A stretch of 30,921 nt of DNA from a virus, in the IMG/VR virus record IMGVR_UViG_3300020185_000170, positions 1 to 30,921 of that record. One strand, written 5' to 3'. The notes under the pieces are model-generated. The model was given only the letters and a program-made list of their open reading frames with translations, had not been told where the DNA came from and ran no database searches. Of the stretch, positions 1 to 30,921 are shown piece by piece; within the stretch, counting starts at the first letter, position 1, and every line of letters starts with the position of its first letter. Made by a program: the position numbers and the translations under genes.

Positions 1-110
1 AAGGGGCTTTCACAGTTTTAGAATGGATTGCTAGGGCGGCTAAACCCTTACTTTGGATTGCTGGTGTTGTTACCGCTTTCTCGTTTATGATTGCAGAATA
101 TAGGAAATAA
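1..110 (+). CDS. C-terminal end of a small membrane protein (partial)
   Basis: An open frame enters from the left edge and stops at TAA 108-110, giving 35 visible residues. It contains a hydrophobic stretch (PLLWIAGVVTAFSFMIAEY) that could form one membrane segment and ends in Tyr-Arg-Lys. The start lies outside the window. The next gene begins two bases after this stop, so the two are probably co-translated. Position upstream of small virion or lysis-type genes suggests a holin-like or accessory membrane protein, but the family is not recognised. Confidence 0.55.
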   Translation, partial: GAFTVLEWIARAAKPLLWIAGVVTAFSFMIAEYRK

Positions 111-111
111 C

Positions 112-555
112 ATGCTTGCTGAACTGGCGATAGCCAACGCTGCCTTTGGTGTGATTAAAGAAACCATAGCCAACGGTGGAGACATCATGGCAGCGGGTTC
201 ACACATCTTTAAATTCTTTGATAACAAGAGTAAGTTAGTCCAGAAAGCTAGTCAGTCGGGATCAGACTCTGAGGCTTTCTTTGCCCTTGAACAGATTAAA
301 CAACATGAGGCAGCTTTACAAGAGCTGTTCATCTACCAAGGCAGACCGGGCTTGTGGGATGATTGGTTAAAGTTTCAAGCTGAGGCCAAGCGTAAACGTA
401 ATGCTGAGGCTAGAGAGATTGTCTTAGCCCAGATGAAACGTAAAGAGTTGATGTGGGCTTGGATTAATGGATTCTTAATTATCGCTTCTGTTGTAACAGG
501 GGTAGTCATTGTAGCTGGTCTTATCTGGCTTGTTGTAACGAAAGGTCAACTATGA
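112..555 (+). CDS. Hypothetical protein with C-terminal transmembrane anchor
   Basis: 147 residues from ATG 112, chosen over an upstream TTG at 91 because AGGA (102-105) sits six bases before it. The N-terminal half is amphipathic with Ala-rich and Lys-rich helices. Residues about 90-112 are strongly basic (EAKRKRNAEAREIVLAQMKR). Residues about 117-143 form one long hydrophobic segment, followed by a short tail. The topology suggests a bulky cytoplasmic domain tethered to the inner membrane. An inner-membrane spanin or holin-associated role is possible, but the gene lies far from the holin/endolysin pair near 26.6 kb, so this is speculative. Its stop overlaps the start of the next micro-ORF (ATGA). 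Confidence 0.8.
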   Translation: MLAELAIANAAFGVIKETIANGGDIMAAGSHIFKFFDNKSKLVQKASQSGSDSEAFFALEQIKQHEAALQELFIYQGRPGLWDDWLKFQAEAKRKRNAEAREIVLAQMKRKELMWAWINGFLIIASVVTGVVIVAGLIWLVVTKGQL

Positions 556-614
556 ATAGAAAATTACCAGAACGTAATGGGCGTTCAAAGCAGAATAAGA
601 AGAAGAAGAAATGA
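552..614 (+). CDS. 20-residue basic micropeptide, translationally coupled on both sides
   Basis: A 20-codon frame starts at ATG 552, overlapping the previous stop as ATGA, and ends at TGA 612-614, overlapping the next start as ATGA. The peptide begins MNRKLPERNG and ends in five consecutive lysines. Having both boundaries in the ATGA configuration used by neighbouring genes is the main reason to call it coding. An alternative is that it is a translational bridge that keeps ribosomes moving between the flanking genes, the lysine codons being an A-rich substitute for a ribosome binding site (GAAGAAGAAG). No family is recognised. Confidence 0.45.
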   Translation: MNRKLPERNGRSKQNKKKKK

Positions 615-958
615 GACATACAGTAGGTAAAGTAATACAACCCGATACGTTAACAGAGTTGTTCAAAGTTCCTGCTGGTTACAAAGCTGAGGTTAGTACG
701 CTTTTTGTTAGTAACCGACAGGGTAACAATAAAACTGTTAGTGTTTATTGGCAACACGCTCACGACATTACCCATAAGATTTACATTATAACTGAATATG
801 TATTAACTGCTAACAACTATGTACAGTTTAGCGATAGTATGGTAATGCAAAGCGGAGATTCACTCCAAGTTTTAACAGAAGCTGGTTCTTTAATGAATGT
901 TATGGCTTCTTTTGATTTAAGAAAAGAACAAGCTGTTTTAGCTTTTGACGGAGAATAA
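611..958 (+). CDS. Hypothetical beta-rich virion-associated protein
   Basis: 115 residues from ATG 611, which overlaps the upstream stop by ATGA. The sequence alternates hydrophobic and polar residues with Asn/Thr/Val-rich strands (for example VPAGYKAEVSTLFVSNR near residues 21-37) and has no membrane segment, consistent with a small beta-sandwich. Proteins with a 'VPAGxxAxVSTLxVxN'-like start occur among structural genes of marine T7-like and T4-like phages, where they are usually labelled structural or unknown; this is recollection, not a search result. Position just before tail genes supports a virion or decoration role. Confidence 0.75.
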   Translation: MRHTVGKVIQPDTLTELFKVPAGYKAEVSTLFVSNRQGNNKTVSVYWQHAHDITHKIYIITEYVLTANNYVQFSDSMVMQSGDSLQVLTEAGSLMNVMASFDLRKEQAVLAFDGE

Positions 959-959
959 T

Positions 960-2081
960 ATGTTTACTAGAGAAGAAATTATTGCAGAAGCTCAACGGTT
1001 AACTCCTGAAGGTGGTGACGTTAGAGAAACACTGCTTAACTACGCACGACAAACCAACATTCCATTTGACCAAGTTGATCAAATACTAGAATTAAACCCC
1101 GGTGCAACAGCTGCTTATGCGGCACAAACTGACGCTACAAACCCTCTTACTCAGCTTGCTGTTAATAATGCGCCTACTGATGAACAGATAAATGAAAGTA
1201 ATCGGTTAAGGTTTGGCACAGCTGACGAAGTTGGTTTCCAAGATGTTGTTAATAACATGGGGTCAGCTAATACGGGAACTATGTTATCTCAACAAGGTAC
1301 GCAGTTTTCACCTGAACAGTTAGATGCATCACGAATTTACTTTGAAGACATGCAGCGGCGCATAGCTGCTGGTGAGGATGTATCAGGACTAATAGACGCA
1401 CGGAGACAAGAACTAGGGTTAACACCAAACCAAGTAGCCAGTTTGTTTACGCAATCTATGGGAACTGACCCTAGTGTTGCTAATAACGCTGTAAATGATT
1501 ACTTAGGGATACAGGGTAAAGTACCTCTTAATTTTTATTCACAACAACCCCTGACACAAGCGTCTCCCGGTGTTGTCCCAACCTTACGTCCTCAGCCTGT
1601 CCAAGGTGTAGATACACCGGGTATGATGAGCACAGGTTTCCAGTCACCAGTACCCTCAGACATCTCTAGTTTGTTTAGTTCTGTTCAAGGTGTGCGTGAT
1701 ATTAACCAAGGGTACTTATCTGCTCCACGGACTGATCTGTCTCAAATGCGTTCAAACTTGGAAGCTCAGCAAGCTGCTAAAAACAAAGCAGCGGCTGAGG
1801 CGGCGGCAGTGCAACAACAACAAATTATACAACAATTATTAAGTACAGGAGAGTACGGAGACGGAGGTGGTACTACACCAGCGACAGATAATTGGTACAG
1901 AGATGTTTATTTGAATAGTAATATTGACCCGGCTGCTCCTGCGCAAACACGTGCAGTTAATCCCGGGGCTGTTTACGATTCTGGCGCTAGGTCATATCCT
2001 GTTACAGGGACTGTAAACTCAGGCACAAGTTTTGATTCAGCGATGCCAGATGGTTCTTTTTATAGTGGTGCGGCAGTTTAA
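960..2081 (+). CDS. Hypothetical Ala/Gln/Pro-rich structural-region protein
   Basis: 373 residues from ATG 960, preferred over an in-frame TTG at 945 because GGAG (950-953) lies six bases upstream. The N-terminal ~45 residues look helical (MFTREEIIAEAQRL). The middle is rich in Gln, Asn, Ala and Pro with low-complexity character. Residues about 265-300 form an Ala/Gln-rich helix (AAKNKAAAEAAAVQQQQ). The C-terminus is Gly/Ser/Thr-rich. There are no enzyme motifs or membrane segments. It could be a flexible virion, scaffold-like or ejected protein; placement directly before tail tubular protein A supports a virion role. A promoter begins immediately after its stop codon. Confidence 0.75.
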   Translation: MFTREEIIAEAQRLTPEGGDVRETLLNYARQTNIPFDQVDQILELNPGATAAYAAQTDATNPLTQLAVNNAPTDEQINESNRLRFGTADEVGFQDVVNNMGSANTGTMLSQQGTQFSPEQLDASRIYFEDMQRRIAAGEDVSGLIDARRQELGLTPNQVASLFTQSMGTDPSVANNAVNDYLGIQGKVPLNFYSQQPLTQASPGVVPTLRPQPVQGVDTPGMMSTGFQSPVPSDISSLFSSVQGVRDINQGYLSAPRTDLSQMRSNLEAQQAAKNKAAAEAAAVQQQQIIQQLLSTGEYGDGGGTTPATDNWYRDVYLNSNIDPAAPAQTRAVNPGAVYDSGARSYPVTGTVNSGTSFDSAMPDGSFYSGAAV

Positions 2082-2084
2082 CCC

Positions 2085-2113
2085 TTGACAAAAGATAAAA
2101 AGTGTGGTATAAT
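2085..2113 (+). promoter_or_regulatory. Consensus sigma70-type promoter for the tail gene block
   Basis: TTGACA (2085-2090), a 17-base spacer and TATAAT (2108-2113), with TG one base before the -10 (extended -10). Both hexamers match consensus exactly. The spacer ends in AAAAGTGTGG, as in the promoter at 30674-30702. It lies between the gene ending at 2081 and tail tubular protein A at 2134, so it should drive the tail and ejection genes down to the terminator at 9614. Confidence 0.9.
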
Positions 2114-2133
2114 AACTACAAAAGGAATACATA

Positions 2134-2793
2134 ATGACATATGTTGAAGCAGTAAATAGTGTTTTACGGCGACTTCGAGAAAGCACGGTTGACACAGTAC
2201 AGGGTGAAGGTAACTCAAACAGTTATGCTCGTCTGATTGGTGACTTTGTTAACGAGGCTAAGAGTCAGGCTGAGGTAGCTTGGAAGTGGGGTGGTTTACG
2301 TCAGACACTTTCAGGTAACACAACAGCAGGGGCTTTTAACTACGAGATTCAAGGTAGTAGTAATAACTTTGAAGTGTTAGATGCTTGGGATGCTACCTCT
2401 AGGAATGAGCTACAGTATCAAACTTCTAGCTGGTTTAACAAGGCTTATATGCTAGAGAACCCACCTACAGGTTCTCCTCAGTATTACACCTTTAACGGCG
2501 TCAGTGATGATGGGGATACTTTAGTTGATGTCTACCCGATCCCTGATGGTGTGTATGTTACTCGTTTTAACGTGGTCTTGCGTAACCAAGTGTTAGTTAA
2601 TGACTCAGATCGTATCTATATCCCTACACGACCTATCATCCTGTTAGCCACAGCGATGGCTATTGAAGAGCGTGGTGAGGATGGTGGACAGCAGAGTATC
2701 AATGCCTACAAGTCTGCTGAGATAGCCTTGGCTGACGAGATTGCTATGGACGCTAATCGTCACCCTGAAGAAGTGGTGTGGTATACAGTATGA
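2134..2793 (+). CDS. Tail tubular protein A-like head-tail connector (T7 gp11-like)
   Basis: 219 residues from ATG 2134, preceded by AAAGGA. In T7-like virions this protein forms the ring joining the portal to the nozzle. The N-terminus (YVEAVNSVLRRLRE ... VQGEGNSN ... DFVNEAKSQAEVAWKWGG) matches the layout of T7 gp11-type proteins: a helix, a conserved turn, then a long helix ending near a Trp-rich segment that precedes a beta-rich middle. The C-terminal helix (PIILLATAMAIEERGED) ends in an acidic/helical tail. Length is close to the 196 residues of T7 gp11. The stop overlaps the next start (ATGA), as expected for proteins made in fixed ratio. Family assignment rests on sequence feel plus synteny with protein B. 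Confidence 0.8.
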   Translation: MTYVEAVNSVLRRLRESTVDTVQGEGNSNSYARLIGDFVNEAKSQAEVAWKWGGLRQTLSGNTTAGAFNYEIQGSSNNFEVLDAWDATSRNELQYQTSSWFNKAYMLENPPTGSPQYYTFNGVSDDGDTLVDVYPIPDGVYVTRFNVVLRNQVLVNDSDRIYIPTRPIILLATAMAIEERGEDGGQQSINAYKSAEIALADEIAMDANRHPEEVVWYTV

Positions 2794-4511
2794 AACAACT
2801 TGAAGCTCTTTCCATTGTAACACCCGGTTTCTTCGGTTTAAACACCCAAGAGAGTGGTGTTACCTTATCTCCCAACTTTGCGGAAGTAGCTGACAATGTT
2901 ATTATTGATAAGTATGGGCGTCTAGGGGCACGTAAGGGGTGGACAATGCAAACCACCACAGGCTCTGCCCAACTAAGCGGAGAACCTATTAAGTTTATGT
3001 TGGAGCATGTTAATGCTGACGATAGCTTAGACACCCTCTCTGCTGGTAATAACAAGGTTTTTACTGGTGGTGTTGGTGATGTTTTGACTGATGTTACTCC
3101 AGCAGCATACACAATTACAAGTAACAACTGGAGTGGTGCTAACTTAAACGACACTTCTATATTGGTGCAAGAAGGCCAAGAACCTCTTATCTACAACTCA
3201 GCAGCAACTCCTGTAGTTAAAACAATAACAACATACACAGGCGTTACTCAAAACTTCGGCACAGCGTATCCTAATGGTGTTATAGCGGCTTGGGGTCGCT
3301 ACTGGTCGTTTACTAAGAATGCTGTCTACTGGTCTACTGATATTGTAGACACTGCTTTCCCTGCCTTCAATGGAGGCTCTAGCGGCTCCTTAAACATTGC
3401 CTCAGTGCTACCTGATAACACTGATGACATTATATCCATAGCGGCACATAATAACTTCTTAATCATCTTCTGTCGCCATCATATTGTCATCTACTCAGGT
3501 GCTGATAACCCAATATCCATTAACTTTGCTTTACAGGATATTATTGTTGGTGTCGGTTGTGTGGCTCACAAGAGTGTACAGAATACAGGTACTGACTTAA
3601 TCTTCCTCTCTGACACTGGTATTCGTAGCTTAGGTCGCCTCCTCCAAGAGAAGAGCTTGCCTATGCGAGACTTAACAGTTAATGTCCGAGATGGTTTGTT
3701 AGATGATCTTAATACAGAGGCTTCTTTGGCGGGTAACCTAGACAACATATCTAGTGTTTACTCTGAGATCAATGCTTTCTACCTGCTCTCTTTCCCTTCT
3801 CTTAAGACTGTTTATTGTTTAGACATGCGTAGTGCATTAGAGAACGGAGCGTCTCGTGTTACTATTTGGAACCAATACGAGGCTGATTCTTTCCTACGCT
3901 TACGCAACAGGGATGTGTTAATTGGTAAGGTTAACGGCATTGGGAAGTACATAGGTTACACAGATAACACGGCTTCCTATAGGGTTCGTTACTACTCTCA
4001 CTACTTTGACTTTGGCTCCCCTACTACTAACAAGATTATAAAGAAGATTAGCGCTACTATCCTAGGAGGAGCTAACCAACAGTTTACTATCAAAGTAGCA
4101 ACTAATTACTCTGGTGCTTATCGTTCATATCCTTTTGTGTTGCAAGCTGGAGAAATCTTTGAGTATAACGTAGACAAGTTTGTTACTTACTCAGAGTTTA
4201 AAGGTGTGGTTGCTAACTACGCTGCGCTACCCGGTGCTCCTAATACAGGGGACGCCTACATGACAACAGATGACAACAATGTTTATCAGTGGAGTGGCTC
4301 AGCGTGGACAGATGTAACAAGCACATGGGAAACTTCTTTTACTGTTGTAGATTATAGTGAGTTTTCAAAAGGCATTGTGTTAGAAAAGATTAGGAGTAGT
4401 GTGGGAGGTTACGGCTCTACTATTCAAATTGGCTTTGAATCTGATGTTAACAACGCAGAACTCTCAGTACAAAAGATAGATGTTTTCATTAAAGGCGGAA
4501 GGACAGAATAA
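2790..4511 (+). CDS. Tail tubular protein B-like nozzle protein (T7 gp12-like)
   Basis: 573 residues from ATG 2790 (overlapping the previous stop as ATGA; an upstream in-frame GTG at 2778 is less likely). The opening (ALSIVTPGFFGLNTQESGVTLSPNFAEVADNVIIDKYGRLGARKGW) is characteristic of phage tail-nozzle / tail tubular protein B families, whose N-terminus is a conserved beta-rich 'NTQxSGxxLxPxFA..ADN..I..YGRLGARKGW' block. The rest is Ser/Thr/Asn-rich beta structure with repeated strand-turn motifs, as expected for a beta-propeller nozzle. Length is less than the 794 residues of T7 gp12. It should act with the connector at 2134 to form the short tail tube. Confidence 0.85.
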   Translation: MKQLEALSIVTPGFFGLNTQESGVTLSPNFAEVADNVIIDKYGRLGARKGWTMQTTTGSAQLSGEPIKFMLEHVNADDSLDTLSAGNNKVFTGGVGDVLTDVTPAAYTITSNNWSGANLNDTSILVQEGQEPLIYNSAATPVVKTITTYTGVTQNFGTAYPNGVIAAWGRYWSFTKNAVYWSTDIVDTAFPAFNGGSSGSLNIASVLPDNTDDIISIAAHNNFLIIFCRHHIVIYSGADNPISINFALQDIIVGVGCVAHKSVQNTGTDLIFLSDTGIRSLGRLLQEKSLPMRDLTVNVRDGLLDDLNTEASLAGNLDNISSVYSEINAFYLLSFPSLKTVYCLDMRSALENGASRVTIWNQYEADSFLRLRNRDVLIGKVNGIGKYIGYTDNTASYRVRYYSHYFDFGSPTTNKIIKKISATILGGANQQFTIKVATNYSGAYRSYPFVLQAGEIFEYNVDKFVTYSEFKGVVANYAALPGAPNTGDAYMTTDDNNVYQWSGSAWTDVTSTWETSFTVVDYSEFSKGIVLEKIRSSVGGYGSTIQIGFESDVNNAELSVQKIDVFIKGGRTE

Positions 4512-5102
4512 ATGGCTCAATATACTAAGGCTACAAACTTTGCTGCGAAGGATGCCCTCCTTCCTAGTGATCCAGATAAGATCATCAAGGGTACGGAATT
4601 TGACGATGAGTTCAACGCTATTCAAACAGCAGTTAACAGTAAGTCAAACGCAATTAGCCCTACCTTTACAGGGGTTCCACTAGCACCGACAGCTACAGTA
4701 GGCACACAGACAACACAAATAGCTACAACAGCTTTTGTTAATGCGTCCTTCCAAAACACCTCTGCGTATGCCGGGCTTGTCGCTCAGGTTATTTACCCAG
4801 TAGGTGCTTTGTATATTTCTACCTTAGGCACTAACCCAGCTACTTTGTTGGGCTTTGGTACATGGGTAGAGTTTGGTGTTGGTAAGGTTATTGTGGGTCA
4901 AGATGCTACAGATGCTTTGTTTAACACGCTAGAAGAAACTGGTGGTAGTAAGGACATTGCAACATCAACTCACACACACTCAGTGACAGCAGCAACAGGA
5001 ACAGATTCATTAACAACAGGAACAGCCACTGTAGCTACTGGCGGGGTTAATACCAACGTACAGCCCTATGTGGTTGTTAAAATGTGGAAGAGGACAGTAT
5101 AA
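4512..5102 (+). CDS. Short tail-fibre / collar-domain protein
   Basis: 196 residues from ATG 4512, immediately after the previous TAA, with GGAAGGA eight bases upstream. Residues 48-80 carry a tail-fibre type linker (SPTFTGVPLAPTA ... TTQIATTAFV). Residues about 93-150 form a phage collar-like domain (IYPVGALYISTLGTNPATL ... GTWVEFGVGKVIVGQD). Residues 154-156 give an HTH triplet, matching the HxH metal-binding motif seen in needle-like fibre tips. The protein ends in QPYVVVKMWKRTV, the usual C-terminus of tail fibres. It is short for a fibre, with no large receptor-binding region, so it is probably a fibre tip or adaptor. Its stop overlaps the next start (TAATG). Confidence 0.8.
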   Translation: MAQYTKATNFAAKDALLPSDPDKIIKGTEFDDEFNAIQTAVNSKSNAISPTFTGVPLAPTATVGTQTTQIATTAFVNASFQNTSAYAGLVAQVIYPVGALYISTLGTNPATLLGFGTWVEFGVGKVIVGQDATDALFNTLEETGGSKDIATSTHTHSVTAATGTDSLTTGTATVATGGVNTNVQPYVVVKMWKRTV

Positions 5103-6337
5103 TGAGTTTACTTACAACCGTTGCCCCCGCTTTAGTAGGTGGTTTATTAACAAGTAGTGCGGCTGGTAAGGCATCAGACGCTCAAGCAGCATCAGATGCC
5201 TTACGTTTAGCAGAAGAACAGCGAGTACGAGAACAACTGCGTCAAGATACAGGCATCCAACGATCAGTAGCAGACCAAGCGTTTGCTGACTATGATGCTG
5301 GTCTAATCACTCTAGCTCAAGCTCAAGAACGAGCTGCCAATGCTATTGGTAACGTACAGACAGAGATTGCTCAGAGTCAGCTAAGCGACACCGCTCAGAT
5401 GACTGATATGGCTAACTTCCGTCCATACTCAATCAAAACAGCTACTGGCGGTACTTTCTTTGATAAAGACACAGGTGCAGCAGGGTTTAACCTATCTCCT
5501 GAAATGCAAGCGTATCAGAAGAGCTTGTACGGTACAGCACAAGGGGCAGCAGCGGGTTTAACAGCTACGCCACAAGAAGCAGCTGCTCAGTATATGCAAC
5601 AACAGCAGGGGTTGTTACAGCCTCAGCGCACGGCAGAAGATTTAGCCCTACGTAACCAACAACTCAGTCGAGGTCGTATTGGAATGGGTATTTCCTCTGA
5701 GGCCGCTGGTGCAGGTGTAGGCGGTTATGTTAACCAAGAGCAATTCCAAAGAGATCGTGCTCGTGCTCAGGCTGACGCTCAGATTGCCGCTAATGCTACA
5801 CAAGCTGGTCAAACGCAACAAGCTAACCAACTGAATTATACACAAGGGTTGTTTAACGCTGGTCAAGCTCCAGAACAGTATGGTATGGGTCAACTTACAC
5901 TTGGTGGTAACCTAGGTGCTCAACAGGCTCAAGCAGGTGCGGTACAGGCTGGTATCTATGGTACTGGTATGGGCAACGTCTACAGCAACTTAGGTGCAGC
6001 GGCTCAGACATACGGTCAAGGTGCTCTACGTACTCCTCAAGCAATGCTTACAGGTGGTCAAGAAGCTTATCAGCGTCAACAGACAGGGCTAACAGGGTTG
6101 CAGGGTAATCAATTGCAATATAAAGCTATGAACACGCCAAACCCACTTATTCCCGGCTCTGCTTATGCTGGTGCTGCTATAGGTAATAACTTGATGAATA
6201 TGGGGATGAATAGACTAAACAACCAGATAAATCCAAGTACTAACAGTAATAATAATAATCCAGCACCTGTTGTTACCGCATCCCAGTTAAACCAGTTAAA
6301 CAGCCTCGGGGTACAACGCAACCCCTTTGAGGTATAA
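5102..6337 (+). CDS. Putative internal virion / DNA ejection protein (gp14-like position)
   Basis: 411 residues from ATG 5102 (an in-frame GTG at 5084 is rejected because TAATG coupling fits the local style). The first ~20 residues are hydrophobic (LLTTVAPALVGGLLTSSAAG). The rest is strongly Ala/Gln/Gly-rich and helical, with repeated AQA and QQ motifs and a poly-Asn patch (NSNNNNP) near residue 385. These traits and the place directly after the fibre gene are typical of the smallest T7-type core protein that enters the outer membrane at ejection. Sequence identity to gp14 cannot be judged by eye. The stop codon forms part of the next ribosome binding site (TAAGGAG). Confidence 0.65.
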   Translation: MSLLTTVAPALVGGLLTSSAAGKASDAQAASDALRLAEEQRVREQLRQDTGIQRSVADQAFADYDAGLITLAQAQERAANAIGNVQTEIAQSQLSDTAQMTDMANFRPYSIKTATGGTFFDKDTGAAGFNLSPEMQAYQKSLYGTAQGAAAGLTATPQEAAAQYMQQQQGLLQPQRTAEDLALRNQQLSRGRIGMGISSEAAGAGVGGYVNQEQFQRDRARAQADAQIAANATQAGQTQQANQLNYTQGLFNAGQAPEQYGMGQLTLGGNLGAQQAQAGAVQAGIYGTGMGNVYSNLGAAAQTYGQGALRTPQAMLTGGQEAYQRQQTGLTGLQGNQLQYKAMNTPNPLIPGSAYAGAAIGNNLMNMGMNRLNNQINPSTNSNNNNPAPVVTASQLNQLNSLGVQRNPFEV

Positions 6338-6346
6338 GGAGACATA

Positions 6347-7630
6347 ATGGCTACAGATATTTACAGTATGTTAACAGGCGGGTACGACCCACGTGCTGAA
6401 CAGATGAAACAGCAACAGCTTTTCCAACAACAACTAGGCCAATCTACTACCCCACAGTCTTTTATTGCTACCGTGGGAAGTAACATGGGTAATATGTTAG
6501 GGCAAGGGGTGCAGAAGATTGCGGGTGTTAAAGACCCTAGGGAAGAGAAGGAGCGCTTGAAGAAAGAAGCGATGGATGAGGTACAAGCTAGTGGTGTGAA
6601 CATGTCAGACCAAGTAGCGGTATTGAAGGCAATTATGCAAGCGCTACAGAAGCGTGGATTAACGGCAGAAGCGATGGCTATTGGTGCTCAAATGCCTAAA
6701 GCTGATAAAGTACCTACTTCTGCTTTGGCTAAGTTGCTTGCAGAACAGAAGAAATATGAAGCCGGAACTCCAGAATATAAAGCATATCAGAAGGCTATTG
6801 AGAAAGAGACAGTAAGCGCTGCCGATAAAGAACCATCTGTCGGTACTAAAGCTTACCTTAAAGCAATAAAAGTATTTGAAAAGCCTTTTAATTCTTTAAC
6901 TATGCAAGAACAAGCAGAGGTAGCTAGACTTGTTGAGGAAGATGCTAAAGAAGCAGCCTCTAAAGCTGGAGTTTCTGTAACTATGTCACCAGAAGAAACA
7001 GAGTATTCTAAAACCGTTGCTAAAGGAGCGGGTGTAAAGGATTTGAAATTTGTTAGTTCAGCCCAGTCTGTTGCGGAATCTTTACCTAAAATGTATGAAA
7101 CTGCTAACTTGATTGCAACTTCAGATGATTTGTTAACAGGTATTGGTTCCGGTGTTATAAAGGATTTCTATCGTATTGTAGATCAATTTACTTCTGCTAA
7201 AGAGGCTGGTAAGAAGGTGTCAGATACTGAATATTTAGACGCATTGATGGGCAGTGAAGTATTTACGCAGATTAATGCTCTTGGTATTGGTGCTCGTGGT
7301 TTGGATACCATACCTGAACGTGAGTTTTTGCGTAGTGTTATGACTGGTACTACTACCTTAAATGAAGAGACGCTTAAGAAATTGACAAATCTTCGTATTA
7401 CTGTAGCAGAACGAGCTATCAAAAAATACAATAAAAAGCTTGCATCAGGTCAATTAGATCGGTATATGAAAGCTAGTGGTGAAAAACTTGAGCCAATCGA
7501 AATACCAAAGAGAAGTTCTGAAGCTGAGATAACAAGTTTAATTTCAAGATTGAAAGCTAATCCTCAATATGCTAATCTAACTAACAAACAAGCTGAACGT
7601 GCATTGCGTAAAGCTGGAAAAATTAAATAA
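6347..7630 (+). CDS. Putative internal virion / ejection protein (second)
   Basis: 427 residues from ATG 6347, with AAGGAG (6336-6341) five bases upstream. The N-terminal 60 residues are Gln/Met-rich with a glycine-rich stretch (SNMGNMLGQGVQKIAG). A charged helical region follows (PREEKERLKKEAMDEV). The centre is Lys/Ala/Glu-rich, and the C-terminal third is helical (NEETLKKLTNLRITVAERAIKKYNKKLASGQLDRYMKASG). There is no enzyme motif. The second half of the gene is visibly more AT-rich than the first. By synteny it is the second of three ejection-type proteins. Similar proteins occur in marine T7-like phages, but no specific family is claimed. Confidence 0.65.
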   Translation: MATDIYSMLTGGYDPRAEQMKQQQLFQQQLGQSTTPQSFIATVGSNMGNMLGQGVQKIAGVKDPREEKERLKKEAMDEVQASGVNMSDQVAVLKAIMQALQKRGLTAEAMAIGAQMPKADKVPTSALAKLLAEQKKYEAGTPEYKAYQKAIEKETVSAADKEPSVGTKAYLKAIKVFEKPFNSLTMQEQAEVARLVEEDAKEAASKAGVSVTMSPEETEYSKTVAKGAGVKDLKFVSSAQSVAESLPKMYETANLIATSDDLLTGIGSGVIKDFYRIVDQFTSAKEAGKKVSDTEYLDALMGSEVFTQINALGIGARGLDTIPEREFLRSVMTGTTTLNEETLKKLTNLRITVAERAIKKYNKKLASGQLDRYMKASGEKLEPIEIPKRSSEAEITSLISRLKANPQYANLTNKQAERALRKAGKIK

Positions 7631-7639
7631 AGGTATATC

Positions 7640-9610
7640 ATGGCAACAAAAGTCCCAAGTGTGATGGAGTTAATCTCTGAAGATGGTGAGTTCTTCAAAG
7701 GTTCTTCTGATAAGACTCTCAACGAGCGTTTAAAACAAGCTCAATTACGAGGTGATGAGAAAGAAATATCTCGCCTCAATGCTGCTGCTGGTGTTACTTC
7801 AGCTTTGACTGGTGTCGTTACTGGTCTTCCTGATTTAGCTATTATGGGTATTAATTGGGGTTTGGACACTAACATAAAAGATGTTCGCACTCGTTTGTTA
7901 GAGGCGGCTGGTGTGCCCACATCAGGAACAGAAGGCGACGAGCTAACATATAACACACCAGAATACATGGCAATGGCTATTAGTCTTGGTCAGCTTGTTA
8001 AGCAAGGTGTTAAACAAGGTTCTAAGTTTTTTAAAGATAAGAAAATTAATGAAGTTTTAAAAGAATTACCGCCTACCACTGCTAATAAATTTAAAAAGTT
8101 TATGATGACTGGTCAAGGTTCTAATGACGCAGAGATTGCATTTGTTCTACAAAAACTCCGAACTAATCCTAAATACGCTGAATTATTTCATAAGTTAGAT
8201 GAGGCGGCTACTAAAGAAACAATAAAGATTCTTACGCCTAAACCAAGTGCTCAGACAACTGAAGAAGCTGCTCGGGGTATGTCAGGTGTTGTTGCTAAAA
8301 AACTTAACGATCTAAAGAAGGCACGTAAAACAGCAGGGGATGTTAACTTTACTCGGGCATTAGCTGAAGTTGGCGATAAAAACATTATTAACACCAATAA
8401 GACTGTTGAAAATCTAAACAACCTTAAAGTTCAGTTTTTAGATGAGGGAACACCAGAAGCTGAAAATGCTATTAAATATATTAACAGTATTCAAGAAAAT
8501 ATTGCTGGTGGTTTTGATCCGAAAATAAATACTTCTAAGTTAAGATCATTGATGTCTCGCTTTGGTAAGAAGGCAGGGCAAGGCGATGCAATGATAAACC
8601 AGTTAACAACAACAGATCATAAAAGAATTAACTCTGCTGTTTTTAGTGGTTTAAATGATGATTTGAGTATTTCATTGAAAGCTGCTACTGATACAAAAGA
8701 TAAGAAAGCTTTAGGCAATTTAATATCAGCCCGTACTCAGTATAAAAATGCTTCTGACCAATATGATGCTTTTATTTCTAAAGGGATACCTAAGTACTTA
8801 CAAGATAAATCATTGAACGATGTTAACTTTGACGATTTATACGGTGAGTATTCTAAATTAAATAAAGAACAACGTACTTTATTTAGGGGTTGGGTAGGAG
8901 ATACAAGAGCAGAATCATTAAAAGCTATTGATGAAAAAGTAGCTAATGATTTTCTTAGCGCCGCTTATGGTACTTTTGACGATGGTACTGAAGGTTATAA
9001 GCTAGGTGAGATGGCAGACAACTGGAGTAAGTTACAAGCTTCAGACAAAAATACTGCTGATATGGTAGCTAAATCTTTCGGGTCTAATTCGGGTGAGTTT
9101 ACTTCTAGAATGAAAGATGCTCAAACATTTACTAGAAAGATGCAAGTTGATAAGGAGCCAGAACAAGTTAGCCGTGCGTTACAAGCAGCTAGAAAAGAAT
9201 TACCAGTCGCTATTGGGGCTGTCGCTGGCTATGCTCCAGCTAAAGCCGCTCAATTAACAATGGACGTGGGCGCTGAGTTGTTTAAAAAAAGAGGTTTAAC
9301 CGACGCTCAATGGATGAAAGCTCTACTCAGACCTGAAGCCGCTAATGTGTTAAAACAATCAGCTTTATCACCGCAAAGCACTAAAGTTCTAGATGAGTTA
9401 ACAAAAGTTGAGAATCTGTTTATAACCCCACAGACTAAATTTACAGCCGCTAGTACTACAGCTAATGTACTCACACCAAGAACAGACGCTTCTCCGGCGG
9501 TGACAGAAGATATTGTTATTGACCAAGAAACTTTGGATAAATTGGGAACGCCTAGTTTTCAAACTGAAGATGAAATTGTTATTGATGAAGACACATTAAA
9601 TAGTCTATAA
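7640..9610 (+). CDS. Putative internal virion / ejection protein (largest), with duplicated C-terminal motif
   Basis: 656 residues from ATG 7640 (upstream AAAGG). The protein is mostly helical and charged, with a hydrophobic segment near residues 48-72 (AGVTSALTGVVTGLPDLAIMGINW) that could insert in a membrane during ejection. No lytic transglycosylase or peptidase motif is seen. The last 33 residues contain two copies of one motif, DIVIDQETLDKL (624-635) and EIVIDEDTLNSL (645-656), 21 residues apart. It is the last gene of the tail/ejection operon, ending four bases before the terminator stem. Base composition is AT-rich compared with the tail genes. Confidence 0.65.
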   Translation: MATKVPSVMELISEDGEFFKGSSDKTLNERLKQAQLRGDEKEISRLNAAAGVTSALTGVVTGLPDLAIMGINWGLDTNIKDVRTRLLEAAGVPTSGTEGDELTYNTPEYMAMAISLGQLVKQGVKQGSKFFKDKKINEVLKELPPTTANKFKKFMMTGQGSNDAEIAFVLQKLRTNPKYAELFHKLDEAATKETIKILTPKPSAQTTEEAARGMSGVVAKKLNDLKKARKTAGDVNFTRALAEVGDKNIINTNKTVENLNNLKVQFLDEGTPEAENAIKYINSIQENIAGGFDPKINTSKLRSLMSRFGKKAGQGDAMINQLTTTDHKRINSAVFSGLNDDLSISLKAATDTKDKKALGNLISARTQYKNASDQYDAFISKGIPKYLQDKSLNDVNFDDLYGEYSKLNKEQRTLFRGWVGDTRAESLKAIDEKVANDFLSAAYGTFDDGTEGYKLGEMADNWSKLQASDKNTADMVAKSFGSNSGEFTSRMKDAQTFTRKMQVDKEPEQVSRALQAARKELPVAIGAVAGYAPAKAAQLTMDVGAELFKKRGLTDAQWMKALLRPEAANVLKQSALSPQSTKVLDELTKVENLFITPQTKFTAASTTANVLTPRTDASPAVTEDIVIDQETLDKLGTPSFQTEDEIVIDEDTLNSL

Positions 9611-9613
9611 ACT

Positions 9614-9650
9614 AAAAAGCCCCTAAGCAGTGATGCCTAGGGGCTTTTTT
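9614..9650. terminator. Strong bidirectional rho-independent terminator
   Basis: Between convergent operons, AAAAAGCCCCTA (9614-9625) pairs with TAGGGGCTTTTT (9638-9649). The loop contains a further GCA/TGC pairing. Flanking A and T runs make it a terminator in either direction. The TAA stop of the minus-strand gene (9649-9651) lies in the T-run, so the hairpin closes both the ejection operon (+) and the replication operon (-). Confidence 0.95.
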
Positions 9651-9843
9651 AATCTTCTACTTCCAACACTTCCTCATCTAACTCGCTAAACTCACCGATG
9701 TAAACAGAGAAGAAGGGGATTCTAATGATAAGCCCCTCATAGGCAGCGATAAACCTACCCTCCTCATCGCCTACCACATGGCATATGTTGTCGTTATGCT
9801 CAATGTCAAACCCAATACCTAGGCGCATGTTTATAGCAATCAT
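9649..9843 (-). CDS. Small acidic hypothetical protein
   Basis: 64 residues, the last gene of the minus-strand operon. Its ATG (9843-9841) overlaps the stop of the PhoH-like gene as ATGA. The sequence is beta-prone with an acidic tail ending ELDEEVLEVED, and has no cysteines or membrane segment. The stop lies in the T-run of the bidirectional terminator. Coupling to phoH and its place at the operon end support it being real. No family recognised. Confidence 0.7.
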   Translation of the reverse strand: MIAINMRLGIGFDIEHNDNICHVVGDEEGRFIAAYEGLIIRIPFFSVYIGEFSELDEEVLEVED

Positions 9844-10565
9844 TTGTTATCCTCGTGTTTAATTCTAGCGATGATGTAATTCTTAACCAAACTACTACGA
9901 ACAATGTCAGCGATGGAGAACTCAATCTCTGTAAACTCTTTCATTGACCGTAGGATGGTTAGGAACTCCAGCAACCCACTCTTGTCATCTCTCTTCTTTA
10001 GGTCAACCTGCCTGTAGTCACCACACAGAAAGAACTTGGACGTGTGACCGATACGGGTGATGATGGTATCCAGCTCGTGCATTGTACAGTTTTGACTCTC
10101 ATCCAGCATAACAATAGCATTGTTAAACGTCGTACCCCGAATGAACGAGGTAGAGAGGAACTCCACATACCCTTGCTCGACTAACCTATCCCATGCGTCT
10201 TTGCGTTTGAACAGCTCAGCCGCTATCTGCTTGTACGGCTCTGTAAACTGGTTCATCTTCTCCTCGGCATCTCCCGGCAAGTGACCCATCTCCCTGCTCT
10301 GCACACTGCTACGGATGATAACAAGCTTAGCATAGGGATTAGACTTGTCCATAACCTCCTCAAGCGCCTTGTAGAAGGCAATGTAGGTCTTACCCGTACC
10401 AGCTACCCCAGACAGCGCACAGAAGTAATGACCCTGTTGGTAGGCATCAAAGAACTCCTTCTGCTTCTCTGTCTTAGGACTGATTGTTAACATGTCATCC
10501 AGTCGCATCTTTAACCCATGTTGCGGTTTAGTGTCAGCGTCTGTTGTTTTCTTTCTTGTTACCAT
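9840..10565 (-). CDS. phoH: PhoH-like P-loop ATPase
   Basis: 241 residues. The Walker A motif GVAGTGKT is at residues 53-60. A PhoH-type segment follows (IIRSSVQSREMGHLPGDAEEK, about 83-103). Walker B is IVMLDESQN with Asp155-Glu156. A sensor-like CGDYRQVDL lies at about 181-189, and an Arg-bearing IVRSSLV near the C-terminus could supply the arginine finger. It matches the PhoH-like ATPase family, common in marine phages; its real function there is unsettled (phosphate stress or RNA metabolism have both been suggested). The start overlaps the upstream nuclease stop by one base (TAATG). N-terminal ~25 residues are basic and probably disordered. Confidence 0.93.
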   Translation of the reverse strand: MVTRKKTTDADTKPQHGLKMRLDDMLTISPKTEKQKEFFDAYQQGHYFCALSGVAGTGKTYIAFYKALEEVMDKSNPYAKLVIIRSSVQSREMGHLPGDAEEKMNQFTEPYKQIAAELFKRKDAWDRLVEQGYVEFLSTSFIRGTTFNNAIVMLDESQNCTMHELDTIITRIGHTSKFFLCGDYRQVDLKKRDDKSGLLEFLTILRSMKEFTEIEFSIADIVRSSLVKNYIIARIKHEDNK

Positions 10566-11053
10566 TAAGCTTTTACCTCCTCGATTTCTTTCAGTTTATT
10601 AATCTTGAGATTATAGCAATCACTTTTAACTACAAAATTATTAGAGGGGTCTACTTCACCTTTTTTCATAAAAACAGAATCTTTAAAGTATTCGCTTTTA
10701 TCATAAACACCAAGTACCCACCCTTTTGTTAGATCATTCTTCACCCTAACAAAACAATAGAGATCACATTTTTGTGTGATATTAAAAGCTGCTATTGAAC
10801 AATCATACGAAGGCAGTGGTTTTACAGTTGTGTTTTTAGTTTTAACATCAACTGTTTTACCGTCTTCTAATACTATATCGTATTGATATGTATTGCTAAT
10901 ACGACCCTTCAATGCTTTATTAGCAAGGATTTCTCCTAGAAAACCAGCTAAATTTCCTTTTCCTTTTGTTATGCTATTTTTTAAAGTACCCATTTCTTTA
11001 TCTTTTTGTTTAGCTTCTTTAATCATCTCAGGTGTTATAGCTAATTCCATCAT
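10565..11053 (-). CDS. PD-(D/E)XK-type nuclease-like protein
   Basis: 162 residues. GNLAGFLGEILANK (Glu41), then YDIVLEDGKTVDVKTK (Asp59, Asp69-Val-Lys71), form the E...D...DxK layout of the PD-(D/E)XK nuclease fold, with beta strands around the active site and a mixed C-terminus. The substrate is unknown; a resolvase, DNA-repair or host-degrading nuclease are all possible. The first ATG (11053) overlaps the RNR beta stop (ATGA). The gene is markedly AT-rich (one 60-base line, 10621-10680, is 28% GC by hand count) compared with PhoH (53% at 10021-10080) and RNR beta (43% at 11401-11460). It looks like a later insertion between two conserved genes. Confidence 0.7.
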   Translation of the reverse strand: MMELAITPEMIKEAKQKDKEMGTLKNSITKGKGNLAGFLGEILANKALKGRISNTYQYDIVLEDGKTVDVKTKNTTVKPLPSYDCSIAAFNITQKCDLYCFVRVKNDLTKGWVLGVYDKSEYFKDSVFMKKGEVDPSNNFVVKSDCYNLKINKLKEIEEVKA

Positions 11054-12018
11054 GCTGCCTTACCCCATACGTCATCCCAAGTGCCGTTAGTGGCTCCTTT
11101 GGAATAATCTGTTACCCGTTGTTCAAAGAAGTTAGTGTGGCTTACGCCTAACATACCATCCACCCAAGGCAGAGGATTCTTCTTCACCTTAAATATACCC
11201 TTCATACCCATGCTGATCAGGCGACGGTCTGCAATGTATCGGATGTAAGTTTTAACATCCTCTGCACGTAAACCCTCTACCTCAAACATACCAAAGGCAA
11301 GGTCAATGAACTTATCCTCTAGCGCTACCATCTCCTGAGCAATCTCCTTGATGCGGTCACTACTGCTCTCTTCTGGGTTCTGTTTCACCCAGTCACGGTA
11401 GACCTTAATCATACCCTCAGCGTGTTGTGTCTCATCAACGATTGACCAAGCAATAATCTGGCCTAACCCCTTGAGCTTACCATGTCTAGCAAAGTTTAAC
11501 AACATGACGAACGACGAGAACAACTGCATACCCTCACCAAAGGCGCTGATAGTGGCAATCTTCTCAGCCATAGGAGCGTCACCAAGCGTCTGATAGTACT
11601 CATGCTTCTCTACCATCTCACCATACTGCATAAACTCGTTGTAGGTGCTCTCAGGCAGCCCCAGCGTCTCAATTAGGTGGGCATAGGCAGCTACATGTAA
11701 AGCCTCACGACCAGCAAAACCTGACATCATCATCCGCACTTCCGGCTGTTTAAACACTGGTAGGTAGTGGGTGTAGTACCCGTCACCAATGTCTAGGTCA
11801 CCCTGCACAAAGAAGCGTAGGATTTTGGTTAGGAAGTCTTTCTCCGACTTGGTTAGCTTCTTCTGGTAGTCCTTTAAGTCCTCACCCATTGGCACTTCTG
11901 TGTGTAACCAATGGCTCTGCTCATGTTGCAACCAAGCGTCATATGCCCAAGGGTATTTAAACGGCTTGAATGTGTTTCTCTCTTCTGTCAATTGTGGTTT
12001 CATTACCATTGTCTCCAT
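11050..12018 (-). CDS. nrdB: Ribonucleoside-diphosphate reductase beta subunit (class Ia-like)
   Basis: 322 residues from the first ATG. It supplies the diiron-tyrosyl radical used by the alpha subunit to make dNTPs. Ligand residues can be placed: Asp74, Glu105 and His108 in EALHVAAY, Glu162, Glu196 and His199 in DETQH. Tyr112 corresponds to the radical Tyr122 of E. coli R2. So it appears to be an active tyrosyl-radical enzyme. Three in-frame ATGs lie close together (12018, 12009, 12003). GGAG at 12016-12013 sits nine bases before the third, so translation may start at 12003 instead. It is separated from RNR alpha by 52 bases, the largest gap in this part of the operon. Confidence 0.96.
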   Translation of the reverse strand: METMVMKPQLTEERNTFKPFKYPWAYDAWLQHEQSHWLHTEVPMGEDLKDYQKKLTKSEKDFLTKILRFFVQGDLDIGDGYYTHYLPVFKQPEVRMMMSGFAGREALHVAAYAHLIETLGLPESTYNEFMQYGEMVEKHEYYQTLGDAPMAEKIATISAFGEGMQLFSSFVMLLNFARHGKLKGLGQIIAWSIVDETQHAEGMIKVYRDWVKQNPEESSSDRIKEIAQEMVALEDKFIDLAFGMFEVEGLRAEDVKTYIRYIADRRLISMGMKGIFKVKKNPLPWVDGMLGVSHTNFFEQRVTDYSKGATNGTWDDVWGKAA

Positions 12019-12070
12019 GTGTTAGCAATAATGTGTAGACAGGTGATTATCTCTAACCACCTTATCCAAC

Positions 12071-13843
12071 TTAACCTTCGCAAGCTAGGCATGTTTCCCC
12101 GTTCACGATAGCTGTCATATCAATCGTCTCCTCAATACGTTGACGTTTAACCTGAGCACCAACCTTGTCTGCTTTACGCACCTTATCAGAGCGGAGGTAG
12201 TACAAGCTCTTTAGCCCCATCTTCCACGCCATGAAGTGTACAGCATGTAAGTAGGCAATGGTTGTGTTAGGCTGGAAGAATAAATTAACACTCTGTCCTT
12301 GGTCGATAAACACTTGTCTATCTGCCGCCAACTCGACTAACCATCGCTGGTCAATCTCCATCGCTGTCTTAAATACTTCCTTCACATCTTCTGGTATGCC
12401 CAAATGCTGAACGCTACCATCGTTGGCAATAATAGAAGCCCAAGTGTCATCGTCATCCATACCAAGTCCAGCAAGACGCTCCGACAAGAATCGATTACGG
12501 TAGACAAATGCACCACTTAGGGTATCCTGCCTAAAAACATTTGCTCGATACGGCTCCACGGATGGCGAAGTGTTACCCATAATAAGACTGGAAGAAGCAT
12601 TGGGAGCGATAGCCATATGATGACTAAAGCGACGCTGAATGCCAAACTCACTTGCATCCGGGCAAGCACCTCTTTTAAGAACGAGAATATTATCTGCACG
12701 AGCACACTCCTTGTTAATATGAGCAAAAATATCTTTGTTTGTTAACTTAGCCATCACCCCATCGATAGGCATGTTGTTCTTTTGTAAGTAAGCATGAAAG
12801 CCTAACGAACCTAATCCAACAGACCGCTCGGCAGTAGCAGACCGTACAGCACGACTAATATGCTTAGGAGCGTTAGTGATAAAGTACTCGACAACATTGT
12901 CCAACATTTCCATAACATCCGGGATAAACTGATCATTATTTTTCCAATCATCATAGTACTCCAAGTTAACACTAGATAAACAACACACAGCCGTTCGGTC
13001 AGCACTAGTGGGCAGGAAGATTTCGGTACACAGGTTAGACCCGTTAATACGTAACCCTTTATCCTTTAACCACTCAGGCATATCCCTGTTAGCCGTATCA
13101 ATGAAGATGAAGTATGGCTCACCCGTCTGCATACGTAAGTCCAACATCTTCTGCCACAACCCCTTAGCACTGACCACTTCTACGACCTCGCCATTGGCGG
13201 GGTTTTTTAATGCCCAATCGTCATTGGCCTCTGGGTCTTTCATACACCGTTCGATCACCTGCATAAACTCATCGCTTATGTTAACACCGTGGTTCAGGTT
13301 AAGCGTCCGCAGGTTTTGATCACCCGTCGGTTTACGCATCTCCAAGAACTGAATGATGTCTGGGTGACTTACATCAAGAAACGCTGCATAAGAACCCCGA
13401 CGTGTTCTGCCCTGTCGGTAAGCCAAAGAGGAAGCATCGTACATTTTGAGGTGTGGCATAACACCAGTTGATTTATCATCACTGTTACGTATCCCAAGGT
13501 GTATGCCAACACCGCCACCCAACATACTAAGCCAATTAGTTTCAGATAAGTTGTCAACGAGACCTTCAGCACTGTCTTCAATGTAATTAAGAAAGCAGCT
13601 AATAGGAAGTCCACGCTTACTACGGCCAAAAGAAAGAATGGGAGTGCTATAAGACAACCAATGCTTAGAACTATACTCGTAAAGTCGCTGAGAATGCTCA
13701 GGATTACTTCCGAACGCTTCCGATACATACGCAAACCTCTCTTGTGGGCTAACCTCCTCCTCCATCATGTAACTCTCACGCAACCGTTGTAGTCCGAGAG
13801 CGTCGAACAGTTTGTCCCGTTCTAAGTTTATTTTAATTGTCAT
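12071..13843 (-). CDS. nrdA: Ribonucleoside-diphosphate reductase alpha subunit (class Ia-like)
   Basis: 590 residues from ATG 13843 (a TTG one codon earlier is ignored). It reduces NDPs to dNDPs. Numbered from this ATG, Cys83 matches Cys225 of E. coli, Asn270, Cys272 and Glu274 (NLCTE) match 437/439/441, Cys287 or Cys288 matches Cys462, and Tyr548-Tyr549 match the 730/731 radical-transfer pair. The C-terminus carries CLAC (Cys585, Cys588) for re-reduction by host thioredoxin or glutaredoxin. There is no N-terminal ATP-cone, so the usual overall-activity control by dATP is missing. This suits a phage that needs unchecked dNTP supply. It overlaps the upstream 52-residue gene by 11 bases. Confidence 0.97.
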   Translation of the reverse strand: MTIKINLERDKLFDALGLQRLRESYMMEEEVSPQERFAYVSEAFGSNPEHSQRLYEYSSKHWLSYSTPILSFGRSKRGLPISCFLNYIEDSAEGLVDNLSETNWLSMLGGGVGIHLGIRNSDDKSTGVMPHLKMYDASSLAYRQGRTRRGSYAAFLDVSHPDIIQFLEMRKPTGDQNLRTLNLNHGVNISDEFMQVIERCMKDPEANDDWALKNPANGEVVEVVSAKGLWQKMLDLRMQTGEPYFIFIDTANRDMPEWLKDKGLRINGSNLCTEIFLPTSADRTAVCCLSSVNLEYYDDWKNNDQFIPDVMEMLDNVVEYFITNAPKHISRAVRSATAERSVGLGSLGFHAYLQKNNMPIDGVMAKLTNKDIFAHINKECARADNILVLKRGACPDASEFGIQRRFSHHMAIAPNASSSLIMGNTSPSVEPYRANVFRQDTLSGAFVYRNRFLSERLAGLGMDDDDTWASIIANDGSVQHLGIPEDVKEVFKTAMEIDQRWLVELAADRQVFIDQGQSVNLFFQPNTTIAYLHAVHFMAWKMGLKSLYYLRSDKVRKADKVGAQVKRQRIEETIDMTAIVNGETCLACEG

Positions 13844-13991
13844 CAAGTGCTTCCTCTAAATAATCAGCCATGTCTTCTATCTTATCCTGAAAACGGTTGA
13901 CAATCTCTTCACTGTTAATCTCCAACAGCTCCAAGATTGTCACCTCGTCCAGACGTTTTAGTTTATCACAAATGTCAGGTATCGTCAGCAT
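13833..13991 (-). CDS. Small acidic helical protein upstream of RNR
   Basis: 52 residues from ATG 13991 to TAA 13833. The sequence opens MLTIPDICDKLKRLDEVTIL and continues as an acidic, probably helical chain ending LEEALDDN, with no membrane segment. The start lies 17 bases inside the metallophosphoesterase gene and the stop overlaps RNR alpha by 11 bases, so it is fully embedded in the operon. Small proteins with an 'L.I.DICDKL..LDEVTLLE.L.I' pattern are familiar as unnamed neighbours in other phages. Function unknown; its coupling to RNR makes an accessory or regulatory role worth considering. Confidence 0.75.
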   Translation of the reverse strand: MLTIPDICDKLKRLDEVTILELLEINSEEIVNRFQDKIEDMADYLEEALDDN

Positions 13992-14745
13992 ATTTCTTCT
14001 GTAAGTAATTCATAGAGAGAAACATCTCGTCGAAAGCCCCGTCCTTAACCTCGTTCAACATGACCAACCCACGCCAATGTGTGTTGCTTAGTTGATCCAT
14101 GTAGTCTTCGTCGTGTAGGTAGTAGCTACCAGCGATTATCCCACAGATGGCGGTTCCGTCTGCTCTTTTGCCATAAGCAACTTGCTTACCTTGTTGATGC
14201 CCTGCAACACAAGACATGTGCAGCTTATTAACGATAACACTAGCAGAACTAGCTGGTCGCCCCATAGCACCAACAGGGAAGTAGTGGCAGAAACCAACAC
14301 CATTGATAAAAACAGGTTTAAGAAAGTCATATACATCCCAATCTTTTTTGTAATCTAGGTCATCAGTCGAAATCACACCCTCAAGCATAGGCGTGTTAGC
14401 CACTGCTCGGTTGATACGGTTCTCATGGTTACCCATTGTTAACACCATACGAGGTTTATACACCTTGTGCTTGGTTATCTTCTGTGTTGCCTGTAAATCA
14501 CGTAGAGGCTTCAACAGCTTCTTCATGGCTACCTTCACACAGTTAACGTCATCCTTGTAACGCTTGCCTTCAAAGTATTTACTACCAGTCTTATCATGCG
14601 TAGACAAGGAGGGCATATCAGCGAAGTCGCCAATGTTGATAACAACATCTGGTCGGTAATCCACGATAGCCTTCCCTGCCCACGTTAGATGATCAGTAGC
14701 TACTCCCGGCTTCACTTGGCAGTCAGGAATAACAAGTATCTTCAT
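13975..14745 (-). CDS. Calcineurin-like metallophosphoesterase
   Basis: 256 residues. Metal-binding motifs occur in family order: Asp8-x-Gln10 (usually DxH), NIGDFAD with Asp40, MGNHEN with Asn106-His107, and AGHQQ with His183 (usually GHxH). The two substitutions, Gln for His in the first and last motifs, appear in other phage members but may alter metal affinity. Possible substrates include nucleic acid ends or cyclic nucleotides; none can be chosen from sequence. ATG 14745 overlaps the previous stop as ATGA. It sits among nucleotide-metabolism genes between ThyX and RNR. Confidence 0.85.
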   Translation of the reverse strand: MKILVIPDCQVKPGVATDHLTWAGKAIVDYRPDVVINIGDFADMPSLSTHDKTGSKYFEGKRYKDDVNCVKVAMKKLLKPLRDLQATQKITKHKVYKPRMVLTMGNHENRINRAVANTPMLEGVISTDDLDYKKDWDVYDFLKPVFINGVGFCHYFPVGAMGRPASSASVIVNKLHMSCVAGHQQGKQVAYGKRADGTAICGIIAGSYYLHDEDYMDQLSNTHWRGLVMLNEVKDGAFDEMFLSMNYLQKKYADDT

Positions 14746-14972
14746 GCTCGAAAGCCTCCAGTATCTAACCCTGTATCCCAGTAGTCTTCTAACATGATGT
14801 CTACCTTCTCATAAACACCGACATAACCGCAGGAGTCTAGAAAGGCAGCAAACTGCCGCATGACATCATCCCATCTGGCATCCTCATTACAAACGTAGAA
14901 GTGTTCTGAGCTAGTCTCTACACTTGGTCGTGAGCACTTCTTCTTAAAGTGGTAATACTGTTTATCTTCCAT
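14742..14972 (-). CDS. Small hypothetical protein
   Basis: 76 residues from ATG 14972, chosen over ATG 14984 because GGAG lies six bases before it. The sequence begins MEDKQYYHFKKKCSRPSVE and ends in DYWDTGLDTGGFRA. It is acidic overall with three cysteines in no metal-binding pattern. It overlaps the ThyX stop by 11 bases and the metallophosphoesterase start by four. No family is recognised. Confidence 0.7.
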   Translation of the reverse strand: MEDKQYYHFKKKCSRPSVETSSEHFYVCNEDARWDDVMRQFAAFLDSCGYVGVYEKVDIMLEDYWDTGLDTGGFRA

Positions 14973-15591
14973 TCTTTTCTCCATAAATGCTAGGGAACAA
15001 GTCAGTCAAAATCGCTTTACACTGATCAGCTACTTCCCTATGTTCCTTCTGTGTTGCCTCGTCACACCGGATGTCAACATAGTGCATCCAACTCCGTAAC
15101 GTCCCGTTCATATACATCCGACTGTTTGTTAACCCCTCTGGCAAAACCTTCCGGGCAACCTCCTTAGCTATCCCGTTGTTTAGAGCAGCTCCGTACACCC
15201 CTTTAGCTTGCGCTATCAAACTACGTTGCATCTCATCCCACCAGCGCTGTAACTCTCTGTCCTCAGTAGGAAGACTGTTCTGTCGGTTCTTATCATCCTG
15301 CAACCGTACCTCACTGTACTCCATATCCAAAGCCTCCGCATACCGCTGACTAAACTCTTGGAAGCTAAACGACCGATGCCTCAGAATCTGTCGTGCTATG
15401 TCCCGTGTTACCTCAATCTCCATACAAACATTAACCATCTCGAAGGGTGACCAATGCTTGTTATTCATCAGGTAACGTAGCAGCTTAGGTGCTGTCACTA
15501 CGTTATTCTGATTCTCTGGGTTTGAGACACGAGCCATGTAAGCAACCATCTCTTCGGCATGAGGTGTTACCCACATTAGCTTAACGTTCAT
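14962..15591 (-). CDS. thyX: Flavin-dependent thymidylate synthase ThyX
   Basis: 209 residues, close to the ThyX family length. It converts dUMP to dTMP using FADH2 and methylene-tetrahydrofolate. The signature RHRSFSFQEFSQRY lies at residues 71-84, containing RHR(x)7S plus the conserved Arg-Tyr. Other conserved features are the N-terminal SPFE (48-51) and C-terminal LRSWMHYVDIRCDEATQKEHR, with the Arg needed for dUMP binding. The start overlaps the HNH nuclease stop (ATGA). With RNR and the MazG-like protein it forms a nucleotide-supply set typical of marine podoviruses such as SIO1. Confidence 0.97.
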   Translation of the reverse strand: MNVKLMWVTPHAEEMVAYMARVSNPENQNNVVTAPKLLRYLMNNKHWSPFEMVNVCMEIEVTRDIARQILRHRSFSFQEFSQRYAEALDMEYSEVRLQDDKNRQNSLPTEDRELQRWWDEMQRSLIAQAKGVYGAALNNGIAKEVARKVLPEGLTNSRMYMNGTLRSWMHYVDIRCDEATQKEHREVADQCKAILTDLFPSIYGEKNGR

Positions 15592-15968
15592 TTCTTCTTC
15601 CTCTCTTTACGTTCTTCCGCTGTCTTTTGTTTGTGACAAGGTTTACACAGCACTTGTAGGTTATCCGCTTCACAGTACAACCTATTCATATATGTCCACC
15701 AATCTTGAAACCCTTCCTTCGGAGATACAACGGGTTCAATGTGATCCACTTGTACATCTCTCGCAATAAAGAAGTCTCCACAATCAGCACACAAATAATG
15801 TTCTGCTAACCTACCACTTCGTTTGTTAATTAGCCTACCTACCGCTGCGTCTTTAAGAGCCTTCCACTTAGGCGGGAATCGCTTCATATAAGCTCGTAGC
15901 GCAGATATTATAAATGCCCTAAACCTTGCCTCAGTCCATTCTCCGTCGTTATACTTTCTGTTGTTCAT
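15588..15968 (-). CDS. HNH endonuclease
   Basis: 126 residues from ATG 15968; a longer reading from TTG 15989 is unlikely. The C-terminal half is an HNH/zinc-finger domain: CADC (Cys60, Cys63), DHIEPV (Asp75-His76), Asn103 in ADNLQVL, and CKPCH (Cys108, Cys111, His112). The N-terminal half is basic and helical, which could bind DNA, and the protein ends in a run of Lys/Arg/Glu. It is embedded in the operon by overlaps on both sides rather than inserted in another gene, so it is more likely a working replication, repair or host-DNA nuclease than a homing element. The ribosome binding site is weak; coupling to the upstream gene is probable. Confidence 0.88.
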   Translation of the reverse strand: MNNRKYNDGEWTEARFRAFIISALRAYMKRFPPKWKALKDAAVGRLINKRSGRLAEHYLCADCGDFFIARDVQVDHIEPVVSPKEGFQDWWTYMNRLYCEADNLQVLCKPCHKQKTAEERKERKKK

Positions 15969-16200
15969 ACTGGTACAACAACTGAGCAAACCCTTCTACA
16001 AAGCGCTCGTCTTGGTCACGTTCACCCATTGTAAACATAATCGCATGAACAAGCTCATGGTAAAAGGTAACGTCTTTATCTTGTTTTGTTAACTTCTTGT
16101 TAATTAAAATTTTGCACTCATCGGGGTTTGTAGAGCCTAGGTCAGGCATCTCGGTTTCTACTACCTCCCATGTACACCCTGCTAATTTAAACTTTTTCAC
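15949..16200 (-). CDS. Small HExxH putative zinc metallopeptidase
   Basis: 83 residues from GTG 16200, chosen because GGGAG lies seven bases before it and because a longer start (ATG 16254) would run 68 bases into the exonuclease gene. The core YHELVHAIMFTMGE carries His48-Glu49-x-x-His52, the zincin motif, and Glu69 in VEGFAQLLYQ could be the third zinc ligand. The N-terminal 45 residues look beta-rich. It resembles a minimal M78/ImmA- or SprT-like domain without the extra parts. A substrate cannot be inferred; being among DNA genes, a DNA-protein crosslink or host-factor protease is a possibility. Confidence 0.72.
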   Translation of the reverse strand: MKKFKLAGCTWEVVETEMPDLGSTNPDECKILINKKLTKQDKDVTFYHELVHAIMFTMGERDQDERFVEGFAQLLYQYEQQKV

Positions 16201-16870
16201 TCGGTGGCTCCCACATTTGATTCGGATAACGGCGTAACCACAACAATCTCGCATTCTCTAAAACACGTTCTTCTCCCAGTCCCTCCACACAACACTGGTA
16301 AAATTGTTGTTCTGTCTTCAGGTCGGCAAGCATCTTTGTCGCTTTCTTCTCGCCTACACGAAATATCCCTTTGATATTGTCTGCAGAATCCCCCATCAAA
16401 ATTTGCTTGTAAAAGAAGCGCAAGCCGTCCTCTGGTGTCACATGCTTCTTCACTTTCTTTACAAAATTGTAGTGCCATCCCGGAACCTGCATAAAGTCTT
16501 TGTCAATTGATACAATGATACTTTCCTCACCCAACTCGGTTGCCCGTATTGCAATGTCATCATCTGCCTCCTGTCCGTCGCTAACACTAGCGCCCCATGC
16601 CGTTTGTAAATATTCCCGTAGGAGAGGTAGGTGTTTCGGCTTCTTAACATCCTTCCTGTTACCTTTGTAAGGTACTGTTACCGCAACTTCATTACGAAAG
16701 TTTGTTTTGCCTGTTAGGAACAACTCATAGTCATCTGTGTCCACTAGATCAAACATTAACAAATCTTCTAAAAACACCGCCATTGTTTCGATAGCGGTGT
16801 TCTCATGCTCGTCGTTGGTAGCAAACCCTACTCGATAACAGAGAATATCTGCATCAAGTAGAGCATTCAT
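16187..16870 (-). CDS. 5'-3' exonuclease (FEN / T7 gp6-type)
   Basis: 227 residues. Acidic clusters in order: DAD at 6-8, a basic YKGNRK at 68-73, EADDD at 101-105, SIDKDFMQ with Asp123 and Asp125, and GDSADN at 160-165 followed by IFRVGEKKATKML, the helix-3-turn-helix DNA-binding element. This is the flap-endonuclease/5' nuclease layout. It should remove RNA primers and degrade host DNA. Length is below that of T7 gp6 (300 residues), so it is a compact version. The ATG overlaps the SSB stop (TAATG). Confidence 0.92.
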   Translation of the reverse strand: MNALLDADILCYRVGFATNDEHENTAIETMAVFLEDLLMFDLVDTDDYELFLTGKTNFRNEVAVTVPYKGNRKDVKKPKHLPLLREYLQTAWGASVSDGQEADDDIAIRATELGEESIIVSIDKDFMQVPGWHYNFVKKVKKHVTPEDGLRFFYKQILMGDSADNIKGIFRVGEKKATKMLADLKTEQQFYQCCVEGLGEERVLENARLLWLRRYPNQMWEPPSEKV

Positions 16871-17274
16871 TACAGCAGATCGTCTTCGTCAAACGCTCCA
16901 CCACTACCACCAGTGTAGGGTACTAACTCAGTAATAACCATCTTACGCAATGATGGGCTAACACCCTTCTTGCCTTTGAATGACCACTCGTAAGGCGTGA
17001 TGATAGCCGCTGCCTTTGAGCCGTTCCCAAGAATTTCACCCTCTAGTAATGAGCCACCATCGTCGTAGGCGGCAATTGGTCGGGTGCTCTTGCAGGTGAC
17101 ATAAGCGCCTTTACCCTCTTTGGTCTTGACCTCAATACCCATCTCTTCCAAAGCGCCTACGGCTTTATCTGATAGGTTACATAGGTCAACCTGAAACTTA
17201 CCACTCATCTCGTTGGGCTTGTTCAAGAATGCCCACATAACTTCCGCTTTAACCTTAACTGCTTCTGTATTCAT
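16870..17274 (-). CDS. Single-stranded DNA-binding protein (T7 gp2.5-like organisation)
   Basis: 134 residues. The body is beta-rich as expected for an OB fold (AEVMWAFLNKP, KFQVDLCNLSD, GAYVTCKSTRP, AIITPYEWSFKG). The C-terminus is a glycine linker followed by FDEDDLL, the acidic tail ending in hydrophobic residues that phage SSBs use to contact polymerase and helicase. Its position between exonuclease and polymerase supports the call. The tail is the strongest evidence; the OB fold is inferred. Confidence 0.82.
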   Translation of the reverse strand: MNTEAVKVKAEVMWAFLNKPNEMSGKFQVDLCNLSDKAVGALEEMGIEVKTKEGKGAYVTCKSTRPIAAYDDGGSLLEGEILGNGSKAAAIITPYEWSFKGKKGVSPSLRKMVITELVPYTGGSGGAFDEDDLL

Positions 17275-17283
17275 ACTAACTCC

Positions 17284-17484
17284 TTAATGTACCAAATCAC
17301 TACCGTCTTCTTCGGCAATGTCATAAAATGTGGAAGTGACAACTGCTAACAAATCTAACACTTCCATATCGTTTAAATGTTGACTGAAACCTAGGCTTAC
17401 TACGCCATCTTTCTCTGTAATGATGATTGCACAATCTGCGCCTTCAACAACAGTAGCCAACTCTTTCAACTCACGCTCGTTCAA
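17284..17484 (-). CDS. Small hypothetical protein between polymerase and SSB
   Basis: 66 residues. ATG 17484 overlaps the polymerase stop as ATGA. It begins MNERELKELATVVEGADCAI, looks like an alternating alpha/beta fold and ends in an acidic EEDGSDLVH. No motif is recognised. Tight coupling to the polymerase gene suggests co-production. The promoter-like element inside the polymerase gene lies about 180 bases upstream of its start. Confidence 0.7.
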   Translation of the reverse strand: MNERELKELATVVEGADCAIIITEKDGVVSLGFSQHLNDMEVLDLLAVVTSTFYDIAEEDGSDLVH

Positions 17485-19172
17485 TGTGTTTCCTTCCAGT
17501 TATTACCTACATTATATTCTCCTGTTGTTGGACACCTTAGCCCCAGTGCCACACCCGCCTCTTCGATAGCCGCTACTGCCATCTTACCTACTTGCTCTGC
17601 GTCTTCTTCCGAGACTTCTACCTGCCACTCGTCATGCACATTTGCACAGAACTTAGCGTCTATTATACCACACTTTAACTTGTTGTTCAAGATAACTAGG
17701 GATTTTTTCATTAAAATTGCCCCTGCTCCTTGTAACAAAGTATTCAATGCACTATGTTCGCTACGCACTAACAAATGTCTGCCATCTAAACCCGTTAAGA
17801 ACCCGTCTTTTAAGTACAAACGAGATACCTTATCCTTCAACTCACCTAATGCAGGAGTGTTTCGTAGGAAGCGCCTCATCAGTTTCCTGCCTTCCTTCTC
17901 ATCACTACCTACAATTGCTCCAATCTTTGCAGCTCCAGCACCATATAAGAAAGCATATATAAATGTCTTTGCTGTGTTTCGATTGAGCAACCCTGCCGCC
18001 TTCTGGTTAGCCGTATGTATGTCACCATTGAGGATTTCATTTGTGTATTGATCATCCTTCATATAGTGGGCTAACATACGTAACTCCAACCCGCTTGCGT
18101 CGATACCTACCAACTTGTTACCGGGTTCAACTGTCCACAACTCACGACACTCTGAACCATACTCACTACCACTGTTGGGCACTTGCGCCATGTTAGGGCT
18201 AATATGCGTCATACGCCCCGTCACGGCTCCGTTTGTTATCACCCTACCGTGTACCCTACCATCCTCCTTAACAACGTCAAACCAGCTACTCACCTGCGAG
18301 ATGCGTTTCTGAAGCATTAGATATCGAGCAATTAGTTTAGCCTCTGGTAAGTCAATGCCCTCTAACACCTTCTCATTGATGATGGTACTTCCCTTCTCTG
18401 TTTCCTCTGTAAAGGTAACACCCAATGTCGCCAGCCTCTCAGCAATCTGCTGCCTACTGCCGGGATTGAATGGGGTCACCTTGGTTTTGAGAGTTCTACC
18501 AGTTTTCTCACTAACTCGTTCTTCGACAATTGGTGGAAACGTATCTTGCAATTCGCTTTCAATATCAGCAACTTCACCTGTAAGTTGAGCAAGAAGTACC
18601 TCACCTTTGTGCTTATCAAATTTAAATCCATGCTGCTCTTGCCTCTTTAAAATAGCCGCTACGTCATGCTCTAGCTGTACGCTCTCGCCCCAACCAGATA
18701 GCTCCTGCTCTAACATACGAAACAACTGAACTGTTACTGACACGTCCTGTCTACAATAAAAGCGGTTAAGGTTATCAACTGGATCGTCATAAGGAGCAGT
18801 AGAAGTCTTGTCATATTGTAACCCTTTCATCCAATGCCAAATGCGTGTGTACTCAACCTTACGATTCCCTAACCTCTTGCCCCATGCTGCCAAACTGTGA
18901 CCGTTTTCGATAGAGGGATTGAGTAGCCTTGACATTATCAAGGTATCTCTCACTTTCTTCAATCCAATCTTCGTTCCCCACAGCTTGTTGAGCACTGGTG
19001 CGTCGAAGCCGATCAAGTTGTGCCCTATCAATCTCTCTGCTTTGTTTATTAAGGGTATGAGTGTATCCGGTTTTGTGTGACATACGTATTCACCTGTCTC
19101 GCTGTTATGGGTATAGCATAACCAAATCTTGGTCTGCTTGCTATCTGTCTCGATGTCGAGAACTAAGTTCAC
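17481..19172 (-). CDS. Family A DNA polymerase with 3'-5' exonuclease (T7 gp5-like)
   Basis: 563 residues from GTG 19172, preceded by AAGGAAA. Exonuclease motifs are DIET (Asp6, Glu8), HNLIGFD (52-57) and YCRQD (Tyr139, Asp143). Polymerase motif A is DASGLELR (358-365), identical in wording to T7. Motif B is NRNTAKTFIYAFLYGAG with Tyr406 at the position of T7 Tyr526 / E. coli Phe762. Motif C is VHDE (512-515). It is about 140 residues shorter than T7 gp5; the T7 thioredoxin-binding insertion seems to be missing, so processivity must come from elsewhere. The Tyr at the 762 position is usually associated with virulent phages. The ATG at 19174 is out of frame. Confidence 0.96.
   Translation of the reverse strand: MNLVLDIETDSKQTKIWLCYTHNSETGEYVCHTKPDTLIPLINKAERLIGHNLIGFDAPVLNKLWGTKIGLKKVRDTLIMSRLLNPSIENGHSLAAWGKRLGNRKVEYTRIWHWMKGLQYDKTSTAPYDDPVDNLNRFYCRQDVSVTVQLFRMLEQELSGWGESVQLEHDVAAILKRQEQHGFKFDKHKGEVLLAQLTGEVADIESELQDTFPPIVEERVSEKTGRTLKTKVTPFNPGSRQQIAERLATLGVTFTEETEKGSTIINEKVLEGIDLPEAKLIARYLMLQKRISQVSSWFDVVKEDGRVHGRVITNGAVTGRMTHISPNMAQVPNSGSEYGSECRELWTVEPGNKLVGIDASGLELRMLAHYMKDDQYTNEILNGDIHTANQKAAGLLNRNTAKTFIYAFLYGAGAAKIGAIVGSDEKEGRKLMRRFLRNTPALGELKDKVSRLYLKDGFLTGLDGRHLLVRSEHSALNTLLQGAGAILMKKSLVILNNKLKCGIIDAKFCANVHDEWQVEVSEEDAEQVGKMAVAAIEEAGVALGLRCPTTGEYNVGNNWKETH
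17662..17690 (-). promoter_or_regulatory. Promoter-like element inside the DNA polymerase gene
   Basis: Read on the minus strand: TTGAAC (17690-17685), a 17-base spacer ending TTAAAGTGTGG, and TATAAT (17667-17662). The -10 and the spacer end match the promoters at 2085 and 30674. It lies in codons for LNNKLKCGII near the polymerase C-terminus. It could give extra transcription of the 66-residue gene, SSB, exonuclease and everything down to PhoH. It may be coincidental coding sequence, but the shared GTGTGG-TATAAT block argues otherwise. Confidence 0.55.
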
Positions 19173-19173
19173 A

Positions 19174-19551
19174 TTACTTTCCTTTCGCTAATTCAATCTC
19201 CACTAGTTTAGCATAACCACCCACGTCGTGCCAACTATCATCATAAAAGGGGTCACCATTTACGATACGCGCCAGCTTGTTAGCAATCAAGTCCAAGCTC
19301 TCCTGCATATAGGGTTCCATCGCATTCCAACTATCACCCGCATGCATAATATCTTTTAACCACTGTGATGTGGCTGACACATCCTTGTACTCACCATAAC
19401 GTCCCTCACGTTGGTCTAGCGTCTCTGTTACATCCTTCATAAACTTAATCCCTCCTGCGGCTTCACGCATTGACATCTCACGATCTTCAAAATACTCCCA
19501 GTCACCTTCTGGGATTAGATCATTCAACTTAACAAAAGATGGGGTAATCAA
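19174..19551 (-). CDS. DUF6378-like phage protein
   Basis: 125 residues. The core LDQREGRYGEYKDVSATSQWLKDIM followed by helices and ANKLARIVNGDPFYDDSWHDVGGYAKLV matches the pattern of a widespread phage domain of unknown function (recalled as DUF6378). It has a conserved Arg-Tyr-Gly near the start and an Asp-rich YDDSWHD segment, reminiscent of helical nucleotide-binding proteins. It lies next to the MazG-like gene and overlaps it by ATGA, so a role in nucleotide-pool cleaning is plausible. The name is from memory; the function is inference. Confidence 0.75.
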   Translation of the reverse strand: MITPSFVKLNDLIPEGDWEYFEDREMSMREAAGGIKFMKDVTETLDQREGRYGEYKDVSATSQWLKDIMHAGDSWNAMEPYMQESLDLIANKLARIVNGDPFYDDSWHDVGGYAKLVEIELAKGK

Positions 19552-19976
19552 AACATCCCCTTCAAATCAGGCTTACGATAATGCTCACCCTTCTTAACCT
19601 TACCGTTCTCATCGAACTCAGGGTAGCCTTTGTAATTGAACTTAGACCAGTTACTGCGGTTAACTTCCTCTACGGCAGCATCCATATCCATCTTAGCGCA
19701 TACACCAACACCGACAGCTGTAACAATTTGATCTGCTAGTGAGTCAAGAAGGTTAACACGATCTACTGTTGATACAGTTAATGTCCCTGCCTTCAACTGT
19801 TCAGATATTTCCTCAATGGCATCAATCGCCTTGTTAAAAGAAGGATAACCAAGTATGGTTATTGTATCCAACATCTCTACAAACTCTTCAAGGTGACAAC
19901 CTAGTTGTACGTTAAAGTCTTTCTCTGTTGGTTCTGGTCGTGCTCGTTTGTGCCATAGGGTTATGTTGTCAATCAT
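19548..19976 (-). CDS. MazG-like nucleotide pyrophosphohydrolase
   Basis: 142 residues. An N-terminal helix region (NVQLGCHLEEFVEMLD, residues 22-37) supplies the acidic metal-binding helix and LLDSLADQIVTAVGVG (75-90) the second, as in all-alpha NTP pyrophosphatases. The tail AAVEEVNRSNWSKF ... VKKGEHYRKPDL is typical of phage MazG-like / PRA-PH-like proteins. It probably hydrolyses (d)NTPs to monophosphates or acts on modified nucleotides, working with ThyX and RNR. Marine phage MazG proteins have also been proposed to alter ppGpp levels; that cannot be decided here. The start overlaps the upstream stop (TAATG). Confidence 0.85.
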   Translation of the reverse strand: MIDNITLWHKRARPEPTEKDFNVQLGCHLEEFVEMLDTITILGYPSFNKAIDAIEEISEQLKAGTLTVSTVDRVNLLDSLADQIVTAVGVGVCAKMDMDAAVEEVNRSNWSKFNYKGYPEFDENGKVKKGEHYRKPDLKGMF

Positions 19977-20176
19977 TACTTCCTCCGTCGTGGTAAGGGT
20001 GTCCAGCCAATCCAGAACCCATCTTCAATTATAGCAGGTGATAACGACCCGTGAGAGGCCACACCATACATACTTAACAATTGCAGCTTAACACCGTGTG
20101 GTGCTTCCTCTATCGGTCGCCAATAGTAGTTTAAGTCGATGCAAGCCACACCGTCCTTAGTTATCTTGTCGGTCAT
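19976..20176 (-). CDS. Small hypothetical protein (DUF551-like pattern)
   Basis: 66 residues from ATG 20176, picked over ATG 20212/20206/20179 because GAGG lies six bases before it and the overlap with the upstream gene is then only 20 bases. The central YYWRPIEEAPHGVKLQLLS ... GFWIGWTPLPRRRK resembles the 'W.PIETAP..G..VLL ... GW.PLP' layout of DUF551-type phage proteins. It ends in basic residues. Function unknown. Confidence 0.7.
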   Translation of the reverse strand: MTDKITKDGVACIDLNYYWRPIEEAPHGVKLQLLSMYGVASHGSLSPAIIEDGFWIGWTPLPRRRK

Positions 20177-20354
20177 CATCTTCCTCTGGGTTAAGGCGTT
20201 TAGCATCCTCAATCGCCGCTTGAAGTGTGGTTAATATGCCCAGCCTAACCAACGCATCCAACTCCTCCGGTGAAAAATTACATTGATAGTCTGCACTACC
20301 ATCCTCGTTCTCACGGATTAATGTTACTTTTGATGTTCCAATAGTCTCTGTCAA
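20157..20354 (-). CDS. Small acidic hypothetical protein with TTG start
   Basis: 65 residues from TTG 20354, with GAGGAGG eight bases upstream. The TTG overlaps the previous stop (TTTTGA), and no ATG or GTG is close by in frame, so the TTG start is supported. It begins MTETIGTSKVTLIRENEDGS, has a helical FSPEELDALVRLGILTTLQ centre and ends in an acidic tail (LNPEEDDDRQDN). No family is recognised. Confidence 0.7.
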   Translation of the reverse strand: MTETIGTSKVTLIRENEDGSADYQCNFSPEELDALVRLGILTTLQAAIEDAKRLNPEEDDDRQDN

Positions 20355-20491
20355 AACAATGCCTCCTCTGTCTGCTCAATTAACAGCCCATGTCGTATCT
20401 TGTATGCTCGTTTCTGCACCCATTCAGGCTTAACACCAAAAGGGTTGAAGCATACGCCTGTCTTACTGCAATACCCGTAGTCTTCCATCAT
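20351..20491 (-). CDS. 46-residue hypothetical protein downstream of primase-helicase
   Basis: A 47-codon frame starts at ATG 20491, overlapping the helicase stop (ATGA), and ends at TGA 20353-20351. It begins MMEDYGYCSKTGVCFNPFGV; the remainder is basic then acidic (PEWVQKRAYKIRHGLLIEQTEEALF). It fills what would otherwise be a 130-base gap in a fully packed operon and carries the strong GAGGAGG site for the next gene. Two cysteines six residues apart may bind metal, but there is no second pair. Function unknown. Confidence 0.65.
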   Translation of the reverse strand: MMEDYGYCSKTGVCFNPFGVKPEWVQKRAYKIRHGLLIEQTEEALF

Positions 20492-22089
20492 AATACATCA
20501 TCCATTAAAAGCTCTGCTTCACGTAGTATACCATTGTTTTGGTTATACTGCAAGCCAAACTTAATGCCTGTTGCTCGACCAGTAAACCGATCCTTCAACA
20601 CCCTGAACGTCGTTGTCTGTCGCTTAATCGGGTCTGTGTGCTGCTTGTTACGCTCTAACCCAAACATATAGTGCGACCAACGTGCAATAGCCCGTGAGCC
20701 TGTGAAATGCTTCTCCATCACACGTCCACCTTCTTCGTGAGACTTACCCTCTGGTGTTGTTAGGTGACTAATGAAGTGGATGATGATGCCAAGCTCCTGC
20801 GCTAATGAGGCCATGTCTGCCATGATGCCATCAAGTGCCCTACGCTCATCCTGCTCCTGCGCCGATAACGCTGTCAGGTGATCGAGATAGATGTGCTCAA
20901 TGTCATACGCCTTGTTGAAGTACTTAATGATGCCCTTGATCGTCTTCCAATCCATCGCTCCAAAGTGCTCCATCATGTATAGCTGATCACGCTCCTCTAT
21001 TCGGTTAACACTCTCCTCATACTGTGTACGGTTCCAGTCAGCGTCAGGTACATGGTATAGCCGTTGGTCTAGCTTGCCCATCACCCGTTGCCCTGTCTCG
21101 ACCACGTTTTGCTCTAGGTAGATAACACCCACCTTCTTGTTCAACGTCTCGATGTCGTAGGCTATCTGCTGTGTGAATACGTCAGTTTTACCAACACCCA
21201 CACCCGCACCAAAGGCATATAACTCACCCTTACGTCGCCCATAGGTTAACCCTGTTAGCGTAGAGAAACACCAAGGCACACCCGGCACTGGTGGGGTTAA
21301 CAGCCTTTGCTTGATGTCGGTAATGGTGACAATACCCTCTGGCTTATACTTCTCCGATGCTAACCACGCCTGAGAGAATAACACCTCAGCACGTTGCACC
21401 AACCAGTCACTAGCGTCTTTGTGTTGTTGACTATGTTGGAATAACAACGCCTTACCACCAAACAAGTCAGCCACTTTGTTCGCAGCTTCTCGACCAACCT
21501 CATCATTATCGAAACAGATAACAACCTTACTGAATGAGTCTAACCACTCGTAGGATGCCTTACAGTCACTAAGCGCTGACTGAGCACCTGAGCGGATACT
21601 AACAACAGCTTGCTTACCACCCATCATCTGGTAGGCACTTAACGCATCAAACTCACCTTCGCAAATGGTAACAACATCACCACCCTTAGAGAAGTTGTTT
21701 TGACCAAACAATAGGGCTGTCTTCCACTCACCTTCAACCTTAAACTGTTTATCCTTACTCCGCACCTTGTTGGCAACCTGCGTACCTGTTTTGTCAAAGT
21801 AGGGAAATAACACCTCTCCTTCGTTTGTTAACTTAACACCGTAAGCCTCGACTGTCTTTAGCGCCAACCGTCGGTCACTAATACCGCTCTGAAACGCATC
21901 AGAACGGCTCAGGTGAGGTTTTTGGGGTGTAGTTGATACCTGTGGTAGGGTAACCATATTAAATCCATTCTGTGGCTTGTCTCGCACATTGCACTTAAAG
22001 CAATATTTCGAGTCATCCTCGTTGATAACTGCTGCATCACTACTTCCGCAATGATCGCAGGGTATATGCATCTTTTTGTAGTTAGCCAT
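20488..22089 (-). CDS. Primase-helicase (T7 gp4 / Twinkle-like)
   Basis: 533 residues from ATG 22089, chosen because GGAG lies five bases before it (an adjacent ATG 22092 is too close). A Cys4 zinc ribbon (Cys11, Cys14, Cys30, Cys33) recognises primer sites. The TOPRIM domain has CEGEFDAL (Glu144) and CFDNDEVGR (about 192-200). The RecA-like helicase has Walker A GAGVGVGKT (294-302) and Walker B HIYLDHLTAL (Asp403), then HFISHLTTPEGK and GSRAIARWSHYMFGLERN motifs. It unwinds DNA and makes primers at the fork with the polymerase at 17481. All primase and helicase motifs are present. Length is close to T7 gp4A (566). Confidence 0.96.
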   Translation of the reverse strand: MANYKKMHIPCDHCGSSDAAVINEDDSKYCFKCNVRDKPQNGFNMVTLPQVSTTPQKPHLSRSDAFQSGISDRRLALKTVEAYGVKLTNEGEVLFPYFDKTGTQVANKVRSKDKQFKVEGEWKTALLFGQNNFSKGGDVVTICEGEFDALSAYQMMGGKQAVVSIRSGAQSALSDCKASYEWLDSFSKVVICFDNDEVGREAANKVADLFGGKALLFQHSQQHKDASDWLVQRAEVLFSQAWLASEKYKPEGIVTITDIKQRLLTPPVPGVPWCFSTLTGLTYGRRKGELYAFGAGVGVGKTDVFTQQIAYDIETLNKKVGVIYLEQNVVETGQRVMGKLDQRLYHVPDADWNRTQYEESVNRIEERDQLYMMEHFGAMDWKTIKGIIKYFNKAYDIEHIYLDHLTALSAQEQDERRALDGIMADMASLAQELGIIIHFISHLTTPEGKSHEEGGRVMEKHFTGSRAIARWSHYMFGLERNKQHTDPIKRQTTTFRVLKDRFTGRATGIKFGLQYNQNNGILREAELLMDDVL

Positions 22090-22265
22090 CATAACTCCCA
22101 ACTGTCATGTAACGTACGCATAGCCTCCATCTCATCAATGGTTAACGAACGCTTTTTTGACTCTTTGAAGAGAGATTCTAAAAATAATTCTAGACCTATT
22201 GCATTGATAACATCAATGGCATCGTTAACAGTGTAGTACAACGTAGCTTCTTCGTTATTATTCAT
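22089..22265 (-). CDS. 58-residue hypothetical protein upstream of primase-helicase
   Basis: From ATG 22265 to TGA 22091-22089; the stop is interleaved with the helicase start in TTATGATGG. The sequence begins MNNNEEATLYYTVNDAIDVI, is helical, and ends in RTLHDSWEL. It carries the GGGAG ribosome binding site for the helicase within its last codons. The start overlaps the upstream zinc-ribbon gene by eight bases. No family is recognised. Confidence 0.75.
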   Translation of the reverse strand: MNNNEEATLYYTVNDAIDVINAIGLELFLESLFKESKKRSLTIDEMEAMRTLHDSWEL

Positions 22266-22473
22266 CATTATCCTTTGTTAGGTCAAAACAGTCTATATAG
22301 TTTGCAACATCCGTGCCAACTTCTGATCGTAAATCTTCACGGGTCAAAACCTTGACATCTTCGTCGATGGTTGACAAGCATTTTTCGCAAATGTCAATGA
22401 AATCATTAGTACTCACTTTTCTGGTAGTACTCTCAAATGGTGATAGTATTACATTACAGCAATTACATCTCAT
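22258..22473 (-). CDS. Small zinc-ribbon-like protein
   Basis: 71 residues from ATG 22473, with GGGAG six bases upstream. Two cysteine pairs, CNCC near residues 3-6 and CEKC (about 29-32), could bind one zinc ion, followed by an acidic helical tail (TREDLRSEVGTDVANYID). Zinc-ribbon micro-proteins often bind nucleic acid or RNA polymerase; this one could be an early regulator, but that is inference. The gene contains a CTATATAG octamer (22293-22300). Its start overlaps the stop of the 18-residue micro-ORF as ATGA. Confidence 0.75.
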   Translation of the reverse strand: MRCNCCNVILSPFESTTRKVSTNDFIDICEKCLSTIDEDVKVLTREDLRSEVGTDVANYIDCFDLTKDNDE

Positions 22474-22526
22474 TCTAAGCTCCCAATTAAAATTATAAAC
22501 AAAATAGCACCCGCCAAATATATCAT
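22470..22526 (-). CDS. 18-residue hydrophobic micropeptide
   Basis: From ATG 22526 to TGA 22472-22470. Both ends overlap neighbours as ATGA (stop of the 44-residue gene upstream, start of the zinc-ribbon gene downstream). The peptide MIYLAGAILFIILIGSLE is almost entirely hydrophobic, long enough for one membrane pass. Its last codons hold the GGGAG site for the next gene. A competing reading is that this is a 57-base leader with a promoter-like TATATT; the double ATGA coupling favours coding. Confidence 0.45.
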   Translation of the reverse strand: MIYLAGAILFIILIGSLE

Positions 22527-22657
22527 ACTTTTTTCACCTTTACAAGAACAAATATCCCCTCTTGGTTATTTTCTTCGAGCCAGTATAACGCATTACCACG
22601 TTCGGTTGTGCGATAGACAACCATGTGTGACCATTTGGTCTGAATTTCGTACATCAT
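22523..22657 (-). CDS. 44-residue hypothetical protein
   Basis: From ATG 22657 (overlapping the previous stop as ATGA) to TGA 22525-22523. It begins MMYEIQTKWSHMVVYRTTER, is beta-prone and ends VLVKVKKV. Both boundaries overlap neighbouring frames, which fits the packed style here. It fills most of a 180-base gap between two accepted genes. No family is recognised. Confidence 0.62.
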   Translation of the reverse strand: MMYEIQTKWSHMVVYRTTERGNALYWLEENNQEGIFVLVKVKKV

Positions 22658-22878
22658 ACGCTAACCTCGTATAAATTGATGTATCTACCAGTGCCTAAGT
22701 CTTGAACACCTAGGATTTCTAGCTCATCATCATCTTCAATAAGAGAGGCAGCGTCCATATCATCCATAGCGATGAAGGCATCTTCGAATACGTCATCATC
22801 TGTTACACCATCACTTTGCATCTCAATATCGGCGTAATAATAGACGCACTTACGCACTGTAACCTTGTACTTTTTCAT
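22654..22878 (-). CDS. Small acidic hypothetical protein
   Basis: 74 residues from ATG 22878, with AGGGG five bases upstream; the stop of the preceding gene is the TAA in TAAGGGG. It has a basic beta-like start (MKKYKVTVRKCVYYYADIEM), then an Asp-rich helical middle (DDDVFEDAFIAMDDMDAAS, then DDDELE), and ends INLYEVSV. The strong negative charge could mimic DNA, a common trick of early phage inhibitors; that is speculation. No family is recognised. Confidence 0.72.
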   Translation of the reverse strand: MKKYKVTVRKCVYYYADIEMQSDGVTDDDVFEDAFIAMDDMDAASLIEDDDELEILGVQDLGTGRYINLYEVSV

Positions 22879-22887
22879 GGTAACCCC

Positions 22888-23070
22888 TTAAAAATTATCG
22901 TCAATGATAGAGATATTAAACGTTACACGCTCACCCATGTCGTTGAGTGGTTGCCGTAGTGTTTCGCATATCTTATCGATTTGATCAAACGCTAACAAAC
23001 CATTGTAAGTTAATTCTATTAACAAAACCCCGTCGTTGTAGCCTGAAACTACCAATTTATTCGATACCAT
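22888..23070 (-). CDS. 60-residue hypothetical early protein
   Basis: Start set at ATG 23070 because AGGGG lies five bases before it, within TAGGGG where TAG is the stop of the preceding micro-ORF; a longer frame back to 23136 has no such site and overlaps that micro-ORF. It is beta-rich at the start (MVSNKLVVSGYNDGVLLIEL), then helical (FDQIDKICETLRQ). No family is recognised. Confidence 0.7.
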   Translation of the reverse strand: MVSNKLVVSGYNDGVLLIELTYNGLLAFDQIDKICETLRQPLNDMGERVTFNISIIDDNF

Positions 23071-23078
23071 AAAAACCC

Positions 23079-23144
23079 CTAGTTTAGATAATGTGAGAGT
23101 GACAGAATAACCCCTAAAGCAAGCGCTAAAAACCAATTACTCAT
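23079..23144 (-). CDS. 21-residue hydrophobic micropeptide
   Basis: From ATG 23144 to TAG 23081-23079, preceded by AGGGGG with spacing near six. It begins MSNWFLALALGVILSLS and ends HYLN, a single membrane segment with a polar cap at each end. Its start lies eight bases inside the upstream SH3-barrel gene and its stop forms the TAGGGG binding site of the next gene. It follows the same gene-spacing rule as its larger neighbours, which is the reason for calling it coding. Confidence 0.52.
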   Translation of the reverse strand: MSNWFLALALGVILSLSHYLN

Positions 23145-23382
23145 GAGTTACCCCCTCGCACGTTACCGATTGGATTGTGGAGCGGTTTACAGCCCTGTAG
23201 CCGCTGTTTTGCACGTCGTAGATGGTAACGTATAGGTCAGGGTTTAAAGTGCTTACACCGCCTTTTAAATGCTTGGTAACGCCTAGTCGCCCCGTGAGAG
23301 TGCGTAAGCTGCCATCTTTTTTGGTGAAGGTAACCGTGATAAATTTGCCACCACTCGATAGTAGTAGTTGGTCTAATTTCAT
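23137..23382 (-). CDS. SH3 beta-barrel fold-containing phage protein
   Basis: 81 residues from ATG 23382, set by GGAG six bases upstream; the longer frame to 23454 would run through hairpin sequence. The core GGKFITVTFTKKDGSLRTLTG ... LGVTKHLKGG, then DLYVTIYDV, GYRAVNRSTIQSV, matches a small phage family annotated as SH3 beta-barrel proteins (recalled, not searched). These are common among early or unassigned genes of enteric and marine phages; the function is unknown, with RNA or protein binding likely. A ~100-base leader with hairpins lies directly upstream. Confidence 0.82.
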   Translation of the reverse strand: MKLDQLLLSSGGKFITVTFTKKDGSLRTLTGRLGVTKHLKGGVSTLNPDLYVTIYDVQNSGYRAVNRSTIQSVTCEGVTHE

Positions 23383-23485
23383 GTATAGCTCCGATAACCT
23401 AGGAAAAGCCCTAGGCAAGTGGCACAAAAGGTCAGGAATACTAATAGATAACACTATTAGGAAAAGCGACCTTTATGCCCTATGC
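23383..23485 (-). promoter_or_regulatory. Structured leader between two early genes
   Basis: This 103-base gap holds two inverted-repeat structures. CCTAGG (23398-23403) pairs with CCTAGG (23410-23415) around a six-base loop. AAAGGTC (23427-23433) pairs with GACCTTT (23468-23474), enclosing CTAATAG (23441-23447) and CTATTAG (23454-23460). No open frame with a binding site is seen. On the minus transcript the hairpins precede the SH3-barrel gene, so they may control its translation, stabilise the RNA or mark a processing site. Confidence 0.55.
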
Positions 23486-23695
23486 CTAACCCTCTTCCGA
23501 TAGTAGGTTTTGTTTTACTGCGTCTTCGTCTTCGTCCCAGTTTTTTATCAGTCGGTCTAAACTGTATAGCGATTCCCAAAGGTCTAGAAAGGCCACGTAT
23601 TGCGCCTGATCGTTGCCCAGTAGGGTATCGGTCATAATCGCCCGTTTAATAAGCCGTGTGGCCTCGTTTATGTGGTGTTGCGCTTGGTCAATCAT
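23486..23695 (-). CDS. 69-residue helical hypothetical protein
   Basis: From ATG 23695, which overlaps the upstream stop (ATGA) and has AGGGG six bases before it. The protein is helical and acidic at the end (IDQAQHHINEATRLIKRAIM ... WDEDEDAVKQNLLSEEG). It has the look of a four-helix or coiled-coil protein with a Trp/Tyr-rich middle. No motif is recognised. Confidence 0.7.
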   Translation of the reverse strand: MIDQAQHHINEATRLIKRAIMTDTLLGNDQAQYVAFLDLWESLYSLDRLIKNWDEDEDAVKQNLLSEEG

Positions 23696-23877
23696 AATTT
23701 CCCCTTATATAAAGCTTCGCCACTCACCCATTGCATGCACAACTCATTGTCTACAGCAGGGACAATAAAAACAATGCGCTGTTCGGTGTCTATGCGCTTA
23801 ATGATGTAGTGCCCGGCGTCTTTATGTTGGCTTACTCTTACCCGTAAGCCTAAACGTAATTGTTCAAAGTTTAACAT
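23692..23877 (-). CDS. 61-residue beta-rich hypothetical protein
   Basis: From ATG 23877, with TAGGGG five bases upstream, where TAG is the previous gene's stop. The sequence (LRLGLRVRVSQHKDAGHYIIKRIDTEQRIVFIVPAV split by turns) looks like a small SH3/Tudor-like barrel; the end is MQWVSGEALYKGKL. Codons near the end also provide the AGGGG site of the next gene. No family is recognised. Confidence 0.7.
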   Translation of the reverse strand: MLNFEQLRLGLRVRVSQHKDAGHYIIKRIDTEQRIVFIVPAVDNELCMQWVSGEALYKGKL

Positions 23878-23885
23878 AAAAACCC

Positions 23886-24353
23886 CTAGTCAAATTTATA
23901 AAGTGCCGTAACGCGTCTTTGCGCCTTGGTTGCGTTTAAGTCTATCACGTTTCCGTCTACTATTGCAAGTGCATGTTGTGTCACCACGGCGACATAACGC
24001 CCGGTCTTAGGTAACGTCGCCATCAATCGCCCCAACGTCATACCCGGCGACGGATAAACACCCGTTATACTTGAAAATGCAATCGCTTGTTTGGTAACCC
24101 CGTAGACGGTAACCAAGCGCCCGCCAGCGCCTATATATGCCGCGTGGCATTGTCTCGCGCTAGTGCCCCGGCTGCGCCGTCTTCCTAACTGTTCGAACGT
24201 TTTAAAGCTTAGTTCGTAGGGTTCGCCTTTGACGTTAGCTAACGCCCTTACAGCGCAGTTGTTGCCGTCTTCGGGCGCGTCATAACCCACGTGTGCCGGA
24301 TAGATGAATAAGCGCCTCTCCGCCCGTTCTAGGCGTTCTAACAATGTCGCCAT
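23886..24353 (-). CDS. Papain-like cysteine-peptidase-like early protein
   Basis: 155 residues from ATG 24353, with AGGGG five bases upstream. The segment DGNNCAVRALANVKGEPYEL places Cys33 at the start of a helix, followed by QLGRRRSRGTS; TQHALAIVDGNVID supplies His127 and Asp133 or Asp138. Cys, His and Asp in this order match the papain/C39-like fold of a phage and bacterial family that starts 'N.CAVRA...' and ends 'HA.A.VDG.V.D'. The gene is GC-rich compared with the rest of the genome. A role in attacking a host protein is plausible; activity is unproven. Confidence 0.7.
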   Translation of the reverse strand: MATLLERLERAERRLFIYPAHVGYDAPEDGNNCAVRALANVKGEPYELSFKTFEQLGRRRSRGTSARQCHAAYIGAGGRLVTVYGVTKQAIAFSSITGVYPSPGMTLGRLMATLPKTGRYVAVVTQHALAIVDGNVIDLNATKAQRRVTALYKFD

Positions 24354-24362
24354 GCTTACCCC

Positions 24363-24560
24363 TTAGTTTCTTGAATAATGAATGGGACGCTCATACAACC
24401 CGCGTTCGTCCCGGTAGATTGAAATATAGTGTCCATAGCGTGAACCGTCCGCGTAAGTAAGCGTCCGCGTTTCGTTGTAGTTAATCGGCGAACAATCCCA
24501 CATGTGCGCAATTTCCTCCGCGTCTAACGCCTCTTGCAGCGTCTCGAATCTATTTTGCAT
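24363..24560 (-). CDS. 65-residue hypothetical early protein
   Basis: From ATG 24560, with AGGGGG about five bases upstream in TAAGGGGG, TAA being the stop of the 28-residue micro-ORF. The sequence MQNRFETLQEALDAEEIAHM then NYNETRTLTYADGSRYGHYI is mixed alpha/beta with many Tyr and Arg. No family is recognised. Confidence 0.7.
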   Translation of the reverse strand: MQNRFETLQEALDAEEIAHMWDCSPINYNETRTLTYADGSRYGHYISIYRDERGLYERPIHYSRN

Positions 24561-24569
24561 ATATCCCCC

Positions 24570-24656
24570 TTAGTAGGTTAAACAATCAAAGTATGCAAGC
24601 ATAAGCGCAAGCATAGCGGTAAACAACAAAGCATAACCGATAGCGTCTTTTAGCAT
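24570..24656 (-). CDS. 28-residue transmembrane micropeptide
   Basis: From ATG 24656 to TAA 24572-24570. AGGGG lies six bases before the ATG, in the TAAGGGG formed by the stop of the GP88-family gene. It begins MLKDAIGYALLFTAMLALML and ends AYFDCLTY: one hydrophobic segment of about 18 residues with a charged start. Its own stop is fused to the binding site of the next gene. Of the three hydrophobic micro-ORFs in this block it has the best start signal. Confidence 0.58.
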   Translation of the reverse strand: MLKDAIGYALLFTAMLALMLAYFDCLTY

Positions 24657-24665
24657 AATTTCCCC

Positions 24666-25526
24666 TTAGTGTACTGCGATCACAATCGGCAAACCCTTAA
24701 GCGCTTGCATGCCGCATGCGTGACCTTTCCCGGTGCAAGTACCGCAAGCGCCCGGGCATGGAAAAGCTTTTGCCCCGAATGATTCCCGCAAAGCTTGGTT
24801 AACCGCCCGTGTCCCATGTTCGCTACTCTTGACGCGCCGCCCGATAGACACCGCGATAAAATCACCGCGCGTAATCGGCAAAGCTTTTACCCGTGCAATG
24901 GTGTCCGCGTCGCTATTGTGTCCACTGCTAACGTTCAAAACGTAATTGCTTGGTAACGCGCCCTTATACGCTAACAATTCATTGAAGCTTTTAGAATAAC
25001 CATAAACACGGGCGTTCGTGCCGTCGATAAGGTCGAACCAAAATTCTACGTCATTAGTACTTGAAAAGTCACCATCGACATATAAGCGCAAGTCGTAGGG
25101 GCTTTTCGCCTTGTTATCTATAGCGCGGAAAGCTTGCACAATAGCGCCTTGGTTAAACCGCATGAGGAAAGCATTCTGGCATTGACGGGCGAACGCAGCC
25201 GGATAACGCCAAGCGCGGAAGCTATAACAGAAATCAAGACAAGCGCCCGCGCCGGGGCATGTAACGCCGGGTAACGAACTAAAAGCCACGAATGGAAGCT
25301 TAGAGTTACCGTCAAGCTTAAACACCGTAAACGCGGGTTCGTCGTTTAACATTACGCCCAATAGCTTACCTAGGTTAACTCTCCACCCGATAGACGCGAA
25401 CGCGGGCGAAGCTATCAATTCGACTAGTTCATCTATGATTTCCTCACGCGTGCCATTTTGAACTACTTGCGCGAACGTGTATAGCTTGGCGGTTTTGGTT
25501 GCTGTCTTAGAGAATGTCTTTTGCAT
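24666..25526 (-). CDS. GP88-family cysteine-rich phage protein
   Basis: 286 residues from ATG 25526, with AAGGGG about six bases before it; a longer frame to 25559 lacks a site. Cys90, Cys96 and Cys100 occur in TCPGAGACLDFCYS, followed by RAWRYPAAFARQ; a second cluster near the C-terminus is CPGACGTCTGKGHAC. Between them RLYVDGDFSSTNDVEFW and YGYSKSF suggest an alpha/beta barrel-like core. The pattern matches the phage 'gene product 88' (GP88) family, of unknown function. The clusters could bind zinc or an iron-sulfur cluster. It is the first gene of the early operon, about 30 bases from the promoter. Confidence 0.8.
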   Translation of the reverse strand: MQKTFSKTATKTAKLYTFAQVVQNGTREEIIDELVELIASPAFASIGWRVNLGKLLGVMLNDEPAFTVFKLDGNSKLPFVAFSSLPGVTCPGAGACLDFCYSFRAWRYPAAFARQCQNAFLMRFNQGAIVQAFRAIDNKAKSPYDLRLYVDGDFSSTNDVEFWFDLIDGTNARVYGYSKSFNELLAYKGALPSNYVLNVSSGHNSDADTIARVKALPITRGDFIAVSIGRRVKSSEHGTRAVNQALRESFGAKAFPCPGACGTCTGKGHACGMQALKGLPIVIAVH

Positions 25527-25558
25527 GGTTAACCCCTTGGTTGGTTGTTGATGTGTCA

Positions 25559-25586
25559 ATGATAACGCAGTTTTCTACGCTGTCAA
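25559..25586 (-). promoter_or_regulatory. Early leftward promoter of the minus-strand operon
   Basis: On the minus strand: TTGACA (25586-25581), a 16-base spacer and TATCAT (25564-25559). The start of the GP88-family gene lies about 30 bases downstream. It is the only clear promoter at the head of the ~16-kb leftward operon. It lacks the GTGTGG spacer block of the other promoters, which suggests separate timing or strength. Confidence 0.75.
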
Positions 25587-25707
25587 TACTTTTGTTGATT
25601 GTATGTTTTAATCGGCTGCTTATCTTGATAGTCTTTTGCTATAGGTTGTCTGGTCTGTCTGTTTAACTGTATAGCCACCAGCACAGCCCCTCACACATGA
25701 CTATATA

Positions 25708-25753
25708 GTAACATAGTTACATAACTATATGCTTATATTGGTAACAAAGTTAC
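25708..25753. repeat. Paired operator-like palindromes GTAAC-N3-GTTAC
   Basis: Two 13-base palindromes, GTAAC-ATA-GTTAC (25708-25720) and GTAAC-AAA-GTTAC (25741-25753), each followed by ATA. Their starts are 33 bases apart, about three helical turns, so a bound regulator would face the same side of the DNA. They lie upstream of the leftward early promoter. Confidence 0.65.
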
Positions 25754-25957
25754 ATAGCCATTACTGTTGCATATCTACAACAACACCCCCGGGGAGGGCT
25801 TGGCCTGCGTTGTATATTTGTAGTACCTGCCCAGATACAAAATAGGGGTAAATTAGAAAACAATACCTATATAGCTAACAAGCATAACTGCTTAATTTTT
25901 AAGCACTTTTGACTGAACAGCTAACAGGAGAGAGTTAACAAGAAAAGGAAAGTTAAC

Positions 25958-25988
25958 AGTCGAAGTCGCTAAGGTGACTATTTCGACT
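25958..25988. promoter_or_regulatory. Nested hairpin in the control region
   Basis: Outer arms AGTCGA (25958-25963) and TCGACT (25983-25988) enclose AGTCGC and GTGACT (25964-25979), which pair with one G-T wobble around the TAAG loop. The downstream arm overlaps one copy of the direct repeat GACTGAACAG. There is no T-run, so it is not a standard terminator. Confidence 0.55.
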
Positions 25989-26038
25989 GAACAGTATTTT
26001 TGACCTAAAAAAAAAATAAGAAAAAGTGAAGAAAAGAC

Positions 26039-26067
26039 TTGACAAAATAGCAAAAGTGTGTTATACT
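26039..26067 (+). promoter_or_regulatory. Late promoter for the packaging and lysis genes
   Basis: TTGACA (26039-26044), 17-base spacer ending AAAAGTGTGT, and TATACT (26062-26067) with an extended -10 TG. An A-rich tract directly upstream may act as an UP element. Transcription should start near 26074 and run through small terminase, holin, endolysin, large terminase and portal, with a leader of about 130 bases. Confidence 0.85.
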
Positions 26068-26133
26068 GTGTACTATATAGGGTATGATGTTTCTGGTTAC
26101 TAAATATGGTTAACCACTACCTCATAGTTCATA

Positions 26134-26191
26134 GCTATATAGACTAACTAGCACTAGAAAGTATGTAGTCTATATAGCCTAGTTAGTGCTA
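26134..26191 (+). promoter_or_regulatory. Interleaved inverted repeats in the small terminase leader
   Basis: GCTATATAGACTA (26134-26146) is a perfect 13-base complement of TAGTCTATATAGC (26166-26178). The 19-base loop contains TAGCACTA (26149-26156), complementary to TAGTGCTA (26184-26191) downstream of the hairpin. CTAACTAG (26144-26151) can also pair with CTAGTTAG (26179-26186), excluding the first stem. The GGGGA ribosome binding site starts at 26196. It could be an RNA switch, a protein-binding site or part of a packaging signal. Confidence 0.65.
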
Positions 26192-26207
26192 CATAGGGGA
26201 ACCAGCA

Positions 26208-26567
26208 ATGGACAATCCAAAACAACCAGTTAAGAAGGGTAGACCATCGAAAGATAGGTTAGCCGAAGTTAAGAAAAGACCAGTTGGTAGACCTAAAGGG
26301 GATGCCTCAGCCATCGAGGAATTTAAAGCTCGGTTGATGGCGTCACCTAAATCCCGCAAGGTGTTAGACTCCATCTTAGACGCTGCACTTGACGATGACC
26401 ACAAGAATCAAGCAGCGGCGTGGAAGCTTCTGGTTGACCGTATGTTACCCATGTCATATTTCGATAAGGCCACCTCATCAAACAGTAGACCTTCTGTTAA
26501 CATCACCATCAGTGGCGTTGGTGAGACCATTGTATCAGATGTAATTGATGCTGAGGATATATCATGA
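26208..26567 (+). CDS. terS: Terminase small subunit (putative)
   Basis: 119 residues from ATG 26208, with GGGGA (26196-26200) seven bases upstream. Two AT-hook-like GRP motifs (residues 11-13 and 27-29) sit in a basic N-terminus (KKGRPSKDR, RPVGRPKGD). A helical middle (IEEFKARLMASPKSRKVLDS) and helices near WKLLVDRMLPMSYFDK follow, with an acidic C-terminus (DVIDAEDIS). The role, recognising phage DNA and feeding it to the large subunit, is inferred from size, basic start and position before the lysis genes and large terminase. AT hooks bind AT-rich minor groove, which fits the CTATATAG-rich leader. Its stop overlaps the next start (ATGA). Confidence 0.8.
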   Translation: MDNPKQPVKKGRPSKDRLAEVKKRPVGRPKGDASAIEEFKARLMASPKSRKVLDSILDAALDDDHKNQAAAWKLLVDRMLPMSYFDKATSSNSRPSVNITISGVGETIVSDVIDAEDIS

Positions 26568-26986
26568 TACCAGTTATAACATCATTACTCTCCCTAGGCG
26601 GCACGTGGCTGGAGGGGAAGCAGAAGCAAACTGAAGCCACCCTAGAAGCCAAGCTAGTCGAGATCAAGGCTGACTCAGATATTAAAAAGGCTAAGGCCAT
26701 CGCCATCACCAAGATGGCTCAAGAAGGTCAGGCTCAGAACTACGACCTAGACCGCCTAGCGATGGAACAAATGACTAAGAGCTGGAAGGATGAACTTCTA
26801 CTCATTGTCTTTCTAGCACCAATGCTTATGGCATTTATACCCGGCTTAGAAACTTACTCCCTAGCAGGGTTTACTGTTATCGCTCAGATGCCTGAATGGT
26901 ATCGTTACATCATTATCGGCATGGTAGTGGTTATTTATGGACTCCGGGGTCTCCTCGAAAAAGTACTAGAAAAGAAATTTAAATGA
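26564..26986 (+). CDS. Putative holin
   Basis: 140 residues from ATG 26564. The N-terminal half is a charged helix (EGKQKQTEATLEAKLVEIKA), then SWKDELLLIVFLAPMLMAFIP gives a first membrane segment (about 77-93). WYRYIIIGMVVVIYGLRGL gives a second (about 112-130), followed by a Lys-rich tail. The 'MxKSWKDE...P...W......G.YGL' layout resembles holin-like proteins of T7-like marine phages. It lies directly before an endolysin gene and overlaps it as ATGA, which is the best evidence for its function. A membrane-tethered spanin is a less likely alternative. Confidence 0.75.
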   Translation: MIPVITSLLSLGGTWLEGKQKQTEATLEAKLVEIKADSDIKKAKAIAITKMAQEGQAQNYDLDRLAMEQMTKSWKDELLLIVFLAPMLMAFIPGLETYSLAGFTVIAQMPEWYRYIIIGMVVVIYGLRGLLEKVLEKKFK

Positions 26987-27441
26987 AACTAAGTAAGAAC
27001 TTTAGCCTCCAAGAGTTAACTAAAAGTGACATGGCAATCCGCAAGGATATTGACAACACCCCTAATAACCCAGAGTTAAACAACTTAACCACCCTGTGTA
27101 ACATGGTGCTACAGAAGGTTAGAGACTCACATGGGGTTGTTACCGTCACCAGTGGCTACCGATCCCCTGAGTTAAACAAGGCGATTGGTGGAAGTACCAC
27201 AAGCGACCACTGTAAGGGTTGTGCGGCTGACTTTGAGGTTCCGGGTCTAGACAATAAAGATTTAGCTAAGTGGATTATTGATAACCTTACTTTCAAACAA
27301 CTCATCCTAGAGTTCTACAAAGAGGGTGAGCCAAATAGCGGATGGGTTCACTGCTCATTCGAAGAAGGTGAGAATAACAACCAAGTGCTGCGAGCTGTTA
27401 AGGAAGGTAAAAAGACCGTTTACCTAAAAAACCTTGAGTGA
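26983..27441 (+). CDS. Endolysin, M15-type L,D/D,D-peptidase
   Basis: 152 residues from ATG 26983. It should cleave peptide cross-links of peptidoglycan. TSGYRSPELNKAIGGSTTSDH (split by turns) contains the family motif, with His76 and Asp83 (CAADFEV) as zinc ligands, Glu110 (LILEFY) as a candidate catalytic residue and His123 in WVHCS as the third ligand. This is the M15_3 / VanY-like family often used as phage lysin. There is no signal peptide, so it needs the holin upstream. The length suits a stand-alone catalytic domain without a wall-binding domain. Confidence 0.9.
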   Translation: MKLSKNFSLQELTKSDMAIRKDIDNTPNNPELNNLTTLCNMVLQKVRDSHGVVTVTSGYRSPELNKAIGGSTTSDHCKGCAADFEVPGLDNKDLAKWIIDNLTFKQLILEFYKEGEPNSGWVHCSFEEGENNNQVLRAVKEGKKTVYLKNLE

Positions 27442-28687
27442 TCTAAAGATTGAGCTGTTACCGTGGCAAAAGACGGTATGGGCTGACGAGACTCGTTTCC
27501 ATGTGGTAGCGGCTGGTCGGCGTACTGGTAAGAGTAGGTTAGCTGCTTACCGATTAATAGTTGAAGCGCTACAAAGCGAAAAAGGTCACGTATTCTATGT
27601 TGCTCCTACACAAGGTCAAGCTCGTGACATCATGTGGCAAGTTTTGCTTGAGGTGGGTCATGCTGTCATTACAGGTAGCCACATTAACAACTTGCAGATT
27701 AAGCTTATCAATGGGGCAACTATTAGTCTCAAAGGTGCTGACCGCCCTGAAACGATGCGGGGTGTTTCGTTAAAATTCTTAGTCCTTGACGAGTATGCAG
27801 ATATGAAGCCGATGGTGTGGGAGCAAATCCTTCGACCTGCTTTAGCTGACTTGAAGGGTCGTGCCATGTTCATTGGAACTCCAATGGGCAGGAACCACTT
27901 CTATGATTTATACCAATATGGACTAAAGGGTGAAGATGAGACATTTAAGTCTTTCCACTTTACTTCGTTCGATAACCCGTTACTTGACTCTGAAGAAATT
28001 GAGGCAGCTAAGAAAAGCATGTCCTCATTTGCATTCCGGCAGGAGTTTATGGCATCTTTCGAGGCGGCAGGTGGAGAGTTATTCAAAGAAGAGTGGATAA
28101 AGTTTGATGAGGAAGAGCCTAAAGAGGGTGACTTCTACATAGCGGTTGACTTAGCGGGTTTTGAGGAAGATGGAAGTAAGGGTGTTAAAAACACTCGCCT
28201 TGACTCTACTGCTATGGCTATAGTTAAAGCCAACGAAAACGGTTGGTGGGTAGCAGAGATTATCTACGGTAGGTGGGATGTTAAAGAGACAGCTAAGAAG
28301 ATATTTGATGCTGTTAAGAAGTACGAACCCATAGCAGTTGGAATTGAGAAGGGTATCGCTAGACAGGCGGTTATGCCCTACATGAACGACATTATGAAGA
28401 GAAGTCAAACCTTCTTTAGGGTTGATGAGCTTACACACGGTAATAAGAAGAAGACAGATCGTGTCGTATGGGCGCTGCAAGGGCGCTTTGAGAATGGTTA
28501 CGTTAAGCTTAACAAAGGTGATTGGAACAACGAGTTCCTAGACCAACTATTCCAGTTTCCAAACAAACTAGTACATGATGACTTACCCGATGCATTATCT
28601 TACATCGAGCAACTTGCAAAAGTAGCTTATGTTTTAGATTTTGAAGAGGAAGAGTACGAGTACTTAGACACAATTTCAGGATATTAA
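27434..28687 (+). CDS. terL: Terminase large subunit
   Basis: 417 residues from TTG 27434. Walker A is GRRTGKS (28-34), Walker B FLVLDE (Asp119-Glu120), and the coupling motif GTPMG (148-152). The nuclease domain has AVDLAG (Asp239), GIEKG (Glu305) and HDDLPDAL (Asp382-Asp386). This is a complete ATPase-nuclease packaging motor. No in-frame ATG or GTG lies near the start and no clear ribosome binding site precedes the TTG, which falls eight bases before the end of the endolysin gene; translation is probably coupled. The next in-frame ATG would remove Walker A, so the TTG (or another non-standard codon) is needed. Confidence 0.95.
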   Translation: MSDLKIELLPWQKTVWADETRFHVVAAGRRTGKSRLAAYRLIVEALQSEKGHVFYVAPTQGQARDIMWQVLLEVGHAVITGSHINNLQIKLINGATISLKGADRPETMRGVSLKFLVLDEYADMKPMVWEQILRPALADLKGRAMFIGTPMGRNHFYDLYQYGLKGEDETFKSFHFTSFDNPLLDSEEIEAAKKSMSSFAFRQEFMASFEAAGGELFKEEWIKFDEEEPKEGDFYIAVDLAGFEEDGSKGVKNTRLDSTAMAIVKANENGWWVAEIIYGRWDVKETAKKIFDAVKKYEPIAVGIEKGIARQAVMPYMNDIMKRSQTFFRVDELTHGNKKKTDRVVWALQGRFENGYVKLNKGDWNNEFLDQLFQFPNKLVHDDLPDALSYIEQLAKVAYVLDFEEEEYEYLDTISGY

Positions 28688-28688
28688 T

Positions 28689-30677
28689 ATGGATGATGAC
28701 AACAAATTTGCTAACCCAAAGTTAGAAAACTGGGTTATTAACAAAGCCGATGAGTGGCGTGATCACTATCAGGCTAACTACGAACAAAAGTTTGACGAGT
28801 ACTACCGTTTATGGCGTGGTATTTGGGCTGCTGAGGATAAAACTCGTGATTCAGAGCGTTCACGTCTTATTTCCCCTGCCCTACAACAAGCCGTAGAGTC
28901 ATCTGTAGCTGAAGTAGAGGAAGCTACCTTTGGACGTGGTAAGTGGTTTGACATTCGTGATGACCGCAACGACAAAGACCCACAAGATATTGCTTATTTA
29001 CGTGAGCAATTGACAGAAGACTTCCATTTTACCAAGACACGCAAGGCTGTTGCTGAGTGTTTGCTAAACTCTGCTGTTTTTGGCACTGGTATTGGTGAAA
29101 TAGTCATCGAAGAAGTCAAGGAAATGAAGCCAGCTACGCAACCTCTTATGGATGGTGCGATGGAAGCGGTTGGTGTTAACATTGTAGACCGTGTTGTTGT
29201 TAAACTACGCCCTGTTCTACCACAAAACTTTTTAATTGACCCTGTAGCTACTTCTATTGAGGATGCTTTAGGTGTTGTTATCGACGAGTTTGTACCCACA
29301 CACCAAGTTAAGCTAGGTATACAGAACGGTATCTATCGTGATGTTGATATTGAGACCGCAGCTACCGACATTAACTTGGAAGCAGACAAAGAGCTGTCTA
29401 CTTTTGACGAAGATAAGGTACGCCTTACTAAATACTACGGTTTAGTGCCAAAACACTTGTTTAACGAGGCTATGTTAGACGAGGAAGATGATGATGAGAT
29501 GTCTAAGACGCTGACATCTGATGACGATGAAGAAGATGAGGAAGAAGGCTACGTTGAGGCAATCATTGTTATTGCCAACGGCGGTAAACTACTCAAGATT
29601 GAAGAGAACCCCTACATGATGCAGGATCGTCCTGTTGTAGCGTTCCCTTGGGATGTAGTTCCCTCTCGTTTCTGGGGTCGTGGTATCTGTGAGAAGGGCT
29701 ATAACAGCCAGAAGGCGCTTGATGCTGAGCTTCGTGCTCGTATTGATGCCCTAGCCCTTACCGTGCATCCTATGATCGCTATGGACGCTTCTCGTATGCC
29801 TCGTGGGGCTAAGATGGAAGTACGTCCGGGCAAGACTATCCTAACTAACGGCAACCCTGCTGAAATCCTCCAGCCATTTAAGTTTGGTAACCTAGATCAG
29901 GTAACTTTCGCTCAGGCAGGTGAGCTTCAGAAGATGGTGCAGATGGCTACAGGTGCTATTGACGCTGCTGGCATCCCCGGCACTATCAATGGTGACGCTG
30001 CCGCTGGTGCTGTTTCTATGTCTATGGGTGCAATTATCAAGCGCCACAAGCGTACCCTGATTAACTTCCAAGAGTCCTTTCTGATCCCTATGATCGAGAA
30101 GACAGCATGGCGTTACATGCAGTTTGACCCTGATAACTACCCTGTTAGCGATTATAAGTTTGTACCTTCATCATCTCTGGGTGTTATCGCCCGTGAGTAC
30201 GAGGTAACACAACTGGTTCAACTGTTGCAAACCCTTGGTCAAGATAGCCCAATGTACCCAATGCTGGTATCTGCTGTTATTGACAACATGGGTCTGTCTA
30301 ACCGTGAAGAACTCATGGCTCAGTTGCAACAATCTATGCAGCCTAACCCAGAAGCAGAACAACAAGCACAACAGGCGCAACAGCAGCAAATGGAGCAACA
30401 GGCTCAGATGGCTCAGGCTCAACTTGAATTGGTACAGGCTCAAACTATGGAAGCGCAAGCCCGTGCCCAGAAGTATTCAATCGAATCTCAATTGGAGCCA
30501 GAGGTTGTTAAGGCTAAGTTGGCGGCAGCTCTCTCTACTAACCTACAGACAGGTAACGCAGATGAAGCTGAATTTGCCAAACGAGCAAAGATTGCCGATC
30601 TAATGCTTAAAGAGAAAGACATACAAAGCAATGAGCGTATTGCTACTATGCAAATGCAAAGTAAACAAAACGCTTGA
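28689..30677 (+). CDS. Portal protein (P22-like, with Gln-rich C-terminal barrel)
   Basis: 662 residues from ATG 28689, one base after the large terminase stop. The N-terminal part (ERSRLISPALQQAVESSVAEVEEATFG, then DIRDDRND) and the central FPWDVVPSRFWGRGICEKGYNSQ and RPGKTILTNGNPAEIL segments match the head-to-tail portal family. Residues about 260-290 are very acidic (EEDDDEMSK ... DDDEEDEEEG). Residues about 560-610 are a Gln/Ala/Met-rich coiled coil, comparable to the C-terminal barrel of P22 portal. It forms the dodecameric DNA gate and docks the terminase. A promoter starts just before its stop codon. Confidence 0.92.
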   Translation: MDDDNKFANPKLENWVINKADEWRDHYQANYEQKFDEYYRLWRGIWAAEDKTRDSERSRLISPALQQAVESSVAEVEEATFGRGKWFDIRDDRNDKDPQDIAYLREQLTEDFHFTKTRKAVAECLLNSAVFGTGIGEIVIEEVKEMKPATQPLMDGAMEAVGVNIVDRVVVKLRPVLPQNFLIDPVATSIEDALGVVIDEFVPTHQVKLGIQNGIYRDVDIETAATDINLEADKELSTFDEDKVRLTKYYGLVPKHLFNEAMLDEEDDDEMSKTLTSDDDEEDEEEGYVEAIIVIANGGKLLKIEENPYMMQDRPVVAFPWDVVPSRFWGRGICEKGYNSQKALDAELRARIDALALTVHPMIAMDASRMPRGAKMEVRPGKTILTNGNPAEILQPFKFGNLDQVTFAQAGELQKMVQMATGAIDAAGIPGTINGDAAAGAVSMSMGAIIKRHKRTLINFQESFLIPMIEKTAWRYMQFDPDNYPVSDYKFVPSSSLGVIAREYEVTQLVQLLQTLGQDSPMYPMLVSAVIDNMGLSNREELMAQLQQSMQPNPEAEQQAQQAQQQQMEQQAQMAQAQLELVQAQTMEAQARAQKYSIESQLEPEVVKAKLAAALSTNLQTGNADEAEFAKRAKIADLMLKEKDIQSNERIATMQMQSKQNA

Positions 30678-30702
30678 CAAATTGTTAAAAGTGTGGTATA
30701 AT
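30674..30702 (+). promoter_or_regulatory. Consensus sigma70-type promoter after the portal gene
   Basis: TTGACA (30674-30679), 17-base spacer ending AAAAGTGTGG and TATAAT (30697-30702), with extended -10 TG. The last 12 bases from GTGTGG through TATAAT are identical to those of the promoter at 2085. The -35 overlaps the portal stop codon. It should drive the gene at 30738 and the head genes beyond the window. Confidence 0.9.
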
Positions 30703-30737
30703 AGCAACATCTCTCCTAACAAAGAAAGGAAAAAGAG

Positions 30738-30921
30738 ATGGACAAAGAATTACAACAGTATTACGAAACGTTACTAGATTTGTTTTCCTCACAAGGCTGG
30801 AAGCAATATGTAGAAGATATATCCGACAATATGGATTTGCTTCAGGATATTACTACCATCCCAGACGAGAAACAATTCTGGTTCCGCAGAGGACAAATAG
30901 AAGCGTTACAGCGAGTCCTTT
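30738..30921 (+). CDS. Hypothetical protein after the portal (partial, 3' end off window)
   Basis: 61 codons from ATG 30738 run to the window edge. AAGGA (30726-30730) lies seven bases before the start. The visible part begins MDKELQQYYETLLDLFSSQG and continues with acidic helices ending FWFRRGQIEALQRVL. Small proteins of this type ('..LLDLF.T.GW..Y..D.') often lie between the portal and scaffold genes of T7-like marine phages; that comparison is from memory. Function unknown. Confidence 0.75.
   Translation, partial: MDKELQQYYETLLDLFSSQGWKQYVEDISDNMDLLQDITTIPDEKQFWFRRGQIEALQRVL

Follow-up and report, generated by a model that had tools for sequence, protein, structure and literature searches.

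The segment between the late promoter and the first late gene of the phage studied here is, with somewhat better than even probability, a structured late-operon leader RNA laid over DNA operator boxes, as judged from sequence comparison. Its pairing is kept despite changes of the letters and is built on a palindrome that marks the probable transcription start, and the folded leader with this palindrome is therefore probably an undescribed control element. The DNA is IMG/VR virus record IMGVR_UViG_3300020185_000170 (30,921 nt, positions 1 to 30,921; "the window" denotes this whole stretch) and belongs to an uncultured phage group. Leaders of this type were found in about 50 IMG/VR contigs, with about 20 distinct relatives among them. 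They share one layout: promoter, box 1 with a TATGA-like word, GTTCATAG with a second box, further boxes, and AGGAACCAG before the ATG.

Gene context, promoters and palindromic boxes

The late operon comprises terS, a gene for a small membrane-type protein, an endolysin gene, the large terminase gene (terL) and the portal gene, in this order. The name terS was given because of the gene order, as PHROG and Pfam searches with the product gave no match. TerS also had no match among 50,697 phage records or in the bacterial genomes searched; the protein carries two GRP motifs that resemble AT-hooks and are invariant in 14 relatives. The replication genes run in the opposite orientation, from about 25559. 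The cumulative GC skew of the window has its minimum at about 25500, at the divergent intergenic region, where a replication origin is possible, although gene orientation alone would give the same minimum. In eight relatives the contig starts about 510-580 bases upstream of terS (L029, L032, L033, L039, L042, L043, L044 and L049); three of these ends fall at the same homologous word, GCTTCATTGCCCC, and may be an assembly break or a genome end.

Phages without an RNA polymerase of their own must use the host machinery for the timing of their late genes, and to our knowledge this timing is mostly unknown in uncultured marine podoviruses. A phage-type polymerase promoter was considered for CACTATATAGGG and set aside: four records gave no match to an RNA_pol family, and neither did the control genomes. 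The promoter, boxes and gene start of the window are as follows.

26039-26067, plus strand: sigma-70-type promoter, TTGACA-17-TATACT with TG before the -10 (11 of 12 matches); it also precedes the leader in relatives
26073-26080, plus strand: box 1, a copy of CTATATAG that overlaps the start site expected here, in the 5' strand of helix P1
26135-26142, plus strand: box 2, CTATATAG, lying in P1 (3' strand) as well as in the main stem (5' part)
26170-26177, plus strand: box 3, CTATATAG, a copy of the repeated palindrome
26189-26196, plus strand: box 4, CTACATAG, with one mismatch, immediately 5' of the ribosome site
26196-26203, plus strand: ribosome site region GGGGAACC; GGAACC is kept in nearly all relatives
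26208-26567, plus strand: first late gene, called terS by its position ahead of the lysis genes, terL and portal
25867-25874, minus strand: CTATATAG at the putative divergent (early) promoter start; box and upstream minus-strand context are kept in clades I and II
25701-25708, either strand: further intergenic copy of CTATATAG, included in the repeat count

The promoter-like sequence at 26039-26067 predicts a late start site near 26074-26075, and the transcript should therefore start in box 1 (26073-26080), with a predicted leader of ~134 nt from box 1 to the terS ATG at 26208. The self-palindromic word CTATATAG occurs six times in the window, against 0.57 expected, and five of the six copies (at 25701, 25867, 26073, 26135 and 26170) lie within the 650-bp divergent intergenic region (25560-26207). 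The sixth copy, at 22293-22300, lies inside the end of a coding frame and is found in the same place in G001 and G002. On the minus strand, the copy at 25867 is located just behind a -10-like sequence, with clade-specific upstream sequence in clades I and II; since the -35 of this promoter is weak, we infer the early start site rather than assign it. The palindrome is thus enriched at putative promoter start sites, as expected of an operator array. Because the five intergenic copies include both putative divergent start sites, recognition at the DNA level is likely, which supports the protein site in DNA that an earlier sequence-only reading had offered as an alternative to an RNA switch.

Profile matches of the small early proteins show no regulator. 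One of these proteins (23137-23454) has a match to WYL_2 slightly below the curated cut-off and is a possible candidate for that role. The divergent intergenic region also holds a dyad, GTAACATAGTTAC / GTAACAAAGTTAC, in two copies 33 bases apart (25708-25720 and 25741-25753), which looks like a second operator type, and a repeat, TTTTGACTGAACAG / TTTCGACTGAACAG, between the two promoters (25907-25920 and 25981-25994). Another short leader lies directly after the portal gene (30674-30741), behind a perfect sigma-70 promoter, TTGACA-17-TATAAT; its stem, CATCTCT...AGAGATG, includes the start codon, and AAAGGA lies in its loop. This stem recurs in G002, where the loop differs.

Helix P1 and the competing folds

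The 5' part of the leader can form a helix, P1, between 26073-26087 and 26129-26142, which the sequence-only reading had missed together with the promoter and the repeat family. The elements of P1 and of the folds that compete with it in the window are listed here.

26083-26087, plus strand: TATGA, 5' strand of P1, pairing with TCATA at 26129-26133; double change in L030/L034/L041
26129-26142, plus strand: TCATA, G and box 2 (CTATATAG, 26135-26142), forming the 3' strand of P1 and contributing to the main stem on its 5' side; indicated by complementarity, the double change and RNAalifold
26094-26116, plus strand: apical hairpin inside P1, TGGTTA (26094-26099) with TAACCA (26111-26116); its sequence varies in relatives
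26134-26178, plus strand: main 13-bp stem-loop (fold I), kept with changed bases in L008, L010, L011 and L014
26143-26187, plus strand: alternative helix ACTAACTAG (26143-26151) with CTAGTTAGT (26179-26187) (fold II, register 1), at the site of the variable middle stem of other clades
26149-26191, plus strand: alternative helix TAGCACTA with TAGTGCTA (register 2), 13 bp in L010

In P1, 99.4% of cells are paired, compared with 17-54% in slid controls, and RNAalifold, unprompted, returned P1 in clade I; for clade II it chose P1-type pairs. In L030, L034 and L041, TATGA has become TATAA and TTCATA has become TTTATA, which is a double compensatory change from G-C to A-U in arms about 50 nt apart; the support for P1 rests on this one double change, and the three sequences that carry it may reflect a single event. 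P1 alone is no proof of RNA, because the same two words could be two inverted DNA sites. The apical hairpin reached p=0.075 overall in the masked-helix test. The same double change bears on the tiny frame MMFLVTKYG (start 26084), to which the sequence-only reading had drawn attention in the leader. L030, L034 and L041 lack its ATG while P1 stays paired, and the other peptides are unrelated. With neither ATG nor frame conserved, we rejected a leader peptide; since the change that preserves P1 destroys the ATG, it is the pairing that is kept, and not the peptide.

The perfect 13-bp stem at the centre of the sequence-only reading is present, with GCTATATAGACTA (26134-26146) pairing with TAGTCTATATAGC (26166-26178) around a loop of 19. 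The loop is also, as proposed, complementary to a segment before the ribosome site (TAGCACTA, 26149-26156, and TAGTGCTA, 26184-26191, with a 5-base link at 26179-26183), and the second pairing, between CTAACTAG (26144-26151) and CTAGTTAG (26179-26186), overlaps the main stem and excludes it. When the 110 nt preceding terS were dinucleotide-shuffled 200 times, no shuffle yielded a perfect stem of 13 bp. Two copies of CTATATAG make up 8 of the 13 bp, and since CTATATAG is its own reverse complement, so that any two copies pair in RNA, part of the stem symmetry is a by-product of the repeat. With CTATATAG masked, the best helix in the window is ACTAACTAG/CTAGTTAGT (p=0.002), which is the second pairing of the earlier reading.

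Forced folding gave -36.7 kcal/mol for the main stem, -34.2 kcal/mol for CTAACTAG/CTAGTTAG and -35.5 kcal/mol for TAGCACTA/TAGTGCTA, so the computed energies of these competing folds lie within 2.5 kcal/mol; P1 combined with the alternative helices gave -28.8 and -30.3 kcal/mol. The leader can adopt alternative, nearly equal folds because box 2 and the segment following it have more than one partner. The folding stability of the whole leader is not unusual in the window (z -0.8), and z ranges from -5 to -8 in L018, L044, L047, L049 and L053. The CTAACTAG/CTAGTTAG fold occupies the place of the hairpin seen in other clades, with boxes 2 and 4 outside, a middle stem, and the inner boxes. The 13-bp stem, unlike that hairpin, pairs one outer with one inner box.

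In L010 the main stem persists with a bulge and with an A-U pair turned into U-A; the TAGCACTA/TAGTGCTA helix of this leader is extended to 13 perfect bp and is the minimum-energy fold. In L008, L014 and L020 the 3' partner is missing, the helix from loop to 3' flank being absent or weak, and the main stem alone is kept. Bistability of exactly this kind is therefore real for the nearest subclade and not general. Of the two-state leader proposed earlier, the mutually exclusive, nearly isoenergetic folds and the pairing conserved with different arms hold up, but the alternative helix in its exact form occurs only in the nearest subclade; a pseudoknot proper does not agree with the loss of the second helix in those three leaders.

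The hairpin in related leaders

Comparison across relatives, which had been suggested as a check for covariation, showed that pairing is kept with different arm sequences. Among the about 20 distinct relatives, the segment from GTTCATAG to the Shine-Dalgarno sequence nearly always contains a hairpin, with several unrelated arm sequences. The middle-stem arm is TAGAATCTCTTATGTA in L018, ACCACTTGAGCTT in L044, CTTGTAATG(TA) in L036, CTGTTAAGA in L045, CTAGAGTA in L049 and ACATCA in L025; at least six middle-stem sequences are mutually unrelated, and several leaders share a CTTGAG stem. With the boxes masked, the helix excess of this segment in 16 related leaders has a combined p of 7.5e-16, which overstates the evidence because the leaders are related. 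Same-length controls, two upstream segments and one coding, show no excess (0.53, 0.67 and 0.88). Taken singly, the middle stem is short or not significant in L008, L011, L020, L035, L319 and L367. The boxes are invariant while the middle stems vary.

In five clade-II leaders, one-sided changes in the middle stem keep a G-U, A-U or G-C pair on the plus strand, with one exception that re-pairs with a neighbouring base. Counted over all clades, G-U mismatches are roughly as frequent as A-C mismatches, so that a strand preference is not clear, and we discarded this bias as proof of an RNA strand. In L018, L023, L028, L044, L047 and L049, a second copy of the middle stem's 5' arm lies immediately upstream of GTTCATAG, and the two copies change together (CTTGAG, CTAGAG, CTTATGT); because of this duplication the 3' arm has two possible partners. 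The upstream arm copy in clade II has a combined p of 5e-7, likewise overstated since the leaders are related, and a different competition between folds through this copy is possible in that clade.

Distant relatives with TerS about 60% identical have other boxes and comparable nested hairpins before terS, each leader having been folded singly. L440 and L408 have CTTAAGTATACTTAAG on both sides (folding z -5.2 and -4.5), and the palindromic word in the nested hairpin is CTTTAAAG in L386 and CCTATAGG in L393. L413 and L426 likewise have nested hairpins of other palindromic words. The leaders of L387, L411 and L395, folded singly, do not stand out.

Several outputs of the folded leader were considered and set aside. 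The unpaired probability of GGGGAACC differs between folds, but inconsistently across relatives, which argues against masking of the ribosome site. By eye, the anti-Shine-Dalgarno word CCTC (26120-26123) can pair with GGGG in the window, L010, L014 and L035, and not in L020, L025, L045 and L319; pairing of GGTTC with GGAACC is lost in L030, L025 and L045. A transcription attenuator is unlikely because no U run follows the hairpin, and the plus strand has no terminator-like site in 26068-26207. Rfam 15 gave no covariance-model match up to E 1 for 25500-26400 of the window, nor up to E 0.1 for seven relatives. The most plausible remaining roles are in the stability of the late messenger, with P1 tying up its 5' end, and in translation of the first gene.

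Proposed mechanism, rival explanations and known systems

We hypothesize that the late messenger (terS, small membrane protein, endolysin, terL and portal) begins at box 1 and that its leader forms P1 as a 5'-terminal helix, in which box 1 and TATGA would pair with TCATA and box 2. A second hairpin, P2, would form between GTTCATAG and the ribosome site. Box 2 and the following segment would, in the window phage and the relatives closest to it, choose between box 1 (P1), box 3 (the 13-bp stem) and box 4 plus ACTAACTAG/CTAGTTAGT, and these alternative folds may set the stability or the translation of the late messenger. In DNA, the CTATATAG palindromes would be operators for a putative phage regulator at both divergent start sites.

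An operator array in DNA alone would involve a dimeric phage regulator on the CTATATAG boxes at both start sites and downstream, with the RNA hairpin as a by-product and the middle stems kept in step by template-switch correction of quasipalindromes; we regard this as unlikely, though a serious contender. It would account for five exact boxes in 650 bp where 0.57 are expected in the whole window, for the box that each strand carries at its putative start site, with the upstream minus-strand context kept within clades, and for boxes that are invariant while middle stems vary and that occur outside the late leader as well. Homogenisation of quasipalindrome arms by template switching is moreover a known mutational process (PMC7202029, PMC8604942). 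However, the helix excess is confined to the stretch from GTTCATAG to the ribosome site and is not seen in segments further upstream in that intergenic region, the double change in P1 joins arms about 50 nt apart, and the middle-stem variants of five clade-II leaders keep G-U pairs. The boxes, which do not vary at either putative start site, suggest a DNA-binding protein. The middle stems point to RNA: their sequence changes freely, their arms stay complementary, and they are limited to the transcribed stretch ahead of the ribosome site. Because box invariance favours DNA and pairing favours RNA, with template switching also possible, we chose a superposition of the two.

By analogy with put RNAs, two stem-loops at the transcript start could bind RNA polymerase and allow readthrough of terminators in the long late operon. 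This agrees with two consecutive hairpins directly behind a phage sigma-70 promoter, as in putL, and with a search for a T7-type RNA polymerase that gave no match in the window record and three related records, nor in the control genomes. It is nevertheless very unlikely, as the stem sequences are not conserved, whereas put activity needs specific bases (PMC9378689); a terminator excess is absent in the part of the late operon that was read, and the early operon was seen without such a leader. The boxes could alternatively be bound by the small terminase subunit as a packaging initiation site (pac or cos) beside terS. Packaging sites are often located at or beside the small terminase gene, as are lambda cosB, P22 pac and SPP1 pac, TerS has two conserved GRP motifs like AT-hooks, and contigs of several relatives end 510-580 bases upstream of terS. 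Those ends scatter and precede the hairpin by about 350-400 bases, and assembly breaks can account for them; the box sequence differs between lineages with similar TerS, and middle stems of free sequence would not be required in a DNA site, so that we give packaging little credence. Least credible is a true H-type pseudoknot of the 13-bp stem and the TAGCACTA/TAGTGCTA helix. The A-B-A'-B' order is there, both helices are available in the window, L003 and L010, and similar complementarity of loop and flank is seen by eye in L045 and L036, but by the coordinates only 5 bases would have to cross 13 bp, and the second helix is not conserved, being missing or weak in L008, L014 and L020.

We speculate, as a doubtful extension of the preferred reading, that these elements form a new class of late-leader RNA, in which nested hairpins grow from a lineage-specific self-palindromic box (CTATATAG; CTTAAGTATACTTAAG or CTTTAAAG in same-terS relatives), with middle stems of free sequence, a multi-state switch, and one phage factor reading the box in both promoter DNA and messenger. 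If the superposition of leader and operators is right, one palindrome serves as DNA operator and RNA strand in a compact element. Structure probing and reporter assays would then have a defined target of 135 bases, and the late promoter of related metagenomic genomes could be located by its sequence signature.

HK022 putL is about 70 nt long with two stem-loops, and put activity depends on specific bases (PMC9378689). The leader described here resembles the put RNAs in having two stem-loops at the start of an operon transcript, directly behind a sigma-70 promoter (PMC9378689). In contrast to put, the sequence of its arms varies freely, it incorporates palindromic boxes, and the operon is late rather than early. 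Conserved bases of put contact the beta' zinc-binding domain of RNA polymerase; the stem sequences here differ between clades. Put suppresses downstream termination without a protein factor; antitermination by the present leader would be a putative function. Riboswitch expression platforms are bistable leaders and have in common with the window leader one segment with mutually exclusive partners and near-equal energies; here, however, there is neither a conserved aptamer-like core nor an Rfam match, and the computed exposure of the ribosome site does not consistently track the fold. The ompA leader is a 5'-terminal stabilising hairpin, and P1 would similarly sequester the messenger's 5' end in a stem. 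Unlike the ompA hairpin, P1 shares a strand with a second, competing hairpin, and its stabilising role is putative. Operators of the lambda and lac types sit at the start sites of divergent promoters, and in the window, likewise, a short palindrome recurs at the two divergent start sites and in further copies close by. The window differs from them in having a putative regulator and in that the palindromes beyond the late start site form part of an RNA hairpin; outside the boxes, the arms of this hairpin stay complementary although their sequence changes.
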